From assembly GCA_025055135.1 (NCBI GenBank), contig JANWYU010000208.1, forward strand, positions 1 through 40,588: a stretch of 40,588 nt of DNA, given 5' to 3'. Under the pieces are notes generated by a model. The model was not told where the DNA came from and did no database searches. It saw only the letters and a list, made by a program, of their open reading frames with translations. Below, piece by piece: positions 1 to 40,588 of this stretch. The first letter of the stretch is position 1. The number at the start of each line of letters is the position of its first letter. This stretch comes from Pseudobdellovibrionaceae bacterium (lineage in GTDB: Bacteria; Bdellovibrionota; Bdellovibrionia; Bdellovibrionales; Bdellovibrionaceae). A program made the position numbers and the translations under genes.

Positions 1-2044
1 CTTTGTGGAGGATCCTATGGAGCAATTGTGGGGGGCGATTCAGGCGGTTTTTCGATCATGGAATGCCCCTCGGGCGGTAACATATCGCCAACTTCACGAT
101 ATTCCTGATCATTGGGGAACGGCAGTTAATGTTCAGGCAATGGTTTTTGGTAACATGGGAAATGATTCTGCAACTGGAGTGGCTTTTACTCGCAATCCGG
201 CTACGGGGGTAAAAGAGCTTTATGGAGAGTTTTTGGTTAATGCTCAGGGAGAGGACGTAGTGGCAGGTATTCGGACGCCTCGTCCCCTTCAAGAAATGGA
301 ACAGTTGATGCCGGAGGTTTTTCAGCAGTTACTGGGTATCTTTGGCCGATTAGAGAAGCACTACCGAGATGTGCAGGATGTGGAGTTTACCGTGGAACGC
401 GGGCGTTTGTGGATGTTGCAGACTCGCAATGGTAAGCGAACGGCCCGAGCAGCTCTTAAAATCGTATGTGATTTTATGGATGAGGGGTTAGTGACAGAAC
501 AAGAGGCACTCTTGCGAATTGCTCCTAAGTCATTGGATCAACTATTGCATCCTACGTTGGATCCACAAGCTCCTAAAGTGTTACTGGCTCAAGGGTTACC
601 TGCTTCTCCTGGAGGAGTCTCAGGTAGAATTGTATTACACAGTGAAAAGGCGGTAGAGTGGAAGGCACGGGGAGAGAAGGTCATTTTAGTGCGACTAGAA
701 ACCTCTCCGGAGGATATTGCGGGGATGAACGCCGCTGTTGGGATATTAACCAGTCGGGGGGGGATGACCTCCCATGCTGCCGTAGTGGCTCGGGGTATGG
801 GAAAATGCTGTATTGTTGGTTGTGGTGAGTTGCAGATTGATGAAGAGAATAAAACCGTTCGTGCTCGAGGTTACCTATTAAAAGAAGGGGATACCATCAC
901 TTTGGATGGTAGCTCTGGTGAGGTTTACTTAGGGGAAGTGCCTAGTCGGCCGCCTGAGTTGAGCCAAGATTTCGAACGGATTATGAATTTAGCCGATCGT
1001 TTTCGTCGGTTACAGGTGCGTGCTAACGCGGACACACCAACTGATGCTCAATTGGCCCGTCGCTTTGGGGCGCAAGGAATTGGTTTATGTCGCACGGAGC
1101 ATATGTTTTTTGGAGCAGATCGTATCGATTACATGCGGCGTATGATTTTGGCTTCTTCTTCGGAGGAAAGGGCTCAAGCACTGAAGAAGTTGTTACCCAT
1201 TCAGCAGAAGGATTTTTATGAAATTTTTAAAGAGATGAAAGGGCTACCTGTTACCATTCGACTATTGGATCCTCCCTTGCATGAATTTGTTCCTCATGGA
1301 GAAAAGGAGATAAGAGAGTTTGCCCAACGCAACCAATTGGATTTTGCTCAAGTAAAAAGTCAAGTACAGAGCCTTCATGAATTTAATCCCATGTTAGGTC
1401 ATCGTGGGTGTCGTTTGGGAATTAGTTACCCAGAGATTTATCGGATGCAGGTGCAGGCTATAGCGGGAGCAGCAGCCCAATTAGTGAAAGAAGGGATTTC
1501 GGTGCAGCCGGAAATCATGATTCCCTTAGTGGCTACAGCAAAGGAAATGCGTCAGCTGCGTGCTTTAGTGGAAGAGGAAGTCAAAAAGGTCCAGCAACAA
1601 ATGCAAATAACTTTTGATTATGCCATAGGCACTATGATTGAGTTACCAAGGGCTGCGTTGGTAGCAGATCAACTGGCAGTTGATGCCGAGTTTTTTAGCT
1701 TTGGCACCAACGATTTGACTCAGACTACCCTTGGTCTATCTCGGGATGATGCTGGGCGTTTTTTACCTCAATATGTTGAGCAAGGTATTTATGCTAAAGA
1801 TCCTTTTGTAACGTTAGATCGAGATGGAGTGGGTGCATTGGTGAAGACGGGCATTGACTTAGGAAGAAAATCCCGGCCAAAGTTAAAAATTGGGGTGTGT
1901 GGTGAACATGGGGGGGATCCGGACTCTATCGAATTTTTCCATGGGGTTGGTTTGGATTATGTGAGTTGTTCCCCTTTTCGGGTTCCTGTGGCTCGTTTAA
2001 GTGCGGCTCAGGCTGCTATTAAACAAGAAGTTGATAAGAAGTGA
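1..2044 (+). CDS. ppdK: Pyruvate, phosphate dikinase, C-terminal part (5' truncated by window edge)
   Basis: Frame is open from base 2; 'EDPMEQLWGAIQAVFRSWN', PEP-utilising 'GILTSRGGMTSHAAVVARGMGKCCIVG', C-terminal 'FGTNDLTQTTLGLSRDDAGRFLPQY' and 'KIGVCGEHGGDPDSIEFF'. Confidence 0.96.
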   Translation, partial: FVEDPMEQLWGAIQAVFRSWNAPRAVTYRQLHDIPDHWGTAVNVQAMVFGNMGNDSATGVAFTRNPATGVKELYGEFLVNAQGEDVVAGIRTPRPLQEMEQLMPEVFQQLLGIFGRLEKHYRDVQDVEFTVERGRLWMLQTRNGKRTARAALKIVCDFMDEGLVTEQEALLRIAPKSLDQLLHPTLDPQAPKVLLAQGLPASPGGVSGRIVLHSEKAVEWKARGEKVILVRLETSPEDIAGMNAAVGILTSRGGMTSHAAVVARGMGKCCIVGCGELQIDEENKTVRARGYLLKEGDTITLDGSSGEVYLGEVPSRPPELSQDFERIMNLADRFRRLQVRANADTPTDAQLARRFGAQGIGLCRTEHMFFGADRIDYMRRMILASSSEERAQALKKLLPIQQKDFYEIFKEMKGLPVTIRLLDPPLHEFVPHGEKEIREFAQRNQLDFAQVKSQVQSLHEFNPMLGHRGCRLGISYPEIYRMQVQAIAGAAAQLVKEGISVQPEIMIPLVATAKEMRQLRALVEEEVKKVQQQMQITFDYAIGTMIELPRAALVADQLAVDAEFFSFGTNDLTQTTLGLSRDDAGRFLPQYVEQGIYAKDPFVTLDRDGVGALVKTGIDLGRKSRPKLKIGVCGEHGGDPDSIEFFHGVGLDYVSCSPFRVPVARLSAAQAAIKQEVDKK

Positions 2045-2083
2045 ACAGGAAGTGGCATGAAATAAGTACGGTAACAAGGAATT

Positions 2084-5000
2084 ATGCGCATTAAGAAATT
2101 AGAATTAATTGGCTTTAAGTCTTTTAAAGATCGAACGGTAATTCAGTTTGATGCCGGTATCACTGGGATCGTAGGCCCCAATGGCTGTGGAAAGTCGAAT
2201 ATTGTGGATGCTTTACTTTGGGTAATGGGGGAAATGTCAGTAAAAGAGCTGCGCGGCTCTCAGATGCAGGATGTGATATTTGCTGGGGCTGAGGGCTTTT
2301 CGCCTGCGGGCATGGCGGAGGTTTCTCTTACCTTGGAAAACGATGGGGGGCCTTTTCCCCTTAAATACTTAAAGTTTTCAGAAATTATGGTTACAAGAAG
2401 GCTTTTTCGCAATGGCGAGAGTGAGTATTTTATTAATCGGGAACCTGCCCGCCTTCGGGATATTCAGGAAATATTTATGGATACGGGGGCTGGTGCCAAA
2501 GGTTTTTCCATAATTCAGCAAGGAATGATTGGCCGATTGATTATGGCCAAACCTGAGGAAAAACGAATGCTCATCGAAGAAGCTGCTGGAATTACCAAAT
2601 TTAAAGCTCGCAAGCGCGAATCACAAAGAAAGTTGCAGGTTACTGATCAGAACTTGGTGCGCTTAGCGGATGTTATGTCAGAATTAAAGCGTCAGGTAGA
2701 GCACTTAAAAAAGCAGGTTGAAAAGGCTGAGCGTTACCGACAGATCAAGAAAGAAATTGAAGGGGTTGATTTAAAATTAGCTAGTCATGACTATGGGCAG
2801 TTGCAGAAGTCGAAAGAAGAGGCGCAAAAGAAATGGCAACTATTGCAGGAGCGACAGCAAGGGTTGGTCACTCAGGTGAGGAGCTTAGAAGCAGAGTTAG
2901 AAGGCGTGAAATTGGAAATGGCTCGTTTGCAAAGTGAAGTTGATCAAAAAACTCAGTTAGTGCAAGAAAAACAAAATCTGGTTCAAAGGTTAGAGCTAGA
3001 AATTCAAAAACTCAACCATGAGATAGAGCAGGCCAGAACCCGTGGTGAGCTTACGGGATCTCGTCGCTTGCAGGCCCAGGAGCGAGAAGCCCTTTTGAAA
3101 AAAGAATATCAGGAAATGAAAAATCAATCAGAACATTTGTGGTCAGAGATCCGCAGGCTACAAGAGGAATTTCAAGAGCAAGAGGCATGCTACTTGGAAC
3201 AAGAAAGACAAATGGAGGAGCTAGATCAGGAATTAACCGTGGTTCGTCAAGAACTATTTGCTTTGGGGCAATCGGAGAGTCAAATTGTTGGAAAAAATCA
3301 GGTATTACAGCAACAGCTTCAGGAAAGTGAAAGAAAATTCGCAGAGTCGGTTCGTTTGCTGTCTGAGATGCAGAATGCTCTACAACAGGCTAGTGAAGGT
3401 TGGGAACAGGCTCGAAGGGAAACCCAGCTGATACAAAACAAGAGAGCAGATTTTTATAACCAGAAACTCAACTTGCAAAAACTTATTGACCAGAAAAATG
3501 ATGAATTGAGGCATTTGCAAGCCCAGGGAAATGGGCTCAAAGAAGAAATTGGCATGCTTGAGGCACGCTGGAAGGCTTTGCAAGAACTTGAGTTAAATTT
3601 TGAAGGGTATTCTGAGGGCGTGAAGCATGTAATTCGCTGGAGGCAATCCCTGGCTACACTGCATAGTCAAGGAGGATCTGACGTTCCGGTAACGCTTTAT
3701 CAAGTGATTGAGGTAACTCCCGGTTTTGAACGGGCATTAGAGTCTGCGTTAGGTCGGCGCTTGCAGGCCTTGGTGGTAGATGAAAACCAACATATTATTG
3801 AGGCGGCTCGCTATTTAAGGTCGGAAAAGAAGGGCCAGGCGAGTTTTATCAATTTAAAGGAGTGGTCCGTTCAGGCATCCAATCTCAGCATGTTACCCAG
3901 TGAGGAGCCAAAAGGAGAGGATGTTTATTTATTAAAAGATCAAGTGCGGATTAAAGGGTCAGTACCTCCTTTAGTTATTAATCATTTACTGGATCGAGTT
4001 GCGGTAACATCAACATTGATTCGCGCCCTGGAGCTCAAAAAGCAATTTCCTGAGTGGATGTTTGTGAGTCAAGAGGGTGACCTTGTAGATCGTGATGGGA
4101 TGGTATTGGTGGGTGAGGAGGCGGCTCAGCTTTTGCATAGAAAGCGGGAAATGCAGGATCTTTCTCTGCAAATCGAAGAATCTAAGGGTAAATTGGCATT
4201 GGTGGTTGAGGTTATAAAAAAGCATGAAGAAGAAAAAATAGAGCTAGAGCGGAAGGTTAAAGAAATTGACGAGCAGCTTGTGCTTTTAGATCAACAGATT
4301 ACTGAATTTAACAAGCAGGTTAATCGGTGGGAAATTGAACTCAATCATCTCAATTTTTCTATAGATCGATTGCGATTGGAGCAACAAAAGAATGCAGAAC
4401 AAGTGGCGGGGCTGAAGCAAAAAATCGAGGAATTTGAGTCTCATCGTCAGGGTTTGTTGCAGCGTAAGGAACATTTGGAAGAGAAAAAATCATTACTTTC
4501 CGATCAGTTGGTAGTATTGCAGAGGGAATGTTCCCAAATGCAAGAGAGGGTGACTGAGAGTAAGTTGCAAATAACTGAAAAAACAACGTTATATCAGTCG
4601 TTTGCCCAACAATGTGACCGTTTGAAAAAGGACCTTGATCAAGTTCAAGAGGAATTATCTCGAATGGATCGTGAATCTCAGGATGCTAGCGCAACTCTTC
4701 ACCGCAATCAAATTTTACTTGAAGAAAGGAAAGTGGCCTTTGAACGGGAAGTCAATGGTCTGCAAAAGATTCGAGAGTCAGTGGAATTGGTACAAGAGGA
4801 ATTTTCTCAGTGGCAATTGAAGCAACAAGAACTTAGTCAGGCTTTGCAGTCTCTTCAACAAGACTTGAATCAGTGTTACCAAAATGTACATGCTGCTCAA
4901 TTAGAGTTTGAACAGATAAGGCTTCGAGAAAATGTGTTGGTGGATCAGGTGCGAGAAAAATATTTTTTGTTGTTACCAGATATTTTTGAACAATATAAGG

Positions 5001-5674
5001 AAGAAGAATTGGTTCGCCATTTAGAAGAGGAGCGTTTAAGAGAGCTTAGGGAAAAACTGCAGAAAATGGGGGAAGTTAATCTTGCTGCGATTCAAGAGTA
5101 TGAGGAATTACAGAAGCGTTACCAATTTTTGAACGATCAATATCAGGACTTGTTGCAGGCCAAGGATCAGTTAAAACGAGTTATCGATCGTATCAATCAT
5201 ATTTGTACTCAACGCTTCAAAGAGACCTTTCATCAGGTGAATGAGCGTTTTATGAGGGTATTTCCAGCCCTTTTTGGTGGAGGAGAGGCTCAACTGGTGT
5301 TGGTGGAAGGAGAAGAATCACAACAAGATGGCCCTGGCATTGATATCGTTGCAAAACCGCCTGGTAAAAAAATGCAGAGCTTGTCTCTTTTGTCTGGTGG
5401 GGAAAAGGCCTTAACTGCGGTGGCATTGATTTTTGCTATCTTTTTGGTTAAACCGTCACCGTACTGTTTGTTAGATGAGGTGGATGCCCCCTTAGATGAT
5501 GCTAATGTAACCCGCTTTAATGATTTAATTAGGGAAATGGCAAAAAGATCGCAAATTATTCTGGTTACCCATAATAAACACACCATGGAGGTGGCCCATC
5601 GTCTTTATGGAGTGACCATGCAGACGAAAGGTGTTTCTACCATGGTATCTGTGAATTTAGAGGAGGTCGGTTGA
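2084..5674 (+). CDS. smc: Chromosome segregation protein SMC
   Basis: Walker A 'GPNGCGKSNIVDAL', long coiled coils, hinge region, signature 'LSGGEKALTAVALIFAIF', Walker B 'YCLLDEVDAPLDDANV'. Confidence 0.96.
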   Translation: MRIKKLELIGFKSFKDRTVIQFDAGITGIVGPNGCGKSNIVDALLWVMGEMSVKELRGSQMQDVIFAGAEGFSPAGMAEVSLTLENDGGPFPLKYLKFSEIMVTRRLFRNGESEYFINREPARLRDIQEIFMDTGAGAKGFSIIQQGMIGRLIMAKPEEKRMLIEEAAGITKFKARKRESQRKLQVTDQNLVRLADVMSELKRQVEHLKKQVEKAERYRQIKKEIEGVDLKLASHDYGQLQKSKEEAQKKWQLLQERQQGLVTQVRSLEAELEGVKLEMARLQSEVDQKTQLVQEKQNLVQRLELEIQKLNHEIEQARTRGELTGSRRLQAQEREALLKKEYQEMKNQSEHLWSEIRRLQEEFQEQEACYLEQERQMEELDQELTVVRQELFALGQSESQIVGKNQVLQQQLQESERKFAESVRLLSEMQNALQQASEGWEQARRETQLIQNKRADFYNQKLNLQKLIDQKNDELRHLQAQGNGLKEEIGMLEARWKALQELELNFEGYSEGVKHVIRWRQSLATLHSQGGSDVPVTLYQVIEVTPGFERALESALGRRLQALVVDENQHIIEAARYLRSEKKGQASFINLKEWSVQASNLSMLPSEEPKGEDVYLLKDQVRIKGSVPPLVINHLLDRVAVTSTLIRALELKKQFPEWMFVSQEGDLVDRDGMVLVGEEAAQLLHRKREMQDLSLQIEESKGKLALVVEVIKKHEEEKIELERKVKEIDEQLVLLDQQITEFNKQVNRWEIELNHLNFSIDRLRLEQQKNAEQVAGLKQKIEEFESHRQGLLQRKEHLEEKKSLLSDQLVVLQRECSQMQERVTESKLQITEKTTLYQSFAQQCDRLKKDLDQVQEELSRMDRESQDASATLHRNQILLEERKVAFEREVNGLQKIRESVELVQEEFSQWQLKQQELSQALQSLQQDLNQCYQNVHAAQLEFEQIRLRENVLVDQVREKYFLLLPDIFEQYKEEELVRHLEEERLRELREKLQKMGEVNLAAIQEYEELQKRYQFLNDQYQDLLQAKDQLKRVIDRINHICTQRFKETFHQVNERFMRVFPALFGGGEAQLVLVEGEESQQDGPGIDIVAKPPGKKMQSLSLLSGGEKALTAVALIFAIFLVKPSPYCLLDEVDAPLDDANVTRFNDLIREMAKRSQIILVTHNKHTMEVAHRLYGVTMQTKGVSTMVSVNLEEVG

Positions 5675-5808
5675 TTACCGAGGTAACAACAAAGATCTGA
5701 GCAAGTTCCATTAGGTGGTGGCTTTTTGGCCCTACTTTTGGACTGCAATTTGCTAGATCTTTATCTGAGTCCAAAAACGCAAATGCGTAATACGAAGGGG
5801 GTTTTTTT

Positions 5809-6582
5809 ATGAGAAAAAGGAATATTTTTGTGGCAACCTTACTGGGTTTTTTATGGGGCCTCAGTTATATGGGAGGCGCTTCCGTTGGCTGGGCACGCTT
5901 GTCCAGTGAGCCCGAGGATGGGGTTATTGGTGAGATCGATTTAATTGGCACGGGGGGAGGTTCTTCTTCTCGACCACCGGGGTTTGTGCGTCCTGATCCT
6001 GAAGATCCTCCGCGTTATGGTGGCCGTCCTCCAGGAGGGCCGGTGCGTCCTGACCCCGATGATCGTCCTCCGCGCCCAGGTCGTCCTCCGCAACCGACTC
6101 CGCCGCCACGTCCACCAAATCCGTTCCCTCCACCTCCTTACGATCCACAACCACCTTATAATCCTGTTCCTCCGTATGAACCTGTTCCTCCGTACGAACC
6201 TGAACCTCCTTATCGTCCACCAACTCCACCGCCACCACCCAACCATTCATTTGAGGTTCGCAAATTATGGAATAGGGCAGTCTATTACGAACGCCTGGAC
6301 CTCATGTGGGAGTTGAACTTGAACTATGCGTACTACGGCTATCGTATTCTTGAGGTAGTGGTCGTTGCCCGTCGCTTAGATTCGTGGTCTTCTGGATGGC
6401 TTGAGCTGCGAACGTCCTATTGGGATGATAATCGTGAATTGATCGTTTGGTCATGGTCTCCTGTTCAGTATCGATTCCCGATATTTGGCTATCAACGGGT
6501 GGGGATCGATTTACGCACTCTTGATTTGTACGTTCGTGATAGCTACATCTACGAAATTCGGGTGCGGTTAGCGCGTCGTTAA
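5809..6582 (+). CDS. Secreted proline-rich repeat protein with a C-terminal globular domain, unknown function
   Basis: N-terminal signal peptide-like 'MRKRNIFVATLLGFLWGLSYMGGASVGWA'; Pro-rich segment with PDPxDRPP and PPYxPxPPYEP repeats; about 110 aa aromatic-rich C-terminal domain. Confidence 0.8.
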   Translation: MRKRNIFVATLLGFLWGLSYMGGASVGWARLSSEPEDGVIGEIDLIGTGGGSSSRPPGFVRPDPEDPPRYGGRPPGGPVRPDPDDRPPRPGRPPQPTPPPRPPNPFPPPPYDPQPPYNPVPPYEPVPPYEPEPPYRPPTPPPPPNHSFEVRKLWNRAVYYERLDLMWELNLNYAYYGYRILEVVVVARRLDSWSSGWLELRTSYWDDNRELIVWSWSPVQYRFPIFGYQRVGIDLRTLDLYVRDSYIYEIRVRLARR

Positions 6583-6618
6583 TAGTGAACTCATTTGGGT
6601 TTCGTTGAGCGCAAGAAT

Positions 6619-6658
6619 AAGGGCCAGTCTCGATTTGAGACAGGCCCTTGTTTTTTTT
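6619..6658 (+). terminator. Rho-independent terminator downstream of the proline-rich gene
   Basis: AAGGGCC-A-GTCTC loop GATTT GAGAC-A-GGCCCTT followed by G and a run of 8 T. Confidence 0.9.
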
Positions 6659-6711
6659 GGCATTTCCTAGGCTTCTTTAAAAAATTTTTTTAAAAGTCCG
6701 ATGGAAAACAT

Positions 6712-7710
6712 ATGGGCTTTGTTGTTACATTTTGGGGAACACGAGGATCGATCCCTAGTGGGCCGACTCCGCGGCTAATGGGTCATTTGGTTGAGGATTT
6801 CATCCAAGCCATGGTAGCTAAGAAGCACCTAACGCCTTCTGAGATCAAGAGTTTTTTGGGAAGACGTGGGAAGGAATTTTTAATACAAGGGACTGATACC
6901 ACTTGTGTTTCTATTGAAAGTAATGAAGTATCGTTTGTGATCGATGCAGGTAGTGGTCTTCGTCGGTTCGGAGATTATTTATTAAAAAGAAGACCTCAAC
7001 AAAAGATCCACCACATTTTTTTTACGCACTTTCATTGGGATCACCTTATTGGATTACCTTTTTTCGCCCCGATGTTTCGTGAAGATCATGAAATTCACCT
7101 TTATGCTGTGCAAGCGGAGTTAGAGTATTGTATCAAGACCAAATTTTCTAAACCATTTTTTCCTGTACCGTTTACGGCCATTGCTAAACGGGTTCATTTT
7201 CATCGTCTTGAGCCCCGCAAGCCATATTCGATAGGAGGCTTTCATGTTACTCCATACCAACTTGATCATCCAGATCCGTGTTGGGGCTACAAGGTCGAAT
7301 TTCAAGGGTGTGCTTATGCCCACTGTGTGGATACTGAGGGGACTCGAGTAAGTCGTGAGGACTTGGGTGAGGATTTACCCCTCTATCAGAACGTTCAACT
7401 TCTGTATTTTGATGCTCAATACACGTTACCAGAGTTGGTTGATAAGGCTAATTGGGGTCACAGTGCCGCCCAAGTAGGGTTAGATATTGCGATTCGTGAG
7501 GGCATTCCTTTTGTTTTATTTGGGCATCATGATCCCAACAGTCATTGGATCCGCTTTCAACAATTTAAAAAACAGGTAACACAATATCTAAAATGGAGAT
7601 TCGAAACCTTCCAGGCAAATCGTATTCAGTTACCTAAAGTAAAGTGGCGTTTTGCTTATGATGGGTTACGCATCAATATGTTAAAATTAAAAGAAAATAT
7701 TGGGAGTTAA
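6712..7710 (+). CDS. MBL-fold metallo-hydrolase
   Basis: 'TFWGTRGSIPSGP', 'TDTTCVSIE', 'FVIDAGSGLRRFG', metal motif HxHxDH in 'FFTHFHWDHLIGLPFF', later 'HPDPCWGYKVE' and 'FGHHDP'. Confidence 0.9.
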   Translation: MGFVVTFWGTRGSIPSGPTPRLMGHLVEDFIQAMVAKKHLTPSEIKSFLGRRGKEFLIQGTDTTCVSIESNEVSFVIDAGSGLRRFGDYLLKRRPQQKIHHIFFTHFHWDHLIGLPFFAPMFREDHEIHLYAVQAELEYCIKTKFSKPFFPVPFTAIAKRVHFHRLEPRKPYSIGGFHVTPYQLDHPDPCWGYKVEFQGCAYAHCVDTEGTRVSREDLGEDLPLYQNVQLLYFDAQYTLPELVDKANWGHSAAQVGLDIAIREGIPFVLFGHHDPNSHWIRFQQFKKQVTQYLKWRFETFQANRIQLPKVKWRFAYDGLRINMLKLKENIGS

Positions 7711-7966
7711 AATTGTGAATAAAGAGAAGGGTGGTGATAATGTCACATCGAGTTTGTCTTCCCAAGACTTAAAATGGGATTCTGTTGGTCTTGAGCTTAC
7801 CGATGCCACAATCATATGTCACTGTCGCCAGGTTAACTGGGAAAAAATCAAAAAGTTCATAAAGGTGGGAGCTACGGATTTACCGCAACTCATTCAAAGA
7901 TCTCGTGCTGGAACTGGCTGTGGAAGTTGTCGTGAACATTTAAAAAAAATTCTTTCTTCAATATGA
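7700..7966 (+). CDS. BFD-like [2Fe-2S]-binding protein
   Basis: Cys pattern 'IICHCRQVNWEKIKKFIKVGATDLPQLIQRSRAGTGCGSCREHLKKIL' (CxC...CxxC) typical of BFD domains; true start may be internal to the ORF. Confidence 0.8.
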   Translation: MGVKIVNKEKGGDNVTSSLSSQDLKWDSVGLELTDATIICHCRQVNWEKIKKFIKVGATDLPQLIQRSRAGTGCGSCREHLKKILSSI

Positions 7967-7975
7967 TGATCGATT

Positions 7976-9232
7976 TTAAGAGGCGCGATTTTGTTTTTGT
8001 AAGTGATCTTGCATCGATAGTTTGTTTTTTCTGGCTAAGAAGTCTTGTAACATTTTTAGGTAACTAAGATCTTGAATATTGCTTTCTGCCCAGGCAACCC
8101 ACATACCGTCTATTTGATCCTTATGAAAAACGGGAATAACGGTTAAATAGGATGGTTCACTTCTTTGCAATCCTTTTTGAAAAAGTTCTGTGACGGGATT
8201 ATTTGGTACTAAGTAGCCGTGATACTCTTTTTTCGTGCGCCAGACAATGCGAAATGGTGAAGGTTCATCCACTTTGATGGTTACCGGATGGTGACATTTA
8301 TGGGATCCATTCTCCGGTATTAATTGCCCGTTATTGAGCTTCAAGTAGATATAACCTTGGTAAGGGCTCGGATATTCTCCTGGTAGATCGGAAGATAGGG
8401 AGGGTTGCTCACTACGAATAACCTTCACATCAAAGTTGGATAAGGTAAATTGCGATTGATGGGTGGGATGGGAAGTTGGCGTTGGATCTTTACTTTTTAA
8501 ATGAGGATGGATTGGGTGGCCTTTATCAGGGGTGTGAGGAAGGGGTTTCGCTTGGTCAGCTTCCACCTTTAAATTTTGTATTGTTGCTAGGGGGGTGGAT
8601 ATTAGGTTTAATCCCAAGTCCAAGGCATCGGACGTATCAAAAGAGATGCCTTGGTTTACATTACTGGCGGTCGAAGAAGTATCTGGTTTTAGGGATGTGT
8701 TGGCTATTGCGAGTTCATCCGAGGTTGGGCTTATGGCATCTTTTGTTGTGCCTCCGACAACGTCCAAACTGAGTCCCTCTGGCAAGTCATCAAATGGCGA
8801 TGAGATAGGTTGTTCAATTTTTTGTTCCTGGACTTCTTCAATGAGCGAATCAAATGGATTTTCGGGTAAATTTTTTTCCTTAGTAGGTTGGTTCGTTACT
8901 GTAATGTTGTTTGTTCGACGATTAATGGATTGATTATTATGGGTTGCTACAGGATTGGGCGTTGCTACGGGAGTCCGGATTTTTTTCCAAAATTGAACCA
9001 GCGCTTGGTGGGAGCAACGGAGTACGATCCAGTTGGGATTTAAGGGGACAGGAATGGAACTTAGGTCCCTAAGATCTGATATTCCCCAATAAACCACTTC
9101 CTCCCATTGATAAATGGGAAAGAATGTTTCGCTTATATAGGGACTAACGGGGGAATTCTGCCACTGTTTCATCCACCCCGCTGGAGGTTCAAAATGATTA
9201 AAAAACTCGTCACTTAATCGCAAAGACTCCAT
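7976..9232 (-). CDS. Hypothetical protein with low-complexity linker between N- and C-terminal domains
   Basis: 418 aa ORF; Pro/Thr/Ser/Asn-rich central region flanked by two more globular-looking segments. Confidence 0.7.
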   Translation of the reverse strand: MESLRLSDEFFNHFEPPAGWMKQWQNSPVSPYISETFFPIYQWEEVVYWGISDLRDLSSIPVPLNPNWIVLRCSHQALVQFWKKIRTPVATPNPVATHNNQSINRRTNNITVTNQPTKEKNLPENPFDSLIEEVQEQKIEQPISSPFDDLPEGLSLDVVGGTTKDAISPTSDELAIANTSLKPDTSSTASNVNQGISFDTSDALDLGLNLISTPLATIQNLKVEADQAKPLPHTPDKGHPIHPHLKSKDPTPTSHPTHQSQFTLSNFDVKVIRSEQPSLSSDLPGEYPSPYQGYIYLKLNNGQLIPENGSHKCHHPVTIKVDEPSPFRIVWRTKKEYHGYLVPNNPVTELFQKGLQRSEPSYLTVIPVFHKDQIDGMWVAWAESNIQDLSYLKMLQDFLARKNKLSMQDHLQKQNRAS

Positions 9233-9291
9233 CTAAGTTCAGATCGGTTCTCATTGAAAAATGTTAATAGTTTAAGTAAAACACAAAATGC

Positions 9292-10479
9292 ATGATTAAG
9301 CCCATTTATCTGGATCATAATGCGACAACTCCCTTATTACGGGAGGTTCAAGAAGCCCTTATCGACTTATTGGGAAAGGATAATTGGTGGGGCAACCCCA
9401 GTTCTATTCATTGGGCTGGGCGACGGCCTAAGGAACTGATGCGCTTGGCCCGCCAGCAGGTAGCCCAAGTCCTCAAATGCTCTCCTTTGGATGTGGTTTT
9501 TACCAGTGGAGCTACTGAGAGTAATAATACAGTGATCAGGGCAGTGGTGGAGGGGGCTAAACAATGCGCCCCCGATGGTAAGGGTCGTTATCGCATTATT
9601 AGTTCGGCTGTTGAGCATCCCAGTGTCTTACAGGCTCTGCAATATTTTTCGGATCAAAAATTAATCGAATGGATTTCGATTCCGTTAACCCCATGTGGTG
9701 AGTGGGATTGGGAAAAATTCGAGAAAGCGCTTAATGAAGAAACCCTCTTAGTTTCTGTTATGGCGGCTAATAACGAAACGGGGGTTATTTTACCTGTGGA
9801 AGAAATTGCCCGTCGAGCGAAACAACGGGGGGCTTTATTTCATAGTGATGTTACCCAAGCCTTTCTTAAAGTTCCCTTGGATTTTGGATTATTTGATTAT
9901 GCCAGTTTGTCAGGTCACAAAGTATATGCCTTAAAAGGCGTAGGTGTTCTGTTTGTCAATAAGCAGGCTCCCTTTCGTAATTTGTTATGGGGCGGTAGTC
10001 AGGAGCGTTCGCGACGTGCGGGTACTGAGAATGTTTTGGCGATTGCCTCTTTGGGATTTGCCATTCAGGCTTTGGGTCAGAATTATCAAGGGTGGGAAAA
10101 TCGCCTTCAAGATCTTAGGGATTATTTTGAAGAACAGATTCTTAGTAACATAGGACGAGTAACAATAACTCATCGTGAACGACCGCGCTTGCCGAATACT
10201 TCTCATATTCGAATTGAAGGAATTGAAAGTGAAACTCTATTAATGAAATTAGATTTAGAGGGCTTTGCGGTATCGGCAGGATCGGCGTGTTCTAGTGGTC
10301 GTTCCGCTCCCAGTGCAACCCTTTTAGCCATGGGACTTTCCTCTCAGGAGGCTCAATCGAGCTTGCGGGTTAGTCTGGGAATTGGTAACACTAAGGAGCA
10401 GATTGATTCATTTGTTTCTGCATTAGTAAGAAGCGTTGAATTTTTGAGGAAAAGATCCCCCATGGAGGTTCGTCCATGA
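9292..10479 (+). CDS. Cysteine desulfurase (NifS/IscS-like aminotransferase class V)
   Basis: '[12 protein letters not shown]', '[10 protein letters not shown]', '[15 protein letters not shown]', PLP-Lys '[17 protein letters not shown]', active-site loop '[19 protein letters not shown]'. Confidence 0.95.
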
Positions 10480-11552
10480 GAGTTTTGGTAGCCATGAGTG
10501 GTGGAGTCGACAGCTCGGTAGCTGCCTATCTTTTACAGCAAAATGGATACCAGGTCATAGGGGCTACCATGCAAGTATGGGACTACTCTCAATGTAATAT
10601 CGATGAGGGTCAGGGTACTTGCTGTAGTAGTGTGGATGTAGAGGATGCGCGGGCTGTGGCTGATCGTTTGCAAATACCGTTTTATGTGATTAATTGTGAA
10701 AAAGAGTTTCGCCAAAAGGTGATTGATCCGTTTGTTGAAAGCTATTTGAAGGGTGAAACTCCTTTACCATGCAGTTACTGTAATTACTTTCTTAAATTTG
10801 ATTATTTAGTTCGCAAAATGGAAGAACTGGAGTGTGATTTTTTAGCCACTGGTCATTATGCTCAAATTGAGCAGAAGGGGGATAAGAAATTCTTAAAAAT
10901 AGCTCAAGATGAATGGAAGGACCAGAGTTACTTTTTATTTCAGTTACCATATCACTTATTGGATCGGTTACTTTTTCCAGTGGGCCATTTGACTAAAAAA
11001 GAGGTGCGTCAGATCGCGGAAAAGTTGCAATTGCCGGTGGCGCGCAAGAAAGACAGCACGGGTATTTGTTTTGTGGGAGACGGCGATTATGCTGACTTTG
11101 TTGAGGGCTACAAATCAATGAAAGAGGTGGAATCTCTAAAGGGCGTAATCAGGCGTTACCCAAGTGGAGAAATTATGGGATGGCACAATGGGATTCATCG
11201 ATTTACCATTGGGCAAAGTCGAGGTCTTGGAATGACCTATCATCAAAAGTTGTTTGTTGTTCGGATTGATCCTGATACCCGCACGGTGTGGGTGGGAGAC
11301 GAACAATATCTTTATCAAAAGAAGGCCTTTGTTCGGGATATTCATTGGTTAGTGGACGAGCCGTTTTTGGATCGAAAGATTAGAGTAAAAATTCGTTCTT
11401 TGCACAAGGGTGCGTTGGGACGATTATTACGCTCTGACGAAGGACGCTATTTTATTGAGTTCGAGAAAGAGGAAAGGGCTGTTACCCCAGGACAGGCGGC
11501 GGTATTTTATCATGGGGATTATGTAGTGGGGGGTGGATGGATCGAGCGGTAG
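10476..11552 (+). CDS. mnmA: tRNA-specific 2-thiouridylase MnmA
   Basis: PP-loop '[16 protein letters not shown]', catalytic Cys region '[16 protein letters not shown]', 'ATGHYA', '[18 protein letters not shown]'; 4-bp ATGA-type overlap with upstream CDS. Confidence 0.95.
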
Positions 11553-12838
11553 TACATTTCCACACCTTTGGTTGCAAAGTGAACACCTATGATTCTGGTC
11601 TTTTGCAGCATAAGGCACTGGAAGATGCTGATTTTTATCAAGTTTGGAGGCATGAACGTTGTCCATCGATTCATGTGATTAATTCCTGTGCGGTAACTCA
11701 GGAGGCTACTGCAGATGCCATTCGTCTTGCTCGTAAGCTGAAATCTGCTGACCCTTTTTCCCTAGTGGTTTTAACTGGCTGTGCCGCTCAAGTGGAGGGT
11801 AGACAGTTACTGAAATATCCTTTTGTGGATCTTATTGTCGGTAACTCTCATAAGCAGGATCTTTTCACAATAGTAACTAATTATCTTAAAAGCCAAAGAG
11901 AAGGAGAGCGTCTGCATCATTCCTCTATATTTAAATCTTGGTCTTTGGGAGAAGGAGGAGGGGAAGAAAGCCATCACACCCGTGCCTTTCTCAAAATTCA
12001 AGACGGTTGTAATTCTTTTTGTTCATTTTGCATTATTCCTTATGCACGTGGCAAAAGCCGCAGCATCCCCATGGTAACACTTGTTCAGAGAATTCGTGAA
12101 CTAGAATCAAGGGGGTTTCAAGAGGTGGTGTTAACCGGGGTTCATATTGGAGATTATCGAGACGGGGATTATGTTTTAGAGGATTTGATTCATTTTATTT
12201 TGGAAAACACCAAGATTCCGCGCTTACGGTTAACTTCTTTAGAACCAAACGAGGTGAGTGATCGTTTGATGGACCATTTCCAAAATGATCGTTTATGTCC
12301 TCATTTCCATCTTAGTATCCAAAGTGCAAGTGATCTTGTTTTAAAAAATATGAAAAGAAAATACGGAGCTCAAGCAATTCAAGATTGTTTATTGAAGATC
12401 CAAGATAGAGTCCCTCATGCCTTTGTGGGTATGGACATTATTGTGGGATTTCCTTCGGAAACTGATGAGGATTTTTCGGTAACCTATCAAACCCTGGAGC
12501 AAACGCCTTGGACCCGACTGCATGTGTTTCCCTACAGTGAACGTAAAGGAACTCGAGCAAGCCTGATGCCTCAGTTACCCATATCTCTTCGTAAAGAAAG
12601 GGCAAAGATTTTGTTGAATTTGTCCCAAGAAAGATTTAACCGGGAGGCTCAAAAGCAATTAGGAAAAACCAAGCGGGCTTTAATATTAAATCAGGGAGGC
12701 AAGGGATTAACCCGGGACTATTGGACTGTGAAATTGTGTGGTGATAAAGAAGTACCGGTTAATCAGGAAATTGAAGTAAAACCAGTTGCTTTGGAGAAAA
12801 AGCCTCACGGACAGCAAATTGAATTGATCGTTCAGTAA
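11537..12838 (+). CDS. mtaB: MtaB-type tRNA (N6-threonylcarbamoyladenosine-37-C2) methylthiotransferase
   Basis: '[15 protein letters not shown]', '[11 protein letters not shown]', radical SAM '[23 protein letters not shown]', '[15 protein letters not shown]'. Confidence 0.92.
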
Positions 12839-12847
12839 TTTTCTATC

Positions 12848-13519
12848 ATGGAACAAAAATGGTTACCTATTTCCTTTACAAATCCTAAATTACTGGAGCA
12901 GGCCCTCACACATAAAAGTTACTCAACTCAAGTAGATGACTATGAGAAATTAGAGTTATTGGGCGATAGCGTGTTAAATCTTGTGATTCTAGAAAAGCTA
13001 ATGAAGGCGTTTCCTAACGATAGTGAGGGCGATTTGTCCCGTAAAAGGGCGGCGTTGGTTAATCAATCATTTTTGTCCCAGATGGCTTTACAGATGGGGG
13101 TTGAAAAAAGCATTCGTGTGGGAACGCCGGAAAAAAAAATGGGGATGCAAAAAAGACCAAGTATTTTGGCAGCAGTCTTGGAGGCTGTGTTTGGTGCAGT
13201 TTATATCGATCAGGGCTTTGATTCGGTTCGCTTTTTGGTGGATGCGTGGTTTGGTCCCTTTATCAACTCTGCTAATACCTTAAGTTTTGACTTTAAAACC
13301 CAGCTTCAAGAGAAGGCACAAGAGCTATTTAAAGTGACCCCCTCTTATAGGCTTTTGGCTTCCAAAGCCCAGCGGGGGAGAACTCTGTTTCAAGTAGGGG
13401 TTTTTCTTCGTGAAAGATGCTTGGCAAAAGCGGTCGGCTCAAATAAAAAAGAAGCAGAACAAAAGGCAGCTAAAAAGGCCTTAGCTATGCTCAAAGAAAA
13501 TAAAACGGGTCTATTATAA
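12848..13519 (+). CDS. rnc: Ribonuclease III
   Basis: 'ALTHKSYST...YEKLELLGDSVLNLVI', 'EAVFGAVYIDQGF', C-terminal dsRBD 'DFKTQLQEKAQ...GSNKKEAEQKAAKKAL'. Confidence 0.95.
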   Translation: MEQKWLPISFTNPKLLEQALTHKSYSTQVDDYEKLELLGDSVLNLVILEKLMKAFPNDSEGDLSRKRAALVNQSFLSQMALQMGVEKSIRVGTPEKKMGMQKRPSILAAVLEAVFGAVYIDQGFDSVRFLVDAWFGPFINSANTLSFDFKTQLQEKAQELFKVTPSYRLLASKAQRGRTLFQVGVFLRERCLAKAVGSNKKEAEQKAAKKALAMLKENKTGLL

Positions 13520-13534
13520 AGCGGTGTTTGATTT

Positions 13535-14455
13535 ATGGTATCATTTCGTGCTGGTTACCTTGGTTTGATTGGGTTACCCAATTCAGGAAAGAGCACGTTA
13601 CTTAATAGTTTGGTTCAACAGAAGGTTTCTATTGTGTCGCCCAAGCCCCAAACTACACGACAGAGGATATTAGGTTTGTGTTCATTTTCTTCATATCAGG
13701 TGATATTGGTGGATGCCCCTGGTTTGATTAAGGCTAGTTCAGGACTTAATGCCTTTTTAGAAAAAGAGGCCATTCATGTAATTAAGGAAAGTGATGCTTT
13801 GGTGGCAGTGCTTTCTTTGGATGTGGATAGCAAGCAGTCGTTAGATGAAGTGGTGAATTTGGTGCACCGATCGAATAAACCATGGTTTGTGGTAGTTACT
13901 AAAATTGATCTAGTTCATTTGAGCCACCGGAAGCTGCAATTAGTTGATGATTTAAAGCAAAATTTTCCTGAAGTTCCAGTGCTGACTTTCTCTAATACTT
14001 GGACGGGTAGTGAACTTGATAGCTTTAGGGCCGATTTTTTTAGCACGTGTCATCCTATGCTTCCACCGATGCCGTGTCCGTTGTTTGACGTAGATTTAGT
14101 AACACCTCATTCTTTGCGAGATTTATCTGCTGAGATTATTCGAGAAAAATGTTTTTTGGAACTTTCTGACGAGCTACCTTACCAGATTGCGGTTCGTATT
14201 CGCACTTTTTCTGAGAGCGAGAAATTTGCTAAAATTGAAGCTGATATTATTGTTAACAAAGAATCTCAAAAGGCTATGGTCATTGGAACTAAGGGTAGCA
14301 AAATTAAAAGAATTGGAACCTTAGCTCGCAAAGAAATAGAAGACTTATTGGGACATCCCTGTTACTTGGGTTTAACGGTAGTAGTGCGTGAAAATTGGAT
14401 GAAACATCACCTCATAATGAGAGAACTGGGTTACGTTAATGAAAAGAACTCATGA
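13535..14455 (+). CDS. era: GTPase Era
   Basis: 'GLIGLPNSGKSTLLNSLVQQKVSIVSPKPQTTRQRILG', G3 'DAPG', 'TKID', C-terminal KH 'MVIGTKGSKIKRIGTLARKEIEDLLG'. Confidence 0.96.
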   Translation: MVSFRAGYLGLIGLPNSGKSTLLNSLVQQKVSIVSPKPQTTRQRILGLCSFSSYQVILVDAPGLIKASSGLNAFLEKEAIHVIKESDALVAVLSLDVDSKQSLDEVVNLVHRSNKPWFVVVTKIDLVHLSHRKLQLVDDLKQNFPEVPVLTFSNTWTGSELDSFRADFFSTCHPMLPPMPCPLFDVDLVTPHSLRDLSAEIIREKCFLELSDELPYQIAVRIRTFSESEKFAKIEADIIVNKESQKAMVIGTKGSKIKRIGTLARKEIEDLLGHPCYLGLTVVVRENWMKHHLIMRELGYVNEKNS

Positions 14456-15773
14456 TTTTCAGTTACCGAGAGTGGCTATTGTGGGTCGGCCTAATGTGGG
14501 TAAATCGACCCTTTTTAACCTGCTTATTGGTAAACGTAAATCGGTTGTAAAAAATGAACCTGGTGTAACCAGAGATGTTCTGATTGATCGATGTGAGCTT
14601 TGGGGAAAATGGTTTGAAATTATTGATACGGGAGGATTAACTCGGTCGCAAAAATCCCTTGATATGTCAATTTTGGATCAAGTCCAAAATGTATTAAAAA
14701 CTGTGGACTTTGCAATAATGGTAACTGATGGTCGAGAAGGATTAACTAGTGATGATGAGGAGGTATTTCGGTTACTAAAAACAACGGGAGTTCCTTTTTT
14801 TGTCCTGGTTAATAAGGTGGATCATCTCTCTAGTCGGGATTTAGCTAAATCGGATTTTTATAAGTTTGGAGATCAGATTTTTGCAGTGAGTTTGGAGAGT
14901 CGTTTGGGGGTTTCGGAATTTTTAGAATTTTTATATCAACAGTTACCCTCTGTTTCTGAGGAAGATGTGTTACCCACTTTAAAAGTAGCATTAGTTGGCA
15001 AGCCTAATGTGGGAAAAAGCTCGCTCGTTAATGCCTTATTGGGGGAAAAAAGAGTAATAGTTTCGGAAACTCCGGGAACTACTGTTGATGTAGTAGAAAT
15101 TCCTTTTTTTATTGGAGATAGACCCTTTTGTCTGATTGATACCGCGGGATTAAGGCGCTCCAGTCGTCGTAAAGAAGATGTTGAAATTGTGGCATCTTTT
15201 AAAACCCAAGAGGCCATCGCTCAAGCTGATATCCTTTTATTGGTGATTGATTGCGGTGTGGGACCTACCGAGCAGGACGCTACCATTTTACAAAAGATCT
15301 TGGAAGAGCATAAAATGGTTATTGTAGTAGCTAATAAATCTGATGTGGCGAAGGCTCAAGACTCTCATTTTCGGGAGAAGTTCCGAACGGCAGTTGCTCA
15401 GGTATTTCATTTTTATCCGGATATACCAGTAGTTTTTACCAGCGCTCATACCAAGATGGGCTTATCTGACTTAAAAGAAAAAATATTATGGGCTCAGGAA
15501 CAGCTATCGGTACGGATCGCCACATCAGAATTAAACGATTTTTTATTTGATACGATTCGTAAGGCGCCCTCTCCTGTTTGGGGTAATGTTAATGTTAAAT
15601 TTTATTATATGACTCAAACGAAACAGGTTCCTCCCAGTTTCATTGCTTTTTGTAATCATCCTGAAGGGGTAGATCAAGCCTATCGTCGTTTTTTAGTGAA
15701 TCAGATAAAGGAAAAATTTAATTTAAAGGGTGTTCCCGTTCGCGTTTATGTTATGAAAAGTCGGTCTGAGTGA
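14439..15773 (+). CDS. der: Ribosome-associated GTPase Der (EngA), tandem G domains
   Basis: Two G1 motifs 'VGRPNVGKSTLFN' and 'VGKPNVGKSSLVN', 'DTGG' and 'DTAGLRR', KH-like C-terminus; overlaps era by 17 bp. Confidence 0.96.
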   Translation: MKRTHDFQLPRVAIVGRPNVGKSTLFNLLIGKRKSVVKNEPGVTRDVLIDRCELWGKWFEIIDTGGLTRSQKSLDMSILDQVQNVLKTVDFAIMVTDGREGLTSDDEEVFRLLKTTGVPFFVLVNKVDHLSSRDLAKSDFYKFGDQIFAVSLESRLGVSEFLEFLYQQLPSVSEEDVLPTLKVALVGKPNVGKSSLVNALLGEKRVIVSETPGTTVDVVEIPFFIGDRPFCLIDTAGLRRSSRRKEDVEIVASFKTQEAIAQADILLLVIDCGVGPTEQDATILQKILEEHKMVIVVANKSDVAKAQDSHFREKFRTAVAQVFHFYPDIPVVFTSAHTKMGLSDLKEKILWAQEQLSVRIATSELNDFLFDTIRKAPSPVWGNVNVKFYYMTQTKQVPPSFIAFCNHPEGVDQAYRRFLVNQIKEKFNLKGVPVRVYVMKSRSE

Positions 15774-15841
15774 TTAGGTCGCTTGGTAACAAGAGATAAA
15801 AATATGGTACCAATTAAAATTTGCAAGGGAAAAATGTGATC

Positions 15842-18190
15842 ATGCGAAAAATTTTTGGCTCATATCCTATCTATATTGGTGTTATCTTGACCAGTTTAAG
15901 CTTGGGTAACTTTTGGAGATTGCCTTTCTTGGTGGCTCAGGAGGGTTCTGGTGTGTTCTTTTTTTTGTTTGTTACTTTTTTGTTTTTTCTTGGCTTGCCC
16001 ATTCTTATTTCAGAATTAATTGCCCGCCAAATTGTGGAAAAAGAATTCTATCTTTTTCAGGATAAAATTAGTCGACATAAGTGGTTCAAGATTCTGTCTT
16101 TTGTTCCCCTTTTGTTTAGCACGATTATCTTGCTTTATTACTCGATTTTAAGTTCTGGCGTACTTCATCTTTTTATTCAATTTTTAAAAAAGACGCTGGG
16201 GTTTTTACAAAAGTCACAGTTTTTGGAGTTTGCAGGATTTGCTCAACAGCATTGGAAACAACTTCTTTTTTCTTCGACCCATATTTGTATTGTTTTTTTG
16301 TGGATCAGCGCTGATGGCAAGAGGGGTATTAAAAGCGCCCTAACTATTTTGGGTCCATTAGCTTTGTTTGTTGTTTTTTTACTAAATATAACTTTGTTTA
16401 AAGAATTGGGAATTGAGGGTCTAGTTGCCCACATTTTCTACCCAGATTTTGAGAGCTTTAGCTGGCGTTCGTATTTGTTAGCATTTGGACAGGTGTGCTT
16501 TACCCTGGGGTTAGGTTTGTGGCTGCCTGGCGCTTTAGCCCCTAAAGAACTGGGATCGCGAAATATTGCCTCTTTTGCCTTTCAAAATATTTTAGTGGCT
16601 ATGGGAATTTCTTTTTTTGCCCTTATACAAATGTTAGGGGTAGCCCATGTGCTTTCGGGTAGTGAGGCAAAAAATCAATTTATTTTTTTTCAGAATCTTC
16701 CAACATATTTTATGGAAATGGATTATGGTAACTTAATTGGTATTGTTTTTTATGGTGCGGTTTACTTGGTTGCGGTTTTGTCCTCTTTGGGTCTAGCGGA
16801 GAGTGTGGTGGTTAATTTGGAGCGATTACTGAACTGGAATCGTTCTTTTTCCCTCTCAGCTTTGGTAGGGGTTTTAATTGTGGGGGTTGCTACCCTTATT
16901 TTTTTAAGTCGTTGGTTAGAATACTCTACTATGGATTTGGTACTTCACATTGATTTTTGGGTGGTTAATTTTGGTATTACCATAATGGCGGCCTTTTTTT
17001 CGTGGTTAGTGGCCCATTGGTTTAGCATAGAAAGATTAAAACAATTATTTGTCTCGGAAGAAATTATAGAGACGAAGGCTATGTTTAAATATTGGTATTT
17101 TCTGATTCATAGGTTCATTCCTTGGGCCACTTTTATTTTTATTATTTTATTTGTCTTTTCATCGATTGCTTGGGCAGCAGGCTTTCAAGGTCGGTTACAA
17201 CAAAGATTTGAGGTTACTCATCCGGTAGGCGCTGAAGGTGTGACGTCTGATCTGACGATTAGGCGCTTCCGATTAAAATATCAAGGAGAGGTTCCTGAGT
17301 TGCAGAACGTCCGTTACCAGGTACAATTGTCATTTTCCCGGGGCGATCAGTCCTGGGAACAATTGGAGTTCCCCAACATTCTTCGAGATGCCTTCTTTAC
17401 TTGGGATAGAAATGCTGATCATCAAATTCATGTTGGATTAAGAAAGTTACCCGGCAATCGGCAAAGGGTTATTTCCTCAGGTGCCTTAGAGATGACCGAT
17501 CGCTCCCTTGCCAATGGAGAATTTAACTTAGATCGTGATGTTGGATTTTTTAGCTACCATCAATGGCAGCGGGGAACCCATGTTTTTCGAGGTCAAGGAG
17601 CCCTAAGTTCAGGTTTGGGACGTGGGACGCCTTCGCGTTCTGGGACTTTCTTGTTGGCAAGTACTTTACGATTGGAATGGTTACCTTGGGGAGAATTTCT
17701 CAAAGGTGGGGATTATTTTGAGGGTGATTTATTGGGCGAAGAGGATCCCAAATTAAGTATTGGCGTAGTGGCTCATTATAATCCCAACGTGGTTCGTCAT
17801 AGGGGCACGGTGGGATGGTTACTTCCTTCGGATGTGGTTCGAAAAATGGGTACTCTAATTGTAGATACCTTATTTAAGTATCGAGGTTTTTCTTACAGTC
17901 ATGAAATTTTTTATCGTTCATTTAATAACGAAAATTCCGGTGATCCCCAGATTGTGTTATGGTCAGGGTATGGTTACGCAGTGCAGGCGTCCTACAGTTG
18001 GGCACAGAGGTGGTTGGCTGCTTTACGCTATAGTCACATACAGGCAGTCAGTGGTGTTAACTTTTTAAGGGAGGAAACCGTTTTCGGATTAAGCTATTTG
18101 GTGCGTCATCATCGCTTTAAAATTCAAAATGAAGTCTCCATTCTCTCCGAAGAGAGTTACTATCGTTTTCAGGTCGAATTTGGCTTCTAA
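15842..18190 (+). CDS. Fusion ORF: NSS/SNF-family sodium-dependent transporter (N-terminal, about 11 TM) joined in frame to an OprO/P-type outer-membrane porin (C-terminal)
   Basis: N-terminus 'LTSLSLGNFWRLPFLVAQEGSGVFFFLFVTFLFFLGLPILISELIAR' is the NSS TM1-TM2 signature; 11 hydrophobic segments by eye; C-terminus 'AGFQGRLQQRFEV...SDLTIRRFRLKYQGE...VGLRKLPGNRQRVISSGALEMTDRSLANGEFNLDRDVGF...FRVQVEFGF-like end' resembles phosphate-selective porins O/P. Track start is TTG 15821; ATG 15842 (AAGGGA upstream) or GTG 15836 is more likely. Confidence 0.85.
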   Translation: MRKIFGSYPIYIGVILTSLSLGNFWRLPFLVAQEGSGVFFFLFVTFLFFLGLPILISELIARQIVEKEFYLFQDKISRHKWFKILSFVPLLFSTIILLYYSILSSGVLHLFIQFLKKTLGFLQKSQFLEFAGFAQQHWKQLLFSSTHICIVFLWISADGKRGIKSALTILGPLALFVVFLLNITLFKELGIEGLVAHIFYPDFESFSWRSYLLAFGQVCFTLGLGLWLPGALAPKELGSRNIASFAFQNILVAMGISFFALIQMLGVAHVLSGSEAKNQFIFFQNLPTYFMEMDYGNLIGIVFYGAVYLVAVLSSLGLAESVVVNLERLLNWNRSFSLSALVGVLIVGVATLIFLSRWLEYSTMDLVLHIDFWVVNFGITIMAAFFSWLVAHWFSIERLKQLFVSEEIIETKAMFKYWYFLIHRFIPWATFIFIILFVFSSIAWAAGFQGRLQQRFEVTHPVGAEGVTSDLTIRRFRLKYQGEVPELQNVRYQVQLSFSRGDQSWEQLEFPNILRDAFFTWDRNADHQIHVGLRKLPGNRQRVISSGALEMTDRSLANGEFNLDRDVGFFSYHQWQRGTHVFRGQGALSSGLGRGTPSRSGTFLLASTLRLEWLPWGEFLKGGDYFEGDLLGEEDPKLSIGVVAHYNPNVVRHRGTVGWLLPSDVVRKMGTLIVDTLFKYRGFSYSHEIFYRSFNNENSGDPQIVLWSGYGYAVQASYSWAQRWLAALRYSHIQAVSGVNFLREETVFGLSYLVRHHRFKIQNEVSILSEESYYRFQVEFGF

Positions 18191-18243
18191 TGGGAACTGG
18201 TCCAGAAATCAACGACACCAGTTTGTGGTGGTTGGGGGGTTAA

Positions 18244-19086
18244 GTGCCTGAAATCGCGGAAGTAGAGACCATTCGCCGGCAGTTACTTACCCTTTTTCCC
18301 GCCCAGATTGTGGCGTACCGTTCTGGTCGATTTGTTACCACCTTTTTAGAGGATTTTTTCCAGGTTAATTTGCAGCAAAGGACGATTTGTGAGGTGAGTC
18401 GTTACGGAAAATGGTTGATTTTTGTAATGGATCACGGGGCTTTTTACTTTTTAACTCATTTGGGTATGAGTGGTCGATGGTTACTCGGAGAACGATGGCT
18501 TAACCAGTCCCATGTTCATTTAACTGTGTGTTTGGCAGTAGGGTCTGGAAACCTAGTATATCTCAGTTACCAGGATCCCCGTCGTTTTGGACGCTGGCTT
18601 TGGTTTCGTGCTGATCAATTTCAAAATTGGCTTTCGCGCCATCAAGCTCCCGATGTTTTATCCCATGATTTTGATTTGGATTACCTTTCTTGGGTGTGTC
18701 TTTCCCATGCTCAGCGGATTTTAAAGCCCACTCTTTTAGATCAATCCCTATTTCCTGGTGTTGGAAATTATCTTGCCTCTGAGATTTGCCATGAAGCGGG
18801 ATTGGCACCTACTAGACCCCTTGGGAGTCTGAACCATCACGAAATCTTCCGATTAAAAGAAGCCATTCACTCCGTGATTGATCGGTGCTTGAGCTTTGGA
18901 GGAACTAGTTTTTTGGGGGGATATCGAGACGTAAATGGGCTGCTCAGTCAATCCTGTCATCTCCGTGTATTCCGCCAGCCCTTCTGTCGCACCTGTTTTT
19001 TAAGAAGGAAGGGGAAGAAATCCCCAGTCCGTGTTATCGTTCAGTCATCTCGTCGTACCTTTTACTGCCCTAATTGCCAGAAGTAG
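18244..19086 (+). CDS. mutM: Formamidopyrimidine-DNA glycosylase
   Basis: GTG start, 'MPEIAEVETIRRQL', 'LTHLGMSGRW', 'DPRRFGRW', 'LFPGVGNYLASEICHEAGLAPTRP', Zn finger 'CRTC...CPNC'. Confidence 0.93.
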   Translation: MPEIAEVETIRRQLLTLFPAQIVAYRSGRFVTTFLEDFFQVNLQQRTICEVSRYGKWLIFVMDHGAFYFLTHLGMSGRWLLGERWLNQSHVHLTVCLAVGSGNLVYLSYQDPRRFGRWLWFRADQFQNWLSRHQAPDVLSHDFDLDYLSWVCLSHAQRILKPTLLDQSLFPGVGNYLASEICHEAGLAPTRPLGSLNHHEIFRLKEAIHSVIDRCLSFGGTSFLGGYRDVNGLLSQSCHLRVFRQPFCRTCFLRRKGKKSPVRVIVQSSRRTFYCPNCQK

Positions 19087-19131
19087 TTCACGGTTGCAGT
19101 TTGTGAGCGTCATTACGAAGGCATTGTTTTT

Positions 19132-21753
19132 TTAATATAAGCCTTCCTTCGATGTCTGATTGGCTGATTGGGAAAGGGTCTTTCTCCATGCTTCCCAAAA
19201 TCGGTGGATAATGGTGGTAAACTCCGGCATTTGTTTTATTTGCTCCGTATTCATATTTAATAGATCTTCAAGTTTGTACTCGTGCAATTCAAAATATTCT
19301 GAGCCCATCATTTGAGCCTTCCGACGGTTTAGCTGAGTCATTGCGTTTGCATGAAATGCAAACTGATACTCCATTTTAATTAAGGTGCTTTGAATGCGTT
19401 TAATTTCCTCTTGAAGGGCTATAATTTCTCTCGCTAATGATACGAACCAACGAGAGGGTTGACCCAAATCCTCTGCTGATAATTGCCACTCTTCAGCATA
19501 TTGCTTCAGCATTTCCACTCCGTTTGCAGTGAGTTGAAATCGTCCATTTAGAATTTCACCAATCATCCTATTGTCCACTATCCTTTTTGCCCTTAAATAT
19601 TTAGCGGAGGTGTCTTTGTATTCCTCTAATAATTTTACAATATCGTCTGGAACGTTTTCAAAAAGGCCCTCACTTTTATTATTTTCGTTTCTGATAACGG
19701 ACAAAATATAACTCCTCATTCTCTGTCTTATTTTTTGAGAATCCAAGTAGACTTTTCTCTCTAAGAGTTGATTGGTAAGCTTCTGAGCCCGTTCTAATTT
19801 AGGAAACTCCAAATATTGTGCTAACTCTATTAACAGATTGCTTTTCCTCCGAAGTAAAGCCCGTTTCATATCCATTTCTTTGTGAAGTCCTAATCTTTCC
19901 GTTGAGAGATCGTTCGTATCCTTGAAGTGTTCTCGGATTTGCTCATTAATAAGGTTAAATTCTGAGAGACGTTCTTTTGGAACCCCAGCCATCCCTGAAA
20001 CAATATTTTTTAATTCTTTTTGTCTTACCTCTAACTCCTGAATTTTCTTTTGTATTTGTTCTTTTTCTTGAGGATCCATTTTTTCTTTAAATCGTTTTCG
20101 GAGTTGGGCAACGGTATTAGAAATGGTCTCAAGTTCCCTCCCAGCCTGTTGGGTTTTTTCCGTTGGCTTAAAGTATTGGAGTGAAAACATCTTTGCGAAA
20201 TGTCTGAAGCGAAGATCGTTGAGATAGGCGTGGAGTACCTCCCCTAACTCTGGAGCAAAACCTGCTACCGAAGATGGGGGCCTTTTATCCTGCCTCTTGA
20301 GCTCTTTTCCCGTAATTTTTTCCAAATACTGAGTAATCCGAACAAAAACTTCGATGCTTCCAAGATCTTCTGGTCTAAACGCATTTTGATCAAATTGCAC
20401 TAGCCCCTTTTCAACAAATTGTTTCAATTCTTGGGGACTCAACTTACCATTTAAAATGCGTCTTCTATCTTCCGTGGATATTTGATCGGAGATTTGCACA
20501 AGAGGAGCATGATCCAATATGAGATGCCCCACTTTTGTTTTTTCGTTATTAAAAATTAAAAGACCTTCATGCATGAGAACAAACTCGGTGTTCTTCAAAG
20601 ATGCAATATAGTCATCAAAATCTTTTTCATGACCGCGATATAAAAAGTCGTAAGCGCCCATTATGTAAAGAGCTGGTAACAATTGGTCCTGATTTTCTTT
20701 GTTACGAGCCCAATCAATTGCTGACCACAGGAAGTCGGCAAAAGTCCAACCAAAAGGGTTGATCTTGTCATCCCGATTCAACACGAGATCAAACGACCGT
20801 TCAAACTCAGCTAATTCTAAATCATTAGAGTTCTTACTGTCGATTTCATCCGCCTTGGCCCACTTTTCCTCGATGATTAGCCGTCCTGGAGCAGGATCTG
20901 GTATGGTCGAAAGTGAAATCAGTGCAGAAACAAGATCATCATTCTTGCTATAAAAGGTACGATACAAGTCGACCTCTAAACCTCCTAGGCTGTGCCCCAT
21001 CAAAACGATGGGCTTACCCGACGGTTTTATAAATCTTCGAATAAAATTTCGTAACTCCTCAAAATATTCTCGGGGATTACGATAGAAATGTCGTACCCCT
21101 TCGCCATGCCAAGGTTTATCAAGGGCTATGACAGCAACCTTCCGTTTCGAAAAGTAATCAATAAAAGGTGCGGCTGAGTGACTTCCTGTTGTTACCGTTG
21201 CTCCACCGTGCAAAAACACAATAGCAACCTCCGCCTCATCTTGAACTAAGCTCTTTTTTGTGCGTCCTAAATTATCTAACAAGGCTTTGGCAGGAAAAAT
21301 AATGTTCGTTTCTCCACCCTGATTAGAACCAAGACCAAAGGGGGCTCGGGCATGGGCCGATAGGCCCTCAGCGATTTTTACAAATCCTGGTCCGTTCGAT
21401 TGTAATAGCTCATGATTAATCAGCTTTATACCTTCAGGAAGGGCCTCACGGAAAATCAGTGGGCCAAGACTTCCCTCCCAGAATTGAGGATTCTCAATTT
21501 CCCGTTTCCAATCTCTAAATTGTGGTAAGGGACGATGATTTTGATTACGAACCCTATTGATCAGGGATTGAACCGTCAAGACCTTTTGGGATTTTCCTAC
21601 AACAACCTTTCTTGAATCCTCACTAATAAAAACCCTATCACAGTTTTCTCCGCTACTTCCATGACCATTAAGGGCTAAGCCCACTAATAGAAACAGTGTT
21701 GGAATTATCTTAAACTTCGGATGGTTTTTGAAGCACAGGGGAGTTTGGCCCAT
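19132..21753 (-). CDS. Exported alpha/beta hydrolase with long alpha-helical/coiled-coil C-terminal region
   Basis: N-terminal hydrophobic signal-like segment; 'VAIVFLHGGATVTTGSHSA', nucleophile elbow 'VLMGHSLGGLE', 'YIMGAYDFLYRG', 'VGHLILDHAP'; last about 350 aa Lys/Glu/Gln-rich helical. Confidence 0.82.
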   Translation of the reverse strand: MGQTPLCFKNHPKFKIIPTLFLLVGLALNGHGSSGENCDRVFISEDSRKVVVGKSQKVLTVQSLINRVRNQNHRPLPQFRDWKREIENPQFWEGSLGPLIFREALPEGIKLINHELLQSNGPGFVKIAEGLSAHARAPFGLGSNQGGETNIIFPAKALLDNLGRTKKSLVQDEAEVAIVFLHGGATVTTGSHSAAPFIDYFSKRKVAVIALDKPWHGEGVRHFYRNPREYFEELRNFIRRFIKPSGKPIVLMGHSLGGLEVDLYRTFYSKNDDLVSALISLSTIPDPAPGRLIIEEKWAKADEIDSKNSNDLELAEFERSFDLVLNRDDKINPFGWTFADFLWSAIDWARNKENQDQLLPALYIMGAYDFLYRGHEKDFDDYIASLKNTEFVLMHEGLLIFNNEKTKVGHLILDHAPLVQISDQISTEDRRRILNGKLSPQELKQFVEKGLVQFDQNAFRPEDLGSIEVFVRITQYLEKITGKELKRQDKRPPSSVAGFAPELGEVLHAYLNDLRFRHFAKMFSLQYFKPTEKTQQAGRELETISNTVAQLRKRFKEKMDPQEKEQIQKKIQELEVRQKELKNIVSGMAGVPKERLSEFNLINEQIREHFKDTNDLSTERLGLHKEMDMKRALLRRKSNLLIELAQYLEFPKLERAQKLTNQLLERKVYLDSQKIRQRMRSYILSVIRNENNKSEGLFENVPDDIVKLLEEYKDTSAKYLRAKRIVDNRMIGEILNGRFQLTANGVEMLKQYAEEWQLSAEDLGQPSRWFVSLAREIIALQEEIKRIQSTLIKMEYQFAFHANAMTQLNRRKAQMMGSEYFELHEYKLEDLLNMNTEQIKQMPEFTTIIHRFWEAWRKTLSQSANQTSKEGLY

Positions 21754-21846
21754 ATATGTTTCTTCCTTTCAAATCTCACCCCCCCTATTCAAAAGCTGCA
21801 ACTCTAAAAAATTAGGTTAGATAAAGTCAATGTCTGACATTAAATT

Positions 21847-23304
21847 TTAAAAATCTTCCCAATGTTTGAGTTTTTGGAAGGAGATGACGGTGTCTTCCAT
21901 TGCCTCTTGAACATGTCCCAACTCCACTTCTTGGGCTTGGGACCACCAAGCGATCGACTGGGCTACTCGCAGTGTTGCCGTTTTCCTCCTTTGAGATAGT
22001 TCCTGAAACAAAGGATCATGGTTCATGTAATCCGAGATTTTGACCAAGGAAGGCTTGGGTGTTAGTCGAATGCGATCAATTTTATGCCGTAATTCTTTCA
22101 CTGAGATGGTGGGATTTCGATTCAGCCGGCTTTTTGCAAAATAAATGATTTCAAAGCGATCGAGTAGGGGCGTTGTTACTCGAGATGCATAAGACCGACA
22201 CTTTTTTAGAGAATAGCGACAGAAGCGACCAGGTCCCTGACCCGGAACCCAATCGCCGCAGGGGCAGAGGTTGGTAGTGGCCACCACTTGAGCCTGGAAC
22301 GGATAATGTTTTTCTAAGATACCGCGTGTAATGCGCACCATATTAGACTCAAGGGGCTCTCGTAAGGCTTCCTGTGTTTCACTAGAAAATTCGAAAAATT
22401 CATCAAGTAACAGTAAGCCTAAGTGGGCACGGGCGAGCTCTCCCCCATGAGCCATCGTGCCTCCACCGATCAGGGAGTGGAGTGGGATTGTATGATGAGG
22501 ATTCACCAAGGGACGCCAAGCCTTGAGCGGTTCGGTTAGATTCTCCTCACAACCTTTTTTTTGATGAATCCATCTTTTTAAAACGAAATCTTTTAAAGCC
22601 TCTTCCTCCTGGGGAGATGGAATGGGCAGTAGGGCGTGAATGATGTGGGCGGCCGTGGTTTTGCCCGCCCCACTGGCCCCAGCTATGAGTAACGAGTGTT
22701 GTCCTAAAGCAACAACCCCCAATTTTTTCGCCCAATGGTCATTGAGTTGCCACTGAAGGGAATGGGAAGGAGGAGTCCAATGGATTTGGAGGGGATGAGC
22801 TGGCTTTAAATTGGCCTGATTTAATTGGGATAATTGAGGAGCAATTAAGGTATCTGTTTCTAGATTCCATTGGTGTATTCCGGTAACGATGGGGTGCTCT
22901 AGCCTTCTTTTTACAAAGAGTAAAGGCTGTGGGGCTAAAATTTCTCCCTTTAGACTGAGTTCCCCGTAGTAAAAATAATGATGCCAATCCTGCTGCGGAA
23001 GTGTGAGTTGATGGGTTAAGGTTAAATAACCGATGGCAACGGCTAGCTCTAGGCCACGGGAGGATTTTTTAATTTGACTGGGACGTAAATTGACAAGTAC
23101 CTGTTGATTGGGAAAAAACTGGTAACCTTGAGCGCGAATGGCGCTTTTGATCCGTTTGGCCGACTCTTTAAGAAATTGATCGGCGCCCCCTAAAAAGTGC
23201 ACCTCTGGTAACCCTGGCCACAACTCAATTTCAACCTCTACGGGGATAAGCTCCCCATCTTCTTCATAAAAGGAAAACAGTCGCATCAATTTCTTAAAGA
23301 GCAA
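21847..23304 (-). CDS. comM: YifB/ComM-family Mg-chelatase-like AAA+ ATPase
   Basis: N-terminal 'LPEVHFLGGADQFLKESAKRIKSAIRAQGYQFFPNQQVLVNLRPSQIKKSSRGLELAVAIGYL', Walker A 'GASGAGKTTAAH', 'HHTIPLHSLIGGGTMAHGGELARAHLGLLLLDEFFEF', 'TNLCPCGDW...CRSYASRVTTPLLDRFEI'. Confidence 0.92.
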   Translation of the reverse strand: MLFKKLMRLFSFYEEDGELIPVEVEIELWPGLPEVHFLGGADQFLKESAKRIKSAIRAQGYQFFPNQQVLVNLRPSQIKKSSRGLELAVAIGYLTLTHQLTLPQQDWHHYFYYGELSLKGEILAPQPLLFVKRRLEHPIVTGIHQWNLETDTLIAPQLSQLNQANLKPAHPLQIHWTPPSHSLQWQLNDHWAKKLGVVALGQHSLLIAGASGAGKTTAAHIIHALLPIPSPQEEEALKDFVLKRWIHQKKGCEENLTEPLKAWRPLVNPHHTIPLHSLIGGGTMAHGGELARAHLGLLLLDEFFEFSSETQEALREPLESNMVRITRGILEKHYPFQAQVVATTNLCPCGDWVPGQGPGRFCRYSLKKCRSYASRVTTPLLDRFEIIYFAKSRLNRNPTISVKELRHKIDRIRLTPKPSLVKISDYMNHDPLFQELSQRRKTATLRVAQSIAWWSQAQEVELGHVQEAMEDTVISFQKLKHWEDF

Positions 23305-23315
23305 TTGGAGGAGAG

Positions 23316-24191
23316 TTACTCAGACTCGTTTAACTTAGACAAAGGATGATGGGTGTCCAATTCTCGGACGAGATGATTTTGCGTAAGATGCGTGTAAATT
23401 TGCGTGGTTTGAATGCTGGAATGCCCTAGTAGTAGCTGTATCGAACGTAAATCAGCACCATTTTGCAGTAAACTTGTGGCAAACCCATGACGAAAACGGT
23501 GCGGGTTTATGGTTTCCGAAAAACCAGCGTCTTTGGACCATCGGTGCAGCCAGCGCCATACGTCCACCCGAGAGGGGCGATGGCCGCGATCATTAATCAC
23601 AAAACTCTGTTCAAATTTTGATTTCAGTAATTGGGGGCGGATGTTTTCCAAGTAGACGTGAATTTTAGGAATTAGAAGGGATGGAATCGGCACTAACCGT
23701 TCCTTTTGAGCCTTTCCTGTAATTTTAAAAACGCCTTCAGTAGCAAAATAGTCATTTAAATTTAATTGAATCAATTCGCTCACTCGACATCCAAGGCCGT
23801 ACAGTAACCACAGAACCATGTGATTACGATGGGAGCGAATAGCGTTTGGAGATGTGGAGGCCTGATAGAGCCTTTCGAATTCGGAGAAGGTCAAAACCTT
23901 TGGTAAAGTGGTTTTGATTTTGGGAGGGCGTAATTCGCTGAGATTGGGAATTTTTAGTCCTTTTTGGTAACAGAATTTTAAATAAGTACGAATGGAAGAA
24001 ATAATTCGAGCTTGGGATCGTACGCTGAGCTTTAATGTTTGAAGATAGGCAAAAATTTCATTCAATGGGCGCTTTTGTTCTAGAAATTTTTCATAAACCT
24101 CTAGATCCCGGCGGTAGGCCTGTACCGTATTTGGGGAGCGGCCACGTACTAATTGTAAGTCTTCGAAAAATTCTACCCAATAGGGTAACAT
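23316..24191 (-). CDS. Tyrosine recombinase, XerC/XerD-like
   Basis: N-terminal SAM-like domain 'RGRSPNTVQAYRRDLEVYEKFL'; catalytic 'GLGCRVSELIQL', 'HRFRHGFATSLLQNGADLRSIQLLLGHSSIQTTQIYTH'. Confidence 0.92.
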   Translation of the reverse strand: MLPYWVEFFEDLQLVRGRSPNTVQAYRRDLEVYEKFLEQKRPLNEIFAYLQTLKLSVRSQARIISSIRTYLKFCYQKGLKIPNLSELRPPKIKTTLPKVLTFSEFERLYQASTSPNAIRSHRNHMVLWLLYGLGCRVSELIQLNLNDYFATEGVFKITGKAQKERLVPIPSLLIPKIHVYLENIRPQLLKSKFEQSFVINDRGHRPSRVDVWRWLHRWSKDAGFSETINPHRFRHGFATSLLQNGADLRSIQLLLGHSSIQTTQIYTHLTQNHLVRELDTHHPLSKLNESE

Positions 24192-24262
24192 GTTTTTATT
24201 TTCAACATGAATAATATCGCTGTCTAGTATCCCTGTGTCTAATTTCCAATATGCAGTGGATT

Positions 24263-24895
24263 CTAGTAGGTGGCGATGCTCCCACAGAGCCCGCCACTAT
24301 CCAGGTAAATAATGGCGCTAAGATCGATACGATTATTGGGGTGATGGTTACTGATTGTATTCGGATTATGAGGAATGGCCCGATTCACATGGAGTCGAAA
24401 AACCACTCCACTGGGACCAACCGCTTCATATAGACCGCCAAATAGGACGGTATTATATATGTTCGACGGATAGATGGGGCGAAGACTATAGTCTCCTGTG
24501 GGGAGGCTGCAATAATTGTTATAGTTATAGTTATAGTTGATTCTTAACCATCCCTCTAGTTGAGCAGGACCAAAAGCGCACATGATTTCCTTACCAGGCA
24601 AGAACTCACAGCCGGCCCGTAAGGCTCCACGAATTTGTACGTGAACCTCTAAGCTTCCATCCACAGTCATACCTTGAACGTTTTGCAATAAAACCGTTTG
24701 TCCCACTGGGCAGTTCCAGCATTGGTAAGGGTAGTAGCTTTGAGTTTGAGCAGGAGGAGGTGTCTGATGGGTACCAGATGGGCTTGATGATTGTTGGCAA
24801 CCTAAAAACACCAACAGAGTTAAAAATCCAAAGGCAAAAAGACTTAGGCGACCCAAGTGATTCAGTAGGCGATTGGGAAGCACATGAATTTTCAT
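24263..24895 (-). CDS. Putative lipoprotein, unknown function
   Basis: Hydrophobic leader followed by Cys 'LFAFGFLTLLVFLGCQQSSSPSG'; 210 aa. Confidence 0.65.
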   Translation of the reverse strand: MKIHVLPNRLLNHLGRLSLFAFGFLTLLVFLGCQQSSSPSGTHQTPPPAQTQSYYPYQCWNCPVGQTVLLQNVQGMTVDGSLEVHVQIRGALRAGCEFLPGKEIMCAFGPAQLEGWLRINYNYNYNNYCSLPTGDYSLRPIYPSNIYNTVLFGGLYEAVGPSGVVFRLHVNRAIPHNPNTISNHHPNNRIDLSAIIYLDSGGLCGSIATY

Positions 24896-24921
24896 AAGTC
24901 CTCCTTCCTTTGCATTCTTTA

Positions 24922-25797
24922 CTATTTACCAAAAGCACGTCGGTAACTAACCCCTCCAAACGTTCCAAGCTTTTTGTAGCCATCCCGGGGATTGGGATAT
25001 AAAGCAGAATTGGTAACAACTCGACCTTCGGCATTTTTAAAGGTACCGCATTCGTACGGACTCGGTGGTAACAAAAACCAACATTGTTCTCCCTCATTTC
25101 CCATATATTGAGAAGCTGAGGTTCGTTTAAAATTTTTAAACCAGATGCTACCAGTAAGCATGCTCAGTGGCTGACCATCATTAAGGTCTATTCCTCCATC
25201 GAAGACCACTACGATGGCTCCATATGGGTCTTGAAAAAAACCGTGGAAAACTCGTTGTCCTTGATAGGTAAACCATTGGTTAAAAGCCGCATTAGGGAGG
25301 CCTTTGTACCAGTCTCGGTAGGATACCTCATTGCGGGTTTTGCCTGTGGGATTTTGAGTAGTGAAGCGTCCCGAATAAATATGTCCATTATCGCGATAGC
25401 CGATCCAAACCTCTCCACCCCACTGCCCGGGCGCCTCTTCATGAAAGCGGAAATAAACCCGAAAATTACTGGGCGCATTCAGTGGATGAGTGGCCACATA
25501 TTCATTCATAATAGCTAGGGACTCAGGGTAAAAGGGTACGGAGGCCCCTGGGTGTTGTCGCCAAAAATCATCGCCATCAGTGGTAAGGTTACTATCAAGA
25601 TTGGGACTAACCTGACCGCCCAGTTCTGTGTTTGGAGACGAGGAGGTAGAGCTTTTGCTAGGATTCTCCTTAGCACAGGAACTTAGTAGAACCACAACAA
25701 TAGCCCCTACGATTCCAAGGATGAACCCTCGATGTGAATGATCTTTAAAGTAATTCCATGTTAGAATGGGTTTCATAATTATCTCCTTACCTCTCAA
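24922..25797 (-). CDS. Putative lipoprotein, unknown function
   Basis: Lipobox-like 'GIVGAIVVVLLSSCAKENPS' and Ser/Thr-rich linker. Confidence 0.75.
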   Translation of the reverse strand: MRGKEIIMKPILTWNYFKDHSHRGFILGIVGAIVVVLLSSCAKENPSKSSTSSSPNTELGGQVSPNLDSNLTTDGDDFWRQHPGASVPFYPESLAIMNEYVATHPLNAPSNFRVYFRFHEEAPGQWGGEVWIGYRDNGHIYSGRFTTQNPTGKTRNEVSYRDWYKGLPNAAFNQWFTYQGQRVFHGFFQDPYGAIVVVFDGGIDLNDGQPLSMLTGSIWFKNFKRTSASQYMGNEGEQCWFLLPPSPYECGTFKNAEGRVVTNSALYPNPRDGYKKLGTFGGVSYRRAFGK

Positions 25798-26220
25798 AAT
25801 GCCAAATTAGTGCCGAATGAAGGCGGGTGTGGTTTTTAAAAATAAGCCAATTTCAATAGCTTAAACGTGTCTCATGTTGGGATTTGTGTTCAGCCCTCTT
25901 TTAGAGACACTTTTTGGCGCTACTGTGCAAGATTTACGCAAAATGCATGGGGATCGCAATGGACGAAGTTCGCCATTTTTTAACAATGGCCCAAAGAGGT
26001 AAGGAAGCACTCATCCCCTTTTTGCAAAAAACGTTGAATCAATTGCGAGGTTGGAACCCACTAAAATTTTATTTGCTTAAAAAAGTCTGTGATTTCAATG
26101 GGATAATGATTGGGTAATTTTTCCTTCCACAGAAAACTGACCTATTATCAATAGTTTACAATAGGTTTCGTTTACCACTCTTAAAGTCGGTTAGTCTTAG
26201 ATCCAGGCAGGGAGGGTGTT

Positions 26221-27417
26221 ATGTGTTCATTTCATTCGCTTATCCAATTTCAATTCTATGTGTTATGGTTTAAGAGGTTTTCGCGTTTTGGTGTTAGTTG
26301 GGGTTTGGTAGCCCTTATTCTTTTTTCTGGTAACACAAGTTGTAAAGAGGAACAACAAGCAGGTACGGCAGAACAAGGTCGACAGTTGCGTCGCCGGGTT
26401 CAGATGGGAACGATTAAAGCTCCTGAAATCCAATTGCCTCAAGGAGGAAAGTTTGATTTTCAGTATGCTGCCAATGCCCAATTGTATCATGTGTTAACCA
26501 AGACTCAGGCGTTTTCCACAGCAACTATTGATCCCAACAAAATATATGATCCTTCTGGATTAAGCGATGTGGAGGCTAATCAATTTCGTAGGTGCGAGGA
26601 TCAAGATGAGGTCATGGTTTATTATCGTGGGTTTGGGTATGTGAAAGAAAGCTTCTCTAAAGTTGCCGGTTGTATGATTGATTTGCCCCAAGGATTGATT
26701 TCAGGGAACATTATCGATTTTGCTCTTATTAACAAAACCAATTTTAGATTAGGGTTACCTCAAATCCCTCTATTAAGTGGTTTTGAGTTTGAGTTTCAGA
26801 AGTTCGAATTATCCATGGGCATGAGGGTGATGCATCCTCTCATTCAAGGAGGGATTCAGTCTGGTGATCGCAAGATAATCGCTACCACCGAGCAAAACAA
26901 ATATGTTAAAGATTACGGATTTGGATTAAAGCTCAATTTTTCTGGATTTGAATTCGGGCCCAGCATGTATTTTAAATCTCCCTTACGTAAAGTTGTGGAT
27001 GATGCTTTAGTTGCCTCTGTTACCGATTTGGCCCGTCAATGGAACCTTAAAGAGCCTTGGTATGCCATGATTTTGAGAGCATGTGACAAATATATTTATG
27101 TTAATGCAGGAAGTACAAGCGACGCCAATTTAAAGGTAGGTGACATTTTACGAATTCACAACGTTACCTATCGCTGGCGCGGACCTGCTTGCAAAGCAGG
27201 ATCCCAGCTATTGGGAGCTATTGATGCAGTAGAAGGGCCCGTTGGTTATGCGAGGGTAGTGAGTGTGGGAGATACCATGTCAGCCGCGCTAGTTTTAGAC
27301 AATGATCCTCAATATCCCCACTCTCGAGAGGTGATTCGTCCCGGCGCTCGGGTTTATATGGAAAAAATGGTAGAACCCCCTCAAAAACCAAAAGAAAATT
27401 CATCAACAAAAAAGTAA
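26221..27417 (+). CDS. Putative exported/lipoprotein-like hypothetical protein
   Basis: Hydrophobic N-terminus then 'GNTSCKEEQQAG'; C-terminal 'NLKVGDILRIHNV...GYARVVSVGDTMSAALV' segment. Confidence 0.65.
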   Translation: MCSFHSLIQFQFYVLWFKRFSRFGVSWGLVALILFSGNTSCKEEQQAGTAEQGRQLRRRVQMGTIKAPEIQLPQGGKFDFQYAANAQLYHVLTKTQAFSTATIDPNKIYDPSGLSDVEANQFRRCEDQDEVMVYYRGFGYVKESFSKVAGCMIDLPQGLISGNIIDFALINKTNFRLGLPQIPLLSGFEFEFQKFELSMGMRVMHPLIQGGIQSGDRKIIATTEQNKYVKDYGFGLKLNFSGFEFGPSMYFKSPLRKVVDDALVASVTDLARQWNLKEPWYAMILRACDKYIYVNAGSTSDANLKVGDILRIHNVTYRWRGPACKAGSQLLGAIDAVEGPVGYARVVSVGDTMSAALVLDNDPQYPHSREVIRPGARVYMEKMVEPPQKPKENSSTKK

Positions 27418-27461
27418 TAAAATTTTTTGATCTTCCCCAACTCTTATGAAATTCTGAAGGG

Positions 27462-28532
27462 GTGATACTGGTTCTCATTCAGAGTTGGTTGACTGTGGCA
27501 TTTGGTCAGATACCTCCCCCACCAGCTATTGAAGGTTGTGGTGGGCGGGGGCAATTGACCCTAAGCAATTACGTTTTTTTGGCCCCTTCATCTCAGTTAC
27601 AAAAAAGTTTAATTGGGTTACCCCAAGGTCAGATTTTAGGCCTTTGTGAGGGATATGATGGGGTAGCAGGCATTGAGGTAGAGCTACGTTACCCGCATCC
27701 GTTAGAACAAAGATCAGGGCCATGGCTGCAAAGATTGGAATGGGTGCAGCAGATAGGCACATGGGAGGGGGCGATAGGGGTGATGTGGGATCCTTGGATT
27801 TTGTGGAATCATGAGCATTGGCAAAAACACCTTGTTGATGTTTCTCTGAGGCATTTCTCATGGCGGTTGGGTTGGATACCGCCCAGCGAGAGCGGGATAG
27901 GGATTGTGCGTCCCCTTTCGGATGGGGAAGTGGGGTTTCGTATCACCCAAGGGGTGGACTTCAAGCCCCTTTTTAACAAGGATTTCGTATGTTGGATGAA
28001 TTTTACTTATCATCAACTAAGCGTGTTACTGTATTCACGCCTTGGTTTCTATGAAATGATCAATGAACATTCCAACCACAGGCATCGCTATGGAGCATCC
28101 CTTGCAATAGATTTGGGACCGAACCCTGTTCGATGGGGGGTTAGCTATCTTCATCATCAATCAGGGGCTGATGGGGTGAAATTCTTTAATCTTAATTTGC
28201 CCGCTAATGCCGTCCCATTCAGCTATCACTTTGACACTTATGGGTGGGAAGGTGGGGTTTTGGAGGGAGGGCTTTGGGACTGGTGGGTTACCTATCGGTT
28301 ACCATTTGGTGAATTTTTTTTTCGGGGGGAGGAGGGTTACGTCGTGAAGAATGTAGGTGATGCTTGGTTTCAATCGTTGGGAATGGGTTATCAATGGAAA
28401 CACAATCGCTCCGGTACTTGGTCGATTTATTTGTTGGATATGGAATTAGGAAAATCCTTTAAACTGATGAGTCACATGTGGCTAGGGTTGGTTTGGCAAA
28501 TGCATTTTTTTGACGGATTCTTGATTTGGTAG
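27462..28532 (+). CDS. Hypothetical exported protein, possibly outer-membrane beta-barrel
   Basis: GTG start; signal-like 'MILVLIQSWLTVAFGQ'; alternating aromatic/Gly-rich strands, ends '...MHFFDGFLIW'. Confidence 0.6.
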   Translation: MILVLIQSWLTVAFGQIPPPPAIEGCGGRGQLTLSNYVFLAPSSQLQKSLIGLPQGQILGLCEGYDGVAGIEVELRYPHPLEQRSGPWLQRLEWVQQIGTWEGAIGVMWDPWILWNHEHWQKHLVDVSLRHFSWRLGWIPPSESGIGIVRPLSDGEVGFRITQGVDFKPLFNKDFVCWMNFTYHQLSVLLYSRLGFYEMINEHSNHRHRYGASLAIDLGPNPVRWGVSYLHHQSGADGVKFFNLNLPANAVPFSYHFDTYGWEGGVLEGGLWDWWVTYRLPFGEFFFRGEEGYVVKNVGDAWFQSLGMGYQWKHNRSGTWSIYLLDMELGKSFKLMSHMWLGLVWQMHFFDGFLIW

Positions 28533-28570
28533 AACCCGATTTCGGGGTTAATAAGTAGGAGGTTTGTGTT

Positions 28571-29254
28571 GTGGACAGAATTGGTTCAGATCGGGCGATG
28601 GAGCGCCTTAATCAGGAATTGGCTCTAATGGGGTCTTTAGTGGAACAGCAGCTCATGGAATTGGGAGAATGTTGGCAGAGTTTCCGTTCCGATTGTGTTG
28701 AGCGGATTTTAAAGATTGAGGAACAGATTAATCAAAAACACAAAGCAATTGATGAGACGTGTGTGGAGTTGATTGCCCAATTTAGCCCTAAGGCCACTGA
28801 TTTACGGCGGGTTTTTGCCATTAACAAAATGAACAACGATTTAGAGCGGATGGGTGATCAATGCCGCAACTGCGCTTTTATTTTGAAGGATCTCAAAGAA
28901 GAATTGATGATGGATGAGCGGCAAACCCCCATTGGAACCATGTTAGAGCTAGCTAAAAAAATGGTGGTTACTGCACTTGATGCCTTCATATTGGGCGATA
29001 TGATTAAGGCCCATACTGTTTTGGATTTAGATGATCGCCTTGATCGTCAAAAGGATGATACTGTTGAGTTAATGGAACAAAAGATAATGCAAAATCCAGG
29101 TAAGGTTAAATGCTTTCTCAGTCAGATTTTTTTAGCGAAAAATATTGAACGGATTGGAGATCACGCAACAAACTTAGCAGAAGAGATTATTTATTTTAAA
29201 ACTGGTGAGGATGTGAGGCATTTGGGCAAAGTGGACTTGAATCGTAAGTCTTAA
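28571..29254 (+). CDS. phoU: Phosphate signalling complex protein PhoU
   Basis: Two PhoU repeats: 'LERMGDQCRNCAFIL' and 'IERIGDHATNLAEEIIYFKTGEDVRH'; GTG start. Confidence 0.93.
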   Translation: MDRIGSDRAMERLNQELALMGSLVEQQLMELGECWQSFRSDCVERILKIEEQINQKHKAIDETCVELIAQFSPKATDLRRVFAINKMNNDLERMGDQCRNCAFILKDLKEELMMDERQTPIGTMLELAKKMVVTALDAFILGDMIKAHTVLDLDDRLDRQKDDTVELMEQKIMQNPGKVKCFLSQIFLAKNIERIGDHATNLAEEIIYFKTGEDVRHLGKVDLNRKS

Positions 29255-29269
29255 AAAGGAGAAAGGATC

Positions 29270-29974
29270 ATGACCATAAATGCAAAAAAATGTTTGGTAG
29301 TAGAAGATGAACGAGATATTCGCGATCTGGTGAGTCTCATTCTCTCTCGAGAAGGTTACTCAGTGGAGGCGGTTGCTGATCCTACTCAGGCTCGCGCTCG
29401 AATTGCGGAAAATACTTTTGATTTAATCATCGTGGATTGGATGTTACCTGGGGAAAGTGGTGTTGATTTGATTCGTCAACTGCGAAGTGATAAAAGGTCC
29501 GATCCTGTGTTGATTTTGACGGCCAAATCACAGCCGGAAGATGTAGTAGAAGGACTTAAGGCTGGAGCCGATGATTATCTTACTAAGCCATTTGATAATA
29601 ATGTGTTACTTGCTCGTGCCGAAGCTTTAGTGCGGCGGAAAAAATGGTCTGAGGAATTACAAAATCGGGGCAATAAGTCCGTATACCAATGGGGTGGAAT
29701 TTATTTAGATGTGGATCGTCATGAAGTGAGGGTGGAGGATCAAACAGTCCACCTAACTCCCAGTGAGTATAAGATTCTTCTAGAAATGTTAAAAAACGTG
29801 GGTCGGGTACTCACACGGGATTATTTGATTAGTAAGGTGCAAGGGGAAGGAATTGCGGTAACGGGGCGTACTATTGATACCCATGTTTTTGCGTTACGAA
29901 AAAAAATGATGAATCAGGCCGATTTGATCGAAACCATCAGAGGAGTGGGATATCGAATCCGAGACAAAATTTAA
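29270..29974 (+). CDS. phoB: PhoB-family response regulator (REC + winged helix)
   Basis: 'VVEDERDIRDLVSLIL', 'LIIVDWMLPGESGVDLIRQLR', 'GLKAGADDYLTKPF', C-terminal 'LTPSEYKILLEML...GRTIDTHVFALRKKM...IRGVGYRI'. Confidence 0.93.
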   Translation: MTINAKKCLVVEDERDIRDLVSLILSREGYSVEAVADPTQARARIAENTFDLIIVDWMLPGESGVDLIRQLRSDKRSDPVLILTAKSQPEDVVEGLKAGADDYLTKPFDNNVLLARAEALVRRKKWSEELQNRGNKSVYQWGGIYLDVDRHEVRVEDQTVHLTPSEYKILLEMLKNVGRVLTRDYLISKVQGEGIAVTGRTIDTHVFALRKKMMNQADLIETIRGVGYRIRDKI

Positions 29975-29975
29975 T

Positions 29976-31376
29976 ATTCGATTATTTAAATTCTTTGCCC
30001 TGCCTTTAGCGGTCGTCCATGTTCTTTTATCGTTAATTGGTTTATTTTTCGTAACAATTTCATGGTCGGAGTATTTAGTATTTAATGGGATTTTGGCTTT
30101 AAGTAACCTATTCGTGGTTTATTGGGTTACGAAATCTCTTGCCCGAGAATATGAGCATATCGTGTCTAAGACCCAGCGTATGGGGCTGAAATTTCGCCAA
30201 TGGGTTCATCAAGAGGAAGAGGAAGACAAGGTAGGATCTGAAGAAGACGAGCTGTTTACTGAATTGAGTAAGGCTTTAGAACAGGTCAAGTACAAGTTGC
30301 TCAGTAGTCGAAAAAAACTGGCTCATGAGTTCGAGCAGGCAAAGGCTTTGATGAGTTCATTGCAAGAGGCTGTTGTGGCAATTGATTTGGATTCGCGATG
30401 TTTATTTTTTAATTCTTCTTTTGCGGTGGCTTTTTTGGAAGGAGGACATTTAGAAAAGTTTAGTGATCGCCAGCTACTGTTATTTCAAGCGTTACGTCAT
30501 GATTTTTTGTCGTTAAAAATAAAGGAAGTATTTGAAAAACGCTCTCCTGCTCAGTTGGAATGCCGACTATTGCATAAGGCTAACCAGCAGTCCCGAGATT
30601 ACGTGGTTAAAATATCCCCGTTGTTCGAGGAAAGGGCTGGGGATGAAATTTATGGGGCATTAATTGTTTTTCACGATGTTACCGAATTAAAAGAGAGCGA
30701 AAGGAATAAGTTGCTCTTTGTAGAAAATGCAAGCCATGAGTTACGTACTCCATTGACCAGCGTCAAAGGGTACATTGATTTAGCGCTAGTCGACTTAGAA
30801 AAGAATCTTCCTATTAAGGTTTGGTTGGAACAGGCCAAAAAGGGAGTACAGAGATTGGTGGATTTAGTGGAAGATTTACTGCAACTTGCTGTTTTGGACA
30901 AAAATCCCAAATTGAATAAGGATTGGATCAATCCGGTAGAAGTTACTGAAAGGGTTTTTAATTTGTTGGCCCTTCAAGCTTCCGAAAAAAAAATGACCCT
31001 TAAAGTTAGTAGTGAAATTCCATTAATTTTTTTAGATGAGTCCAAAGTAGAGCAAATATTGATTAATTTAGTATCTAACTCCATTCGATATAATGGGGAG
31101 GGAACAATAGTAACAGTTACATGGGTCAATAATGGTAATCCCCAATTAGTCGTTTCGGACGATGGGGTTGGTATTCCTGAGGCTCATTGGGGTAAGCTTT
31201 TTGAACGATTCTATCGCGTAGATCAAGGAAGAAATCGAGAACAAGGGGGTACCGGGTTAGGTTTAGCTATAGTTAAGCAATTGGTAGAAATTCAAGGGGG
31301 GAGTATTACTGTGGGGAGACCCGATAATGGTAAAGGAATTGCATTTATTATTTCCTGGCCTCCCAGTTCTCGATAA
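29976..31376 (+). CDS. phoR: PhoR-like sensor histidine kinase (probable non-canonical ATT start; ORF-track start TTG 30093)
   Basis: PAS-like domain, 'ENASHELRTPLTSVKGYIDL' H-box, 'INLVSNSIRYN', 'DDGVGIPE', 'GGTGLGLAIVKQL'. The frame upstream of 30093 is open and encodes a TM hairpin 'IRLFKFFALPLAVVHVLLSLIGLFFVTISWSEYLVFNGILALSNLFVVYWV'. Confidence 0.88.
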   Translation: MRLFKFFALPLAVVHVLLSLIGLFFVTISWSEYLVFNGILALSNLFVVYWVTKSLAREYEHIVSKTQRMGLKFRQWVHQEEEEDKVGSEEDELFTELSKALEQVKYKLLSSRKKLAHEFEQAKALMSSLQEAVVAIDLDSRCLFFNSSFAVAFLEGGHLEKFSDRQLLLFQALRHDFLSLKIKEVFEKRSPAQLECRLLHKANQQSRDYVVKISPLFEERAGDEIYGALIVFHDVTELKESERNKLLFVENASHELRTPLTSVKGYIDLALVDLEKNLPIKVWLEQAKKGVQRLVDLVEDLLQLAVLDKNPKLNKDWINPVEVTERVFNLLALQASEKKMTLKVSSEIPLIFLDESKVEQILINLVSNSIRYNGEGTIVTVTWVNNGNPQLVVSDDGVGIPEAHWGKLFERFYRVDQGRNREQGGTGLGLAIVKQLVEIQGGSITVGRPDNGKGIAFIISWPPSSR

Positions 31377-31398
31377 TGTTTGCGCTAGGTCCGCTTAA

Positions 31399-33582
31399 TC
31401 ATTGATATGTTGGAGAGGTTACCATATTTCTCCACAGAGTTTCGGAAGGTTTAAAGCTTTCGTTTTCAATAAGCTTGTAAATAATGATGTTACGAGCAAT
31501 GGATTTTACGTAAATTTGGGTCTCAGAAGTCGGCAACTCATCAATCCAAAGATATGGTAATTCTGATTGATTCCAATCTTTTTTCTGCTGTCTCCAAGAT
31601 TTTAAGCGAGTGACGCCATAATTGTAAGCAGCTAAGGCAAGTAACAGATCCCCTTGATGATTATCAATCATTTGCCTTAGATAGCGAGTGCCGAGTGTTA
31701 TGTTTAAGATGGTATCGCGACCTTGGCGATACCAATCTCGGAGGTAGATTCCTTCCTTTCGAGCCACTTCTAAAGCCGTGGGTGCTAAAAGTTGCATCAG
31801 CCCTAAGGCTTGTGAAGGACTTTCACTTAACGGTAAAAACTGACTTTCTTGTCGAATAAGGGAGTATACGATAACGGGATCAATCTGATTCCTTTTTGAT
31901 TCTTGTTCAATTGTTTCAGAGAAGGGTTTTACGAAAATTTTTTTTAGATCATTTTGGGAAAGTAATTTATTTTGGGACAGATCAAATAAGAGAAGAGAGA
32001 GGGGAGCGGGATGTGCCCAATTATGGAAAAGACTTTTTAAAAAAAGTAACCATGATCTATTGGGAATAATGGGAATTTCTCGACACTCCTGATATCCCTC
32101 GTCCCAAAAGTTTGATTCCATGAGTAATTTACAGCGATTTATTTTTTTTGTTTCCCATGACGTCAGTAGAGATGGGTTGTTTTTAATCATTTCCAGTTCT
32201 TGTTGAGTGGGTTCCTGGCCGCCATTGATAAAAGTGGATTGGGGGAATAAGGTAGCTAAAAGGGGCTTATCAGATTCAGAGGCGGTAACAAGTCCATAAA
32301 AGGTTAGAGGAAATTTTTCTATTAGTTCCTGAATCTTTTTTTCCCACTTTTCTTTTGGTGCTCCACTCTTTTGTAAGGCCCTAATTTGCCAATATCTTGC
32401 GGTCAATTCTGTATGAGAACTCGCTCCTCCCTGAATTAAATGTTCCAATATTTCGCTTGCCTTAATCCAATTTTTGGTCCGTAGGTAGCCCAATCCTAAT
32501 TTTAACTGAGCATCCTCTATTTCTTTGAAGGTAGGGTATTTTTGAACCAAAGAGGTAAGGTTTTTTTCAGATTGTTCGTAATCACCTAAGAAAAAGTTTG
32601 TTCGACCCAATATCCAAAGCAATTCTGCGGTATCATTTTTTCCTAATATACCGGTAATACTACTAAGCTCCTTCGAATTAATATAGTCTCCGGTAACATG
32701 AAGCCGTTTTAACCAATAAACTATAAATTCCGAAGGAACCTCTTTGAGCTTATTTTTATTTTCGGATTTTAGGTAACGAGATAAATTTTCGAAAAGTTTT
32801 TTCTCCACTCGTTCAGCATTAATTCCTCCGGGAAAATTTTTAAGATATTTAACGCCACTTTCTAGAATAAGGTTTGTTTTATGTTGGAGTAGCGCGTTCT
32901 CAAACTCCTGAAAAATTTTTATTTCATCAAGGTTTCGTCGTTCCATCGATTGACTTGTCGAGGATTGGGAGGAAACGATTTCATAAAGGAGGTTACTAGC
33001 GGGAGTAACATCTAATATTGGGATTCTACCATTGGTCCCTTTGGGATTAATTTTTATGGCTTTTTTTGAAAAAATGTGTGCCTCGTCCATGAGGCCCAAT
33101 TTTTTAAACGTTAGGCTTAAAAGGTATAGGTGGGCGGTTTTTTGCTCCATAGTGAGAGGGACCATCTCTTCTAAGATTAGAAGCAACCGCTGTATGTCCT
33201 TGGGATCTCCTGAATCTAAGTTTTTATACAGATGTAGTAGTAACCAATCGAATTCACGGCGAATCAGGCGAATGGAGCCCTCTGAAAACGCAATATTGCC
33301 CTTATTTTGAAGAGAGGTAAGCTCGTTTGGAAAACTCAATCCCTTATCAAAAATATAGGAGTTGAAGCAATGCAAAAAGCGGAACATCAAATAATCAGCG
33401 ATTTCAGTGTATTTTTCCATGATTTGAGGGGAGTATCTCAGGCACTCTACCCACTGTTTTTTTTCGATATACTCTCTCCATTCTTTCAGAGTTACATTTT
33501 GCGGCAGTTGCGCTGGGGAGGGTAATGGGGTTAAGAAATGGAAAAGGCACAGAAAAAGAATTATTTTTGTTATGGTCCACAT
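31399..33582 (-). CDS. Soluble lytic murein transglycosylase (SLT domain, tetratricopeptide-like N-terminus)
   Basis: C-terminal 'QIDPVIVYSLIRQESQFLPLSESPSQALGLMQLLAPTALEVARKEGI...LGTRYLRQMIDNHQGDLLLALAAYNYG'; signal peptide. Confidence 0.92.
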   Translation of the reverse strand: MWTITKIILFLCLFHFLTPLPSPAQLPQNVTLKEWREYIEKKQWVECLRYSPQIMEKYTEIADYLMFRFLHCFNSYIFDKGLSFPNELTSLQNKGNIAFSEGSIRLIRREFDWLLLHLYKNLDSGDPKDIQRLLLILEEMVPLTMEQKTAHLYLLSLTFKKLGLMDEAHIFSKKAIKINPKGTNGRIPILDVTPASNLLYEIVSSQSSTSQSMERRNLDEIKIFQEFENALLQHKTNLILESGVKYLKNFPGGINAERVEKKLFENLSRYLKSENKNKLKEVPSEFIVYWLKRLHVTGDYINSKELSSITGILGKNDTAELLWILGRTNFFLGDYEQSEKNLTSLVQKYPTFKEIEDAQLKLGLGYLRTKNWIKASEILEHLIQGGASSHTELTARYWQIRALQKSGAPKEKWEKKIQELIEKFPLTFYGLVTASESDKPLLATLFPQSTFINGGQEPTQQELEMIKNNPSLLTSWETKKINRCKLLMESNFWDEGYQECREIPIIPNRSWLLFLKSLFHNWAHPAPLSLLLFDLSQNKLLSQNDLKKIFVKPFSETIEQESKRNQIDPVIVYSLIRQESQFLPLSESPSQALGLMQLLAPTALEVARKEGIYLRDWYRQGRDTILNITLGTRYLRQMIDNHQGDLLLALAAYNYGVTRLKSWRQQKKDWNQSELPYLWIDELPTSETQIYVKSIARNIIIYKLIENESFKPSETLWRNMVTSPTYQ

Positions 33583-33641
33583 TTGAGATTGAGGTTAAAT
33601 TTTTTCATGACCTCTGTAAAGGGCTAGATTAGGATGATGTT

Positions 33642-33944
33642 ATGTTAATTCAAAGATGGCAGGCGCCCGAATTCCCCACTCGCGAACAACTCATGAGTTT
33701 GCTAGAACGTGAGGCTATTGAGCCTTCCATCGAAACCTGGTCTGGTCACGTTGAGATTAAGGAGCATCGTCATCCTTGGACTGAGATTTTGGTTGTTACC
33801 CGGGGTGAGCTAGTAGTGGATCTAGGAGGCCATCAGGTGCTTTTGCGTCAGGGAGATCGGATCGATATTCCCGCTTACACCAAGCACTCCTATAAAATTC
33901 TTAGTTCTTCTGGGGTTGAATTGGTAATGGGTTTAAAAATATGA
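33642..33944 (+). CDS. Cupin domain protein
   Basis: 'EHRHPWTEILVVTRGELVVDLGGHQVLLRQGDRIDIPAYTKHSYKI' double cupin motif. Confidence 0.88.
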   Translation: MLIQRWQAPEFPTREQLMSLLEREAIEPSIETWSGHVEIKEHRHPWTEILVVTRGELVVDLGGHQVLLRQGDRIDIPAYTKHSYKILSSSGVELVMGLKI

Positions 33945-35329
33945 AATCAATGTTACCGCTAGAGGAGGCGATCGGTGTTGTTCTTGATGATGCTTTAGAT
34001 AGCGTAGTTATTTTAGACCCAGAGGACAAGTTAGTTTTTGTTAATGAGGCATTTGAACGCTTAGTGGGGAAAAGTCGTAAGAGAATCCTGGGAAAAACAA
34101 TTCATTCAGTGTTACCGATCACTTCCTCTCAACAATCAGATACTCGTAATATATTGATGGATGACCAACTTCGGGAGGTTGAGGTTTTCATTAATGGGAG
34201 TGCTAGTTTATTTGCTATTCAGACAAAGACATACCCATTTTTGCCCAATCGAAGAGTAACCGTTTTGCGAGATGTATCGTTAGAAAGAAGGTTGCATCAG
34301 CAATATAAAACTCAATTGCAAGAGAAAGAACAACTCATTGCCCAATTAGACCGAAAAATTGGGGAACTGCAGGTTTTAGTTGAAGTATTAAATACGAGTT
34401 TATCAGATGTAAACGCGGATCAAAACGTGATCAAGATTACTCAGTTACTTCAAAAGCAGTATTTTGTACATGGGCTTATTATTTTGGAATTTGATCAAAA
34501 GCCTAAGGCTGACACTATTTTGTTTTCTCATGGTTTTTCCCTCTCTGATTCTGCTGTTAATGTTTGGATGGAGTATTTAGACAAACAAAGTTGGGAACCC
34601 ACGGAAGGAAAGAAAATAATTGAACCGTTCTTCGACAAAGAAGCGGATATTTATCATTTTGCATATCTTGGGAAAAATTACTTTTGGTATCTTTTTGGTT
34701 TGTTGGTTACCAAAGAAGCGGCAGGCAAGTTCCTTTCTCATTTTGATTTTCTAAATGTGCTTTTGCAGCAGTGGTCAGTAATAGTGGAGAATCAAAGTTT
34801 GTACCTAAGTTCCATTACAGATCCAAAAACGCAACTGTATAACCAGCGGTATTTCCATCATAAATTGAAATCAGAAATTGCGCGATCAAGAAGGTACAAA
34901 AGTGTGTTTTGTCTTGTTTTGATTGATTTGGATTATTTTAAACAAGTTAACGATCACTTTGGTCATCAGGAAGGAGATCTGTTTCTTATTCATGTAGCGA
35001 AATTGCTTCGGCAGAATTTTCGCAACGTTGATATTATCTGTCGAATTGGGGGCGATGAATTTGCGGTGATTTTGCCCCACACCAATGTAGAGGGGGCACA
35101 AATTTCGGTGGAACGATTATACCAATTAGGGAAGGATCATCCATATGTGACCCAACAAGGGAAAAAGATACCAGTATCGTTTAGCATCGGAATTGGAGAA
35201 TTTCCAACTTATGGCGCTGACGAGGAATCGTTGTTTCAAGTTACTGACCAAGCTTTGTATCAAGCCAAGAATGCGGGCCGGGGGTGGTATCGTGTTTTTT
35301 CATTGCCCCTTAATACGGGGATGACATAA
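33941..35329 (+). CDS. PAS-GGDEF diguanylate cyclase
   Basis: N-terminal PAS 'DSVVILDPEDKLVFVNEAFERLVGKSRKRILGKTI'; 'DPKTQLYNQRYFHHKL', 'DYFKQVNDHFGHQEGD', intact GGDEF 'CRIGGDEFAVILP' with RxxD I-site five residues upstream. Confidence 0.94.
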   Translation: MKSMLPLEEAIGVVLDDALDSVVILDPEDKLVFVNEAFERLVGKSRKRILGKTIHSVLPITSSQQSDTRNILMDDQLREVEVFINGSASLFAIQTKTYPFLPNRRVTVLRDVSLERRLHQQYKTQLQEKEQLIAQLDRKIGELQVLVEVLNTSLSDVNADQNVIKITQLLQKQYFVHGLIILEFDQKPKADTILFSHGFSLSDSAVNVWMEYLDKQSWEPTEGKKIIEPFFDKEADIYHFAYLGKNYFWYLFGLLVTKEAAGKFLSHFDFLNVLLQQWSVIVENQSLYLSSITDPKTQLYNQRYFHHKLKSEIARSRRYKSVFCLVLIDLDYFKQVNDHFGHQEGDLFLIHVAKLLRQNFRNVDIICRIGGDEFAVILPHTNVEGAQISVERLYQLGKDHPYVTQQGKKIPVSFSIGIGEFPTYGADEESLFQVTDQALYQAKNAGRGWYRVFSLPLNTGMT

Positions 35330-35366
35330 AGAATGTCCTGCTTGAGTTAACTCTGGGAGTTGCAGG

Positions 35367-36599
35367 TTATTCGCGAAGATGTTGGGCTAGTTTTTCTTTG
35401 GGTAATAGTTCTACCAGTCTTCTGGCGATTAGAAGAGTTGCTACAAGTCCTAAAGTGACGATCATAACAATGGTGGGGATGTGTACAATAGCAGAAATGT
35501 CACTTTCCTGGTAAATATCGGGGAGAATCCTCCAAGGATGTTCTTGCAAATACCATGCTACCAACGTTCCAAAGGAGGCTCCTACAATGACACCTACTCC
35601 CCCCAACCAAAAGCTCAAGGCAAGAACAATGTGTTTGAGGTTGGTAACGGACATTCCCAATAATCTCATAAGAATAAAGTCTTTACTTTTTTGACTGATC
35701 AATAGGGCAACGGTCATAATAACGGCAAAGAGAGCCACTAATGAGGCGATTGATAGAAATAGAGAAATCATGATTTTTTCTAGGCGTAGGGCCAAAAACA
35801 TACTATGTTCTCGCTCCTGCCATGTGGCAATTTGCAGTTGTGGCCATTGTTTTTGCAATTGCTTTTGAATTTTTAACGACTGATCCGAGTCGTGGAGCCA
35901 TATGAAGAATTGTATGGTAACATTTTCTTGAGGCAATCCCAGACTATCCTGTTGTTCCTGAAGGTAAAAGAAGGTGGAGCGATCCCAAGTTGCTGACGTC
36001 AAAGTGAGGTATCCCTGAACGGTGCTAACTCCGAATTTCGGTATTTCCGTCTGTCCTCCCAAGAGGGCTTTGAGGGGCAAGAATCTAACTTGATCTCCAG
36101 GCAAGGTTCCCATGTTTTCGGCTAGCTCGCGTCCTAGTATGATTCCTGGTTTTTCGACAAGAGAAGAAACCATTTCCTTGTCAGGAGACAGGCGTTGGAT
36201 AAACGCTAGAAATTGATTTTTTGGTACCCCTATGGCTGTTACCCCTTGAAAATGTCCCTTCCAGTTAAATAAGATGAGATCTTGTTTTTTTAAAAGATAA
36301 ATAGATTCAATTTCGTTTATTTTTTTTAATTCCATGAGATAGGTGCTTACTGAGTGCTCTGGTAACTGGGAAACTACCAGATGGGGTTCATGGGTTAGTA
36401 ACCTTTTTCTTACTTTTAGATTGAGGTCGTTCATGATACTGATGATAAGGATAAAGGCGCTAAAACTGATAAATAGAGATAACGTGCTAATCAACGCAAT
36501 ACGCTTCAAGGTGGTGGGAGCCTTAGATGATAAGAGGAAGGCCCGAAAAAAATAAAGACTAAACCATAATATAGGTAACCTGAATGAGGGCACTTTCAT
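35367..36599 (-). CDS. FtsX/LolC/LolE-type ABC transporter permease
   Basis: N-terminal 'FRAFLLSSKAPTTLKRIALISTLSLFISFSAFILIISIMNDL', MacB-like periplasmic domain, C-terminal three TM 'FLSIASLVALFAVIMTVALLISQKSKDFILMRLLGMS'. Confidence 0.85.
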   Translation of the reverse strand: MKVPSFRLPILWFSLYFFRAFLLSSKAPTTLKRIALISTLSLFISFSAFILIISIMNDLNLKVRKRLLTHEPHLVVSQLPEHSVSTYLMELKKINEIESIYLLKKQDLILFNWKGHFQGVTAIGVPKNQFLAFIQRLSPDKEMVSSLVEKPGIILGRELAENMGTLPGDQVRFLPLKALLGGQTEIPKFGVSTVQGYLTLTSATWDRSTFFYLQEQQDSLGLPQENVTIQFFIWLHDSDQSLKIQKQLQKQWPQLQIATWQEREHSMFLALRLEKIMISLFLSIASLVALFAVIMTVALLISQKSKDFILMRLLGMSVTNLKHIVLALSFWLGGVGVIVGASFGTLVAWYLQEHPWRILPDIYQESDISAIVHIPTIVMIVTLGLVATLLIARRLVELLPKEKLAQHLRE

Positions 36600-37348
36600 A
36601 AACCAAATTGCCTTTTGAAATAGGATTCCATTGCATCAAAAATGTCATTTAGATTCAGGTAATTTAGCCCTGCCTGAGCTACTGTTTCTTGGATGTTATC
36701 ATTTGAATTCGCTAGGTTTAGGTCAATGACCGTGGCTTTTGGGTTAAGGTAGTTAAAATAATGAATACTCTTGATGATTTCGGGGGACATTTCCGAATGA
36801 TAATTGGGTCCCATGATACTAATGGCTCCGTTGGCGGATTCCATAACGATATGGTGTCGTTCGATAATTTTCCATTCTAATCCTAAATAGGGTGCTAAAA
36901 GTTGTGCGATTTCAGTCTCACTGACACCGGGTTGCAAAAGCTCAAAGTATTTATAGCCTTTTGCAAAAAAAGCATTCACTAATGGTAACATACTTGGAAA
37001 ATAACCCATTAAGTAGACTTTTAGTTCTGGCAGGTAATTGATTTTCCTGCTTTGGTAAAAGAAGTGAATGACATTGGAAACAAAACTGATTCCACGGTAT
37101 TCGTTTTCTTTTCTTATTATGAGATCCATGTGAAAGTTCAGGCGTTCGCTCAATAAATCCCTAAAATATTTCACCTGATTGATCCAGGAAGGGTAGCGAA
37201 AGTCGACTATTACAAAATCACCGTTCCAATGGGCTAGTTGCTGCACAGGAACTTCCTGGGCATGAAAGTGAGGTAACCATTTTTCCAAAAAGGGGTGTTG
37301 TGCAATAATCCCTATTGTTGGTTTTGGTGTATCCATAGTTTGGCACAT
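36596..37348 (-). CDS. Hypothetical protein, possibly a divergent Rossmann-type (shikimate dehydrogenase-like) protein
   Basis: 250 aa ORF in an operon-like arrangement with ribF and the permease; weak resemblance only. Confidence 0.6.
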   Translation of the reverse strand: MCQTMDTPKPTIGIIAQHPFLEKWLPHFHAQEVPVQQLAHWNGDFVIVDFRYPSWINQVKYFRDLLSERLNFHMDLIIRKENEYRGISFVSNVIHFFYQSRKINYLPELKVYLMGYFPSMLPLVNAFFAKGYKYFELLQPGVSETEIAQLLAPYLGLEWKIIERHHIVMESANGAISIMGPNYHSEMSPEIIKSIHYFNYLNPKATVIDLNLANSNDNIQETVAQAGLNYLNLNDIFDAMESYFKRQFGL

Positions 37349-38274
37349 TCCACGTCTTTTTCGATTTGGTTTTTAAGATGTATCATCGATGTGAAGCGAA
37401 CAACCCCTCTTATCCAGTGCAGAAAATGTACTTTGACCGATCGGTTGTAAAGGTCTCGGTTACACTCCAATACATGCACCTCCAAGCGTGGTGTTTCAAT
37501 ATCCAGGGTAGGCAGAGGACCGTAATGGGCCACTCCCCAAAAACCTATAGCCTCTTTTTGATGTTCTTCTTCCAACCGTACCACGTAGACTCCTGGCTTC
37601 GGCAATTCGGTTTCGATCTGATCAATGTTAGCCGTAGGAAATCCTAAGTCTTTACCCCTACCGTCTCCCTTAACAACGATACCTCTAATCCAATAAGGGT
37701 GCCCTAAGGCTAGTTTCACGTAAGATAAATTCCCTTCCTGTAGGGCCTTTCGAATAAGGGTGGTGCTAATTCCTCTCCCATCGGGGAGACACACCTGAGG
37801 AGTCACTTCGATTGTCAGGTGTTGAGCAGCACCCCACTGAATGAGGTCCTGGACCTCCCCTTTTCGCTGATGGCCAAAGCGAAAATTATAACCGACAACA
37901 ATACCAACTAGGGGAGCAAATGTTTCTTTTAAAAAATCCAAAAACTCGTCAGGGCTTAAATGCTGCATTTTTTTATCGAAGGGCAAATATTTCACCTGCA
38001 CCTTTATGGAAGGATCAGAGCCGAAATTTAAAATGTGTCGTATTTTGGTTTCTTGATCCGACAACGTAAGTAATCGGCGGTGGGGCGGGTTGAGCACTGC
38101 TTGGGGATGGGGATTGAATGAGGTAACAACAAGGTGAGCCTGTTTTTTTAAGGCCAATTGATATGCCTGCTGAAGCAATTTTTGGTGTCCTAAATGGACA
38201 CCGTCAAAATTACCAAGAGCGATAACGGTGTTATTCGGTTTGTTAGGTTGGGTACTCGAGGGAGAGCTACTCAT
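37312..38274 (-). CDS. ribF: Bifunctional riboflavin kinase/FAD synthetase
   Basis: 'VIALGNFDGVHLGHQKLL', 'VVTSFNPHP', 'VGYNFRFGHQRKG', 'ISTTLIRKAL', riboflavin kinase 'GDGRGKDLGFPTANI', 'PKPGVYVV'. Confidence 0.95.
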   Translation of the reverse strand: MSSSPSSTQPNKPNNTVIALGNFDGVHLGHQKLLQQAYQLALKKQAHLVVTSFNPHPQAVLNPPHRRLLTLSDQETKIRHILNFGSDPSIKVQVKYLPFDKKMQHLSPDEFLDFLKETFAPLVGIVVGYNFRFGHQRKGEVQDLIQWGAAQHLTIEVTPQVCLPDGRGISTTLIRKALQEGNLSYVKLALGHPYWIRGIVVKGDGRGKDLGFPTANIDQIETELPKPGVYVVRLEEEHQKEAIGFWGVAHYGPLPTLDIETPRLEVHVLECNRDLYNRSVKVHFLHWIRGVVRFTSMIHLKNQIEKDVECAKLWIHQNQQ

Positions 38275-38335
38275 GGCGCTAATTTATCCGCGTTCGTTTA
38301 AAACTTGAATCAAATCCCAAGTTTCATTAGTTTTA

Positions 38336-40114
38336 GTGCAGCGCATGAGTTTTCTTTTTTCTTACTCTTTACTATGGAGGGTGGCCTTTGGGGTTTTGGT
38401 AGCTAGCCTTACTTTGATTGATCGTGAGCATTTACATTTTGATTCTCGTTTGTTGCTATCCCGCGGAAAATTTCTGGCGGATCAAATTACTGTGGTTCGT
38501 GTGGGCTCAAATTTAAAAAATCGAAGTATGTTAAGCCCCCCGGTATGGGGTCCAGCCTCCATCGTTTACGAATCCTCGGATGAGTTTTTCTGGGATGAGC
38601 CCTTTTGGGGGGATTTGTTGCAAAAAATTTTAAATTATAACCCAAAAAGGATAGGAGTTACTTTTTACTTTTCCCCCAAGCACTTGATTGGCTCTCATCG
38701 AGTCCCATTGTTCACAGATCAACGGATTATTTGGGCAGTTCCTTGGCAATCGGAAGGCTTTAAATTTCCACCGCAGACGTTACCGGATCGATCCAATGTG
38801 GGTGAGCTGCACTTTAATCCCAGTAGCGATGGATTGATCCGTTACTATCAGCCGCAGAGCTCGGAAATTGGAGATTTTTTCGAAAAAATTTTAGGTTACC
38901 CTTTAAAAAGAGTTGCACTTCGGATCAGTCAAAGGGAAGCCGATCTAACTGTAGTAGATGCTGTTGATATTCTGAAAAATAAGGTTGATGGTAACCAATT
39001 CTTTTCAAATCGTATTGTTTTAATTGGCAGATCCTTAAACGATTCTCGTCAAGTGTTTCATACCATTAAGGGTCCCTATTCTCGGTTGGCTCTTTCGGCT
39101 GTGGTTTTAAACAATTATCTTAACAAGAATTACATCTCGGTGGGTCCAGTTTTTGTTTATATTTTATATTTTATGGCCATGGCGCTATTAGCATTGATGA
39201 TCATGTTACAGTTTCCTCATAAAATTGCCCTTATTTTTTTGATTTTTGTGGGATTTTTTTTAACGATATTTTCCATCTATTTGTTTGATTATTACTCGAT
39301 TTGGCTTCCTATTTGGGGTATTTGGATTGAGTTTTCTATTATTTGGGTTCTTTTTTTGGGCTATAGTTTAAACAAAATGGAACGGGATGCTCTTAAGAAC
39401 CTTCAGGAAAAGAGGCTAGAAAGGCAGCTTGAAGAATTAAAGATTAATTTTATATCATTAATTAGTCATGATCTAAAAACCCCTTTGGCTAAAATTCAGG
39501 CATTAGTGAATCGCTTAAAGGCAGAAAATCCCCATTTTAGTAGTGAATATCAAAAAATTGAAAAGTATTCCCAGGAGTTAAATCGCTACATTCAAAACGT
39601 GCTCAAATTGTTACAAGTGGAAAGTAAGAAATTTTCTCTCAATATTGATAGTGTAGACGTGAATCAGGTTTTAGAGGATGTAGTGGAGGAGCTTCAGCCC
39701 TTGATTGCAGAAAAAAACATTGTGATTAAGAAAGGATTTGAGCCTCTTTTCCCCATTGAGGGTGATCAACAGTTACTTAAAGAGGTTTTTTTAAATTTAG
39801 TACAAAACGCCATTCAGTATAGTAAACCAGGGGGAGAAATTGTCCTTACTTCAGAAGATCGCAAGGATCAAATTGTGCTTTCCATCGAGGATCAGGGAGT
39901 GGGTATACCATCTGAGGAATTAAACAGTATTTTTAATAAATTTTATCGAGGCAAAGCGGCCTCTTTAGCCCAACAGGGTTCTGGTTTGGGGCTTTATTTA
40001 GTCCGTTATTTTGTTGAGCTTCATCATGGGCAGATATATATTGACAGCGAGGTGGGTAGGGGAACAAAAGTGCAAGTGGTGTTACCCGTTCAACAAACAG
40101 GAGTGACGTCATGA
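38336..40114 (+). CDS. CHASE2-domain sensor histidine kinase
   Basis: CHASE2-like extracytoplasmic domain ending 'GNQFFSNRIVLIGRSLNDSRQVFHT...' then three TM; HisKA 'FISLISHDLKTPLAKIQAL'; HATPase 'LVQNAIQYSKPGGEI', 'DQGVGIP', 'GSGLGLYLVRYFVE'. Confidence 0.9.
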   Translation: MQRMSFLFSYSLLWRVAFGVLVASLTLIDREHLHFDSRLLLSRGKFLADQITVVRVGSNLKNRSMLSPPVWGPASIVYESSDEFFWDEPFWGDLLQKILNYNPKRIGVTFYFSPKHLIGSHRVPLFTDQRIIWAVPWQSEGFKFPPQTLPDRSNVGELHFNPSSDGLIRYYQPQSSEIGDFFEKILGYPLKRVALRISQREADLTVVDAVDILKNKVDGNQFFSNRIVLIGRSLNDSRQVFHTIKGPYSRLALSAVVLNNYLNKNYISVGPVFVYILYFMAMALLALMIMLQFPHKIALIFLIFVGFFLTIFSIYLFDYYSIWLPIWGIWIEFSIIWVLFLGYSLNKMERDALKNLQEKRLERQLEELKINFISLISHDLKTPLAKIQALVNRLKAENPHFSSEYQKIEKYSQELNRYIQNVLKLLQVESKKFSLNIDSVDVNQVLEDVVEELQPLIAEKNIVIKKGFEPLFPIEGDQQLLKEVFLNLVQNAIQYSKPGGEIVLTSEDRKDQIVLSIEDQGVGIPSEELNSIFNKFYRGKAASLAQQGSGLGLYLVRYFVELHHGQIYIDSEVGRGTKVQVVLPVQQTGVTS

Positions 40115-40588
40115 ATTTGAATCGGCTCCGAGTGCTAGTGGTGGATGATGAGGAAGAACTCTTAGCTTCCATGGATTCTATTTTGAGAGACTTATTGAAA
40201 GACTATGATCTTACCGTGAGTAAGGCACGAACAGGCAGAGAAGCCCTGGGAATTCTAGAACATGAGGAGTTTGATCTTATTATCATGGACGTGAAAATGC
40301 CTGAGATGGATGGTTTGTCCGCATTACGAGAAATAAGAAAAATGAGACCCGAAAGTTTTATAGTCATTCAAACGGCCCACGCCAATTTAAAGGAGGCAGT
40401 AGAGGCCATACGCATGGGGGCTTATGACTATATTGAAAAACCCATCCAAGTTGATAAGTTGCGGGCTTTAATTCATAAGTGTTTGGAAACCAGACAGCTG
40501 GTTCATGAGGTAACCTTTTCCCATCCCCTCATGGATGATGATATTGAAAGTGAAATGGTGGGTAGTTCCAACAAAATGAAGGAAATTT
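40111..40588 (+). CDS. NtrC-type sigma-54-dependent response regulator, N-terminal part (truncated by window end)
   Basis: ATG 40111 overlapping the kinase stop (ATGA); 'LRVLVVDDEEELLASMDSIL', 'LIIMDVKMPEMDGLSALREIR', 'GAYDYIEKPI', followed by 'MVGSSNKMKEI', the usual start of the sigma-54 AAA+ domain. Confidence 0.88.
   Translation, partial: MNLNRLRVLVVDDEEELLASMDSILRDLLKDYDLTVSKARTGREALGILEHEEFDLIIMDVKMPEMDGLSALREIRKMRPESFIVIQTAHANLKEAVEAIRMGAYDYIEKPIQVDKLRALIHKCLETRQLVHEVTFSHPLMDDDIESEMVGSSNKMKEI

Follow-up and report, generated by a model that had tools for sequence, protein, structure and literature searches.

FbcH of Bradyrhizobium japonicum is a cytochrome b/c1 polyprotein, in which one chain is cut at an internal signal sequence; behind cytochrome b, the c1 part retains a signal sequence of its own, and both products stay in one inner-membrane complex. 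Fusions involving porins are described as rare in the available text of a survey of 76 porin families, and in the fusions named there (MnoP, SpmT and others) the partners are other porins or soluble domains (PMC4827864). Cleavage by signal peptidase I follows an Ala-X-Ala (-3/-1) rule (PMC9360617, PMC8844934), and, as RsiP illustrates, a membrane protein can be cut by signal peptidase immediately beyond a transmembrane (TM) segment (PMC8844934).

The window analyzed here, a stretch of 40,588 nucleotides from a draft genome of a Pseudobdellovibrionaceae bacterium (contig JANWYU010000208.1), contains on its forward strand a single frame that encodes a complete MhsT-type NSS/SNF transporter with 11 helices followed by a complete 16-strand Porin_O_P barrel. 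The open frame (15821..18190) is read through without an internal stop and codes for 789 amino acids from a TTG, or for 782 amino acids from the ATG at 15842, with the stop at 18190. In the start region (15825..15844) a Shine-Dalgarno-like AAGGG (15825-15829) is located 6 nt upstream of an in-frame GTG at 15836, which, judging from the sequence, is the likelier start of the fused ORF. Both Pfam matches exceed the gathering cut-off: the SNF family (PF00209) scores 40.2 bits (cut-off 27), with the best stretch at residues 14-120, and the Porin_O_P family (PF07396) scores 26.8 bits (cut-off 20.9) at residues 450-567. The NCBIfam model NF037979 scores 32.4 for the transporter half, which is below its cut-off of 50. 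The in-frame transporter-porin fusion and the two family assignments, which an earlier note had proposed from the letters of the DNA, are thus both borne out.

The transporter half (15842..17176, residues 1-445) is defined by PF00209, hydropathy, an AlphaFold2 model and its synteny after der. Hydropathy gives 11 TM segments, as in relatives from the same order, and the lysines and arginines of the loops, with the porin excluded, number 20 in the even and 9 in the odd set, which fits a cytoplasmic N-terminus. This agrees with the earlier note, which had counted 11 segments by eye and placed the porin part on the periplasmic side. The whole-chain model (pLDDT 73) is weak at residues 360-431 on account of poor alignment there, and the transporter half was modeled separately. 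The AlphaFold2 model of the first 454 amino acids is a LeuT-fold transporter (pLDDT 82.5, pTM 0.85), with MhsT as its best match in the PDB (TM 0.80-0.84). The sequence has nevertheless diverged unusually: its identity to the family is 25.6% versus 48.5% within the family, and only 58 of 117 family-conserved positions are retained, the lowest number in the set compared. A comparison of conserved Na+-site residues gave a mixed picture: LGNxWRxP of TM1 and the FT of TM6 are retained; Gly16, Gly20, Ser223, Asp253 and others are altered. Identity falls far less in the five neighboring genes, and the region 15842-17176 has evolved much faster than these five genes upstream of it. It is possible that this divergence reflects an altered function or relaxed constraint, and a loss or change of role may be under way in the transporter half. 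Because it is so unusually diverged, the putative transporter's own activity is uncertain.

The porin half (17177..18187) is recognized as a mature Porin_O_P-type barrel by PF07396, the structural model, the match to OprP (2o4v) and identity to other porins. In the whole-chain model it forms 16 strands and matches OprP and further 16-strand porins, and the chain ends in ...RFQVEFGF, confirming the terminal aromatic residue, a Phe, that had been noticed earlier. Its closest relatives are separate porin genes of four genomes from other families of the order (38-44% identity), followed by porins of Bacteroidota and others (35-37%); none of these closest separate porins is part of a fusion. One of the relatives, with 37% identity to the window porin, comes from a record titled 'Sphingomonadales bacterium' (L031, VHAW01000140.1); the other named porin relatives are from Bacteroidota or Ignavibacteria, and it may be worth checking how this MAG contig was labeled. 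In an alignment with porins, the start of the window barrel coincides with strand 1 of the relatives, and both the signal peptide and the few tens of residues that these carry ahead of that strand are missing. The earlier description of a complete OprO/P-like porin thus holds for the 16-strand barrel and fails for the N-terminal segment preceding it. A cleavable N-terminal signal peptide of its own was not found in the porin half, its place being occupied by the last helix of the transporter, TM11. As it has no signal peptide separate from TM11, the porin half is a Porin_O_P barrel domain rather than a stand-alone member of the family.

Informative in this locus is the junction between the two halves, the peptide FVFSSIAWAAGFQGRLQQ. 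TM11 (17111..17176, residues 424-445) aligns to the C-terminal helix of the relatives, and in an alignment with 22 of them the window transporter spans this entire last helix, to about the position of their stop. In the 454-residue model this helix extends over residues 409-445, with pLDDT >90 over most of its length, and ends at the predicted cut. In the whole-chain model the helix continues to residue 446 and runs directly into the strand 448-461, the first of the 16. Nothing except ...SSIAWA/AGFQG is present between the complete TM11 and the barrel. TM11 is the sole hydrophobic segment preceding the porin in the hydropathy profile, and both its orientation and its layout are those of a signal peptide, with a K/H/R n-region, a hydrophobic core of 11-12 residues and SSIAWA as the c-region. 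The transporter end reads ...FIFIILFVFSSIAWA/AGFQG, in which Ala443-Trp444-Ala445 (17168..17176) constitutes a predicted signal-peptidase-I site with the cut before Ala446, a prediction judged by the Ala-X-Ala rule and the layout of the segment only. Strand 1 of the barrel begins 2 residues past this site. An internal hydrophobic segment of N-in/C-out orientation with an Ala-X-Ala site behind it, as expected of an FbcH-like membrane polyprotein cut by signal peptidase, is present in the fused ORF; none of the 38 relatives compared shows this motif at the corresponding place. The genome encodes two Peptidase_S26 proteins.

We read the locus, with a probability of about 0.68, as a gene fusion encoding a self-sorting polyprotein, in which TM11 would double as the signal peptide of the porin and the chain would be cut after Ala445. 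The Sec machinery would insert the 11 helices with the N-terminus inside, bringing the C-terminus of TM11 into the periplasm, where it would be presented to signal peptidase I for a cut between Ala445 and Ala446. The transporter, with TM11 complete, would then remain in the inner membrane, and the released porin would be folded from the periplasm into the outer membrane by BAM. Because the last TM segment doubles as a candidate signal peptide and carries a signal-peptidase-I motif, most likely the product is cut and does not persist as one two-membrane protein. The fusion and topology recognized in the earlier note are retained; the probable dual role of TM11, and with it a cut product, had not been foreseen there. 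A more far-reaching suggestion, that the joined form is functional in itself, the cut being slow or regulated, with insertion of the transporter gating release of the porin and the amounts of pump and pore coupled one to one for the same substrate, appears to us rather unlikely.

The genomic setting offers some insight into how the fusion might have arisen. The upstream neighbor is der (14439..15773, forward strand), a conserved partner of the NSS gene. The order mnmA-mtaB-rnc-era-der-NSS is shared by the window and nine genomes with long flanks, of which eight are from the same family (three of them from the genus g7) and one is from another family; rnc-era-der-NSS is also kept in L064, from another family. 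Because of this conserved gene order through der-NSS, the transporter is, of the two halves, most likely the one that was inherited vertically. The downstream neighbor encodes a MutM/Fpg-like DNA glycosylase (18244..19086, forward strand; family match below the curated cut-off), and in none of the relatives' loci compared is such a gene found next to NSS. In eight relatives (L054-L059, L063 and L064) NSS has behind it, either directly or one gene on, a conserved convergent gene whose product carries the motif DPFxDYSEFDEASEEEADINFF, and this gene has no match among the window proteins. As the mutM-like gene, rather than the convergent gene, follows the fusion, a rearrangement downstream of NSS is indicated. 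Such an event would have joined the ancestral post-der NSS gene to a Porin_O_P gene, swapping the signal peptide of the porin for TM11 of the transporter, with the Ala-X-Ala motif at the end of TM11 being either kept or made.

Some further features of these neighborhoods may be recorded. The product of the convergent gene ends in ...GxNF like an outer-membrane protein. In the window, the reverse strand at 19132-21753 encodes a protein of 873 aa; it has an alpha/beta hydrolase domain, and its long C-terminal region shows no Pfam match over the cut-off. In three genomes of the genus g7 from the same family (L074, L075 and L076; e.g. L074:5158-7998) the gene after NSS encodes a CheY-like response regulator, and next comes another, different Porin_O_P gene, which carries its own signal peptide and is near NSS without being joined to it. 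We considered this locus as an intermediate and rejected it: the CheY-like gene lies in between, and the g7 porin shows no match with the window porin.

The fusion is a singleton, known from one contig of one draft genome. SNF matches are present in at least 151, and Porin_O_P matches in at least 165, of 376 genomes of the phylum, and no second fused frame was found in 142 genomes of the order or among the matches listed for the 376 phylum genomes; a scan of viral contigs for a fused frame likewise returned nothing. Among the matches listed, the window genome has a single SNF and a single Porin_O_P match, both in the fused ORF. Two long porin frames, in G094 (562 aa) and G303 (640 aa), proved to be ordinary: in each, an open upstream frame precedes a porin that has its own signal peptide. 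The earlier note had held that close relatives always having two separate genes with normal intergenic DNA would refute the fusion. The genes are indeed separate in all relatives examined, but this does not refute it, because the closest porin relatives do not adjoin the transporter gene and because the second hydrophobic segment expected of two genes has been lost.

As a single residue separates helix from barrel, an uncut chain can hardly serve both membranes, and a conduit of joined transporter and porin across both of them, which has only the joined frame in its favor, is very improbable: residue 446 is the last of the helix and 448 the first of the barrel, the periplasm is many nanometers wide, and an Ala-X-Ala site is located at the joint itself. 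The lack of a linker therefore points either to a cut at Ala445-Ala446 of the long chain or to an internal start at the ATG 17081..17083 (Met414) with a cut at the same place. In the latter case most of the porin would be made as a separate precursor with MFKYWYFLIHRFIPWATFIFIILFVFSSIAWA as an ordinary signal peptide, and the long chain would be a by-product. The 32-residue stretch from Met414 does read as a good signal peptide, and porins are often required in larger amounts than transporters. However, GAAGG lies just 2 nt before this ATG, which is poor spacing, no promoter-like match was found on the forward strand between 15600 and 17080, and a Met is also present here in many relatives, so that the ATG probably goes back to the ancestral transporter. 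We consider internal initiation unlikely and prefer the cut of the long chain by signal peptidase, since it needs no extra start site.

An assembly or sequencing artefact that merged two unrelated genes is a natural concern, as the fusion comes from a single draft genome of 231 contigs and its downstream neighbor mutM does not adjoin NSS in relatives. A missed stop or frameshift is unlikely to be the simple cause, because it would have left two hydrophobic segments, TM11 and the signal peptide of the porin; a single one is present, and neither of the other two frames contains a start codon with a signal peptide that could serve the porin. A chance chimeric join, in turn, would rarely fall in frame precisely between a complete TM11 with its Ala-X-Ala motif and strand 1 of the barrel, and GC at the third codon position is alike in the two halves (0.36 and 0.39), making an artefact improbable. 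Similarly improbable is a decaying fusion, in which the transporter half would have lost symport and would survive only as an extended leader for exporting the porin. The low identity of the NSS part beside its better conserved five neighbors and the 59 of 117 conserved positions that are altered, including TM1 glycines and one Asp of TM7, would be consistent with decay. On the other hand, 445 codons of intact frame encode a confident LeuT fold, the LGNxWRxP motif of TM1 retains its Asn, Trp, Arg and Pro and TM6 its FT, and a shifted substrate range would look identical.

The self-sorting polyprotein would differ from the described members of both its parent families. The window transporter shares its fold with the MhsT/LeuT-type NSS transporters, among which MhsT is the closest solved structure, but it ends in a porin and many of its conserved positions are altered. 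With the OprP/OprO-type porins the window porin shares the 16-strand barrel, a family match over the cut-off and the C-terminal Phe, but not an own signal peptide or the N-terminal segment before strand 1. As in the porin fusions of the survey, a porin is joined to another full-length domain, whereas none of those described in its available text has an inner-membrane transporter as the partner (PMC4827864). Literature searches yielded no direct paper on a transporter-porin fusion, and, within the reach of these searches, a Gram-negative polyprotein with products for different membranes is undescribed. If real, the fusion would be a natural case of a polytopic protein whose last helix came to serve an outer-membrane protein as its cleavable signal peptide, and it touches the long-standing problem of how TM helices and signal peptides differ. 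It would resemble FbcH in that one chain gives rise to two proteins, one of them multispanning in the inner membrane and the other exported, but, unlike FbcH, it would employ the transporter's own last helix and its exported product would be destined for the outer membrane.

Follow-up and report, generated by a model that had tools for sequence, protein, structure and literature searches.

The DNA analysed here (the window) is an entire contig of 40.6 kb (40,588 nucleotides) from one 1.99 Mb MAG of 231 contigs. A single open frame at 15842-18190 of the forward strand runs for 782 codons without a stop and encodes an NSS/SNF transporter followed by a Porin_O_P barrel. The frame starts at ATG 15842 or TTG 15821 and is closed by the stop codon at 18188-18190; in the NSS part, each of the five remaining frames contains 17-29 stops. 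Pfam recognizes SNF (PF00209) in the first half (E=2.5e-10, 40.2 bits against a curated cut-off of 27) and Porin_O_P (PF07396) in the second (E=3.9e-6, 26.8 bits against a cut-off of 20.9). An earlier note made from the sequence had given the peptide at the junction, an in-frame ATG at 17081 and an AWA-AG boundary after base 17176, and translation reproduces all three exactly: reading from 17081 gives MFKYWYFLIHRFIPWATFIFIILFVFSSIAWA followed directly by AGFQGR, in frame with the transporter upstream and the porin downstream. The observation of a transporter-porin fusion with an AWA-AG junction is thus confirmed. The two halves were aligned and folded separately, as the two families overlapped in a joint alignment.

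The N-terminus and TM1-TM10 of the transporter (residues 1-413) occupy positions 15842-17080 of the forward strand and are identified by PF00209, by NSS matches in the PDB, by the predicted fold and by their place after era-der. The AlphaFold model of the NSS half (pLDDT 84) has the LeuT/MhsT fold, with a TM-score of 0.79 to MhsT (4us4), and contains a helix at residues 409-445. The proposal that the helix at the junction resembles the last helix of NSS transporters is borne out by alignment: the segment at 17081-17176 of the forward strand (residues 414-445) aligns with TM11 of 42 distinct NSS relatives and carries the conserved TM11 residues W418 (98% conserved) and P427 (95%). In these 42 relatives, one of which ends at its contig edge, the last helix follows a motif like 'FVDxxxxxSxxMYxHWxFxLRWxxPxVI' and the protein stops within a few residues, while the corresponding sequence in the window is FVSEEIIETKAMFKYWYFLIHRFIPWATFIFIILFVF followed by SSIAWA-AGFQGR. 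The NSS half contains eleven hydrophobic segments, and lysines and arginines number 20 in the cytoplasmic loops versus 9 outside, a pattern that predicts a cytoplasmic N-terminus and a periplasmic end of TM11. TM11 thus runs N-in/C-out after ten other helices, which is the topology of a signal peptide.

The predicted mature porin (17177-18187, forward strand) is modelled by AlphaFold with a pLDDT of 88 as a barrel of 16 strands, whose fold matches OprP/OprO and general porins. Together with the PF07396 match and the retention of 57 of the 60 near-invariant porin columns, this places it in Porin_O_P. Its stand-alone relatives are about 400 residues long and have short signal peptides of their own. 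The distance from the cut to the first conserved barrel residue is usually 27-60 residues in these relatives, as opposed to 5 in the window. The genome holds just one NSS protein and one Porin_O_P protein.

Between the two halves lies a candidate signal peptidase I (SPase I) site, the cut being predicted between Ala445 and Ala446, after base 17176 (17174-17179, forward strand), from the A-W-A/A-G motif. By itself, a bare A-x-A says little, as it also occurs, in mid-helix, in 8 of 41 NSS tails. On a matrix derived from the c-regions of 66 porin signal peptides, however, SSIAWA reaches 11.3, which exceeds the 95th percentile of the porin sites themselves (10.4), the top site among 56 NSS tails (8.8) and the next-best site in the NSS half of the window (5.7); because the sites that went into the matrix were picked by rule, these scores serve as a relative yardstick only. 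The signal peptides of stand-alone porins end similarly, for example in VFSSLAWS before QD, and locus L037 reads MLLVLVFSSLAWS before QDLL. The gene for the signal peptidase LepB is present in the genome. Two further claims thus held up, namely that the helix ends in an AxA site of the SPase I type and that the porin sequence starts right after it: the site is the best of its kind in the NSS half, and strand 1 of the model begins two residues past the predicted cut, at about residue 447.

NSS proteins were found in 143 of 369 genomes of the phylum, and none of the matches listed for these 143 genomes is fused. The porin was found in 18 genomes of the phylum, that of the window included; it is fused neither in the other genomes among these 18 nor at 80 further porin loci from genome_contigs, and it was not found in any other family member tested. 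No close relative of the whole fused protein was found in genome_contigs or viral_contigs. A 562-residue porin frame in another genome (G089) was considered as a second fusion and rejected, since its extra length is only open sequence ahead of a normal signal peptide. Relatives of the Porin_O_P protein are common among Bacteroidota and Kapabacteria, and in the phylum of the window their distribution is patchy; given this patchiness, and because none was found in the other family members tested, lateral acquisition of the porin is possible. In relatives, the NSS gene follows era-der, and in the window era-der precedes the fusion, with der (EngA), a GTPase gene whose position upstream of NSS is conserved in relatives with the stand-alone gene, at 14439-15773 of the forward strand. 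The retention of the era-der-NSS order implies that the first half of the fusion is the resident NSS orthologue. Farther along the contig, a tyrosine recombinase of the phage-integrase family (23319-24191, reverse strand), probably of the housekeeping XerC/D type, lies beside a ComM/ChlI-like gene (21850-23304, reverse strand), and the region 26221-28532 encodes two adjoining proteins of 398 and 356 amino acids with no Pfam match at 1e-5.

That the fusion was not found conserved in any of the relatives examined, that the MAG is in 231 contigs and that the junction is T-rich are all points in favour of an assembly chimera or a consensus error that merged two separate genes. We regard this as quite unlikely, because the join preserves the reading frame, the length of the helix and the cleavage site together, unlike a random join. 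Furthermore, the junction DNA is not repeated in the genome (the best other match is 25 bases long at 88%), composition is smooth across the region, and the flanks match the same family, with era/der synteny on the left and, on the right, transglycosylase and MutM genes whose best matches are family members.

The ATG at 17081-17083 (forward strand) raises the possibility, put forward in the earlier note, that the porin is translated separately, with TM11 acting as an ordinary N-terminal signal peptide and the transporter frame simply running on. The ATG is in the right place and frame, the peptide that begins with it has a plausible n-region (with K, H and R), h-core and c-region, and several starts in the contig have no ribosome-binding site anyway. 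The ribosome site before 17081 is nevertheless weak (-3.8 kcal/mol, at a spacing of 1-2 nt, which ranks 28th among the 77 internal ATGs in the genes of the window), and no promoter signal above that of shuffled sequence was found upstream. The position of this methionine is occupied by M or L in 39 of the 42 non-fused NSS relatives, so that the ATG most likely predates the fusion, as judged from the alignment: the codon noticed earlier is present, but it appears to be an ancestral NSS residue rather than a start codon brought in by the porin. Finally, despite its fast evolution the NSS half has stayed in frame, which would be needless if the porin were made independently. Separate translation from 17081 is therefore, in our opinion, unlikely.

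Within its family, the NSS half stands out as the most divergent member, with a mean identity of 24% versus a median of 49%. It is 26-27% identical to its relatives, which are 47-64% identical among themselves, and its neighbours do not follow it to the same extent: mnmA (58-62% to relatives versus 61-70% among relatives) has no comparable divergence, and der (53-56% versus 64-75%) is moderately more divergent. The NSS tree places the fusion together with an NSS protein of another genome of the same family, G011, but the placement is unsure, with a branch of 7.1 versus a median of 0.4. At the G011 locus (L165, G011:C175, 1179-3850) the NSS gene lies directly after der, is unfused and is itself rather divergent, with 62 of 78 near-invariant columns kept; G011 may be the nearest relative among the genomes compared. 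The fusion retains 44 of 73 near-invariant NSS positions (60%), versus about 99% in the median member of the family. N27, R30 and T254 are kept, and the equivalents of LeuT A22, G24, S256 and N286 (D at LeuT 286), which belong to the sodium and substrate sites, are changed. Thus, the family match and the LeuT fold make the NSS half a homologue of PF00209 transporters, but with these conserved sodium- and substrate-site residues altered, judged from its sequence it is doubtful as a working symporter.

These losses are also what one would look for in a recent accidental fusion that is heading for loss, with neither half properly made. This appears improbable: the frame holds 782 codons without a stop, the hydrophobic pattern and the fold are preserved, the porin has lost only three of its near-invariant positions, and the long NSS branch means that there was enough time for stops to arise. 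At 0.2 changes per site, an NSS half drifting neutrally would have gathered about 11 stops; none is observed, so translation through the NSS half is probably under selection. Its divergence fits a relaxed transporter for which translation is still required, as it would be if the export signal of the porin resides in it; a changed substrate is an alternative account. It is even possible, though we put this forward tentatively, that the transporter half no longer transports, or is ceasing to, and survives mainly as a long multi-pass export leader, its last helix having become the only signal peptide of the sole Porin_O_P of the genome.

Taken together, the locus has a polytopic part with its C-terminus outside, then a putative SPase I site and then an exported domain, all in one frame, which is the pattern of a processed polyprotein. 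We consider it fairly likely that an era-der-linked NSS gene and an OprP-like porin gene have fused and that LepB separates the two products. An in-frame deletion would have joined TM11 to the end of the former signal peptide of the porin, so that the join would lie inside two hydrophobic segments, with NSS TM11 as the front of the dual-role helix and the c-region of the old signal peptide as its end; the same deletion would have taken away a stretch of about 25 residues found ahead of the barrel in other porins. The polyprotein would insert as an 11-helix membrane protein with the C-terminus of TM11 in the periplasm, LepB would cut after AWA, and the freed porin would reach the outer membrane via the usual Bam route. 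With a link of only about 5 residues between the helix and the barrel, the uncut product would be unable to function in both membranes, which means that the porin is either cut, made separately or not made. The release of the porin from a polyprotein by signal peptidase, as envisaged in the earlier note, is thus in agreement with the alignment of TM11, the topology and the strong site before strand 1, with the cleavage itself predicted from these features. Since many conserved NSS residues are lost, one of the two products may not work as a transporter.

The arrangement is of interest as a natural test of how far membrane-spanning helices and cleavable signal peptides resemble one another, since a single helix has to pack into the LeuT fold and also be recognized by signal peptidase. 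By this simple route two proteins of different membranes can come to share a start codon, and a decaying transporter could in this way be kept by its passenger. The literature searched yielded no description of a symporter whose own terminal helix doubles as the signal peptide for an outer-membrane porin.

Each half of the fusion has well-known counterparts. The bacterial NSS transporters MhsT and LeuT share with it the fold and the first 11 helices, but the fusion has a C-terminal porin added and many near-invariant residues changed. The Porin_O_P proteins OprP and OprO share the 16-strand barrel and PF07396 with the second half, which differs from them in having no separate signal peptide and a shortened N-terminus. 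A polyprotein similar in principle is FbcH of Bradyrhizobium japonicum, in which cytochromes b and c1 are separated by signal peptidase and the second protein retains its own signal sequence after the cytochrome b helices. There too, one gene encodes a polytopic inner-membrane protein together with an exported one; in the fusion, however, the signal would be the transporter's own last helix, and the second protein would go to the outer membrane. In Staphylococcus aureus, SpsB cuts the polytopic LtaS between Ala217 and Ser218 (PMC10865820). The SPase I cut that follows a polytopic domain and releases an extracytoplasmic part is the arrangement predicted for the fusion, but LtaS is one enzyme family and its release concerns one activity, whereas the fusion joins two unrelated families. 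In TraG of the F plasmid, too, a polytopic protein is fused to a periplasmic one and an SPase I site is predicted downstream of the helices, and for a long time TraG was believed to be cleaved behind Ala451; its C-terminal domain, however, appears to need anchoring, and TraG is thought to act uncut, with a flexible linker (PMC7555446). The example is a warning that SPase I may not act on a site predicted behind a polytopic domain. In the fusion, by contrast with TraG, the link of about 5 residues makes an uncut product that spans two membranes physically implausible.
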